A stretch of 37,246 bases of DNA from Planctomycetota bacterium (GTDB lineage Bacteria > Planctomycetota > Phycisphaerae > Sedimentisphaerales > Anaerohalosphaeraceae), in the NCBI GenBank assembly GCA_023143375.1, contig JAGLHQ010000102.1:1-37246 (forward strand), in the 5' to 3' direction. Position 1 is the first letter of the stretch. Each line of letters opens with the position of its first letter. The position numbers and the translations under genes are program-made. Under the pieces are notes generated by a model. It made no database searches and had not been told where the DNA came from. It was given only the letters and a program-made list of their open reading frames with translations. This document shows positions 1 to 37,246 of the stretch, in pieces.

Positions 1-449
1 ACAATCAATAAATTCTTTTGGGTGTATTCAGATTCTAAAACGGTATCGGGTGTAAACCATTCCCCCGTTAGATCGGTGTTCTTTTCATCGCCAAACAATA
101 CTATGTAATTCCCTACGCGCCATTCGTCGGTTGCTTCATCGATGGCAATAGACTTAAGCGGATTGCGTCCGACCTGCAAAATGCTTTGCCGTATTGATTT
201 GGCCACCCATTCGGTTTCCTTCTCGACTTCCTGCCAGGTAGCAGGATCCGCAAATATCACGGCGTCGTCACCGTCGGGGCTATAAGCGACTTTGTAATAA
301 ACGCCATTTCCCGCGCTAACGATTACGTGATCTTCGAATACTTCAACTACGTAGGCATCGGCCTGGGATACTACACGCTGGGCCGGGGGCCGCTGTTGGT
401 AAAACTGTTCGTGAACCATATCTACGGCATCTGATAAGCTGGTAGGCAT
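1..449 (-). CDS. Prohead protease, N-terminal part of a protease-major capsid fusion (continues at 37246)
   Basis: The ATG at 449 follows an AAAGGG ribosome site. The frame is open to the left edge (149 codons plus two bases) and is completed in phase by base 37246, giving a 729-residue joined protein. Residues 1-95 are a non-conserved leader. From about residue 110 the motifs YIVLFGDEKNTDLTGEWF, WEHGEDPD (His154, across the junction), a GTSS serine pair (Ser208/209) and a GEIKNWP segment fit the HK97/U35-type prohead serine protease family, which removes scaffold peptides from the capsid precursor. It follows a dedicated promoter at 598-626 and a roughly 140-base leader. It is partial only because of the linear cut. 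Protease identity is inferred from motifs; the frame continuity is directly visible. Confidence 0.85.
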   Translation of the reverse strand, partial: MPTSLSDAVDMVHEQFYQQRPPAQRVVSQADAYVVEVFEDHVIVSAGNGVYYKVAYSPDGDDAVIFADPATWQEVEKETEWVAKSIRQSILQVGRNPLKSIAIDEATDEWRVGNYIVLFGDEKNTDLTGEWFTPDTVLESEYTQKNLLI

Positions 450-473
450 AAGAAACCCTTTTAAAACAATGAA

Positions 474-492
474 CCCGCCATGCAAAGGCGGG
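474..492 (-). other. GC-rich hairpin in the leader of the protease-capsid mRNA
   Basis: CCCGCC (474-479) pairs with GGCGGG (487-492) around a 7-base loop. On the minus strand it lies between promoter 598-626 and the ATG at 449 and is followed by TTCATTGTTTT rather than a clean U tract, so a leader or RNA-stability element is more likely than a terminator. The same stem core recurs at 34946-34978. Confidence 0.45.
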
Positions 493-597
493 CGATCTTC
501 TGGCGGCCTTATCTGGCGGGTGTGACTTTTTATCATGGCGGGGCAATTGCGCGGCCATTGGGGCAAAAGTGCGACCCTAATTTATTGAGTTAAAAAC

Positions 598-626
598 ATT
601 ATAGAGCAAATGACGGGGGGCGTCAA
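598..626 (-). promoter_or_regulatory. Sigma70-type promoter for the protease-capsid gene and downstream genes
   Basis: On the minus strand the -35 is TTGACG (626-621) and the -10 is TATAAT (603-598), with a 17-base spacer. Eleven of twelve consensus bases match. The -35 overlaps the TGA stop of the upstream structural gene. Predicted transcription starts near 591, leaving a leader of about 140 bases before the ATG at 449. Confidence 0.8.
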
Positions 627-1474
627 TCCAAGCTATAGTTACGCTGGAGATAAATTTCGTAATCTATTTGTGCCACTGTGTTGATTGCTGCGGCCTTCAT
701 AGACCACCAGATATCTGTTTTCTCTGGAATATTTATAATGCCAGATGCGTGTTGCGCCTCCCCAATTACGCCCGGCCTCCTCGTTATTTCTCGACGTGCG
801 CTAAATGGTGCGACTATCACGTCGGCGCGCTCGCGTCTCCAGAACCAAAACGAGGCTACCTTATTGGCCACGACATCTATGGATCGTTCTTGAATTGTAG
901 CCACCCACCCCGCGGGGGTCGTAAAGTGTGACATTTCCGTTTGTGATAATCCGTCCCCGTCTACGTCTGTATCGATCGGTATTTCTCCGATTTTTGCGCC
1001 GCCCGTTGTTTCTATTTCGATAAGCGCGGCATTCTGGCCCCCGTAGGCGCCGACCTCTTCGACCCAAGCACGAATAAAACGAATTGCCCCGCCAAGTATT
1101 ACCGTGGGGCTGCTGGCGCTTGCCCCAGCAGTAACTAAATCGACAAAGCCAATCGACCATGTTAAATAATCTAGGTATTGAATTCTTATCTTTTGTGCCC
1201 CTGTCCCCAATGCAGTATCATTTGCATTCCCCCCGGCCCTAATTCTCATTTGAAAGGCCGCCGTCTGAAATGGATAAATCCCTCCCGCGCTCCAAAAGTC
1301 AGTGTACGCCGTACCAACGGTGCCGCCAGTGCCGGTACCAACATCTATATAAGCAAAGCGATTGAATTTAATTGCATTCGTAACGCGGCCAGCGCTTACG
1401 GCATGCTCCCAATCCATACGTGGCAAGCGAGGCAAATCAGCAAAAGGCTCCCTATATTTTATTTCTTCTGACAT
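623..1474 (-). CDS. Putative virion structural protein (283 aa)
   Basis: The protein is beta-rich and glycine/alanine/threonine-rich, without a signal peptide or membrane segment. The C-terminal part (about 250-283) has a TDIWWSMKAAAIN segment followed by alternating hydrophobics ending in YLQRNYSLD, a pattern found in phage surface or fibre-like virion proteins. A TAATG junction couples its start to the stop of the zinc-ribbon gene upstream. It is the last gene before the protease-capsid promoter, inside the head cluster, which favours a capsid or neck accessory protein. The family is not firmly recognised, so the structural role is inferred from composition and position. Confidence 0.6.
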   Translation of the reverse strand: MSEEIKYREPFADLPRLPRMDWEHAVSAGRVTNAIKFNRFAYIDVGTGTGGTVGTAYTDFWSAGGIYPFQTAAFQMRIRAGGNANDTALGTGAQKIRIQYLDYLTWSIGFVDLVTAGASASSPTVILGGAIRFIRAWVEEVGAYGGQNAALIEIETTGGAKIGEIPIDTDVDGDGLSQTEMSHFTTPAGWVATIQERSIDVVANKVASFWFWRRERADVIVAPFSARREITRRPGVIGEAQHASGIINIPEKTDIWWSMKAAAINTVAQIDYEIYLQRNYSLD

Positions 1475-1704
1475 TATGATTTTTCCTCTTCTAATATCCG
1501 GCCCATTTCGGCCACGATCATAGATAGGGCGCGATAGGACACGGCCAGCAATCGCCAGCTAATGGTTTCCGTCACACCTACCAACACGCTAAAATCAAAT
1601 CGGTGCTGGCAATTCTTACAAATAAATTTGTGGTCGCCCGCCGCCAATTCATCGGCGTTTTCTATTGCCGTTGTTTGGCAATGTGGGCAGTTTATTTTAT
1701 TCAT
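1474..1704 (-). CDS. Small zinc-ribbon protein (76 aa)
   Basis: Two CxxC pairs (CPHC at residues 5-8, CKNC near 30-33) form a typical zinc ribbon, followed by a hydrophobic amphipathic helix. An upstream in-frame ATG exists at 1713, but GAGG sits 10 bases before the ATG at 1704 and almost touches the one at 1713, so 1704 is preferred. The start overlaps the stop of the preceding gene (ATGAATAA), indicating translational coupling. Function is unknown; it is the second of two consecutive zinc-binding proteins between the MuF-type head protein and a putative structural protein. It could bind nucleic acid or only use zinc for folding. Confidence 0.65.
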   Translation of the reverse strand: MNKINCPHCQTTAIENADELAAGDHKFICKNCQHRFDFSVLVGVTETISWRLLAVSYRALSMIVAEMGRILEEEKS

Positions 1705-2071
1705 CAAGCGCATGCCTCATTGCATCAATAAAATCATCCTGGTTGATTTTATTGTTAATTATCACATTGTAGCCACCAGTAGACATATGGCTCATCGTTT
1801 CGCATTGCCTCGGCGCCGCCTGGTGCAATATTTCCTTTTCGCGGTCTTCTATCTTTTCGCGCCCAGATCCGCACCCGTGACAATTCCCCTGTATATGGGG
1901 CGCCGCATCATTGCCGCAATACGCGCATATTTTATATGTGCTTTTGTTTTCGGCCTTTGGTGTCTCCGGGTCGCCTACGTCAAGGGAATCAAGCATCAAA
2001 GCCTCTATTTTTGTATGTACTGCTTTCTGTCTATTAGCTACTTTCAACATAAGTTTTCCTACGGTAGTCAT
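1697..2071 (-). CDS. Zinc-binding hypothetical protein (124 aa)
   Basis: A CAYCGN...CHGCGSG arrangement in the middle (about residues 49-70) looks like a rubredoxin- or zinc-ribbon-type metal site. It is flanked by an alpha-helical, basic N-terminus (residues 1-30) and an acidic helical C-terminus. The gene lies three bases after the MuF-type gene and overlaps the next zinc-ribbon gene, so the three are probably co-translated. I do not recognise a specific family. Its place in the head operon suggests an assembly-related role, but this is inference only. Confidence 0.6.
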   Translation of the reverse strand: MTTVGKLMLKVANRQKAVHTKIEALMLDSLDVGDPETPKAENKSTYKICAYCGNDAAPHIQGNCHGCGSGREKIEDREKEILHQAAPRQCETMSHMSTGGYNVIINNKINQDDFIDAMRHALDE

Positions 2072-2074
2072 AAC

Positions 2075-2896
2075 TCAGCTCCCTGCTGCTATATAAATAG
2101 GCCCTATAGTTCTTTGATCACCGTAAAGTTCATTGACCAAAGACTTGGCGTCTGTTTTGAATGCCGACAAATCAAGCAATGATAGAACACTCTTTACAGT
2201 CACTACTACTATCTCCGTCCAGCATCGATCACGCGGGTGGGCCGGTATCGCTGCTACCGTCCAGCCGTCGCGGTTTCTAAGTTTATTATTGTTCGGCTCA
2301 CAGATCACGCATACCTTTTCATCTTCGCGCGTATGCCATTTTCGATCTGTTCTAAATCCGAGCTTAACTAATTCGTCTTCGTAGATATCTAACCCGCGTT
2401 CAAAGCCTCGCGTGGTCTCGGTTACTGCGATACTCTCTGCCCTGGTCGGGCTGAATTGCGGTATGAGGCTCTTTACCAATCCTTCAAAATCTATCTTATC
2501 GGCATAGAAATTTGATAGGCTTCTCTGTAGCGCCTGGCGTGTGTTCTCGTTTATGCCCGTGACCAGATTAAACGCGTAGGAGCTGGCCCAATTCTCTGCC
2601 TGTGCTGCGACCTCATCAAAGTCTACCCCCACGCCTGAGATATCGGAGGCGTTCCCGGCACTGGCCAGCGCTTCGCCGGTTAGCTGCCCAATCCACCAGG
2701 ATAAAAAGAAGGTCGTCCACTTTTGCCAAAAGTCTGGGCCGGGATCGACGGGGGCCTCTTCGTCGAGGTCGTCCACCAGCTCAGCGTATTGATCCACAAA
2801 AGCCGCGGCCATGAAGACCGCTATTAACTCTTCGCTGGTATCCTTGTCTTTTGCGTTCAGATCGTTTTCGCCGGTCAGACTTACGCGCTTAACCAT
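2075..2896 (-). CDS. MuF / SPP1 gp7-like minor head protein
   Basis: The protein has 273 residues. The conserved block RAESIAVTETTR (152-163) followed by W187, a CVIC pair (196-199) and HPRDRCW (220-226) matches the C-terminal signature of the Mu gpF / SPP1 gp7 head morphogenesis family. Members bind the portal and are packaged or ejected with the DNA. The N-terminal half is helical with a hydrophobic patch (residues 57-80). It lies a few genes after the portal, the usual neighbourhood. Family assignment rests on motif spacing; the exact role in this phage is inferred. Confidence 0.8.
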   Translation of the reverse strand: MVKRVSLTGENDLNAKDKDTSEELIAVFMAAAFVDQYAELVDDLDEEAPVDPGPDFWQKWTTFFLSWWIGQLTGEALASAGNASDISGVGVDFDEVAAQAENWASSYAFNLVTGINENTRQALQRSLSNFYADKIDFEGLVKSLIPQFSPTRAESIAVTETTRGFERGLDIYEDELVKLGFRTDRKWHTREDEKVCVICEPNNNKLRNRDGWTVAAIPAHPRDRCWTEIVVVTVKSVLSLLDLSAFKTDAKSLVNELYGDQRTIGPIYIAAGS

Positions 2897-2901
2897 GGGG
2901 T

Positions 2902-3366
2902 TTATTTCTCAATACGATATTCTATGAGGCAGTCTAAAACCTCATCCGCGCCTATACCGGTGGCCAGTTCATGGAACCAGGCGGCGTAAATGTTCTGGAG
3001 GCTATCAAACGCCAACGGGGTATTCACATGGGCAACGGCGCCCAACCCGCCGCCGGACGGCTCGAACCAATCACCGGCCGCTATCGGGATCCAACCAATT
3101 ACGGTTTTCCATTTTGCGGCCGCGTCTAAATCTGCGTCGCCGATGGTTAATTCTGGATCCGCATTAAAAAATAATAGGTTGCCGGTGGCCTGAATAAGCG
3201 CGGTGCCGGTGGCTATTAGTGTGGTGCCTAATATTTCGCCGCTTAAGCTCCTCTCTGCCCCATACAGGGGAATTGCAAAGCTGGTGCCAAATTCATTTGC
3301 TGCTATTACACCGGCCGTTGCGACCAGGGGTTTTACGCCGGATGATTTTACAATTGTGTTACTCAT
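2902..3366 (-). CDS. Putative virion protein (154 aa)
   Basis: This is a glycine/alanine-rich, beta-prone protein with no membrane segment after its polar N-terminus. A stretch around residues 85-120 (WKTVIGWIPIAAGDWFEPSG) resembles the compact beta domains of small phage capsid or neck accessory proteins. AAGGAG lies upstream of the ATG, and the stop is five bases before the MuF-type start. I cannot name a family. Its position between a small membrane protein and the MuF-type gene implies expression with the head genes. Confidence 0.55.
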   Translation of the reverse strand: MSNTIVKSSGVKPLVATAGVIAANEFGTSFAIPLYGAERSLSGEILGTTLIATGTALIQATGNLLFFNADPELTIGDADLDAAAKWKTVIGWIPIAAGDWFEPSGGGLGAVAHVNTPLAFDSLQNIYAAWFHELATGIGADEVLDCLIEYRIEK

Positions 3367-3377
3367 ATTGGTACTCC

Positions 3378-3548
3378 TTAATTGATCCGCTTAGATCGTT
3401 TTTTTTCATAGTTCTTTTCGCGCTCATTTCTTCGGATTATGTAACCGGTAATCGCTATGGTCAACACAAATCCCATGACATAAAACGGCGAGAGCAACGC
3501 CGCCCATATTAATATGTACTGTTGATAATCCACACTGACACCACTCAC
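3378..3548 (-). CDS. Small membrane protein with basic tail (56 aa, GTG start)
   Basis: Reading the minus strand directly after the TAA of the upstream gene, a GTG opens a 56-codon frame. It has a short polar N-terminus, a hydrophobic span of about 28 residues (YILIWAALL...GYII, residues 11-38) and a very basic tail (RRNEREKNYEKKRSKRIN), as in a single-pass inner-membrane protein with a cytoplasmic C-terminus. It fills what would otherwise be a 180-base gap. There is no strong ribosome site, so coupling to the upstream stop is likely. It could be a lysis accessory or exclusion protein; function is unknown. Confidence 0.6.
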   Translation of the reverse strand: MSGVSVDYQQYILIWAALLSPFYVMGFVLTIAITGYIIRRNEREKNYEKKRSKRIN

Positions 3549-3965
3549 TTATCGGCAAATCTTGATTAGATCCATCACGGGATCAATGATGCAATCGTCG
3601 AACAATTCAAACACCGTACTATAATAAATGCCGCGAATCTCTACAATTGCATATGCAAATTCATGGCCCAGTGACGGTGTAAAGGCGAACGTAACGGCGC
3701 CTACACGTCCCTGATAGATACTTTCATTTATGGATATATAAACTCTTCCACCGTTTGACTGCCATTCACCCAGCCAGCGCGTATCAATTGGTACGGTGTC
3801 GGCGGCTACGTAAACCTGTGCCGCTGGTTTGTGTTGTCGATCAAACGGCATCAGAGAAACGACGACCGCCACCAAACACACGACAACAAATAAAAACAGA
3901 GTGCTTACAAATGCTCTAAGGATCCATCCGTGCTCGTAGGAAGTTATTTTATTTTTATCTCTCAT
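3549..3965 (-). CDS. Single-pass membrane protein (138 aa)
   Basis: The ATG at 3965 overlaps the portal stop (ATGA), so I prefer it to the upstream alternative start at 3980. Residues about 17-40 form a strong transmembrane helix (AFVSTLFLFVVVCLVAVVV), followed by an external domain of about 95 residues with mixed beta strands and two cysteines near the C-terminus (Cys126 and Cys137, approximately). Nothing in the sequence matches a head protein, although it lies between portal and MuF-type genes. It forms a pair with the 56-residue membrane protein immediately downstream. No family recognised. Confidence 0.6.
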   Translation of the reverse strand: MRDKNKITSYEHGWILRAFVSTLFLFVVVCLVAVVVSLMPFDRQHKPAAQVYVAADTVPIDTRWLGEWQSNGGRVYISINESIYQGRVGAVTFAFTPSLGHEFAYAIVEIRGIYYSTVFELFDDCIIDPVMDLIKICR

Positions 3966-5476
3966 GGGTATTCTCTCCATTCGTCAACGTTTGCAAATAC
4001 CGATTGAATGGACTTGATACTGGTAACGCGTCCCAATGCGCTACCGATCGCGGCCACCATTAACGCGGGTACATTTCCGTGTACATCAAAGGCCGCCGCG
4101 TTTTCTGTCCCTTTGATTGGCTGTTTGGTTCTAAATGATTTGATCGCGTGATTCTCCCACGCCGCGAGCGTGCGCGCCTGTTTGGGATCTACCAATATCA
4201 CCGACTTATCGGCGTCCGAATCATCGTCGCCCACCTGTACAGCGCCGCCCTCATCCTGGCCAAATCCGCCGCCCGGTTCGGGTCTTAGACTTGATTTGAA
4301 TTCCATCCAGGCCATTACCTCTAATCTGAATTCTTCCCAGGTCATACCCTCCGGCAAATCGTAACCTGTCGTCTGGGCAGCTATCCACGGCGGCCAATTG
4401 GCGCGTGTTAAATTCACCTGGGCGCCTGAGCGCTGCACCTCTTCCTCTTGCGATATCTCCAGCTTTTCAGGTCTGAATTCGATGGTAAATCCCAGGGGGT
4501 TGAACAGCTGTTGGTTTAATACTGTGGCAATTGGCTTATTGGCCTGTACCATGCGCTCATGGAATTTCTTAGCATCAATGCGCGCCGTGGCACGGTTGGC
4601 CGACTTCCCCCACAATAGCGACATGGGCACCCCCAACGACACGGCGATCTCTTCGCGCTTTTCTGTAGTTAGTTCTGTGTTGGCTAATTCCTGGATCCCC
4701 TCCCCGATCGTTTCTGCGGTTACCTGGTCGGCGTTTAATACCATAGTTCGCCAGGCGTTATTAGAGCCAAGAAAACCGTCAAGCCAATTACGCAGGCGGC
4801 CGCGTTCTTCTGGTGAGGTTGTGCGGGGGGTGCTGTATAGCGTGGCCTTGATCGCGCCGCGCTTAAAGAACAGTGCCGCGAACTGGTCAACATTCATCGT
4901 GACCCCAGCGGCGCCCATAGAGGCAATACCTTTTGATTGTGTGGGGGGGCCTATCTCTACTGTTTCATCTGGCCCCCAAAAATATACAACCTCATCTAGA
5001 TCTAGATCCTGATCGGTGCGACCAGGTATGCGCCTGATAAATTTCTGTAACCCTAACTCTTGATCTATTTTAGGATCTATTGAATTGGGTAGCATGTACT
5101 GCAAGCCCAGCATAGTGCCGCTTTTCGATCGCTGCTTAAAGAAATAGGCCCGGCCAGGCAGGGTTAAACAGGCTTCGATTAGCCACAATTGTATGAACGG
5201 ATCCGGCCACCATCCCAATTTATTTTGATAATTTTCGCTTGTGTCGAACTCTTCGCCGCGATCGTCGAGGATCACAAACGGCATATTCTTTTGAGCGCCC
5301 GCCCGTTCTTCAACGCCAGCATATAGCCAGGGTACAACCTTGCGGAGTATTTCAAGCTCTGAATTATCGCGGCTGCCGCCGCTTAATATTTTCCATGCTT
5401 CAGGGGGGAGGTTTTCTATATTGATAGCTTTTCTGCTGCCATCGTAAAACATTACATTGCTATTATTATCAGGCAT
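3962..5476 (-). CDS. Portal protein
   Basis: The 504-residue protein begins at the ATG at 5476, five bases after the terminase stop with GGGAT as ribosome site; an upstream TTG is less likely. It has HK97-type portal features: LYAGVEERA near 50-60, a wing region with LWLIEACLTLPGRAYFF, the DLDEVVYFWG strand, and TTEKREEIAVSLGVPMSLLWG near 280 leading into the long stem helix ATARIDAKKFHERMV. The dodecameric portal forms the DNA channel at the capsid vertex and docks the terminase. The C-terminal 100 residues are acidic and variable. Length and position right after the large terminase are standard. Confidence 0.95.
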   Translation of the reverse strand: MPDNNSNVMFYDGSRKAINIENLPPEAWKILSGGSRDNSELEILRKVVPWLYAGVEERAGAQKNMPFVILDDRGEEFDTSENYQNKLGWWPDPFIQLWLIEACLTLPGRAYFFKQRSKSGTMLGLQYMLPNSIDPKIDQELGLQKFIRRIPGRTDQDLDLDEVVYFWGPDETVEIGPPTQSKGIASMGAAGVTMNVDQFAALFFKRGAIKATLYSTPRTTSPEERGRLRNWLDGFLGSNNAWRTMVLNADQVTAETIGEGIQELANTELTTEKREEIAVSLGVPMSLLWGKSANRATARIDAKKFHERMVQANKPIATVLNQQLFNPLGFTIEFRPEKLEISQEEEVQRSGAQVNLTRANWPPWIAAQTTGYDLPEGMTWEEFRLEVMAWMEFKSSLRPEPGGGFGQDEGGAVQVGDDDSDADKSVILVDPKQARTLAAWENHAIKSFRTKQPIKGTENAAAFDVHGNVPALMVAAIGSALGRVTSIKSIQSVFANVDEWREYP

Positions 5477-5481
5477 TTTGT

Positions 5482-6981
5482 TTATCCCATTATCCAATTG
5501 TTCACCAGCATGTTTACGGCCACGACGGCGAGCGAGAACCCGTCGGCCCGGTCGTCGTGCATTCCTTCGGGGGCCAGTAGCGTGGAGCCGTCGATACTGG
5601 CCAATTCCGTGTATGTGGCGAATGAATGTAACAATACGTCGCCATCCCTGAAGGCGTCGGTAACTGCATTATACAACAAACTTTTACCTTTTTGATTATT
5701 GAACCAGCCATACTTAATAATTTTTCTGTCCTGATTGGATACGTTGCCCTCCTGTAGGGCCTCGTATCCTTCTAACATTGGCAAGTAAGAATTCTCTAAT
5801 AGCCATCCAATTACCGCGTGGCCGTGGTTGTTGCGCTCCACCAGGACGGCGGCCCGATTGTAGTATGTGCCGATCGTATCTATGTACCTGGCGAATTGTG
5901 TAGTTTGTATCCGCCCGTTCACCGTGGCCACCTCTTCGCCCGTCCTCGCATTCAACACGGTAAAACTGCTGGGGTCGCTGGTCGGGTTACCTTCGGCCGG
6001 ATCCGCACCGATCGCGTAACGCTCAGCAAGGTTACCCCCCTTATCCTTACGCAGATCCACCGGCTGAAATATCGCCAGGCCAGGCACCCACGGGCAGCCG
6101 TTCGGCAAATCTCTTAAGGGATCCTCTTCGATGTAGCAGCGGTTTAAGAATGTCGGCGGTATGCGTTTGTCTAATGTGCGGCCCTGTAGCGCTTCTAAAT
6201 CTGTGGCCGGGTATTGTTCTAACAGGTCGTCTAGTGTGCCTTTGGTGCTCATTTCCGATTGTTTCTTTTTTTCGTACCATTCGGCTGATCGTTCGGGATG
6301 AGCAAACCAGGGGAGGAAAACAGCCGTGTAATCATTCTCTTTTTTCTTGGCCGCTTTATAAATATTTTTAAACATATTCATGGGCTTTTTCTTGTCGGCC
6401 CTTGATAATAATACGAGCTTTCCGCCCTCCTCTATGGTCGGTTCGACGGCGGTTAACATCTCCTGTTGATTGGGCACCAGGTCGAATTCATCCGCAAAGG
6501 CATAGGTGCCGGCGTAACTATCGCCGCCGGTGGTTGGGAATGCGCGCACGGTGGAGCCGTTGGAGATCTGTAATAGGTGGGCGCTATCCTTTTCAATGAT
6601 TATATTCGACGCTTCGGGTCTCATCCATTCGGGCAGCCGCTTAAACATACCAGCGAAACGATCATTTAATAATGCTATGGCCTCGGTGTCGCGGCGTGAA
6701 AACATTAGCGCCGTGCTGATTGGATTGAATAAGGTTTCGTAAAGGATATCAGCCAGCACCAGCCAGGTTAACCCCAGCTGCCTGGCCTTGAGTATGACCA
6801 CTTTTTTATTGGATCTAATAATATTGTAGGCCCGCACTTGCTCAGGCCACAGCGTAAACGGTACCCAACCGCGCTTTACTTTGTCCTGGATTTTTACGTA
6901 GGTTTCGATAAAGTAGCGGGGGGTTTCGATACACCGGGCGATCTCTTCGGCGTATTCCTGTTTGGTGGCCTGGTCATTCAT
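5482..6981 (-). CDS. terL: Terminase large subunit
   Basis: This is the DNA-packaging motor and head-filling nuclease (499 aa). The Walker A variant KARQLGLT is at residues 65-72, Walker B YAFADEFD at 160-167 and a coupling motif LLSRAD at 191-196. The nuclease half carries GADPAEG (Asp327), VERNNHGH (Glu382) and HDDRADGF (Asp476-Asp480), the expected acidic triad. The ATG overlaps the stop of the small upstream gene by eight bases (ATGAATGA). The protein is full length with all key residues present. The packaging type (cos, headful or terminal repeats) cannot be read from this sequence alone. Confidence 0.97.
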   Translation of the reverse strand: MNDQATKQEYAEEIARCIETPRYFIETYVKIQDKVKRGWVPFTLWPEQVRAYNIIRSNKKVVILKARQLGLTWLVLADILYETLFNPISTALMFSRRDTEAIALLNDRFAGMFKRLPEWMRPEASNIIIEKDSAHLLQISNGSTVRAFPTTGGDSYAGTYAFADEFDLVPNQQEMLTAVEPTIEEGGKLVLLSRADKKKPMNMFKNIYKAAKKKENDYTAVFLPWFAHPERSAEWYEKKKQSEMSTKGTLDDLLEQYPATDLEALQGRTLDKRIPPTFLNRCYIEEDPLRDLPNGCPWVPGLAIFQPVDLRKDKGGNLAERYAIGADPAEGNPTSDPSSFTVLNARTGEEVATVNGRIQTTQFARYIDTIGTYYNRAAVLVERNNHGHAVIGWLLENSYLPMLEGYEALQEGNVSNQDRKIIKYGWFNNQKGKSLLYNAVTDAFRDGDVLLHSFATYTELASIDGSTLLAPEGMHDDRADGFSLAVVAVNMLVNNWIMG

Positions 6982-7192
6982 TGGCCGCTATAATCAAATG
7001 GCCCAATTCCATCAAATCAATATGCGCCCGCGTGCCATCTTCTGCACGTGCAATCATTCTCAGATTGCAATAATCAACATATGCATAATACCCACGCGGG
7101 ATATCCGTACCACCATAACGCATATGTCTGAGCGCCTTTATGCAATGCCGCATTCTCCACAAACTCATAGCTCTTATCTGCCTATTCATCAT
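6974..7192 (-). CDS. Small basic hypothetical protein (72 aa)
   Basis: The frame overlaps its upstream neighbour (ATGATGA at 7192-7189) and the large terminase start. The N-terminus is strongly basic (MMNRQIRAMSLWRMRHCIKALRHMRYGG), followed by a beta-prone segment with DYCNLRMIARAEDGTRAHIDLMELG. An in-frame ATG at 7216 would add eight arginine-rich residues but lacks a ribosome site. It could be a nucleic-acid-binding accessory to packaging, given its place between the two terminase genes; that is position-based inference. No family recognised. Confidence 0.5.
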   Translation of the reverse strand: MMNRQIRAMSLWRMRHCIKALRHMRYGGTDIPRGYYAYVDYCNLRMIARAEDGTRAHIDLMELGHLIIAANE

Positions 7193-7422
7193 TCGCCGCC
7201 GTCGTATTGATTGCAAACCTGCAACTTATCTACCTTTTCGCTGCGTTCGTGACAATACATGCTTTCGTTTGGCATCGCTACCCCACTGGCACACGTTCCA
7301 CATCGTTCCACATATCTCAATTTAGAAATATTATCGTTATTGGCCGCGATAATCTCATTTATTTTTTCTATGATTTCATTGGTGTTTGCATCGGCCGGCA
7401 ATTCGGTTAAAAAATATGTCAT
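7189..7422 (-). CDS. Small cysteine-containing hypothetical protein (77 aa)
   Basis: The start overlaps the preceding stop by ATGA. Residues 1-35 form an acidic, probably helical segment (PADANTNEIIEKINEIIAANND). The C-terminal half carries four cysteines (CGTC, then YCHE and VCNQ), compatible with a zinc knuckle. It lies in the overlapping series of small genes between the small and large terminase genes. I do not recognise the family and give no function. Confidence 0.55.
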   Translation of the reverse strand: MTYFLTELPADANTNEIIEKINEIIAANNDNISKLRYVERCGTCASGVAMPNESMYCHERSEKVDKLQVCNQYDGGE

Positions 7423-7793
7423 TGGCTGTGCTCCCGTCCCATAAATTTACTATAACCGACGGGCACTAACCTGGGATTGGCTCTAACTATCTGGCCTAAT
7501 CGCCAACGGCTTATTAACATATTTTCGCCGCTCTTAAATTGCAATATGGCTTCGGGGGCGTCTAAAGCAAGTAATATATTTTCTATTGATTCTATTTGTG
7601 CCTGTGTCGGGTTTCCGAATCTTGAATATGGTGTCTCCAATAGCTGCCCACCAATGGCATTCATTAACGGCTCTATATAATCATCCGGTACTATATTAGG
7701 CGGCCTCAATTTCACCGCCAGGCACTCTAAGCAATCTGGCGCGGCACACAGGCACTGCCCATCATGTTTACTATTTTCTTCTATCATCGTCAT
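7419..7793 (-). CDS. Hypothetical protein (124 aa) between terminase genes
   Basis: The N-terminus carries a cysteine cluster (CLCAAPDCLEC, about residues 15-25) suggesting a metal site. The rest is a helical domain with SRWRLGQIVRANPRLVPVGYSKF at the end. The start lies inside the end of the small terminase gene (overlap of 23 bases; a second ATG at 7787 is possible). It is part of a tightly overlapping translational unit with both terminase genes. No family recognised. Confidence 0.55.
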   Translation of the reverse strand: MTMIEENSKHDGQCLCAAPDCLECLAVKLRPPNIVPDDYIEPLMNAIGGQLLETPYSRFGNPTQAQIESIENILLALDAPEAILQFKSGENMLISRWRLGQIVRANPRLVPVGYSKFMGREHSQ

Positions 7794-8427
7794 GATCTTT
7801 TTTCTCCTGGTTTACCTCTTCCCTGGCCGTCTGTATGGCTGCCACGATATCAATAAACTCTAATTTATCGCCGTCGGTTGTTACGTCGGTCTCTACCATG
7901 CGAACGCGGCCGCCGGTCTCTTTGGCCAGGTCGTCGTATATGCCGCGTATGTCGCTAATTAGGGAGCTATTGTATCTTTCAAAATCGTAACGCTCTCCCA
8001 GGTGGCCGCCTAATTGTTTGGCATCTTCCATAATTAAATATTCGTCTAACATGCTTTCGAGGCGGTCTAATAATTTGGCTAATCTTTCAATGCGCTTATA
8101 ATCTAATGCCGCGCCTACCCGTAATACGCGTTCGCGTGCGCGCTGGTTGGCTTCATCCAGAGCGGCGTTTTCTTCGTCTTCTATCCTGGCGTCATATTCC
8201 TTTTTGCGCCCCGCCCAGTCAAAATTAGACGACCAATGGCCCAATGTTTTTTTAGTCTTTGTTGGTGGTTTATATCCCCCTTTCGTCCCCCTATCGTCCC
8301 AATGCTTTAATAGCTTCGTCATAGACCGACCCGGCCCCATACGCAAGTAAGCATTACAGGCGATTATGTGGTTATCTCTCTCTTTTGGGAATCGCTTCCC
8401 TGAAAGCAATTCAATCTTATTTTTCAA
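7771..8427 (-). CDS. terS: Putative terminase small subunit (TTG start)
   Basis: The 218-residue protein has an N-terminal DNA-binding pattern NAYLRMGPGRSMTKLLKHW (about 26-44) and a following LGHWSSNFDWAGRKKEYDARI (62-82). This is the arrangement of phage small terminases whose HTH is followed by a tryptophan-rich repeat and a helical oligomerisation region (about 85-170). It would recognise viral DNA and present it to the large subunit. The first ATG is at residue 31, inside the HTH, so translation must start at a TTG (8427, or 8409), coupled to the upstream gene it overlaps. Identification rests on this pattern and on synteny with terL. Confidence 0.75.
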   Translation of the reverse strand: MKNKIELLSGKRFPKERDNHIIACNAYLRMGPGRSMTKLLKHWDDRGTKGGYKPPTKTKKTLGHWSSNFDWAGRKKEYDARIEDEENAALDEANQRARERVLRVGAALDYKRIERLAKLLDRLESMLDEYLIMEDAKQLGGHLGERYDFERYNSSLISDIRGIYDDLAKETGGRVRMVETDVTTDGDKLEFIDIVAAIQTAREEVNQEKKDHDDDRRK

Positions 8428-8608
8428 GTGCTTTGATTACCTTTTTAACAAGTTTATCCGCGTCGCTCTTTCCTGCTGGATCTAATAAATCTAACGCATC
8501 GCCAAAATCAAAAACGCTTTTATCGTCCTCGCTTACCTGGCGCACATCGACAACCGCGCCACCCCTATAACGAATCAAAATATCTATATCTGCTATTATT
8601 TTAGCCAT
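8417..8608 (-). CDS. Hypothetical protein (63 aa)
   Basis: A small acidic protein beginning with a beta hairpin-like stretch (MAKIIADIDILIRYRGGAVVDVRQV) and ending with a lysine-rich helix (KSDADKLVKKVIKALEK). The ATG overlaps the previous stop by eight bases, and its own end overlaps the TTG start of the small terminase, so its translation may be needed to start terS. No family recognised. Confidence 0.55.
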   Translation of the reverse strand: MAKIIADIDILIRYRGGAVVDVRQVSEDDKSVFDFGDALDLLDPAGKSDADKLVKKVIKALEK

Positions 8609-8933
8609 CGATTGCCTCCGGTTGTATTACTTTTAGATTATTGGAAGTCAAAAATGAATCCCAATCGTTTAGGGCGTATTCCTGAACGCTCATTATCATA
8701 CTTGCCAACTCTTGCGCAAACGACCCGATTATATGAGAATGCATAAACTCTGTGGCCGCTGTGCTAATTCCTTTATGTGTTGCTGGCGCTATTCCATTTG
8801 ATGATAAATCCACACCAAAAGTATCTATTTCGCTATTTCCTTCTGGGCCTAAGAGCGTCCATATCCGATTAAAATCATCGCTATCGGCTAAGGTTATAAT
8901 AATATTTATGCGGTATATATAGTCTGTTGTCAT
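8601..8933 (-). CDS. Hypothetical protein (110 aa)
   Basis: The ATG at 8933 overlaps the stop of the LamG-like gene (ATGA), so I prefer it to a GTG four codons upstream. The first 40 residues look like a beta-alpha domain (TTDYIYRINIIITLADSDDFNRIWTLLG), and the rest is helical without membrane segments. It is translationally coupled to the LamG-like gene, which may point to a partner or chaperone of that protein. No family recognised. Confidence 0.5.
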   Translation of the reverse strand: MTTDYIYRINIIITLADSDDFNRIWTLLGPEGNSEIDTFGVDLSSNGIAPATHKGISTAATEFMHSHIIGSFAQELASMIMSVQEYALNDWDSFLTSNNLKVIQPEAIDG

Positions 8934-9676
8934 GGTGTCGCCCACTTTGTTTTCATGTAATTCTCTAGCAATAAAATATTGTCCGCGCTGGGTGCATCTG
9001 AAAATAAAATTACCTCTGAAAAATACATGTTTGTCGATAACGTGCCGTCGCCCCTTGCTCCTAAAACCAAACCATTAATTTCTGTTGTCCCCATATCGGC
9101 GACTATGTTAGTTTGCGTTCCGTCTTTTCTGTAGTATGAACTTGCCCCGTTTTTTCTGAATACGTAGTTAGAGAATGCCGCATCACTCATAACAACTGTC
9201 TGCGCTGCGAGTGGCCCAGTAATCATTTTGATTACAACGTTTGGTGAAGCATACGAACTTACAAAACCGCCAAATGATACAGTTGATTTTCCATCATGGA
9301 CATATTCACCCGAAACACCAGACAGCGGCCTCGCTACATACATTAAAAACGGGGTTGTTGCGGTTGCCACCGAAGCAGTGGACAAACAATCGTCTACCCC
9401 ATCACCTAAGATAGAGGCTAACCCGTTCTGTATTCCAGTTTTATATAATGGTTTTTTTGCTGTAACTGTTTGTAGCACATCCCGCCCGTTTACTGATTTA
9501 TCAGCCCATGCGCCTACCACGTCACCGTCTGAAGTAACCGGCGTTGTTTTGGCCGAATCTGTAAACAGGGTGGTTATATCGCTGGCGTCTAGCCACAATG
9601 CGGGGGATAGATCCAGTGGAGAAAAAACGCCGCCCAATCGCCGGCGGTGACTTTTGCTTAATAGCGCTGCATTCAT
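8930..9676 (-). CDS. LamG/concanavalin-like protein heading the late operon (248 aa)
   Basis: The ATG at 9676 has AGGAG seven bases upstream. After a short basic leader (SKSHRRRLGG), the protein shows a jelly-roll lectin-like pattern common in phage and environmental proteins: PALWLDASDITTLF, VGAWADKSVNGRD, LASILGDGVDDCL, then the strand series to ASADNILLLENYMKTKWA. Such domains usually bind carbohydrate and are found on virion surface or adsorption proteins. It is the first gene after promoter 9702-9729, far from the tail genes. It could be a virion decoration or adsorption protein; the fold call is from sequence pattern only. Confidence 0.65.
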   Translation of the reverse strand: MNAALLSKSHRRRLGGVFSPLDLSPALWLDASDITTLFTDSAKTTPVTSDGDVVGAWADKSVNGRDVLQTVTAKKPLYKTGIQNGLASILGDGVDDCLSTASVATATTPFLMYVARPLSGVSGEYVHDGKSTVSFGGFVSSYASPNVVIKMITGPLAAQTVVMSDAAFSNYVFRKNGASSYYRKDGTQTNIVADMGTTEINGLVLGARGDGTLSTNMYFSEVILFSDAPSADNILLLENYMKTKWATP

Positions 9677-9701
9677 AATAATGCTCCTGTTGAATATTTT
9701 C

Positions 9702-9729
9702 ATTATAGCATAATGATATTTTAGGGCAA
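9702..9729 (-). promoter_or_regulatory. Extended -10 promoter of the late operon
   Basis: On the minus strand a TATAAT (9707-9702) is preceded by TGC, an extended -10, and by TTGCCC (9729-9724) at a 16-base spacing as the -35. It lies downstream of two hairpins and about 30 bases before the LamG-like ATG. No other good promoter was noticed until 598-626, so it probably serves the terminase and head genes. Confidence 0.65.
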
Positions 9730-9739
9730 TACTTAAACG

Positions 9740-9822
9740 GCAGGGCGCCGAATCCGCAAACGGCGCCCTGCTAATACTGAGGAGTTGAAAAAACACCTAA
9801 TAAAAATATACCACTAATTAGG
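9740..9822 (-). terminator. Tandem hairpins ending the early minus operon
   Basis: Overlapping the stop of the four-helix membrane protein, CCTAAT/ATTAGG (9817-9822 with 9796-9801) forms a short stem followed on the minus strand by TGTTTTTT, a plausible intrinsic terminator. Further downstream is a perfect 11-bp stem with arms GCAGGGCGCCG (9740-9750) and CGGCGCCCTGC (9761-9771) around a 10-base loop. Together they separate the early operon from the late promoter. Confidence 0.6.
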
Positions 9823-10261
9823 GTTTCAACCAAGGAACACGATCGAAGATTGTAATCTTGAGCGCTGTATACCAGAGATAGGCACGGCCGAAAATAGAAC
9901 TAAGGCCGCCAAGTACAGCGCCAGCATAAGCGAGACCAATGTTAATATTATCGGGGAGGATGTCAGTAAATACAGGGGCTTCGAGTTGTACATAACTGAG
10001 GCCGGAACCCCAAACAAATACCATTACAAGGGATGCGCCCATGACAATATAATCGATTGTCTGGCCTGAGATTTTATGGCCACCACGGGCCCGGTAGACC
10101 TTCACAACCTGGGCCAGCACCGGCATGGCCACGGATGAGATAAGCACCCATTGGGTGGCGTTAAATGCATCCTCTGGGCCATCGAAGGCCATGAACAAGA
10201 ATGATGCAAAAATGAACATGAGCAAGAAAAGAATTGAGCTGGGTTTGAAAATAGTTTTCAT
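9818..10261 (-). CDS. Four-helix membrane protein, possible holin-like (147 aa)
   Basis: The ATG at 10261 has AAGGAG upstream; a longer frame starting at 10333 lacks one. Four hydrophobic segments are visible (about 8-27, 35-56, 69-89, 107-134), with short loops and a KVYRARGG loop after the second, so the protein is probably an integral inner-membrane protein. It is the last gene of the leftward early transcript and has a terminator on each side. A holin-type role is possible, but another holin candidate sits next to the lysin at 22465-22743. No family can be stated. Confidence 0.6.
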   Translation of the reverse strand: MKTIFKPSSILFLLMFIFASFLFMAFDGPEDAFNATQWVLISSVAMPVLAQVVKVYRARGGHKISGQTIDYIVMGASLVMVFVWGSGLSYVQLEAPVFTDILPDNINIGLAYAGAVLGGLSSIFGRAYLWYTALKITIFDRVPWLKP

Positions 10262-10344
10262 AATAGTACTCCTTTTGGTTAGATTGGTTAGAAAACTACT
10301 TAACAGCATATCACAGAATAAGCCGGGGGCCATGGCTCCGGTTA

Positions 10345-10384
10345 AATAAAATAGCCGGTAAGCGTATGGCTACCGCCTACCGGC
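10345..10384 (-). terminator. Intrinsic terminator after the 61-aa membrane protein gene
   Basis: On the minus strand GCCGGTA (10384-10378) pairs with TACCGGC (10360-10354), and the stem is followed by TATTTTATTT. The loop holds further GGTA/TACC complementarity. No convincing promoter is seen between it and the ATG at 10261, so partial read-through is likely. Confidence 0.55.
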
Positions 10385-10435
10385 GCACCAGGCAAGAGCG
10401 GTCTTAGTCCCGCCCCACCTGTCGAAATTATTCTA

Positions 10436-10621
10436 TCATACGGCCATATAAAACAAAAGCGCGACGATCACAAGCGCCACAGTTATGGCGGCACGCTTGA
10501 GCGCCTGATATACCGGATCTACCCGGTGATCATACGGCACCTCTAGAACTGGTAGATCCTCCGGCGGATCATCCGCAAACACCATCTTATCAACTGCTGC
10601 ATTTAATTTTCCCTGGTTCAT
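10436..10621 (-). CDS. Small single-pass membrane protein (61 aa)
   Basis: A polar, acidic N-terminus of about 40 residues is followed by one transmembrane helix at the very end (AAITVALVIVALLFYMAV), giving a tail-anchored protein. GGGAG lies seven bases before the ATG at 10621; the ATG at 10627 that overlaps the previous stop is too close to it. It ends the main block of the early leftward operon before the terminator at 10345-10384. Function unknown. Confidence 0.55.
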   Translation of the reverse strand: MNQGKLNAAVDKMVFADDPPEDLPVLEVPYDHRVDPVYQALKRAAITVALVIVALLFYMAV

Positions 10622-10623
10622 GG

Positions 10624-10902
10624 TCATACTCCCTTTAGATCTGGTATTCTCTTTTCAAGAGATTGAATAAATCCGGCCATAGATACGACCGGCTCTAAGT
10701 TTGTTTGCAGGTACACGTACGAAAACGACCGCCCAGGCCCACGTACGGCCAGAAATCCAAATTTCAATTTGATCTCCACCCCATGGTCCTGGCAGTACTT
10801 CACAAGGGCGGCACAATTGGCGGCCATGTCCGGGCGATCCAGCCAGGCGGCGGGCAGCTCTACTTTTGTTTTTGGCGGCGTGTTGCTTATTTGTTTAGCC
10901 AT
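10624..10902 (-). CDS. Hypothetical protein (92 aa)
   Basis: A soluble protein with a helix (DRPDMAANCAALVKYCQDHG), a beta pair (VEIKLKFGFLAVRGPGRSFSYVYLQT) and a final helix. GAGG lies eight bases before its ATG, which overlaps the preceding stop by eight bases. It belongs to the leftward early operon. The alpha/beta layout does not let me name a family. Confidence 0.5.
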   Translation of the reverse strand: MAKQISNTPPKTKVELPAAWLDRPDMAANCAALVKYCQDHGVEIKLKFGFLAVRGPGRSFSYVYLQTNLEPVVSMAGFIQSLEKRIPDLKGV

Positions 10903-11101
10903 TCTTTTTACCTCGTTTTTTATAGCGTCTTCGTTCTTTTATTTTTGCCGGGTGCAATTTCGGGCACCATCCAGGGCGCTTGAGATCGTAATGTAACGGG
11001 CCCTTGATCGATTGTTTATTGAAAGTTACCAGCCTGGCCGCGGGGTGTGTGCATAGGAGATCGCGGCGGCGCTTGCAAGGCTTGCATGTGGCGGCCATCA
11101 T
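10895..11101 (-). CDS. Small very basic cysteine-containing protein (68 aa)
   Basis: Two cysteine pairs are visible (CKPC at 6-9 and C17, plus C46), followed by a tail dense in Lys and Arg (KIKERRRYKKRGKKNG). This suggests a zinc-binding nucleic-acid-associated protein. The ATG follows directly after the stop of the upstream membrane-protein gene; a second ATG one codon later is equally possible. It belongs to the leftward early operon. No family recognised. Confidence 0.5.
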   Translation of the reverse strand: MMAATCKPCKRRRDLLCTHPAARLVTFNKQSIKGPLHYDLKRPGWCPKLHPAKIKERRRYKKRGKKNG

Positions 11102-11362
11102 TCACCAACTCAGGGGCACGAAAAACAACCATAGTTTTTTTGTGTATGGTTGATCCTCTATGCCGGTTTCATAATTGAACAGGGAAGGTTTGACAAGCCC
11201 GCGTACATCGCTCCACCAATAGAATGTAAAAAATGCTACGTGTAAAACGCCGTCTTTGTTGTAAAAAACGTCGAGCATCACAAAGCCAATCCCGGCAAGC
11301 ATTGCCAATATTATGCACACAAGCCAGATCAAAATGAAGATTAGTACAATATTTTCAAACAT
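11102..11362 (-). CDS. Membrane protein (86 aa)
   Basis: The ATG at 11362 follows GGAGGAG closely. Residues about 4-32 are strongly hydrophobic (IVLIFILIWLVCIILAMLAGIGFVML), forming one transmembrane helix. A second aromatic-rich segment (VLHVAFFTFYWWSDV) may lie at the membrane surface. The remaining tail is polar. It could act at the host membrane early in infection, for example in exclusion, but nothing in the sequence proves a function. Confidence 0.55.
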   Translation of the reverse strand: MFENIVLIFILIWLVCIILAMLAGIGFVMLDVFYNKDGVLHVAFFTFYWWSDVRGLVKPSLFNYETGIEDQPYTKKLWLFFVPLSW

Positions 11363-11413
11363 TATCTTACTCCTCCCCCGGCCCAAATCGCTCCAGGCCG
11401 GGGATAGTAATCC

Positions 11414-11893
11414 TTATAAATCGAATGCCAAATTGAAGGCATGGGTTTGGCCGCCCTCTTCATCCGGGCGCACGTAATGGCGGCCCAGTCTGATTTGATC
11501 ACGTAATTTTTTTATAGCTCCCTTTTGTCTTACCGGGCGCTTTTTACCTTTCCATGCTCTGGCCCCGTAGGGGTAGAACTTACGCACTTCCCAACCATTG
11601 GCGGCCAGGTAATCAAGGGCGGCGTCTGTATCAAATTCTTGATACTCGTTTATTTCAACCGGCAGCGCGCGCACCCACCCAGGCCCCTGTACCTCTTCAC
11701 TTAGCTTTTGTACTGTCCATATTTCCCCGTCGTCTCGATTTGAGCTGAATAAATCTATACGGGTGGCGGGCCGGTTATCATGCTGCATACGCGGCAATGG
11801 GCAAGAATAGAGGGTACCAAACGGGGGTTTGGGTGTGGTTACTTTTGTGGCTACACGAACAGGTTTTGTTTGCGGATTGTAGGTGTTTTCCAT
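11414..11893 (-). CDS. Hypothetical protein (159 aa)
   Basis: A soluble protein with a disordered, Thr/Pro-rich N-terminus (1-30), a central domain with EGDE-type acidic patches and the segment FDTDAALDYLAANGWEVRKFYPYG, and a strongly basic stretch (RAWKGKKRPVRQKGAIKKLRDQIRLG). The basic region suggests nucleic-acid contact. AAAGGAG precedes the ATG. It follows the conserved 150-residue protein in the early operon. No family recognised. Confidence 0.55.
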   Translation of the reverse strand: MENTYNPQTKPVRVATKVTTPKPPFGTLYSCPLPRMQHDNRPATRIDLFSSNRDDGEIWTVQKLSEEVQGPGWVRALPVEINEYQEFDTDAALDYLAANGWEVRKFYPYGARAWKGKKRPVRQKGAIKKLRDQIRLGRHYVRPDEEGGQTHAFNLAFDL

Positions 11894-11907
11894 TTTTGAC
11901 TGCTCCT

Positions 11908-12360
11908 TTAGGGTGTTTGGGTTGAGGGGCTTTCTGTGCCGGCCGCTTCCTCCTGGGGCGGCTCTAATTTCGGATCCATGGCGCGGGCGCGGATCACCAT
12001 TTTTTCGTCACCGCCCCAGGTCTCAAGCGTTGGAAATAAGCAGATCCGGCGGCCAGGCCATTCAGCGGTGGCAAACGTGCCCAGCGCATCACCAATAGCA
12101 TGGATCATTGTTTGGGAATTTGCCTTGACGTATTGCGGCAGCTCCTCACCGGCTCGATTGGTGACATAAATAACCACGCCTTTTTTCATTTTGTTGACGT
12201 ACTTATTCCACATCCAAACCTTATCCATGCGCGTAATCGTGGTATTGATACCAGCTGCCGGCACCTGGTAGGATCTCAGGTACGGTGTGGGGATTGTTTC
12301 CCGCATGTCTTTGGGCATATCCTCGCCCGTGCTTTTACCTTCATCTGCTCTCGTTGCCAT
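11908..12360 (-). CDS. Conserved phage early protein (150 aa)
   Basis: The central core reads TTITRMDKVWMW, VIYVTNRAGEELPQYVKANSQTM, then a helix (AIGDALG) and a strand pair with WPGRRICLFPTLE and EKMVIRARA. This resembles a compact phage early-gene family whose members carry a WxGxxIxLyp strand followed by an IRxR strand, often among DNA metabolism genes; the function of that family is not settled. The last 25 residues are acidic, rich in Pro/Glu/Ser/Thr. GGAGG six bases before the ATG fixes the start, which overlaps the upstream gene by 20 bases. A DNA-associated role is only inferred. Confidence 0.6.
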   Translation of the reverse strand: MATRADEGKSTGEDMPKDMRETIPTPYLRSYQVPAAGINTTITRMDKVWMWNKYVNKMKKGVVIYVTNRAGEELPQYVKANSQTMIHAIGDALGTFATAEWPGRRICLFPTLETWGGDEKMVIRARAMDPKLEPPQEEAAGTESPSTQTP

Positions 12361-12952
12361 AATCAGCCTCCAATGATTCGTACGTTAGTTCGCCAATGTC
12401 TTTGTACTTCGGGTCTATCTGCTCCAGGTTGAGCATAGACACCAATCCATTGCGAATGTTCTTATCTTTGATATTAGTGCGCTTGATCATAATTTCATGG
12501 GCGGCCGGGTGTTTGTTGACGATCATCTTCATCCATGCGCCTGGCGCCATAAATTGAGCCGCCTCAAGGCTGCTAAAATATCCATTAGCCGCCCTGGCCA
12601 CTCTCTCGAATTCCGGTTGATGTTGATAAAAGCGGGGGCGCTTCGGATCTATCACGGGCACGCTCAGCGGGGTTTCAGAATAATACACAGAGATACTATC
12701 CTGGTTTTTGAGGCGTGCAGCACCACCAATAAACACATATTTTTTCTTTTCCGCATGGAGTATCAAAAGAGTTTTACTCCCCTGGCTGATTGTGCTAAAC
12801 CTGGCGTAGCGGCCGCCGTACTGATAGGCTACGGGCTGGCCGAAACTCTGGCTAATGTCCAGCGCCTGATCAAATAGATAAGCCTTGAAAAATTTCAGCC
12901 AGGCGGTTTTATAACCTTTTATTTCTGGGGTGGTTAGATTTTTTGTTTCCAT
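12341..12952 (-). CDS. Hypothetical protein (203 aa)
   Basis: A soluble alpha/beta protein with alternating strands in the first half (PVAYQYGGRYARFSTIS, KTLLILHAEKKKYVFIGGA) and helices in the second half (SLEAAQFMAPGAWMKMIVNKHPAAHEIMIKR). There is no membrane segment, zinc site or nucleotide loop. It is the third gene of the leftward early operon. Nothing lets me choose between recombination, regulation or host takeover. Confidence 0.55.
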   Translation of the reverse strand: METKNLTTPEIKGYKTAWLKFFKAYLFDQALDISQSFGQPVAYQYGGRYARFSTISQGSKTLLILHAEKKKYVFIGGAARLKNQDSISVYYSETPLSVPVIDPKRPRFYQHQPEFERVARAANGYFSSLEAAQFMAPGAWMKMIVNKHPAAHEIMIKRTNIKDKNIRNGLVSMLNLEQIDPKYKDIGELTYESLEADYGNESR

Positions 12953-12955
12953 GTT

Positions 12956-13270
12956 TTATCCTTGGTAGCGTGGAGAATCTGGATGATCTTCGGGGGAGTG
13001 GGCGGGATCCCGATCGTAGTCGGTTGCATTGGCGGCATTGATTGCGCGGACTATTGCAAGGTCAATGGGTTTTTCAAAGAGACCGTGCACGTCCACCAGG
13101 TTACCAGCATCGATCAAATGCACGACATGGGGATACTCTTCGTCCTCCTCGTTGGCGGCGTAACGAAAAGATACGCGGTCTTCTATGAGCTGCTGAATGA
13201 CCCGGCATGCGGTGCCGGTGTCCGTGCACAGAATGCGGCCAAGTTCCAGGGTTATGTTTTTATTGGGCAT
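12956..13270 (-). CDS. Hypothetical early protein (104 aa)
   Basis: The ATG follows the stop of the first early gene without a gap. A helix (TACRVIQQLIEDRVSFRYAAN) is followed by an acidic loop, a strand pair (HVVHLIDAGNLVDVHGLF) and an Asp/Pro/His-rich tail that is probably disordered. No family recognised; its co-expression with the first gene from the divergent promoter is clear. Confidence 0.55.
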   Translation of the reverse strand: MPNKNITLELGRILCTDTGTACRVIQQLIEDRVSFRYAANEEDEEYPHVVHLIDAGNLVDVHGLFEKPIDLAIVRAINAANATDYDRDPAHSPEDHPDSPRYQG

Positions 13271-13609
13271 TTATTCCTCTCCTTCCTCTATGATTTCTTC
13301 TCTTGCCTTTTTGCGCTGTCGCGTTGTGTACATCCCACCGGACGGCTCAACCCCGACTTTCTCTATCAAGGCTTCCGCAACTTCGTACCAATCAACATGG
13401 TAATCAAGAATATAATTCGCTAACTCCAGCTTGTCACTATCGTTTAAAATCGGTTCGGGTGAATGAATGGCGTTTGCCTCTAGCCTGTTGGCCACGTCGT
13501 AAACATCGGCTTTTCCATCTTTTGCCGCAACCATGTTGAGGGCATCTTCTAAACCGATTTTATGTAGCAATTTGCTTTTTATTGTGTTCGTGCTTTGTTT
13601 GTGCGTCAT
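13271..13609 (-). CDS. First gene of the leftward early operon (112 aa)
   Basis: A mainly helical acidic protein: EDALNMVAAKDGKADVYDVANRLEANA may form a three-helix unit, followed by DKLELANYILDYHVDWYEVAEALIEKVG and a charged tail (RQRKKAREEIIEEGEE). It has an AGGAG ribosome site and lies about 32 bases from the predicted start of the promoter at 13648-13676, so it is probably among the first and strongest products of infection. A small regulatory or host-takeover protein would fit that position, but no family is recognised. Confidence 0.6.
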   Translation of the reverse strand: MTHKQSTNTIKSKLLHKIGLEDALNMVAAKDGKADVYDVANRLEANAIHSPEPILNDSDKLELANYILDYHVDWYEVAEALIEKVGVEPSGGMYTTRQRKKAREEIIEEGEE

Positions 13610-13647
13610 CTCATTAGCTCCTGTGGTTTTGATTTATCAATATAAGA

Positions 13648-13676
13648 ATTATATCAATATATAGTTAGCTTGTCAA
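13648..13676 (-). promoter_or_regulatory. Consensus leftward early promoter
   Basis: On the minus strand TTGACA (13676-13671) and TATAAT (13653-13648) are separated by 17 bases, a full match to the sigma70 consensus. Predicted start is near 13641, giving a leader of about 30 bases with AGGAG before the ATG at 13609. The -35 lies in the operator arm 13668-13679. Confidence 0.88.
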
Positions 13677-13716
13677 GGTACTTATGTGATATTAATACGC
13701 GCCCACCTTGACAAGC
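13668..13716. promoter_or_regulatory. Paired operator between divergent promoters
   Basis: GCTTGTCAAGGT (13668-13679) and ACCTTGACAAGC (13705-13716) form a perfect 12-bp inverted repeat 25 bases apart. Each arm contains its own 9-base palindrome CTTGWCAAG, centred at 13673 and 13711. Each palindrome covers the -35 box of one divergent promoter, so a dimer bound at each arm would block both polymerases. The adjacent Xre-type protein is the obvious candidate ligand; this is inference. Confidence 0.7.
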
Positions 13717-13737
13717 CGTCTTTAATAGTTATATAAT
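13708..13737 (+). promoter_or_regulatory. Rightward promoter, probably making a leaderless regulator mRNA
   Basis: TTGACA (13708-13713) and TATAAT (13732-13737) are 18 bases apart. The ATG of the regulator begins at 13744, six bases after the -10, where transcription would be expected to start, so the mRNA probably begins with the initiation codon. The -35 lies in the right-hand operator arm. Confidence 0.82.
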
Positions 13738-13743
13738 CCCATC

Positions 13744-13992
13744 ATGAATAACGATCTATCTTTTACCGTATCTCTCGGCGCCGCACTAGATGCAGCCGGG
13801 GCGGGCGACACCCTGGCCGATAGGCTGCGGTGGTTAACCTATAATGCGCGTATATCAGAAGTTACAGCACGGAAATGGATAAAGGGCGGAGCATTTGCCC
13901 GTGTTGATCTTAGAGTATTGCGCAAGGTTACAGAAACCCTACAATGCACGCTCGACGATGTTTTATTGAAAACTGAGGCTGGCGCCCCATGA
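13744..13992 (+). CDS. Xre/Cro-type regulator (82 aa)
   Basis: A helix-turn-helix of the Xre/Cro class can be traced at about residues 22-76: LADRLRWLTYNARISEVTARKWIKGG as the first helices and turn, and LRVLRKVTETLQCTLDDVLL as the closing helices typical of compact phage repressors. No ribosome site is present and the ATG is at the predicted transcript start. The stop overlaps the initiator gene by ATGA. It probably binds the CTTGWCAAG pair just upstream and represses both early directions including its own, but whether it acts as a lysogeny repressor or a Cro-like timer cannot be told; no integrase was found. Confidence 0.75.
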   Translation: MNNDLSFTVSLGAALDAAGAGDTLADRLRWLTYNARISEVTARKWIKGGAFARVDLRVLRKVTETLQCTLDDVLLKTEAGAP

Positions 13993-14729
13993 CCGAAGAA
14001 AAGAGCGCCTACAGCGCAGATCCCCCCATCAGGCCGTTCGAGGGCGTAGGTAAATATACGGCTTTCCCCAATGATGCATTCAAATACATCATGCCCGATT
14101 GCAACGGCGGCACATGGAAACTTGTTTGCTTGATTACTAGAAATACCATAGGCTGGCATAAACCCAGTGACAAAATGAGTTTTTCTCAGATCATGAAGGG
14201 CTGCGGATTCTCTAGCCGGGAGACATGCAAAAACGCTATTGATGATGCATTGGACAGGGGCTATATCTTGCGCCAACCGGACGGGAATTCATTTTCATAC
14301 TCACTCAATAAAGGGTACGAATTCCGTACCAGTACAGAAATCGTACCATCAGGCGGTACAGAAATCGTACCCAAAACGGTACGAAAATCGACCCAAAACG
14401 GTACGAAAACCGAACACACAAAACAGAAAAAAGAAAATTTCTTAAATGTCTTTAAAGGTCTTAAGGTTTCTGACAATGAAAAACTTCTTTTTGCAGAGCT
14501 GCAAGAATTCCTAAAAACAAATGTTGCACAAAAAAGCTATCAGGCATTTGCGGCGGATCTGGCATACATTGGCGCCGTCGATGGCACAGCCTGTATCAGT
14601 GCCGGCAGTTCATACCAAAGGGATTGGGTAGACGCCAGGCTATCCGATCATATCCAATCTATTTTAGGGATGGATGTTTTAGTAATCACCAATGATCAAG
14701 CACAATCTATCCAGGGAGTAATACAATGA
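13989..14729 (+). CDS. Lambda O-like replication initiator with DnaA N-like C-terminus (246 aa)
   Basis: Residues 22-107 match the winged-helix N-terminal region of lambda O-type initiators (YTAFPNDAFKYIM, LVCLITRNTIGWHK, MSFSQIMKGCGFSSRETCKNAIDDALDRGYI). Residues 109-150 are a polar linker whose DNA carries the iteron repeats. Residues 163-234 resemble the DnaA N-terminal interaction domain (EKLLFAELQEFLKTNVAQKS, then DWVDARLSDHIQSILGMDVLVI). The likely role is binding the phage origin and recruiting the host helicase machinery. It overlaps the regulator before and the membrane protein after by ATGA. No separate helicase loader is recognised. Confidence 0.78.
   Translation: MTEEKSAYSADPPIRPFEGVGKYTAFPNDAFKYIMPDCNGGTWKLVCLITRNTIGWHKPSDKMSFSQIMKGCGFSSRETCKNAIDDALDRGYILRQPDGNSFSYSLNKGYEFRTSTEIVPSGGTEIVPKTVRKSTQNGTKTEHTKQKKENFLNVFKGLKVSDNEKLLFAELQEFLKTNVAQKSYQAFAADLAYIGAVDGTACISAGSSYQRDWVDARLSDHIQSILGMDVLVITNDQAQSIQGVIQ
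14314..14460 (+). other. Putative replication origin: GTAC iterons plus AT-rich flank inside the initiator gene
   Basis: Eight GTAC cores start at 14315, 14326, 14332, 14343, 14356, 14367, 14379 and 14401. Three pairs are 11 bases apart and the last two are 22 apart, which is helical phasing. GTACAGAAATCGTACC occurs twice (14332-14347, 14356-14371) and CCAAAACGGTACGAAAA twice (14371-14387, 14393-14409). The latter two copies are read in different codon frames, so selection acts on DNA. An AT-rich run follows (about 14413-14460), the order seen at lambda ori within gene O. Confidence 0.75.
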
Positions 14730-15466
14730 CTTTTTTAAACTTAGGAAAGATCGAAAACCTCACAGATGTTTTTTACATCATCATTGAAGTACTGGCCAAT
14801 GTAATCGTAGTTGCGCTGAGCGCGGCATTGATTGGCCCCAAGCTAATACTATCCGGCGTAGACAATGATACCGCCTGGGCTGTGGCCATCGCTGCCGGCG
14901 TCGTGGTTGACCTCGCCTACCTCGCCCTCTTTGGCCGGCTGCCCAAAGCTAAAACGATTGCAGAATACAGCGTCTATTTGATTGGCGCATTTGTATTTAT
15001 GGCGCTCAGTGTACTTACCTCTATGTTGGCCGTGCAAGAAATTATTGTTTCTGGCCAGGCGGCCACACAAACCGCGTCCGCCAATTCTGGCGCCACAGCT
15101 ATGGCCGCAGTCAATTGGCAATCTGTCATTGTGACCGTTGCCGGGATCGCTTCGAACGTCTGGAATGTTATCCAGCGCCTGGCCTATCTGGCCTCGCCCG
15201 ATTCTAGAGATGATTTTGCACGGATCGAGATGCAGCAAGATATCAACAATGAGCGGCGCGAATATGAAACCTCAATTTCTCAGTACGCAACCCTGGGCGC
15301 TGAATACTCAGAAAAACAAATGGATGTACCCATAGAAGAAAAAATCAAACTGGCCTATAAGATCTCAGACCCCCTCTACCGCCAGATGTTTTGTACCGAG
15401 GTGGGGATCGATGTACTCCCCCCACTACCTAAAGATTCTGGCGAGAAACAATCCGATTTTTCTTAA
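14726..15466 (+). CDS. Four-helix membrane protein with cytoplasmic tail (246 aa)
   Basis: Four hydrophobic segments are visible (about 14-37, 46-70, 78-103, 130-155), then a polar tail of about 90 residues with a charged helix (DDFARIEMQQDINNERREYETSIS). The ATG overlaps the initiator stop (ATGA), so the two are translated together. This pairing suggests an early membrane function such as anchoring replication or altering the host envelope, but neither is shown. It could be an exclusion protein. No family recognised. Confidence 0.6.
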   Translation: MTFLNLGKIENLTDVFYIIIEVLANVIVVALSAALIGPKLILSGVDNDTAWAVAIAAGVVVDLAYLALFGRLPKAKTIAEYSVYLIGAFVFMALSVLTSMLAVQEIIVSGQAATQTASANSGATAMAAVNWQSVIVTVAGIASNVWNVIQRLAYLASPDSRDDFARIEMQQDINNERREYETSISQYATLGAEYSEKQMDVPIEEKIKLAYKISDPLYRQMFCTEVGIDVLPPLPKDSGEKQSDFS

Positions 15467-15534
15467 GCCAGGACACACCGGGGGCAATCGGTGCAAGTTC
15501 TGGCGGCAATGAACATATCAGCGATCTGGCCAGA

Positions 15535-15804
15535 TTGACCATGCAGGCGGCCAGAGAGCATATCAAGGACGTAACCCCCGGCGATTGGTTCAACGATCCC
15601 ACCTGCATAAAGCGCGAAGGCAGCACGGAAAAGATCTACTATTCTGTACGGCGTTATGTGCCAGCTGAAGAGGTAAAATCGGGCGCCTACGTTCTGGCCA
15701 AGGGCGAGTACATCAACGATGGATTGGTCAGAACCAAATCAGGCAGAGAGAAACGCATTACCCGCAAGGGACACGCATACCATGAAGAGGTTGTAAATCG
15801 ATGA
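15535..15804 (+). CDS. Hypothetical protein (89 aa)
   Basis: A small basic alpha/beta protein: a short helix (MQAAREHIKDV), then strands PGDWFNDPTCIKREGSTEKIYYSVRRYVPAEEV and a Lys/Arg-rich C-terminus (GREKRITRKGHAYHEEVVNR). No ribosome site precedes the ATG at 15535, and the frame is open further upstream without an ATG, so the start is uncertain. The stop overlaps the SH3b-protein start (ATGA). No family recognised. Confidence 0.5.
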   Translation: MTMQAAREHIKDVTPGDWFNDPTCIKREGSTEKIYYSVRRYVPAEEVKSGAYVLAKGEYINDGLVRTKSGREKRITRKGHAYHEEVVNR

Positions 15805-16271
15805 ACCCAAACAAAAAACTTACTCTGGTTACGTTGTGCATATCCGTTCTGGCCGTAGTCGTCATAATCGCCCTGGTGTATTCTGGCTGGCGCATGTTGT
15901 CCCCCGTTTTTACGCGACGATACCAGGACGCCATACCTATGCCCGGCGGCACAGCTGCGGCACAGATCGAGGATCCTACACCCTGGCCAGAATACGAGGT
16001 CGAGATTCTGGCCAGCCCTGATATGGCGATCGATCGCACACAGTTGGCCATAACTAACCCGGTGGCCCACGTAAGCACTACCGCCCTGAATGTACGTAGT
16101 GGGCCTGGTGTAATCTATCAGCGCATCGCCGTTCTGGCCAACGGATCTAAGCTGACAATCTATGCCTGTGATTCTGGCTGGGCCAGATTGACCACGGGCA
16201 ATAGCGCGCGCGCGGAGTGGGTGAATGCGGATCTGCTGGAGCCGAACCCCTGTACCGTAAGAGGTAAATAA
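15801..16271 (+). CDS. Membrane-anchored SH3b-domain protein (156 aa)
   Basis: One N-terminal transmembrane helix (about 8-28) is followed by a Pro/Asp/Glu-rich linker (45-75) and a bacterial SH3-type domain (about 89-150) with the hallmark LNVRSGPGVIYQRI and a closing AEWVNADLLEP. The domain would lie outside the membrane and probably binds cell-wall material. It lies in the early rightward operon, not with the lysis genes, so an exclusion or envelope-modifying role is plausible. A related SH3-like region ends the lysin at 22755-23549. The domain call is secure by motif; the function is inference. Confidence 0.75.
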   Translation: MNPNKKLTLVTLCISVLAVVVIIALVYSGWRMLSPVFTRRYQDAIPMPGGTAAAQIEDPTPWPEYEVEILASPDMAIDRTQLAITNPVAHVSTTALNVRSGPGVIYQRIAVLANGSKLTIYACDSGWARLTTGNSARAEWVNADLLEPNPCTVRGK

Positions 16272-16272
16272 T

Positions 16273-16941
16273 ATGAAAACAAAACTCAAGCTACAAGACG
16301 CCGAAAGATTGGGCGTTAGCATTCTGGCCACACTCAATACTTTGAATATGATCACTGCCGGGCTTCTGGCCGGATCCGTGCGCCGAGAGGTGCAGGAAGT
16401 GGGGGACATAGAGTTACTGGTATTTGCCAAGTATGGCAAAGCTACCGACGCTCTGCGGCAAATGACTTTATTCCAGCCGCCGCCAGAATTCATACAGATT
16501 GATTTGATGAACACTTACACGCCTCTTTTATTTGAGAAGATCACGCACCTGATACCTGGCCTGAAGAATGGCCAGAAATATAAACAGTGGATCTATGATG
16601 ATGATACGACCAGGGTTAATATAGATTGCTTCATCTGCCATGATCGTGATCAATGGGGTTTGCTCCTGGCGCTGCGTACCGGATCCGCTGGATTTATGAA
16701 GGTTCTGGCCACGCATATTAAATACAATCTACCTGGTGTAACATGGCAGGCGGCCAGATTGTGGGAACATGAAGATTTGCAGGGTAGGGCATTGCAACCA
16801 GGAGACAAGGCCAACCGAATAGCAACACCCACAGAAACCGACTTTTTTAACGCTATTGGCCTGGCCACCATTCCGCCCAATCAAAGGAATGAGGCAGCGG
16901 CCCGGCGCCTGGTGGCGGCATGGACGGCACATAATGACTAA
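16273..16941 (+). CDS. PolX-like nucleotidyltransferase (222 aa)
   Basis: The DNA polymerase beta-type palm signature GSVRRE (34-39) and GDIE (44-47: Asp45, Glu47), the third acidic residue in VNID (Asp118), a TGSAGF motif (136-141) and the closing TETDFF (187-192) and IPPNQR (200-205) blocks are all in family order. The protein lacks a separate 8-kDa domain and a PHP domain, and has Glu in place of the usual second Asp, as in many small phage and bacterial relatives. It could fill short gaps or transfer nucleotides to another substrate. It overlaps the ASCH-type gene by eight bases. Confidence 0.78.
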   Translation: MKTKLKLQDAERLGVSILATLNTLNMITAGLLAGSVRREVQEVGDIELLVFAKYGKATDALRQMTLFQPPPEFIQIDLMNTYTPLLFEKITHLIPGLKNGQKYKQWIYDDDTTRVNIDCFICHDRDQWGLLLALRTGSAGFMKVLATHIKYNLPGVTWQAARLWEHEDLQGRALQPGDKANRIATPTETDFFNAIGLATIPPNQRNEAAARRLVAAWTAHND

Positions 16942-17575
16942 ACAATTACCCATAGCCTTTACAGCTGAGAACGCCTTCAAGGTGCAGCAGGATTTGAAAA
17001 CACAATCGCGGCGGCTTATTACTGAAATGGGGATTGCTGGAGTAATAACTGCCCACGCACGTTATCAGGTGGGCGATCACCTATGGATACAGGAGCCATA
17101 TATTATTTATGACACCGTTTCGCCTGCCAATGTGGTAGTGGGTTATTACTCAACCGCTTATTACTCAGGAGCAGAACGCGAACGGGCAAAGGTGGTCGCA
17201 TTATCTCCAGCTGAGTGGGCCAAATTCAAGGCCCGCAAATACCCACACAGAAAATCACCGGGCCGCTTTATGTACAAATCCCTGGCCCGCACCTGGGTAG
17301 AGGTTACGGATATTCGTGCGGAGCGCGTTAACCAGATCTCCGATGCAGACGCCTTAGCGGAGGGGGTAAGTAAACGTAAGGGACAATGGAGAGATTATCT
17401 GAGCAAGGATGATTTTCCCCACCATTGCATGAGCGCCAACGACAGTTTCGCCACGCTTTGGGACAGTATCCACGTGGGCCGCAAGCCAAAGCCGGCCGAC
17501 GAATGGAAGCAATTTATCAATGGGCCTTATGCATGGGTCTACACTTTCAAGCAAATCGACCCCCCAACCACCTAG
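16934..17575 (+). CDS. ASCH-type phage protein (213 aa)
   Basis: The layout fits the phage ASCH/PUA-like family: a start with KTQSRRLI, then YQVGDHLWIQEPYII, an HRKSPGRFMYKSLARTWVEVTDIRAERVNQISDADALAEGV centre, and the end block FATLWDSI ... WVYTFKQI. Such proteins are common beside phage DNA metabolism genes and are thought to bind RNA or modified nucleosides. A longer frame opening at 16856 is rejected because the ATG at 16934 overlaps the previous stop (ATGACTAA). No catalytic residue can be named. Confidence 0.8.
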   Translation: MTKQLPIAFTAENAFKVQQDLKTQSRRLITEMGIAGVITAHARYQVGDHLWIQEPYIIYDTVSPANVVVGYYSTAYYSGAERERAKVVALSPAEWAKFKARKYPHRKSPGRFMYKSLARTWVEVTDIRAERVNQISDADALAEGVSKRKGQWRDYLSKDDFPHHCMSANDSFATLWDSIHVGRKPKPADEWKQFINGPYAWVYTFKQIDPPTT

Positions 17576-17640
17576 CACCTCTTTTTATTTTATCGTCTAT
17601 GGGGGTAGAAAGGGGGTAGACGCGATACAGGAGCGAAATT

Positions 17641-18096
17641 ATGAGCGAGAACACCAATACGCCGCAAATCGAACTAAACAAGATAATTGATAAAATCAAA
17701 GATAGCGGCCCCATGAGCAAAAATGAGGCGTGCAAATTGATAGGGCAGGCCCTGGGCAAGCTGGCCAGGCGTGGGCGCCCATACAATGATAGATATGTAG
17801 CGTCCTTATCTAATGGATCCAAGACGATCACCCCGGCCATGAGTGAGCTGATCAGTAGGGTAGGGGGGTATATGGCAAAGCCAAAGCGGGATAGATTTTA
17901 TAGACAAATTATTTTCACAACTGCGGAGGAGCTGGCCGATGCCAACACGCTGTCAATGGAAGAGTGTAGGCAGGCAATAAAAAACGAGGTAGCGAGGAAG
18001 AGGGTCAGACTAAGCAGGCCATATATATTCCTTGACACTCGCATATTGGCCAGCGATGTAAGGCAGCGGATTGGTGAGATCGAGGAGGGCAGATAA
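17641..18096 (+). CDS. Putative HTH DNA-binding protein (151 aa)
   Basis: Residues 24-75 (SKNEACKLIGQALGKLARRGRPYNDRYVASLSNGSKTITPAMSELI) follow the helix-turn-helix pattern of Xre-like proteins, with a recognition-helix-like YVASLSNG and a closing ITPAM helix. The second half is basic and helical. AGGAG precedes the ATG. The 65 bases upstream hold two GGGGGTAGA copies 12 bases apart, a possible binding site. It may regulate the rightward operon; the HTH call is tentative. Confidence 0.55.
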   Translation: MSENTNTPQIELNKIIDKIKDSGPMSKNEACKLIGQALGKLARRGRPYNDRYVASLSNGSKTITPAMSELISRVGGYMAKPKRDRFYRQIIFTTAEELADANTLSMEECRQAIKNEVARKRVRLSRPYIFLDTRILASDVRQRIGEIEEGR

Positions 18097-18416
18097 TGAA
18101 ACCAGCCACGCGGAAAGCCGCCCGGTGCATGCTCAAATCTATGGACTATGAGCGCCTGTCTGTTGTATTGATCTCGGCGCCAAACCCCAAACACGACGAC
18201 CACATGGTCAGAGCAACAGAAACAAATAACCCCACCTGGTATCGTTTGTTCTGTAGCCAATACGAACGTATCAGGCCAGGCTATGCAAAGCCGCGAACGC
18301 TCATTACCAGGAAAGATACGATACGCGGCCTGGATGAACTTACTGGCAACAAGTGCAAAAGCCTGTACGCACAGAGACTAAAAGACTTTATAGAAAGCGA
18401 TTTAGAAACAGCTTGA
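18096..18416 (+). CDS. Hypothetical basic protein (106 aa)
   Basis: Arg/Lys-rich throughout, mostly helical (MKPATRKAARCMLKSMDYERLSVVLI, then RKDTIRGLDELTGNKCKSLYAQRLKDFIE), so nucleic-acid contact is possible. The start is coupled by TAATG to the HTH gene, and the two are probably functional partners. Its stop codon lies inside the first arm of the hairpin at 18410-18439. No family recognised. Confidence 0.5.
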   Translation: MKPATRKAARCMLKSMDYERLSVVLISAPNPKHDDHMVRATETNNPTWYRLFCSQYERIRPGYAKPRTLITRKDTIRGLDELTGNKCKSLYAQRLKDFIESDLETA

Positions 18417-18439
18417 GATAATGTTAGTTATCTCAAGCT
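18410..18439. repeat. Perfect 12-bp inverted repeat overlapping a stop codon
   Basis: AGCTTGAGATAA (18410-18421) and TTATCTCAAGCT (18428-18439) pair perfectly around a six-base loop. There is no U tract on either strand. It spans the TGA of the gene before and ends 15 bases before the next ATG, so it could be an operator, an RNA-processing site or a block to ribosomes. It marks the left edge of an AT-rich gene block. Confidence 0.6.
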
Positions 18440-18454
18440 CAGAGAGGAAAAACA

Positions 18455-18706
18455 ATGCAGGATATATTTATTGAATTTCACGAAATGCACGAATATGCAA
18501 GAAAAAAACACTCCTCTGCCGAAACGGAGAAGGATAAAGCCTACTGGCAAGGCGTGAAAGACGGGCTTAGAAAGCTGTACGGAATTATCAATATAAATTC
18601 AAGGTGGGATGATATTAGCAAATCATCAAATTACATACGTCCAGAAGGAAACATAGCTGAGTACGTGATACAAGGTTTGCGCCCGCACGATAGCGGGAAG
18701 GAGTAG
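18455..18706 (+). CDS. Hypothetical protein (83 aa)
   Basis: A helical soluble protein: HEMHEYARKKHSSAETEKDKAYWQGVKDGLRKLYGI looks like two amphipathic helices, followed by a polar tail. GAGAGG lies at ribosome-site distance from the ATG. It is the first gene after the perfect hairpin and the first of the AT-rich block that runs to about 21.1 kb. No family recognised. Confidence 0.5.
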   Translation: MQDIFIEFHEMHEYARKKHSSAETEKDKAYWQGVKDGLRKLYGIININSRWDDISKSSNYIRPEGNIAEYVIQGLRPHDSGKE

Positions 18707-18710
18707 GGCG

Positions 18711-19172
18711 ATGAAACGATGTCCAAAATGCAGAAGCTCAGACATAAGAAAACTGCCGGAACATCCAAGGCTAAAGATAAGCCATCATTTTTGCAATGAT
18801 TGCGAAGAAAGAACACCGACACACAGGTTATTAGACTTGCCAGACCAGCGCACCATAACCGAGTTTAGTGTAGATTTCAAATGGTTTGATCTTTGGGTGG
18901 GCGCTTTTATAGATGTTCCTAGCAGGGCGCTTTACATCATATTGATACCTACGATAGTGTTCAAATGGCAGAAAAAAGAAGTTTACATCTGTGAATTTTG
19001 CAATAGCGATATGCACCAAGCCGCTTACAATACGGGGGATGGTTGGTTATTGTTCTACGAGTGCGACGATGAGCAATGCGACCACACACACGATTTAGAG
19101 GATTACTGGCCGTGGGGCGATGAGCGGGTGAGCGGTGATGATTTAGAAAAACGCGGGTGGAAAGTAGTATGA
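18711..19172 (+). CDS. Zinc-finger protein with hydrophobic segment (153 aa)
   Basis: Two zinc-ribbon-like pairs occur: CPKC/CNDC at about residues 4-31 and CEFC/CDDEQC at about 97-125. Between them is a hydrophobic stretch (VGAFIDVPSRALYIILIPTIVF) that could be a membrane helix or a buried core. The end is acidic with several tryptophans. It is coupled to the next gene by ATGA. A ribbon-type protein of unknown role; no closer family seen. Confidence 0.5.
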   Translation: MKRCPKCRSSDIRKLPEHPRLKISHHFCNDCEERTPTHRLLDLPDQRTITEFSVDFKWFDLWVGAFIDVPSRALYIILIPTIVFKWQKKEVYICEFCNSDMHQAAYNTGDGWLLFYECDDEQCDHTHDLEDYWPWGDERVSGDDLEKRGWKVV

Positions 19173-19441
19173 AAAACATTAGATTGTTTTTTGAATTGCT
19201 CTGGTTTATGCGATTGATGTTTAGAGAAATCAAGGCGAATGAACATAAGGGTGATTGGCGTACATTCAATGATAGAGAGCGCCAGATTAGCGAATTGGAC
19301 TGGCACAGAGACAAACTGGTCAATGCCATGTATACAACAAACACGCAATCAACATTGGAGCATTCAGCAGACGTTGCAAATGCCGCTCTGTTTATAGCGT
19401 ATAGCTCCGCGCAGGCGGGGAAGGGTAGCGACAATGGATAA
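19169..19441 (+). CDS. Hypothetical helical phage protein (90 aa)
   Basis: The ATG at 19169 overlaps the previous stop, so an earlier in-frame ATG at 19157 is rejected. A hydrophobic amphipathic start (IRLFFELLWFMRLMF) is followed by a helix pair with a DWHRDKLVNAM region and HSADVANAALFIAY. Such an HxADVxNxA segment is seen in small conserved phage proteins of unknown function that are encoded among nucleotide-metabolism genes. No reaction is claimed. Confidence 0.5.
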   Translation: MKNIRLFFELLWFMRLMFREIKANEHKGDWRTFNDRERQISELDWHRDKLVNAMYTTNTQSTLEHSADVANAALFIAYSSAQAGKGSDNG

Positions 19442-19682
19442 TCTCAGGCTGAGACTAATCAAGATTAAAATTGCGTTCAAAGAATTTTTGTATGAAGCTG
19501 GGTTTATCCCGTGGCCTTATTGGTTTTGTGCTGATTGTGACAAGCAAATCAAGGGGGGGTTTCCTCGTGAGCGCGGCCATATTTGCGCAGACTGTGCAAT
19601 AAAAGAATCAAACATACCGAGATTGCATAAAAGAAAATATGTCGATATGGACAAGATGGATATTGAAGTGTTCAACGAGTAA
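19434..19682 (+). CDS. Zinc-ribbon protein (82 aa)
   Basis: Two CADC pairs (about residues 32-35 and 51-54) form a zinc ribbon with an intervening KGGFPRERGHI loop. The N-terminus is hydrophobic-basic (LRLRLIKIKIAFKEFLYEAGF). It overlaps the previous gene by eight bases. Upstream of the PP-loop enzyme, it is the second zinc-ribbon protein of the block. Function unknown. Confidence 0.5.
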   Translation: MDNLRLRLIKIKIAFKEFLYEAGFIPWPYWFCADCDKQIKGGFPRERGHICADCAIKESNIPRLHKRKYVDMDKMDIEVFNE

Positions 19683-19698
19683 AGCAGAACCGATCAAC

Positions 19699-19728
19699 TA
19701 CCCAATATAGTTGGTCTTGTATTGGGTA
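19699..19728. repeat. Inverted repeat before the PP-loop gene
   Basis: TACCCAATA (19699-19707) and TATTGGGTA (19720-19728) are perfectly complementary with a 12-base loop. It lies in the 63-base gap before the PP-loop ATG at 19746, with AAAGGAAAGG between. No U tract follows, so an operator or an RNA element is more likely than a terminator. Confidence 0.5.
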
Positions 19729-19745
19729 ATGAAAGGAAAGGTATT

Positions 19746-20513
19746 ATGAAACATATAATTAGTTTTTCATCTGGCTTGTCCTCTGCCCTAGTCGGCGCAC
19801 GCGTTATTGAAAAATTTGGCAAAGACAACACAGTGTTTGTTTTTATGGACACCACCACCGAAGACGCAGACAACTACAGATTTTTAAGTGATTACAAAAA
19901 GCACTTCAATGTACCCATAAAAACATTATGTGTTGGGAAAACGCCTTTTGAAGTACTAGAGGCCGCTAAAATGGTCGGGTCTCAATACGCGGCAAAATGT
20001 ACGGAAATATTAAAAATAATTCCATTCAGAAATTTTTTAGAAACCCTTGGCGGCGAACCACTAACCATACACATAGGGTATGATTTTTCAGAGGTCGAAA
20101 GGTGCGACGCGACCACGGAGGCTTATAAGAAACTGGGATACGCTGTTGATTACCCGCTATTGTGGAAACCCTACGAATATAGAAAATATTCACAGGTCGC
20201 GCGCGAAGATTGGAATATAGAACCGCCGCGAATGTACGCACTAGGATATAAGCACGCGAATTGCGGCGGGCAGTGTGTAAAGGCAGGGCGTGGAGATTGG
20301 AAACGAACTTATATTAATTTCCCCGAAAGGTACGAAGAGGCCGAAAGCTGGGAAGCCCACATGATAAAAAACGTAACGGCTAAACTATTTACAATATTGC
20401 GCGATCAATCAAATCAAGAAGTTAAGCCAGTGACTTTAAAAGAGTTTAGGGAATTGATTACGCCGCCACCGGAGGAGCTAGATTTTTTTCCGCGTGTGTG
20501 CATTGTGGAATAG
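19746..20513 (+). CDS. PP-loop (PAPS-reductase-like) enzyme (255 aa)
   Basis: The start is at the ATG after AAGGAAAGG; a longer frame at 19722 lacks one. SFSSGLSSA (6-14) is a variant PP loop of the adenine nucleotide alpha hydrolase superfamily. VFMDTTTEDADNYRFLSDY (32-50) follows as in phage PAPS-reductase-like proteins, and the cysteines Cys85, Cys173 and Cys177 (ANCGGQC) may hold a metal or sulfur. Known relatives activate a substrate through AMP and some act in sulfur transfer or DNA modification. The partner genes for such a pathway were not recognised, so the reaction remains open. Confidence 0.7.
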   Translation: MKHIISFSSGLSSALVGARVIEKFGKDNTVFVFMDTTTEDADNYRFLSDYKKHFNVPIKTLCVGKTPFEVLEAAKMVGSQYAAKCTEILKIIPFRNFLETLGGEPLTIHIGYDFSEVERCDATTEAYKKLGYAVDYPLLWKPYEYRKYSQVAREDWNIEPPRMYALGYKHANCGGQCVKAGRGDWKRTYINFPERYEEAESWEAHMIKNVTAKLFTILRDQSNQEVKPVTLKEFRELITPPPEELDFFPRVCIVE

Positions 20514-20579
20514 AAGAATTTAACAATGTGCCATAGTAAATGCACACAAACTTTATCAAGATTGAAAGGAATAGAAATA

Positions 20580-21110
20580 ATGAAGAAGCACATTAAGTAT
20601 CTAGGTTACGTATTGCGTCACAAGTGGTTTGTTCTTGTGGCTGGCATAAAAATAGGATCTCCCCTATTGGGATTGATCGTACACGATTGGCATAAATTCA
20701 AATCTGCTGAATGGTTCCCATACGTCAATTACTTCTACGGCGGTATCGATATGCAATCTCCACCAGAACAAATACAAAAAAAATTTGATGCGGCATGGCT
20801 CCACCATCAACATCTAGGTAGGCACCACTGGCAGCATTGGATATTGCGCGAGGATAGCGGAAACATAAGCACCCTGGACATGCCGAGAAAATACGCGCTT
20901 GAGATGGTAGCGGATTGGATGGGGGCCGGGCGCGCCATAACTGGAGTATGGGAAATGGAATCATGGTTTTTATCAAATCACCAGAATATGGAAATTTCCA
21001 AAAAGACATGGGGGATCCTTAAGGGTATTTTTGCGGGCCTTGCGATGGTGCAGGCCCATGCGGTGGCTTTTGAATATTGGTACGAGGATAGAAATAATGA
21101 AACCAATTAA
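20580..21110 (+). CDS. DUF5662-like protein (176 aa)
   Basis: The ATG at 20580 has AAAGGA upstream and opens with a membrane-type stretch (KYLGYVLRHKWFVLVAGIKIG). The body has the pattern HDWHKFKSAEWFPYVNYFYGG, FDAAWLHHQHLGRHHWQHWIL and MPRKYALEMVADWMGAGRAITG, many conserved His/Asp/Trp, resembling a phage family of unknown function (DUF5662). The His-rich motif could bind metal. It is the last gene of the AT-rich block. The family call is from memory of the pattern. Confidence 0.6.
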   Translation: MKKHIKYLGYVLRHKWFVLVAGIKIGSPLLGLIVHDWHKFKSAEWFPYVNYFYGGIDMQSPPEQIQKKFDAAWLHHQHLGRHHWQHWILREDSGNISTLDMPRKYALEMVADWMGAGRAITGVWEMESWFLSNHQNMEISKKTWGILKGIFAGLAMVQAHAVAFEYWYEDRNNETN

Positions 21111-21336
21111 ATTCGATGATCGATGCGTCAACTATGCCGAAGCACAAGAGGAGTACAACACCCTCCCCGTGCTACGTGTGAACTATGAAGACGGCAGCAA
21201 GGCCCTATTGTCCTGCTGGCACCTCTCATTTATCGAACGCCTGCGGCTCCTGTTCTCTGGCCGTGTGTATCTCTGGATCATGGGCACCAGGCAGCCGCCG
21301 GTATTGCTGGGCCTGGAGGGGGTCGAAGATGTCTAA
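21097..21336 (+). CDS. Hypothetical conserved phage protein (79 aa)
   Basis: Starts MKPIKFDDRCVNYAEAQEEY and carries LLSCWHLSFIERLRLLFSGRVYLWIMGTRQPPVLLGLE, a compact beta-helix unit found in many small phage proteins of unknown role. The ATG overlaps the end of the DUF5662-like gene by 14 bases, so the frame beginning at 21031 is not used. The stop overlaps the next start. No function is claimed. Confidence 0.6.
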   Translation: MKPIKFDDRCVNYAEAQEEYNTLPVLRVNYEDGSKALLSCWHLSFIERLRLLFSGRVYLWIMGTRQPPVLLGLEGVEDV

Positions 21337-21571
21337 ACCTCATGCCCGAATGCCTAACACCAAAAACCACAGAGGCACGGAATGCGGCAATAAGTACCAA
21401 CACAAATCAAAAGGCGGCGCCAAAGCCCACCTTAGATCCCTGAGAAAACGGGGATCTAATCACGGCCTGCAAACCTACAGGTGCACCTTTTGTAATTTCT
21501 GGCACGTTGGCCACAGACAAAAGCCATGGAATGTGAAAAAGAAAACTAAAAAGAGGCGCAATTATGGATGA
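21329..21571 (+). CDS. Small basic zinc-finger-type protein (80 aa)
   Basis: Cysteine and histidine residues at CGNKYQH, YRCTFC and WHVGHR form a possible zinc finger, within a Lys/Arg-rich sequence (KNHRGTEC, KKKTKKRRNYG). A ribosome site GGAGGGGG precedes the ATG at 21329, which overlaps the previous stop by eight bases. A nucleic-acid-binding protein is likely; the family is not identified. Confidence 0.55.
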   Translation: MSKPHARMPNTKNHRGTECGNKYQHKSKGGAKAHLRSLRKRGSNHGLQTYRCTFCNFWHVGHRQKPWNVKKKTKKRRNYG

Positions 21572-21947
21572 TCAGACCGGGATCCCTCCCATATTTGAGG
21601 ATTTCTACGAACAACTGGAAGAGACCCACGCCGAAGAGGCCATAGAAGAAACCGCGTTAAAACAGCGTCTGATTAAAAAGCATTTCGCACGCTGTAAGCG
21701 CGGCCGCTGGTTTGCTTTCAAGGTCGTTAGACTGGATCATGCCCACCTGTATAGACTAATCCCATTGACGGGACGCTCGATCACCAGGCTAAAACTAAAC
21801 AACATTGTACACGGTGACGAAACAGACTTTTATTTTTATAATCGCGTTACCGTCGATTGGCTAATATTCAGGCTTATTATCACGCTGAACATATACCCCC
21901 AATCATGGCTTGAAGTCGAGACCCTGCCCACTGATTGGATAGAATAG
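21564..21947 (+). CDS. Hypothetical protein (127 aa)
   Basis: An acidic N-terminal region (EDFYEQLEETHAEEAIEETALKQR) is followed by basic and aromatic-rich strands (GRWFAFKVVRLDHAHLYRLIPLTG, FYFYNRVTVDWLIFRLIITLNIYPQSWLEVE). There is no membrane helix despite the hydrophobic end. The start overlaps the previous stop by eight bases. Function unknown. Confidence 0.5.
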   Translation: MDDQTGIPPIFEDFYEQLEETHAEEAIEETALKQRLIKKHFARCKRGRWFAFKVVRLDHAHLYRLIPLTGRSITRLKLNNIVHGDETDFYFYNRVTVDWLIFRLIITLNIYPQSWLEVETLPTDWIE

Positions 21948-21960
21948 GAAAGGAATAATT

Positions 21961-22227
21961 ATGCTACCCTACCCCATACAACGCCCGCGCCTGCTGGTTG
22001 ATTTCAAAGCCACCAACGACAAGCCCAGGGACATACTAAAGATCCGGCGCCTGGTCGGTAATATCCAGGCCAAGCCAGGCCGCGGTAAATTGTGGATGAT
22101 ATTCAATGATTACCCCCTGGAGATCCTCATAAGGTTTGATGAGCTGGTTGATATTTCAGCGGAGCGAGTATCTAAAATAATGGCGGCCGTCGATATACCG
22201 GCAGAGGATTGGGTCATTGATGAATAA
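21961..22227 (+). CDS. Hypothetical protein (88 aa)
   Basis: A soluble alpha/beta protein with two strand-helix units (PRLLVDFKATN, LKIRRLVGNIQAKPGRGKLWMIFNDYPLEILIRFDEL) and a final helix (ERVSKIMAAVDIP). AAAGGAA precedes the ATG. Its stop shares a base with the next start (TAATG). No family recognised. Confidence 0.5.
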   Translation: MLPYPIQRPRLLVDFKATNDKPRDILKIRRLVGNIQAKPGRGKLWMIFNDYPLEILIRFDELVDISAERVSKIMAAVDIPAEDWVIDE

Positions 22228-22361
22228 TGCAAAGATTCTTGCAGGCATGTTTTGATAATGCTAAAAATATGGTGCAGCTGCTAGAGATCTGCGACGATTT
22301 TAGGGCATTTCTGCATAATAAATTGCATAACAAAGAGCCTGGCACCATTGCCAGGCTCTAA
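22227..22361 (+). CDS. Small ORF ending in the terminator (44 aa)
   Basis: A TAATG junction with the preceding gene starts a 44-codon frame (MQRFLQACFDNAKNMVQLLEIC and on) whose last codons encode the terminator stem; the TAA lies at the base of the hairpin. The frame is a helical peptide without recognised motif. Coupled start and fitted end make it plausible, but codon evidence is thin and it could be an accidental frame. Confidence 0.45.
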   Translation: MQRFLQACFDNAKNMVQLLEICDDFRAFLHNKLHNKEPGTIARL

Positions 22362-22368
22362 TTTTATC
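22334..22368 (+). terminator. Strong terminator of the rightward operon
   Basis: AGAGCCTGGCA (22334-22344) and TGCCAGGCTCT (22349-22359) form a perfect 11-bp stem with a CCAT loop, followed by AATTTTAT. On the minus strand the stem is followed by TTTGTTA, so it may also act on leftward read-through. Confidence 0.8.
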
Positions 22369-22430
22369 TATATAATTGTATTTGCCCCCTCCAGGAACTT
22401 AAGCCGCTGGCCCCAGCGTACTAATTTAAC

Positions 22431-22452
22431 AAAGCCCTGAGAGGGGTTTTTA
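22431..22452. terminator. Probable bidirectional terminator at the convergent junction
   Basis: AAAGCCCT pairs with AGGGGTTT (one mismatch) around a GAG loop. On the plus strand TTATTT follows, and on the minus strand TTTGTT follows. It lies 12 bases after the holin-like stop (minus) and downstream of terminator 22334-22368 (plus), where the two transcripts meet. Between them CGCTG/CAGCG (22405-22418) forms a further small stem. Confidence 0.5.
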
Positions 22453-22464
22453 TTTAATCTACTG

Positions 22465-22743
22465 TCAGATCCCCAATAAGATAGCGGAGAGAATCGTAAC
22501 AACCGCCAACAACAAATCATAAAACGTAGAGGATCCCCGTAGGCGGTTGATCTCCCCGGTATTGTCTACTGCGACCCCTTCAATAGATACCATTTTCAAC
22601 TCAATATCTTTAGTGCTTTCCGCTGAAGCGGACGCCATGGTTTCGAGCTTACCAATGATTTTCAACTCTAGAGCATGCATGGCGTTAGCCTGGTCAAGCC
22701 GCATATTTTGTAATTCGTTTTTTAGTTCCGTATTCGTTGTCAT
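22465..22743 (-). CDS. XhlA-like holin candidate (92 aa)
   Basis: A long N-terminal coiled-coil-like region (ELKNELQNMRLDQANAMHALELKIIGKLETM, to about residue 65) is followed by a single C-terminal transmembrane helix (FYDLLLAVVTILSAILLGI). This is the topology of hemolysin XhlA-like phage lysis proteins. It follows the C39-type lysin by 11 bases and ends the late transcript at the terminator. A holin role is an inference from topology and position. Confidence 0.6.
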   Translation of the reverse strand: MTTNTELKNELQNMRLDQANAMHALELKIIGKLETMASASAESTKDIELKMVSIEGVAVDNTGEINRLRGSSTFYDLLLAVVTILSAILLGI

Positions 22744-22754
22744 GGTTCCCTGGC

Positions 22755-23549
22755 TTATTTTATTTCAGCGTAGGTACGCCCGTGATATTCTAAAGCAATC
22801 CACCGGTTATCACCAATCCGTCCCCATAATTGATTACCGGCCGCTATCTTCCTTGTCTCATACACAGTTTCCTTATAGCCATAGTACACGGCCCCCACTA
22901 TCCTATTTGTCCTTCCCAATGGGTTTCTTACTCCAGGGTCAGAGCGCACGTTTAGGCCCCCGGTTATGATCGTGTAGACGGGGAATTCATCGCCGGTGTC
23001 GTCGCCAAATGTATCAAATAATCCGTATAAACTATCGTAGATGATCAATGCGCTCCGCTCTGGGATCGCTTCCTCCCACGCTTTATCGAACACCTCCCAG
23101 GGGATCGCCCACGCCTTACCACCCTCCCCGCGCCATAGCGGATCGTTCACAATCACGCTCTTGATATCAAAGCCAATGACAACAAAAAAATGCTGGCCCC
23201 TGAATCCTGATTCTGGCTTAGCGGGTTTCAGGTATTCATAGTCCACCAACACGATCACCGGCCTCCCCTCCTGGAGTAATTCGAAGAGCTGGCCGCGTGA
23301 CATATTTATTTTTTGCTGTGCGGATATCCCGCGTTTTCTCAGCAGGCCAGAGAGCTGGCCGTATCCCGTATACGAATCTTTTTTATTGCCTGTTTGTTTA
23401 TAAAGCGCGTTGATCGTATCTCCCCCCAGCTTATCGAACGCCGCCAGAACCATGGCCACCGAGGCGGGGCCGCAATCATTGGCGAACTGGCGCGCGCCTG
23501 GGTCGTCTACCTGGGACAAGTAAGGGATGTTTAGTGTAGAATCAGACAT
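22755..23549 (-). CDS. C39-like cysteine peptidase with SH3-like C-terminus; probable endolysin
   Basis: The 264-residue protein has a papain-like C39 fold pattern: CGPASVAMVL (Cys26), RPVIVLVDYEYL, GQHFFVVIGFD (His120) and VNDPLW (Asn135/Asp136), the expected triad order. After a linker, residues about 190-262 form an SH3-like wall-binding domain starting VYTIITGGLNVRSDPG. It has no signal peptide and needs a holin, which the next gene may supply. Tail-associated peptidases can look alike, but the pairing with the XhlA-like gene at the end of the late operon favours lysis. Confidence 0.7.
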   Translation of the reverse strand: MSDSTLNIPYLSQVDDPGARQFANDCGPASVAMVLAAFDKLGGDTINALYKQTGNKKDSYTGYGQLSGLLRKRGISAQQKINMSRGQLFELLQEGRPVIVLVDYEYLKPAKPESGFRGQHFFVVIGFDIKSVIVNDPLWRGEGGKAWAIPWEVFDKAWEEAIPERSALIIYDSLYGLFDTFGDDTGDEFPVYTIITGGLNVRSDPGVRNPLGRTNRIVGAVYYGYKETVYETRKIAAGNQLWGRIGDNRWIALEYHGRTYAEIK

Positions 23550-23558
23550 AATTTATCC

Positions 23559-24776
23559 TTATAGGTTAGATATACTTTGTGCGTTGGCATTCGACATAGA
23601 CATTTCAAAACTTTGATCGGGTGAGCTGGTGAATTCTAACCCATTTGATTCTGAATATGTGACGGCTTCGATAAATTGGACGCTGGGATCTTCATACAGG
23701 CTCGAATAATCGGACGTGCGATAAGGAAACAATCCCGTAATACGCAACCATTTACCCGGTCTGACCTCTGGGCCTGGAATAATATATTGAGCATCTTTCT
23801 TTATGTTGCTCTCCCCTAGCGCCCTGTAGTACTCAGGCTTTGAAGTGGCCGGGTCTGGGATGGCTTGATAAATAATTTCTCTGTTTTCGTACACACCAAT
23901 TACGTGCCTATTATTTGATGCATCGCCACGCCTGGCAATATCAAATAATATATTGCTGGCGCGCCGATCTGTGTCATACACCTGAGATATTTGAAGCGTA
24001 TTTGCAACTATCCTGGATGAATCTATAAATTGGCCTACGTCCGCAATGACAGCGCCGGCAACGTCTGAGGCGTTCGCGTTTCCCGGAGAGGCTGTTTGAA
24101 AATACATCCGAAAATCGAGCGTGCGATAATATCCATAAACAATGAATTCTAACGACGTAGAGCCGGGGTTTATATTTTCATCCGCGAACTCAAAAGAGGG
24201 CTTAGGGAACGCGTTAACAGCAAGATAGTTTTGTGCCTGGTTATCTGCAACACCACTCGAAGATATTCCCCCGCTGAGCACGTGATCTATGATCCCGTAT
24301 TTGGCCTGTGATACAAGGTCGTTTTGTTTCGTCGATCGTGCCGTACTGGTTGATCCTTCCAGTTCTGTACTCAGGCGCGCCACTTCCTCGGCGTTATAAT
24401 CTTGCGCAACGCTCCCAACATCCCCGCCACTTGCTGCCGCGAGGTAACGAGACCAAACACTATTACCCACACCATCGAGCCTAAATCTTAGCTGGCCACC
24501 GGGGAAGCGCAATATAGCCTGGTGTACATATCCGTGAAATGCCAGTGCGCTGGATTCGCTATATGACTTTACATCTGCCCCCAACGAATTAAGCATCATG
24601 AATCTAAGTTCATCAAACGTGCCCAATATATCGAAACTGCTACGCCAGAAACCACCCATAGCGCGTATTTCATGCTCATATGAATTCTCAACAATTAGAT
24701 CCGCATAAACTGTAAATGGGGAAACTGGCCCGCTATTTGTAACGGGGTTTTTAGCAACCCTGATTGATCCAATCAT
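23559..24776 (-). CDS. Tail-tip / baseplate-type protein (405 aa)
   Basis: A beta-rich protein with no membrane segment. The N-terminal quarter (SIRVAKNPVTN ... WRSSFDILG) and the central DNAQ-type region look like tail-hub proteins. It follows the distal-tail-like gene (4-base overlap, ATGA type) and precedes the lysin, the position of Tal or gpD-type hub proteins in siphoviruses. No peptidase motif is visible. The role is assigned by position and composition. Confidence 0.55.
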   Translation of the reverse strand: MIGSIRVAKNPVTNSGPVSPFTVYADLIVENSYEHEIRAMGGFWRSSFDILGTFDELRFMMLNSLGADVKSYSESSALAFHGYVHQAILRFPGGQLRFRLDGVGNSVWSRYLAAASGGDVGSVAQDYNAEEVARLSTELEGSTSTARSTKQNDLVSQAKYGIIDHVLSGGISSSGVADNQAQNYLAVNAFPKPSFEFADENINPGSTSLEFIVYGYYRTLDFRMYFQTASPGNANASDVAGAVIADVGQFIDSSRIVANTLQISQVYDTDRRASNILFDIARRGDASNNRHVIGVYENREIIYQAIPDPATSKPEYYRALGESNIKKDAQYIIPGPEVRPGKWLRITGLFPYRTSDYSSLYEDPSVQFIEAVTYSESNGLEFTSSPDQSFEMSMSNANAQSISNL

Positions 24777-27313
24777 GCCGCGCCCCTGAGGTGCAGCCAG
24801 TGTTCAACGTTATATAGTTCAGCATTCATACTTAATTCATACGGAGCTTCTAGAATTCCGCCATTGTCTGCGCCAAATATAAAATGCAATCTACCCCCCC
24901 GGCCTGTTGGCAAAGACGGTAAATTACCTTCGCCGTCCCAAAACGCTACTGAGCTACCCGCCCCGCCTGCTGCGCTTTCAGAAACTGCGCGCATTACTCC
25001 ACGGCGCAATATTCCTGAATCGATTTGTATAGAATTCAAATCACCAATCGGTGTATCTCCTGTTGTGCGTGCAGCAAACGACCATTCGTCTACCGGTATT
25101 AACTCCATGCTGTATATGTCTATGTTTGGCGTCGTTCCATTGTCTGAGCTTGCCTGTATATCGATGAGCTGCGAGATGGCCGCCACTTCACCAGATACTA
25201 ATTTTTGGGGCAATATCTCAAAACGCCCCATGTCGAGCAATTCGATACCCTCGTTTACTTCTCGCACAAATACCGCATTACCTGTTGATACTTCGCCGGA
25301 AATCATCTTGATGCGCAAGGCAACATCCCCCGCGTTCCCCGCAGTCTGCTTAACGCGCAAATAAATACGATAGGCGCCCTCGTAATCCGCAATGGTTGCC
25401 GCATTCAATATCATCGTCATGCGGGACACCATATCCTGATCTGTGGCAAATGTACACCGCGCCACCTGGCCGGAGGGGGATTCTCCCGATGCAACCTGGG
25501 TAGTATCTACAAGCTCAACCTCACTCCACCCGGTCGGGTTGCTGCCTCCCAGGTTAATTGTAGAATTAAAATTATCAAGACCGCGTGTCTTTAAACCCAT
25601 GATGACCCACGCGACTAGATTGGGCGTTGTTTTCACGGTATGCAAAAGTAACAAACTATCCGGGGATTCGTCGCCGCCTATCGCGTCTTGATCTATGTCG
25701 ATATATGTTCCTTGAGGGGAATAAATATTTCTTGCTAATATTGGCGATGAAGTCCACGACGTTACAGAAGATAAGAATATACGCAACCAATAGGCGTTCA
25801 CCCCGTTTTCGACTTTTTGCGCCCAGTCATTATCAGGGTTGCTGAATCCGATAACCCCCGTACCGATTACTATATCGGAATAAGCAGTTATTGTTACCCA
25901 CGCGCCACCGTCCCAATATTGGGTTACTAGCGCGGCATTTCTGACACCAGCAAAGGCAGCAATAATAGCCGCTGTAAAAAATACGCCTTCATCTGAACCG
26001 ATGTACAACGCATCATTTGCGGCTGGCGTGCTCCCGGCCACTTCAAATAATGTTGCGTCCCATTGCCCTACAATGTTTTCACTGAAAGCAGTTAGCGAAT
26101 CATCATAGTTGTACACATGTGTTATTTGCGTTTGCTGATTGTAATTCGACACGGGGACAATTGATGTGTTTTCAAAATCAATTGTAAAATGCCAATTCTC
26201 ATCTGTGGAATCTGCATATTTTATATCATCAAAATAGAGTGTGCCGCCGGTGACAGTGCCGGAATAATTGTTCGCGCCGATCTTCACCAGGCCAACAGTT
26301 AGCGTATCACTATCGACTGCGGATTTATCGACCTCTAAAACATCGTCTACAAATAGCTGGGTGATACCGTCGTTATTCCCTGGCCCAGTTGCCGCCGTAA
26401 ACTCTACTCTTATTGTGTGCGGCCCATCTGTAATATCTGATGTTCCATTTTGATTCCCTCCCCCATCCTCATAAGCAAGTAGGCGCAAGCGGTAGCCGCC
26501 TACAGTGGTGTATTCTAAATACACCCACGCAACATTACCGCCGCCGCCTTTATTCGCATGGAATAGCCCGACAACAGAACCATCATTCATCCCCAGTGTA
26601 TTGGGATCAAATTCAAACTCCATCGAAAAACTGGCGTCAGCAACCATAAAATCAAATTGCCAAAAGTTTGTAGTCGCCCCATCCACAGCAACGGCGCCGC
26701 CATAATCCCCATTGATGGCCGCCGCCTCTGTGCGTTTTAAGTCGTCGTAACTGCCCCCCAGATCGGCAATGATAGCCGCGTTGTATGCCGCGTTCCCTAT
26801 TGGCGTGGCTGCCGGCAGCGTTTCCGGGATCGACGCGCGCCAGAAGGGCGCCCGCGAAATCGTAATCCTAAATTGTTCTATTTCGTTGTCGCTCTCAAAT
26901 GGCGCGCGGAATAAATCTGGAATGCTCCAATCGATGGCGGCCAGGATCAACCCATAACGTGTATTGGTTTCATTCGCGGTTTGAGAAATAATATAAACTG
27001 GTGTGCGCTGCCACGGTGTTTTTATATTATTGTATTGGCGCGCTTTTTTGACCAGCTCTAATACTTGCTGCAATTGTAAAGCGGTTTGATCTTCTGACGA
27101 TCCAAAAATATTAAGCCGGTACTCTTCGACTACAGGCGGGTAACGATAGGCGCCCAGCGTGGCGCCGTCAGCGTTGATCGGTGAATTGAAAACGACGTCC
27201 GGGTTAACCGAGGTTGGCCCCAGCCCGCCACGATCGGCCATGATACCCGTAACGCCAGTATTGATCAGGCTTACCGTGGTGGTGCCATCTGTGATTGCGT
27301 ATTGTCGCGCCAT
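24773..27313 (-). CDS. Distal tail-type protein with an inserted lectin-like domain (846 aa)
   Basis: The start (MARQYAITDGTTTVSLINTG) and the block QFRITISRAPFWRA (about 147-160) resemble the N-terminal domain of distal tail proteins, the ring that joins tube and tip. Residues about 200-375 (DFMVADASFSMEFEFD ... TLYFDDIKYADS) form a concanavalin/LamG-type beta sandwich, likely a carbohydrate-binding insertion, and the rest is further beta domains. It follows the tape measure directly. The protein is longer than simple Dit proteins (about 250 residues), as in evolved Dits with binding modules. Confidence 0.65.
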   Translation of the reverse strand: MARQYAITDGTTTVSLINTGVTGIMADRGGLGPTSVNPDVVFNSPINADGATLGAYRYPPVVEEYRLNIFGSSEDQTALQLQQVLELVKKARQYNNIKTPWQRTPVYIISQTANETNTRYGLILAAIDWSIPDLFRAPFESDNEIEQFRITISRAPFWRASIPETLPAATPIGNAAYNAAIIADLGGSYDDLKRTEAAAINGDYGGAVAVDGATTNFWQFDFMVADASFSMEFEFDPNTLGMNDGSVVGLFHANKGGGGNVAWVYLEYTTVGGYRLRLLAYEDGGGNQNGTSDITDGPHTIRVEFTAATGPGNNDGITQLFVDDVLEVDKSAVDSDTLTVGLVKIGANNYSGTVTGGTLYFDDIKYADSTDENWHFTIDFENTSIVPVSNYNQQTQITHVYNYDDSLTAFSENIVGQWDATLFEVAGSTPAANDALYIGSDEGVFFTAAIIAAFAGVRNAALVTQYWDGGAWVTITAYSDIVIGTGVIGFSNPDNDWAQKVENGVNAYWLRIFLSSVTSWTSSPILARNIYSPQGTYIDIDQDAIGGDESPDSLLLLHTVKTTPNLVAWVIMGLKTRGLDNFNSTINLGGSNPTGWSEVELVDTTQVASGESPSGQVARCTFATDQDMVSRMTMILNAATIADYEGAYRIYLRVKQTAGNAGDVALRIKMISGEVSTGNAVFVREVNEGIELLDMGRFEILPQKLVSGEVAAISQLIDIQASSDNGTTPNIDIYSMELIPVDEWSFAARTTGDTPIGDLNSIQIDSGILRRGVMRAVSESAAGGAGSSVAFWDGEGNLPSLPTGRGGRLHFIFGADNGGILEAPYELSMNAELYNVEHWLHLRGAA

Positions 27314-27315
27314 GG

Positions 27316-29328
27316 TTACCGGTTCCTTAGTATTCGAGATAATTGATTTTGATCAAATCTGTTATACACACTAATATTAACGGGGCTGGATCCTGAGCGG
27401 CGGCGGCCGTCACGTTCGGCCGGGCTTACGCCACCGTCGGGGGTGATGGTTATTTTTTCGCGCGGCTGCGTGTTTATCAATGTCTGGTTTTGATCATGGC
27501 CACCCACGCCACCGGTCACGAATTCGCCACCGTGGGCAAAGCCGCCCAAGCTCTGGATATTTTGCACGTTATACGATCGATACGTATTTATAATTTGCTC
27601 TGTCACGTTGCGGCGAACGGTCGTTAAGGTTACCGTTTTATTGGTGGGCAGCCGGTTAATAGAATCGCTTAGACTGTCTACGTCTTGATCGGCACTACCT
27701 ACCGCACCCTGTAACCCCTGCATCTGGCCCACAAAAATGCCGGATTGGTCGCCGGTTTGTGCCATTTCTTCGGCAGCGCGGCCGATCGTCATAATCAGAT
27801 CCTGCCCGGCCTGATCTACCAGCCCGAATCCCTCAGGCCCGGCCAGGCGTGCCAATGCGTCGATCTCCTCTTGTGTGAACCCGTCTACCGCTAATGTTTG
27901 CTGAGCGATACCAAAGATCATTTGTTTGGTTTGCTCATCCCATGCGGTTTGTAATTCAATTACCTGGGCCTGGGTCTCGGCTATCTTGACGTTGTACTCA
28001 CCCTGTTTGAATTTCGCGTCTTCAATGCGTTCATTGTACGCGGCTATGCGCTGGATATCGTCGGTATCTAAGGGGCCGTCCTGGTCTTTAACCTGCTGGA
28101 TCTCACCGCGCCATACGGCCATATCTTTGGTTAATTCACTAATCTTATGGCGGTAAGAATCGGCGTTTTCCCCCTGTGCTATGATCTTTTCCTGTACATC
28201 ATCCAGCGCCCCGCTCAGGTCTGTTTTCATCAATATAGACAATTCGGCCAATTGGGCCTTGGCGTCGGCCTCGTTAAGTATCAGGCTGCTGTACGAATCA
28301 TCTAACTGTATATTTGCCTCGGTCAGATCCTCGACGGCTTTAACCGCTTCGAACTCTTCCTCGGTTAGTACGCCGTTTGCCTTACCTAGATTTTCTGTGC
28401 TGATACCTAATTGATCCATGATATCGATTTGTAAACGCCATAAGCCGCTAAACTCTTTTTGCTCTATGAATGCTTCGGTAACACCTTTTTTGTATTCGGC
28501 GAAGGTATCCGTATTTTTTAGTAGCTGCCGTTCTGCTTCTTTGAATGCTTCAGCCCCTTCTAGGGTTCTGTCTATCGCCGGTTCTAATGCGTCGGCGGTG
28601 GCGGTGGCCACGATCAATTTATAGTTCTCCCAGGCGGCGGCTAATTTCTGCGTACTTGATACCGCCTCAAATCCGGCGGCGTCTAGCGATCTAATTTTCT
28701 TTTCACCCTCTTCTATCACGGCCGTCATAAATGCCGTTTCACGGCTCATGTCCGCGTTAGCTTCCTGCAACTCTTTTATACGCAAACGCACTCTACCGGC
28801 GCTCAGCCCGAAGGTATCCAATCTCGGTATCGATTGATTGGCCAGCAATAAAGAGAACTCCTCGAATCCTGTCTTGGCGTCCTTCCCTACTGCGGCAGAG
28901 AGCTTAACCGCGATCTCGGTTAAGTTGGCTGCTTCTTTGGCGTTCGAGGCCAGGCCCATAGAAAATAATTTAGTCGCGTTTTGGGTTGCGGTTAGTTTAT
29001 CGACGGCACCGCCCGCCGCTTCCTCTACTGCCCTGGTCGCTAATATAGCCTCACCAGCTCCACCAGCGTACGCAGTTAGCGCCACCTCGGCGCGGCTGTA
29101 TTGGTTGCCTAACTCTAATAGTATGGGGATCTGGCGCAAGGCCGCGACGCCTACGCCCAGCATGGCGCCGGTCATGGCCACGGTAGAAAGGTTTAAGGAA
29201 TCACTGATCCTTTTTAAATCTTTGGAGCCCTGCCCCATTTCCTGGATATTCTTGGAGGTCTTTTTGGGAACCGTCGCGTTCCGTTCCTTCCAGTTGAGGA
29301 TTAGATCTAGTATAGATTGACGCGCCAT
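27316..29328 (-). CDS. Tape measure protein (670 aa)
   Basis: The ATG at 29328 with AAGG upstream gives MARQSILDLILNWKE; an upstream start at 29379 is unlikely because the ATG is in a ribosome-site context just after the chaperone stop. The protein is long, alanine-rich and helical with a hydrophobic patch near residues 60-90, then the conserved VEEAAGG ... ATKLFSMGLAS and ANQSIPRLDTFGLSAGRVRLRI, typical of siphovirus tape measures. The 670-residue length predicts a tail near 100 nm by the usual 0.15 nm per residue. It has the classic place after the frameshifted chaperones. Confidence 0.93.
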   Translation of the reverse strand: MARQSILDLILNWKERNATVPKKTSKNIQEMGQGSKDLKRISDSLNLSTVAMTGAMLGVGVAALRQIPILLELGNQYSRAEVALTAYAGGAGEAILATRAVEEAAGGAVDKLTATQNATKLFSMGLASNAKEAANLTEIAVKLSAAVGKDAKTGFEEFSLLLANQSIPRLDTFGLSAGRVRLRIKELQEANADMSRETAFMTAVIEEGEKKIRSLDAAGFEAVSSTQKLAAAWENYKLIVATATADALEPAIDRTLEGAEAFKEAERQLLKNTDTFAEYKKGVTEAFIEQKEFSGLWRLQIDIMDQLGISTENLGKANGVLTEEEFEAVKAVEDLTEANIQLDDSYSSLILNEADAKAQLAELSILMKTDLSGALDDVQEKIIAQGENADSYRHKISELTKDMAVWRGEIQQVKDQDGPLDTDDIQRIAAYNERIEDAKFKQGEYNVKIAETQAQVIELQTAWDEQTKQMIFGIAQQTLAVDGFTQEEIDALARLAGPEGFGLVDQAGQDLIMTIGRAAEEMAQTGDQSGIFVGQMQGLQGAVGSADQDVDSLSDSINRLPTNKTVTLTTVRRNVTEQIINTYRSYNVQNIQSLGGFAHGGEFVTGGVGGHDQNQTLINTQPREKITITPDGGVSPAERDGRRRSGSSPVNISVYNRFDQNQLSRILRNR

Positions 29329-29332
29329 CGCT

Positions 29333-30087
29333 TTACCTTCGCATTGATTTTCTAAATGTGGGGTGGGCCAGTCTCGCACGTTCGATAAACGATGCGGCCA
29401 CCGCTTTGCCTATTGTGTTTACTTCGTTGTTTTCCAGTACATTAAAAACGGTCAACCATTGCGGATCTACGTTATCGACATCCCACGGGCCCAGCTGCGT
29501 GCCCATTCGTTTGTTTATTTGTACTGCCTGGCTAATGCGCACCAAATAAGGATCATTCGTGCGCCCTGATTCTCTGGAATCTATCAGGGCGCTAATTAGT
29601 TTTTTTCAAGCCCTTCAAGGTGGGCCATGATCATGGCCTGGGTCTGGTTGGTGACCCATTTCCATAACGGCAATTCGTCCTTGAGTAAGGCGCCCTCAGC
29701 AAACCGGGTAACATCGGCCGGGCTCACGTGCGTTTCTATATCGTCGCCCTGGCTCCAGATCTTCGAATACCAGGTATATTGTGCTAAATTGCATTCGTCG
29801 GCCATTGCGCGTGTTTCTGCTTCGATAACTTCCAGTTTCTTTTTATGGCGCCCGCGTTTCGTATTACTCTTTAATCGAGTAGCGATATCATTAACCGCTA
29901 TTACGATTTTCCCCGTCTCGGCCTGGATACCAATCCAATCATCCAACAACATACGCGACGGATTTACCCAAACGTCTAGCGTCTGGCCCCGGCGCCCCTC
30001 TTCATAATCGCCCATGTCAAGAGTTTTTATGATCTTGGGTACCGGTGTTTCTAAGTCGTAATTCTTTATAAAGTTCATCTTATTCAT
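29333..30087 (-). CDS. Tail assembly chaperone, long form by -1 frameshift (251 aa)
   Basis: The first 163 codons are those of the short chaperone. After slipping at A AAA AAC (29605-29599) the ribosome reads on from CTA at 29599 in the -1 frame for 88 more residues (LISALIDSRESGRTNDPYLV and on, ending RKSMRR) without meeting a stop. The -1 frame has no ATG near its beginning, consistent with expression only by frameshift. The product is the gpGT-type chaperone that loads tube protein on the tape measure. Confidence 0.82.
29561..29607 (-). promoter_or_regulatory. Programmed -1 frameshift site with hairpin
   Basis: On the minus strand the heptamer A AAA AAC (29605-29599) lies in the correct zero-frame phase (GAA AAA AAC) and the zero-frame stop TAA follows at once. 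Six bases after the slip site a perfect 10-bp stem starts (GCGCCCTGAT with ATCAGGGCGC, plus-strand 29561-29570 and 29583-29592) around a 12-base loop, the usual stimulator. This is a direct sequence observation; the frameshift itself is established behaviour for this gene pair. Confidence 0.88.
29596..30087 (-). CDS. Tail assembly chaperone, short form (163 aa)
   Basis: A soluble mixed alpha/beta protein (MNKMNFIKNYDLETPVPK, NDIATRLKSNTKRGRHKKKLEVIEAETRAMADEC, MIMAHLEGLEKN) located between the major tail and tape measure genes, as gpG-type chaperones are. The zero-frame stop lies directly after the slippery site. It keeps tape measure and tube subunits soluble during tail assembly. Start at 30087 follows AGGGA. 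Confidence 0.75.
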   Translation of the reverse strand: MNKMNFIKNYDLETPVPKIIKTLDMGDYEEGRRGQTLDVWVNPSRMLLDDWIGIQAETGKIVIAVNDIATRLKSNTKRGRHKKKLEVIEAETRAMADECNLAQYTWYSKIWSQGDDIETHVSPADVTRFAEGALLKDELPLWKWVTNQTQAMIMAHLEGLEKN

Positions 30088-30118
30088 TTTATTTATCCCT
30101 GTCCCTGGTTAAATTGAT

Positions 30119-30184
30119 CCCGGCCGGAACGTGCCAGGGTGTCACTATCAGCACCACCACGTTAGCGGCGCCTATCCGGCCGGG
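30119..30184 (-). other. Nested hairpins between major tail and chaperone genes
   Basis: CCCGGCCGGA (30119-30128) and TCCGGCCGGG (30175-30184) form a perfect outer stem, inside which AACGTG/CACGTT and GGTG/CACC nest. It occupies most of the 109-base gap. No U tract follows on the minus strand, so partial attenuation or RNA processing after the abundant major tail mRNA is more likely than full termination. Confidence 0.55.
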
Positions 30185-30196
30185 CATCAAATAAAG

Positions 30197-31210
30197 TTAG
30201 GAGATCGCCGCCACGTTCGTGATCACTGCCAGGCGGTAAACTTTCGAGGCCGTGACATCTATAATGCCTTCCAGCACGGCCGTGGTGATGTTGTTGCCTC
30301 GATCATTGCTATCGAGATCTACTACATCTTTCCAAAATCCGGCCAGATCCATAGTGAACTTGTGGTTAACGCCGCCCCCGATTGCTGGGCCTTCCACCTC
30401 TAGCCGCACAAACGACTTAGTGGCCGTATCTTTCAGGGCGCGGATCGCTTCGGATTCTGTGCCGCGTTCAAAAGTAAAGGCAGCCGTAAACATCAAATCG
30501 CCTTCACCATCGGTATCAAAGAACTTATTGGCGCCGCCCAAAAATTTGGGATGCACGCCGGTAAAGAATTGGATATCGCCGCCGCGTAAAAGGTTGGTCT
30601 TTTCGGTGTTGCCCAGGTTGGCCCATGAGGCATCACGATAGAACCGGATCAATTTGCTATTGATATTGTTCACCACTGGAATGGCTATAGCGCCCGTGTA
30701 GGATGAATCGACGTTCTGCCGGGCGAAGTACTGGCCCTCGCACGCTAAACGCGCGGATCCTTTTTGCTGCGGTATTTCCCACTGGAACCGGTACCCCTCG
30801 AACATGACGTAATTATGTTCTATTACGCCGTCGTCGTCGCCGCGTTCAAGGGTCATCGATTCGGGGTCATTGGTAGCACTGAGGCTGGGATCAAAATCCC
30901 ATTCATAATCGCCCTCAGTCGTGGTTTGTTCTGTGGGGGTCACACTGCCCACAACGCCGCACGATAGCAACGAGGGCAGCGCTTGAAAGTAAATGTCAGC
31001 AAATGGCAGCGTATCCAAAATGCCGACCACATCGCCATTACGCACGCGTACACCAGGCCCACGTAAACCGCTATCATCGGCCACAACTTCATTGGTTTTG
31101 TCGTCTGGGATTGGCGGGTTTTCCAGCAAATACATATCTGTGGCCGCCACACCGGTGCCTTTCACGGCCTCGATCCCGACTAGAATTTTAGTTAATGCGC
31201 GTTCACCCAT
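30197..31210 (-). CDS. Major tail (tube) protein (337 aa)
   Basis: The start LTKILVGIEAVKGTGVAATDMYLL and the block IPQQKGSARLACEGQYFARQ followed by AIAIPVVNN resemble tube proteins of siphophages. The end FTMDLAGFWKDVVDLDSNDRGNNITTAVLEGIIDVTA also fits. It would polymerise around the tape measure into the tail tube. It sits before the frameshifted chaperones, as expected, and is followed by a structured gap that could lower downstream expression. Confidence 0.78.
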   Translation of the reverse strand: MGERALTKILVGIEAVKGTGVAATDMYLLENPPIPDDKTNEVVADDSGLRGPGVRVRNGDVVGILDTLPFADIYFQALPSLLSCGVVGSVTPTEQTTTEGDYEWDFDPSLSATNDPESMTLERGDDDGVIEHNYVMFEGYRFQWEIPQQKGSARLACEGQYFARQNVDSSYTGAIAIPVVNNINSKLIRFYRDASWANLGNTEKTNLLRGGDIQFFTGVHPKFLGGANKFFDTDGEGDLMFTAAFTFERGTESEAIRALKDTATKSFVRLEVEGPAIGGGVNHKFTMDLAGFWKDVVDLDSNDRGNNITTAVLEGIIDVTASKVYRLAVITNVAAIS

Positions 31211-31213
31211 AGT

Positions 31214-31498
31214 TTATTTGCCTGCCTTCGCGGGGGCTGTGGCTTTCTTATCTTCCACATATACGCCGCTTTCTAATGCTGCTTGTAGTTGTTTAGCGGG
31301 GTGACCCGATAAACGCGATTCGGTTAGATTGGGCACCGGTTGGCCCTTAGCTTCCTTCTCCAGTGCTCTAAATGCTTTGGTCATTCTCTTGTGACGGCGA
31401 TCATAATCCGCCTTGTAACCGGCTGCCATTTTCCCGGTGATCTTATGCGGCAAACCTGGCACGCCGCTTTCCTTCGGCCCTGTGTATTTGTAGTTCAT
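31214..31498 (-). CDS. Small basic hypothetical tail-region protein (94 aa)
   Basis: A Lys/Arg-rich helical protein (AAGYKADYDRRHKRMTKAFRALEKEAKGQ) with a flexible alanine/lysine tail (KKATAPAKAGK). It lies between the terminator-like and major tail genes, separated by three and ten bases, so it is expressed with them. A minor connector or assembly factor is possible; no family recognised. Confidence 0.5.
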   Translation of the reverse strand: MNYKYTGPKESGVPGLPHKITGKMAAGYKADYDRRHKRMTKAFRALEKEAKGQPVPNLTESRLSGHPAKQLQAALESGVYVEDKKATAPAKAGK

Positions 31499-31508
31499 AA
31501 TTTCGCTC

Positions 31509-31976
31509 CTATGCGCTTACTGTGAATTCGCCGCTTACATTTTCTTTTACGTCAAAGTTGAATATGACGCCAATCACTTTTTTACCTGCATACTCAAACC
31601 ATCCGGGGCCGTCCATCGATGGGGCGGCGGGTAGTATATGCTCCACCTTCCCGCTCAGCTGCATATTTTTTGCAAATTGATCACGCACAATCGGGTACAG
31701 ATCTACGCTTGGCCCCATGGCTATGGCAATGGTCAGAAACGCCGGCATATAAACCCAGATCTTAGTATCGTAATGATCTACGGCCGGTTCCCCAGCTCCG
31801 TACTGGCCATCGACTTTACGTTGACCTATGAGCGCCGAAACGCCCACCAGGGCGCCAGGCCATTTATCATAGTTGTACACCATTGGCGTACCCCCAAATA
31901 AACCAGCCGTAACGGCTGCGGCCATGGCGGTATCCATATTCGTTTTAATTTCTCCTGCAAAATCAGCAAATGACAT
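31509..31976 (-). CDS. Tail terminator-type protein (155 aa)
   Basis: An alpha/beta protein: N-terminal helix FADFAGEIKTNMDTAMAAAV, strands VYNYDKWP and VDHYDTKIWVYMPAF, helix YPIVRDQFAKNM and end strand KKVIGVIFNFDVKENV. This layout and the place after an HK97 gp10-type neck gene suggest the tail terminator/completion (gpU or Ne1) class. The call rests on position and secondary-structure pattern. Confidence 0.5.
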   Translation of the reverse strand: MSFADFAGEIKTNMDTAMAAAVTAGLFGGTPMVYNYDKWPGALVGVSALIGQRKVDGQYGAGEPAVDHYDTKIWVYMPAFLTIAIAMGPSVDLYPIVRDQFAKNMQLSGKVEHILPAAPSMDGPGWFEYAGKKVIGVIFNFDVKENVSGEFTVSA

Positions 31977-31979
31977 GAC

Positions 31980-32417
31980 TTAACCTATCGCCAAAAATTC
32001 AATAATTTCATTGCCCAATATAGCTAACAGTATTTCTAAATCATCTTCTTTGTTTTTAAACATGAGGCTGACTTGCCCCGCCGTACTCTGGCCTTTTCGG
32101 GTCGTCGATTGGTAATGATAACGCGTGCTTTCTTCCAGTGCGCGCGGGTAGGGGAACCCCTTCGAGCTGCGGGCGTTAGTAAACACCGCCGTTTGTGTTA
32201 TAGGTGTGGTGCCCGCTATTTCTTTTATTTCCATGTCCAGCGTGTTTGCATAAAACCCCGTATCCCTGGCGGCGACTTCCTGCCAGCCTAGAAGCAACAA
32301 ATTACCGCCTTGTCTCGCGGTTACCCTTTTCTTTTTTGGTAGAAACACCTGTAGCGCCTCAAATAGCGCTTCCTGCTTTACCAGATCCGGGGAGGTTATA
32401 TTGAATGCTGCAACCAT
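31980..32417 (-). CDS. HK97 gp10-like neck protein (145 aa)
   Basis: The size, the pattern RQGGNLLLLGWQEVAARDTGFYANTL, the ITQTAVFTNARSSKGFPYPRALEESTRYHYQ segment and the place between adaptor and tail terminator genes are like HK97 gp10-type head-tail proteins. It probably forms a neck ring between capsid connector and tail. It is separated from neighbours by one and three bases. The family match is tentative. Confidence 0.55.
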   Translation of the reverse strand: MVAAFNITSPDLVKQEALFEALQVFLPKKKRVTARQGGNLLLLGWQEVAARDTGFYANTLDMEIKEIAGTTPITQTAVFTNARSSKGFPYPRALEESTRYHYQSTTRKGQSTAGQVSLMFKNKEDDLEILLAILGNEIIEFLAIG

Positions 32418-32418
32418 G

Positions 32419-33327
32419 TTAAATAATCCTGATCAGCTTATCTACCAGGTCGTACACTTCGGGATCAATGCTTTTGATCTGCAATAGCTTTCCCATATCG
32501 GGCAACGCCATCGCGTCGGCAAAGCCGCCCTGAGCGCGCTTAAATTGGTGCGTGGCCTGGATCAAACACGCCTGTTTAATCTTCGGGTGTACCGTCCATT
32601 TATAAACTGGCGTTGTCTGTACATGCGCGGCGGCCGTGGTGCCATTGCGCCCGCGTACAATCGTGGCCGTGTTCGTCGTGGTGTTCGTTACGGTGACTTC
32701 CAAATATTCGTCTTCAATGCGCAAGATGTCGCCGGCGCTGATTACCGGGGTAATGCCCCAGCCGTCGGCGGCGTCAATATCTGTCACGGTCAGCGTGGTA
32801 GCACCGCTTAGGAGCGGGTTATCTTGCACAGTCTGGCCTGTCAATATAAAAGCGTCTTCGCGCGGTGTCGTCTTCCCCCATACGCCGGTAACCTTCACGG
32901 CCTTTTGTCCGCTTGGCCATACGGCCAGATCTCCGTTAAACGTCAATCGAATATTGTTGTACGATCCGCGCGGGTTTCGATCATCGCCGGCTAACAAGTC
33001 ATAATCGGAGGAGGTTAGCGCGGTGTATGTAGTGCCGTCGTCTTCGCTGTAGGCAACTTCAGTAACACTGATTAGATCATCTACGTAGATTTCGGCGCCG
33101 GGGCTTCTATTGGGGTCGCTCGAATCTCTGTGCAGATTGCGGCCGGGGCCATCAAAAAAACGAACCTCGCTAAACGGATAGAATACGCGGCCGGTGTGGT
33201 CGTCGATCCACCGGCTGATTACGTCGCTGAGCCTATTAAACTGGCCGTCGAATTGTGTCTTTGAGGCTGTTAATAGTTCGGGCGCTAAGTCCCTGATTTC
33301 GTCTAATGTCGCGTATCTATTTGGCAT
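32419..33327 (-). CDS. Head-tail adaptor with inserted beta domain (302 aa)
   Basis: The N-terminal helical part (ATLDEIRDLAPELLTASKTQFDGQFNRLSDVISRWIDDHTGR) and the C-terminal helices (HPKIKQACLIQATHQFKRAQGG ... LVDKLIRII) look like HK97 gp6-type adaptors that bind the portal. Between them, residues about 160-235 (LTGQTVQDNPLLSGATTLTVTDIDAADGWGI ... VRGRNGTTAAAH) form an extra beta domain absent from small adaptors (about 100 residues). It follows the helix-hairpin-helix protein. The role is inferred from both ends and position. Confidence 0.65.
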   Translation of the reverse strand: MPNRYATLDEIRDLAPELLTASKTQFDGQFNRLSDVISRWIDDHTGRVFYPFSEVRFFDGPGRNLHRDSSDPNRSPGAEIYVDDLISVTEVAYSEDDGTTYTALTSSDYDLLAGDDRNPRGSYNNIRLTFNGDLAVWPSGQKAVKVTGVWGKTTPREDAFILTGQTVQDNPLLSGATTLTVTDIDAADGWGITPVISAGDILRIEDEYLEVTVTNTTTNTATIVRGRNGTTAAAHVQTTPVYKWTVHPKIKQACLIQATHQFKRAQGGFADAMALPDMGKLLQIKSIDPEVYDLVDKLIRII

Positions 33328-33330
33328 GGT

Positions 33331-33849
33331 TTATTTTCCTGGTACTAACCCGGCTTCGCCACGGCTTACCATTTCATCGATCAAATCTTGAGGTAAGTAC
33401 TTAGAAATTATGGCGCCGACTGAGATCAAATAGCGCTCACCTTTCCACATATAATTATAATTACCCAATGCCCGCATTTCGACCTCTCCACCCTCTATAG
33501 GTTTGGCCGGGCCAACCGTTACGCCTTCATCACTGGGGGGCGCTTCTACTGCTGGGGCCTTTTTAGGCTTGTCGCCGTTGGCCAATACATCGCGCATTTT
33601 ACGCACGGTGGCCGGGCCAATCCCCTTAACGGCTTTGATGTCGTCGTCTCCGGCGTCGATAACCTCTTGTAGCGTTGTGAACGCTGATTCGTCGAGCGCC
33701 CTGGGTACCTGGCCACTGCCGATATCCGCGAAGATCTCAAACGGGGATACCTCGGCCGGGGGTGGTTCGGTGGCCGGGCCGGTGACCATCGCGGCGGCGG
33801 CTTCGGCACTTACTTGATTTTCATCTGTGGTTTCGATTTCTTCACTCAT
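33331..33849 (-). CDS. Helix-hairpin-helix protein of the head region (172 aa)
   Basis: Residues about 71-92 (DIKAVKGIGPATVRKMRDVLANG) are a helix-hairpin-helix, a motif that usually binds DNA backbone. They lie between an acidic alanine/proline-rich N-terminus and a C-terminal beta segment (NYNYMWKGERYLISVGAIISKYL). It precedes the head-tail adaptor. It may help hold or guide DNA at the neck; this is only inferred from motif and position. Confidence 0.6.
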   Translation of the reverse strand: MSEEIETTDENQVSAEAAAAMVTGPATEPPPAEVSPFEIFADIGSGQVPRALDESAFTTLQEVIDAGDDDIKAVKGIGPATVRKMRDVLANGDKPKKAPAVEAPPSDEGVTVGPAKPIEGGEVEMRALGNYNYMWKGERYLISVGAIISKYLPQDLIDEMVSRGEAGLVPGK

Positions 33850-33864
33850 CTTAATGATCTCCTG

Positions 33865-34926
33865 TTAGGTTGTCGGTTCGGTTGTATCTTTGAAAAACTT
33901 ATCTGTTATTTCAAGCGACGGATTGATTTTATCTATCGCGCCAATCATATTTTCAATGGCCTGTAATTGCGCCAGGCGGGCGTATGCTTCCATTTGGTAT
34001 GTCCGCGCCTTTTCTTTTGCTGCGGCCACGTCCTCGCCGTCCTGGCCGGTGCGTTCCATTTCGCTGATCACGCCCCACATATAATTATTACGCGCCTGGG
34101 CCTGCTCTAGATACGCCTGGTATTTCGGTACCTGTGTTTCCAGATCCTGGCGCCCTACAGACATACCGCCGGCCGCTTCAAATATTTGTTGTACGATCGT
34201 CTCGGCGTTTCTGTACATTAGCGCCTTGCGGGCGTTGGTCGTTTGTTTCTCCAGGTCGCCGGCCTTTTGGTTGTGTGCGGCTTTATCCTGGTACCAGGTG
34301 GCCTCATATTTGTAATGTGCTAATTGGTCGGTGACTTCCTCCGGGGGTAACATCTGGCCCCCTTCATGGTATACACGGGCATGCATTAATTCGCATATTT
34401 CCGGTAACCAGACTTCCACCCCGCGCCCCTGGGCATATCCTAGCGACCATTCCAGGGCGGCTTTCTGGTATCCGTATTCCGTGCCGCTGGACATCTGAAC
34501 GCCGTACAGCTCTATTCGTTCGAACCCTTCGAGCACAGCCCAGAGAACCATATAATTTATCGTGCTGGTTAGATAGGGTTGGCCCTCTTCGCGGTCACCG
34601 CGCCTATTCAGGTTGAACACCGTATACAAGCGATCCCAATCCATGGCCACGCTATTGGGCATCTCTTCGTATTGCTCGTAAGTATAGATTGGGAATTCGT
34701 GTTCTTTGTGTAACCATTCGTGATGTTCTACGGTGCGTTTTCCGCCATACACGGCCAGCCATTCAAGGGGGTGCAATTCAAAGAGCCGGTCTATCCGGGG
34801 CAAATCGTATCGATGAGCATAATTTACACTCCATATTTCATCGGCTTTTGATTCGTTTACTTCGTGCATTGTCGATTGCGCAAACCCTACTATGGCAACC
34901 GTTTTATTCTTCCCTGAGTTTTTCAT
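33865..34926 (-). CDS. Rossmann-like protein with coiled-coil tail (353 aa)
   Basis: The N-terminal 190 residues start with a nucleotide-fold strand-loop (KTVAIVGFAQSTM) and go on with RIDRLFELHPLEW, YLTSTINYMVLWAVLEGFERIELYGVQMSSG and YAQGRGVEVWLPE. The arrangement resembles a phage family of Rossmann-fold proteins, possibly related to sialyltransferase or MptE-type enzymes. The C-terminal half (about 200-350) is a charged coiled coil. It sits between the decoration-like and adaptor genes, unusual for an enzyme. A capsid-surface sugar-transfer role is possible; it might also be structural only. Confidence 0.55.
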   Translation of the reverse strand: MKNSGKNKTVAIVGFAQSTMHEVNESKADEIWSVNYAHRYDLPRIDRLFELHPLEWLAVYGGKRTVEHHEWLHKEHEFPIYTYEQYEEMPNSVAMDWDRLYTVFNLNRRGDREEGQPYLTSTINYMVLWAVLEGFERIELYGVQMSSGTEYGYQKAALEWSLGYAQGRGVEVWLPEICELMHARVYHEGGQMLPPEEVTDQLAHYKYEATWYQDKAAHNQKAGDLEKQTTNARKALMYRNAETIVQQIFEAAGGMSVGRQDLETQVPKYQAYLEQAQARNNYMWGVISEMERTGQDGEDVAAAKEKARTYQMEAYARLAQLQAIENMIGAIDKINPSLEITDKFFKDTTEPTT

Positions 34927-34945
34927 TTTTTTTATCCCTGATTCG

Positions 34946-34978
34946 ACCAGACCCGCCCATATGAGCGGCGGGCCTGGT
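34946..34978 (-). other. Hairpin before the Rossmann-like gene
   Basis: ACCAGACCCGCC (34946-34957) pairs with GGCGGGCCTGGT (34967-34978), 11 of 12 positions, around a 9-base loop. It lies in the 78-base gap after the decoration-like gene and about 20 bases before the next ATG. There is no U tract on the minus strand. The CCCGCC/GGCGGG core is the same as in the 474-492 leader hairpin. Confidence 0.55.
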
Positions 34979-35004
34979 TTATCTTATAACTATTTCAGTA
35001 CCGA

Positions 35005-35445
35005 TTAGCCTGTGATTTCTGCCACGCTGGCTAAATCGTTATCACTGGCTGGATTGAAGCGCGCCAGGCCACCTATGGCCAATACTGCGGCGTCCGCACC
35101 TGCCACCAAAATGGTCAGGGAGCCGCGTACATAGCGGTATAGCTGGGTCAGGTCTTCGGCCTCGACATCTACCAATACCTGGCTGTCATTATCGCCCGTG
35201 TCTAGCTGGGTGATTGACAGGGTACCGGTCGCCAAATTAATGGTCGTGCCGCCGGTCGAGGTTTTGGCCTGTTCGATTTTGAAATCTACCGTTCCGCTGG
35301 CTGTGATAATACCAACCTGTACAACAAACAAAACTTCCTGTACAAACTTCATATCGACCCAGTCAGTGGTAAACGTGCCCGTTGCGTATGCGTCGGGATC
35401 TATTGTGGCCACAACGGCCAAAAGTTCATGTAGTTTTTCAGTCAT
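35005..35445 (-). CDS. Putative capsid decoration protein (146 aa)
   Basis: The sequence pattern (YATGTFTTDWVDMKFVQEVLFVVQVGIITASGTVDFKIEQAKTS and VDVEAEDLTQLYRYVRGSLTILVAGADAAVLAIGGLARFNPASD) is that of the compact beta proteins often encoded just after the major capsid gene. These are thought to decorate or cement capsid hexamers. AAGGAG precedes the ATG at 35445. Position and beta content support the call; the copy number and binding site are unknown. Confidence 0.65.
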   Translation of the reverse strand: MTEKLHELLAVVATIDPDAYATGTFTTDWVDMKFVQEVLFVVQVGIITASGTVDFKIEQAKTSTGGTTINLATGTLSITQLDTGDNDSQVLVDVEAEDLTQLYRYVRGSLTILVAGADAAVLAIGGLARFNPASDNDLASVAEITG

Positions 35446-35505
35446 GACAGTTATCTCCTTTTGTCATTTCGTAATCATTCAATGCATCAACGATAAGCAA
35501 TAGGC

Positions 35506-37246
35506 TTAGTCGTTGAAATTTACGAACGGCGACACGGTATAAGATCCCTGGGGATCCGGTAATGTGATCGCGCCGCTTAACCACGGCTGGCCGTCAAGGT
35601 GCTGCTTGAAGCGCCACACGCCTTTATCTTCCTCAAACTTGGCATGCTCACTAAAAGCTACCTCAAGCTCTTTACCTTCAAAGAGCATGTAAGCGCTAAA
35701 GTCGCCGAGGATCACACAGCCGCTGCTATTCGCCTGGGGCAAATGTCCGCTTGTGCCGGTCACCTTACCCAGGAGGGGGGTACCGATCACGTTGTCGTTT
35801 TTCTGGTCGACGATCAACACAGATCCGCCGGTTCCGTTTTCGAAAGACCCCATATCGGGAATCATGGACGGGTGCATTAACCATTGCCCCTCGCTCAAAA
35901 ATTCGGCGAAATGGGCGATCATTACGAGCGCGTCGTCGTACGTCCAAACGCTATTTGTAATGGGGGTCACGTTCACGAGGCAGGGAGCGTTAAGAATGCC
36001 CAAAGGCTCGCCGGCTCCATTACCGCGCAAAATGTAATACTCGCGCCGCTGAGCGATCGCAAGAGCAAACAACATGCTCAGCAATTGATCAATTGATTCG
36101 GAGCTATTACTAATCAGCTCGTTAGATACTTCGGTAACGCCGCCGACCTTTTCGAGGTTCCATTTGATTTGTTTGAATGCGGCTTCTGTTTCGGCAAACG
36201 CTGCATTCTCTGCGACGCGACGCGCCACAATCCCACCAGCGTACGGGCTATCGCCCTGGCCAGCGGTTACGGTAATGAATTGATCCAGGCTGGGCCATTC
36301 ACCACGGGGGGCCATGCCGGACGCTACAGTAACTTTGGAGCGCAAATCATTAGACTTTGCGGCCATCATTAGGAGCGTGTCACGGAATGCCGGGGGCACG
36401 GTGTACCCACCACCAACGCCGGCGCCTTCGTTCATGGCTTTGGTGTCACCAACGGATTTATAAGATCCATAGATGGTATTGAGCCGCACCATATCACCAC
36501 GGGCAACACTTACCAGGAAGTCGCCAAAGGTTTTTTGGGCGTCTTTATCTTTGCCGCCAACTTCGGAAATATACCCCACAGACTTACCGGGGGAATTGTC
36601 CTGCAATGCCGCCAGAATTTCGGCGATCTGATCGCTAATGGCCTTCTGGCCAGTTTCCAAATCAGACAAACGATCTTCTGGGGCTTTTTCTTCGAATTCA
36701 GACCCTTTTAAGCCAATGGCTTTTTGGTCGTCCGTTAGGTTATCGTAATCCAAGCCAACCGCCCCGGCGAATTCTCTAAGTAGTTTTTCTTTTGGATCCA
36801 TCGTTATATTCTCCTGTTGTATGATGGTTTTCTTATCAGATGGTTCGGGGGGCAGCGTCGCGGGCGCCGGATCTTTACCAGATCCCTCAGGCGCGTTCGC
36901 CTCTTGCTTTTCGTCCTTGACCATTCTTAACGATTTGAGGGCGCCCCGAATGGCGTTATCTTGCATCATGCGCCACTCTGCGGGCATCACTGTTAATGTA
37001 TCTGAGACCAACGGCCAGTTTTTAATCTCGCCGGATTTAGTTTTTTGTATGCCTTCTGGGTCTGCCTGGCTGGATGTGCCCATCATCTGGGCGTTGATAA
37101 TTGGAGCGATCGCCTGTACATATGCACTACGTCGATCTAAGATGCGCTCTACCCACACGCCCATATCATCTACTTTTTTACTTGCCCAATCGATAACGCC
37201 GAATCCTTCATCGCCGACGTCGGGATCTTCGCCGTGTTCCCAATCC
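35506..37246 (-). CDS. Protease-major capsid fusion, C-terminal part (HK97-fold capsid with internal start)
   Basis: The frame enters at the right edge in phase with the gene at 1-449. Residues 151-298 of the joined protein finish the protease, and residues 299-729 are the capsid protein: an N-terminal delta (scaffold) helix region (MDPKEKLLREFAGAVG to about capsid residue 105), then YGSYKSVGDTKAMNEG, GVGGGYTVPPAFRD, GVTEVSNELISNS, YYILRGNGAGEPLGIL and FSEHAKFEEDKGVWRFKQHLDG, the HK97-fold series. An internal ATG at 36801 has AGGAG nine bases upstream, so capsid protein of 431 residues could also start separately. No stop separates the two parts. It is the most abundant virion protein if the fold call is right. 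Confidence 0.93.
   Translation of the reverse strand, partial: DWEHGEDPDVGDEGFGVIDWASKKVDDMGVWVERILDRRSAYVQAIAPIINAQMMGTSSQADPEGIQKTKSGEIKNWPLVSDTLTVMPAEWRMMQDNAIRGALKSLRMVKDEKQEANAPEGSGKDPAPATLPPEPSDKKTIIQQENITMDPKEKLLREFAGAVGLDYDNLTDDQKAIGLKGSEFEEKAPEDRLSDLETGQKAISDQIAEILAALQDNSPGKSVGYISEVGGKDKDAQKTFGDFLVSVARGDMVRLNTIYGSYKSVGDTKAMNEGAGVGGGYTVPPAFRDTLLMMAAKSNDLRSKVTVASGMAPRGEWPSLDQFITVTAGQGDSPYAGGIVARRVAENAAFAETEAAFKQIKWNLEKVGGVTEVSNELISNSSESIDQLLSMLFALAIAQRREYYILRGNGAGEPLGILNAPCLVNVTPITNSVWTYDDALVMIAHFAEFLSEGQWLMHPSMIPDMGSFENGTGGSVLIVDQKNDNVIGTPLLGKVTGTSGHLPQANSSGCVILGDFSAYMLFEGKELEVAFSEHAKFEEDKGVWRFKQHLDGQPWLSGAITLPDPQGSYTVSPFVNFND
36799..36815 (-). promoter_or_regulatory. Internal ribosome site and start for the capsid protein
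   Basis: AGGAG (plus-strand ctcct, 36811-36815) lies nine bases before an in-frame ATG (36801-36799) inside the protease-capsid frame. Translation from here would give a 431-residue capsid protein with a scaffold region. It is one of the cleanest ribosome sites in the window and is located exactly at the domain junction. Confidence 0.7.

Follow-up and report, generated by a model that had tools for sequence, protein, structure and literature searches.

A probable oriLambda-type phage origin inside its initiator gene, and an initiator with a DnaA domain I-like C terminus

Introduction

At the origin of phage lambda, dimers of the O protein bind iterons, bend the DNA and open the adjacent A+T-rich run on supercoiled DNA. 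O then hands over to P and DnaB, and transcription from PR activates the origin (PMC5043065, PMC7466680). In phage P1, too, the RepL/oriL origin is believed to be located within the initiator gene, in which an A+T-rich coding stretch is sensitive to synonymous change (PMC9948254).

Here we describe a comparable locus in a contig from a Planctomycetota bacterium. The window, that is the whole stretch of DNA analyzed, is the entire contig of 37,246 bp. On the evidence of its sequence we give a probability of roughly 0.85 to the reading that positions 14314-14470 form a phage origin of the oriLambda type inside the initiator gene, with the host helicase probably being recruited via a DnaA domain I-like module of the initiator.

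Results

Gene Context

The window encodes terminase, portal, major head protein, tail and endolysin, and is therefore a phage or prophage. The contig was searched for a terminal repeat and none was found. GC skew across the window tracks gene direction and for this reason was set aside as an origin marker. The coordinates of the replication features are given in Table 1. The initiator gene had been described as lambda O-like in an earlier note made from the sequence alone, and its PHROG match bears this out. The 3' end of the gene for a Cro/CI-type HTH regulator overlaps the initiator gene start (13992 versus 13989), and a putative promoter reads into both genes. This promoter-like site and its divergent partner share an inverted repeat in the region 13640-13740, GCTTGTCAAGG...CCTTGACAAGC, which might serve the HTH protein as an operator.

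Among the scanned ORFs of the window, which were all but a few short ones of a possibly incomplete contig, none was recognized as a helicase, helicase loader or primase. The gene after the initiator is not P-like by Pfam or PHROG. Near the initiator is a gene for a DNA polymerase beta-like nucleotidyltransferase (16273-16941; Pfam match below cut-off), and a neighbor gene in the relative L057, described below, resembles it as judged by eye (L057:2532-3191). The early region also holds a phosphoadenosine phosphosulfate reductase-like gene (19722-20513; PHROG E 1.5e-33). A second Phage_rep_O-type gene, L293 (G000:C180), is found in the same assembly and adjoins an integrase-like gene.

Table 1. 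Features of the replication region, in window coordinates
Feature	Position	Strand	Remarks
Divergent sigma-70-like promoter, TTGACA-17-TATAAT (putative)	13648..13676	-	12/12 consensus matches
Sigma-70-like promoter, TTGACA-18-TATAAT (putative), into HTH and initiator genes	13708..13737	+	12/12 consensus matches
Cro/CI-type HTH regulator gene	13744..13992	+	Pfam HTH_26, E 9e-4, narrowly below cut-off
Lambda O-like replication initiator gene, 246 aa	13989..14729	+	PHROG replication initiation O-like, E 2.8e-11; Pfam Phage_rep_O below cut-off
Winged-helix DNA-binding domain (predicted), residues 28-106	14070..14306	+	AlphaFold2 pLDDT mostly >90; Foldseek winged-helix matches
Iteron 1, GGTACGAATTCCGTACC	14314..14330		Codon phase 1
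Iteron 2, AGTACAGAAATCGTACC	14331..14347		Codon phase 0
Iteron 3, GGTACAGAAATCGTACC	14355..14371		Codon phase 0
Iteron 4, GGTACGAAAATCGACCC	14378..14394		Right arm degenerate; codon phase 2
Iteron 5, GGTACGAAAACCGAACA	14400..14416		Right arm degenerate; codon phase 0
A-rich, A+T-rich run, presumed strand-opening element	14417..14470		73% A+T over 14412-14470
DnaA domain I-like C-terminal domain, residues ~162-235	14472..14693	+	Pfam DnaA_N below cut-off; Foldseek; genome search; BLASTP with a true DnaA

An Array of GTAC Dyads

All eight GTAC cores reported in the earlier note are present, starting at 14315, 14326, 14332, 14343, 14356, 14367, 14379 and 14401, and both pairs of longer repeat copies, 22 and 24 bp apart, are exact. 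Outside the array the density of GTAC is at most four per 90 bp anywhere in the window, and a Poisson estimate for eight in a given 90 bp is ~9e-10. The cores pair into five 17-bp dyads of the form GGTAC-N7-GTACC, the iterons of Table 1. In dyads 4 and 5 the left arm is intact and the right arm degenerate. The window contains the string GTACN7GTAC three times against an expectation of 0.14, and each copy falls within the array. The dyads are spaced 17, 24, 23 and 22 bp from center to center, equivalent to 1.62, 2.29, 2.19 and 2.10 turns. The 11-bp steps for which the iterons had been called helically phased are real as distances, but the label is inexact because they are the half-site spacings inside one dyad. 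The A-rich run said to follow the repeats is also present: the 59 bases from 14412 to 14470 have an A+T content of 73%, compared with 51% for the window overall.

The iterons occupy all three codon phases. The proposal that the repeats ignore codon phase holds in this respect; the pair of 16-bp copies, offset by 24 bp, is nevertheless read in one frame, so frame independence rests on the other units. In a synonymous recoding test the peptide was fixed and codons were re-drawn from the phage's own usage in 20,000 trials. Eight GTACs were regained once (1/20,000) and three GTACN7GTAC strings, the intact dyads, never (0/20,000). Because recoding almost never restores the pattern, the dyads are not a by-product of the peptide and are maintained as DNA, as had been suggested.

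Winged-helix Domain and Linker

Foldseek matches of the AlphaFold2 model of the initiator were mainly to winged-helix proteins. The predicted N-terminal domain is of the O-type winged-helix kind that characterizes the lambda O family. Residues 116-159 are disordered in the model, and the DNA that encodes them takes in the greater part of the iterons and of the A-rich run.

Two other types of initiator were considered and rejected. DnaA itself was ruled out by Pfam, which found neither an AAA+ ATPase nor a DnaA DNA-binding domain in the 246-aa protein. Iteron plasmids mostly have direct-repeat iterons, which are bound by monomers of a plasmid Rep initiator. The iteron-plasmid type (RepA, Pi, RepE) was set aside since the units here are dyads, the initiator is O-like and there was no plasmid Rep or plasmid match.

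Conservation of the Array in Relatives

No close whole-protein relative was found in viral contigs (with a single-sequence query) or in plasmids, and the same search among phages gave three distant cyanophage matches. A viral scan with lambda O returned near-identical copies only. None of the viral contigs, phages or plasmids contained a relative near enough to trace single iterons over short times, so repeat conservation could be assessed only with relatives sharing at most 45% identity.

Within the host family, L057 is the nearest relative, with 45% identity over residues 13-139. Its array consists of four copies of TATCCCAGAAAATGGGATA, the last imperfect, spaced at 42, 24 and 24 bp, in the same position as in the window gene and followed by an A-rich run. 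The dyad count of L057 was regained in 0/20,000 recodings. Searching viral contigs with a profile added 26 relatives. In most of them 3-4 repeats of ~17 bp, at a pitch of 21-24 bp, occupy the corresponding position, and the repeat sequence varies by lineage. The repeats were located with a simple repeat finder, which gave no clear array in a few of these relatives, for example L199 and L208; the sequence of L200 is incomplete. The closest of the 26, L183, has three copies of CTAGTCCTAAAATCGTACC, which have AAATCGTACC in common with the window iterons (one base off in some units) and gave no inverted repeats. Every repeat in L057 and L183 is in one codon phase, and these two genes alone would therefore not show frame independence.

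According to the earlier note, relatives that kept the amino acids and lost the DNA repeats would speak against an origin. We observed the reverse: the position and geometry of the array persist among the relatives, and the repeat sequence and the linker peptide do not.

Searches with the GGTAC Dyad

Viral contigs were scanned with a key of two GGTAC-N7-GTACC dyads within 30 bp, which gave 53 stretches. PHROG replication initiators were matched by 8/10 of the covering genes tested, and one more matched HTH_36 weakly. In the majority of these genes the units stand in mixed codon phases. As a control, a key that had GGATC arms gave 32 stretches, with 3/10 genes tested being initiator- or primosome-like (L327, L336 and L344); as the tested genes were picked by eye, neither proportion is a rate. 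The GGATC control also yields initiator genes, which rules out GGTAC as a special origin word. It is one among many iteron specificities.

One viral stretch (L019:9851-10927, minus strand) has GTAC dyads followed by direct repeats of GGAGATCA in place of an A-rich run. The key also found many matches outside long ORFs in bacterial genomes, and these are apparently unrelated. The sequences of Flavipsychrobacter (L061, L063, L067 and others) and of methylotrophs (L062, L064, L076 and L094) contain abundant GGTAC-N7-GTACC repeats, mostly outside long ORFs, and a REP-like family, GTAGGGTACGC...GCGTACCCTAC, neither of which has an apparent link to origins.

A Short Element beside the Iterons

The motif [A/T]CAAAAGA follows the last iteron within 66 bp, mostly 0-4 bp away, in 24/31 O-type genes. 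The expectation is 6.5/31 when every gene is recoded synonymously from its own codons, and there is one occurrence elsewhere in those genes; since many of the genes are related they do not count independently, and part of the data had been seen before the motif was chosen. The sites are in lambda (L181 from 1120), L057, L183-L198, L289-L292, L303-L306 and L317. Two copies of the element, 14-20 bp apart, are present in lambda, HK97, RCIP0098, SEN34, L195 and others. Its codon phase is a different one in mEpX1, Pocitis76 and L289. The exact motif ACAAAAGA is absent from the window initiator gene, which carries the near form ACAAAACAGAAAAAAGAAAA. The open literature searched, whose coverage does not extend to the older lambdoid-origin papers, contained no description of the element. 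The ACAAAAGA element, present next to the iterons in lambda and many other O-type genes, is possibly a strand-opening signal.

The C-terminal Domain

Pfam DnaA_N matched initiator residues 168-226 with an E-value of 1e-4, 2.2 bits below the cut-off. Of the 46 initiators collected, O-like or related, the window's alone gave this match, and L057 gave none. Full-length AlphaFold using the alignment of relatives left the C-terminal domain unresolved, probably because the relatives have other C termini. A single-domain run did better, with a single-sequence model of residues 150-246 at pLDDT 71.8; the remaining four of five models were poor. The top PDB match of this model in Foldseek was DnaA domain I (4tps; E 5e-4, probability 1.00, TM 0.52/0.58) and the second was H. 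pylori DnaA I-II; further down was the helicase loader DciA (8a3v, E 0.024). In 99 host-phylum genomes the best match to the domain besides the window was the N terminus of true DnaA (E 1.9e-5, 30% identity over 61 aa, ungapped), a protein that itself matches a solved DnaA at 1.6e-101. The host-phylum genomes also encode DnaA-like proteins of ~344 and 486 aa (L357 and L360) with ATPase motifs that, by reading, have diverged.

E. coli DnaA domain I touches DnaB via Glu21 and Phe46; further functions of DnaA domain I are the self-interaction of DnaA and the binding of DiaA, HobA and SirA (PMC5448010). Helicase recruitment is the likeliest role of the module in the window protein but need not be the sole one, given that domain I interacts with regulators and with itself. 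Near what we take to be the positions of Glu21 and Phe46 the window protein has Ser and Tyr, and the following D-W-V is kept; the alignment is a lead only.

Discussion

We infer a mechanism of the lambda kind. Dimers of the initiator would bind the 17-bp dyads through their winged helices, the half-sites being spaced by 11 bp (roughly one turn). Once assembled, the complex would melt the adjacent A-rich run, a step that transcription from the putative upstream promoter may aid. Finally, the DnaA domain I-like module would bring the host DnaB helicase, as O does through P in lambda. If so, the protein would be a natural chimera of an O-type origin-binding domain and a DnaA domain I that recruits the host helicase directly, with no need for DnaA or for a loader of the P or DnaC type. 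We advance this last proposal tentatively and at somewhat less than even odds.

The main alternative accepts the lambda-type origin but has the module oligomerize, or contact host DnaA or its regulators, with the helicase being loaded otherwise. It draws on the residue that tentatively replaces Glu21 in the alignment and on the self-interaction of DnaA domain I and its binding of DiaA, HobA and SirA. We regard this as a plausible minority view. It has to be set against the fact that no other helicase-loading gene was recognized in the window, although several of the sampled lambda-like O-type phages have P, DnaC-like or DnaB genes immediately after O. The fold of the module also resembles that of a helicase loader, DciA.

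It is improbable that the array is instead a binding site at which the initiator or the HTH protein regulates transcription of the gene. Dyads are typical of operators and the gene immediately upstream encodes a Cro-type HTH protein, but the array is 570 bp into the operon and consists of five units with an origin-like pitch and an A-rich run after them. Its location matches that of the mapped lambda origin, and the promoter pair has a candidate inverted repeat of its own.

Selection for the peptide, as a tandem repeat of the protein (STEIVP...GTEIVP), would account for the two copies in the same frame with near-identical peptides and for the single frame of the repeats in L057 and L183; this reading, to which we attach very little weight, is already contradicted by units 1 and 4, which sit in the other two frames, by the near-complete failure of synonymous recoding to restore the pattern, and by a linker that is predicted to be disordered and has a changed peptide in relatives. 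Equally remote is a role of the dyads in mRNA, as hairpins tuning translation or termination: the RNA does fold more favorably than shuffled sequences (z -4.4), but any set of dyads folds well, as lambda iterons likewise do (PMC7466680), and L183 keeps its array though its repeats gave no inverted repeats.

Read as an oriLambda-type origin, the locus extends this kind of origin and of O-like initiator to a non-lambdoid phage. Between relatives the sequence of the iterons turns over while their position and geometry hold. The compact initiator of 246 aa joins a predicted origin-binding domain to a candidate DnaA-like helicase-contact domain. The chimera, if true, would offer a minimal system in which to ask what DnaA domain I alone does in helicase loading.

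Comparison with Known Systems

RepL/oriL of phage P1 is similar in having its origin within the initiator gene, a likeness drawn from its description and not from its sequence. The C-terminal domain of the window protein is like DnaA domain I of chromosomal DnaA by Pfam, fold and sequence, but is C-terminal where that of DnaA is N-terminal. It also resembles the fold of DciA, which contains a KH-like domain (PMC9865707), although there is no sequence match to DciA and the fold match is weaker than that to DnaA.

The closest system is oriLambda, with which the locus shares 17-19 bp dyads with A-rich centers, located inside the initiator gene past the DNA-binding domain (PMC5043065, PMC7466680). 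With the NC_001416 annotation as reference, lambda iteron starts are spaced 20, 24 and 23 bp, compared with centers at 17, 24, 23 and 22 bp in the window. The codon phases are 0, 2, 2, 1 in lambda and 1, 0, 0, 2, 0 in the window, and the stretch of lambda that matches the A-rich run is 74% A+T against 73%. The repeat sequence differs, and the window has five units (two degenerate) where lambda has four. The likeness to the lambda origin drawn in the earlier note thus extends to position, dyad geometry, pitch, codon phases, A-rich run and initiator family, and stops at the C terminus, which in lambda O is a P-binding domain and here is DnaA domain I-like, with no P gene or P-type loader found. 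The probable origin belongs to the known lambda type, and it is this domain swap that sets the initiator apart from lambda O.
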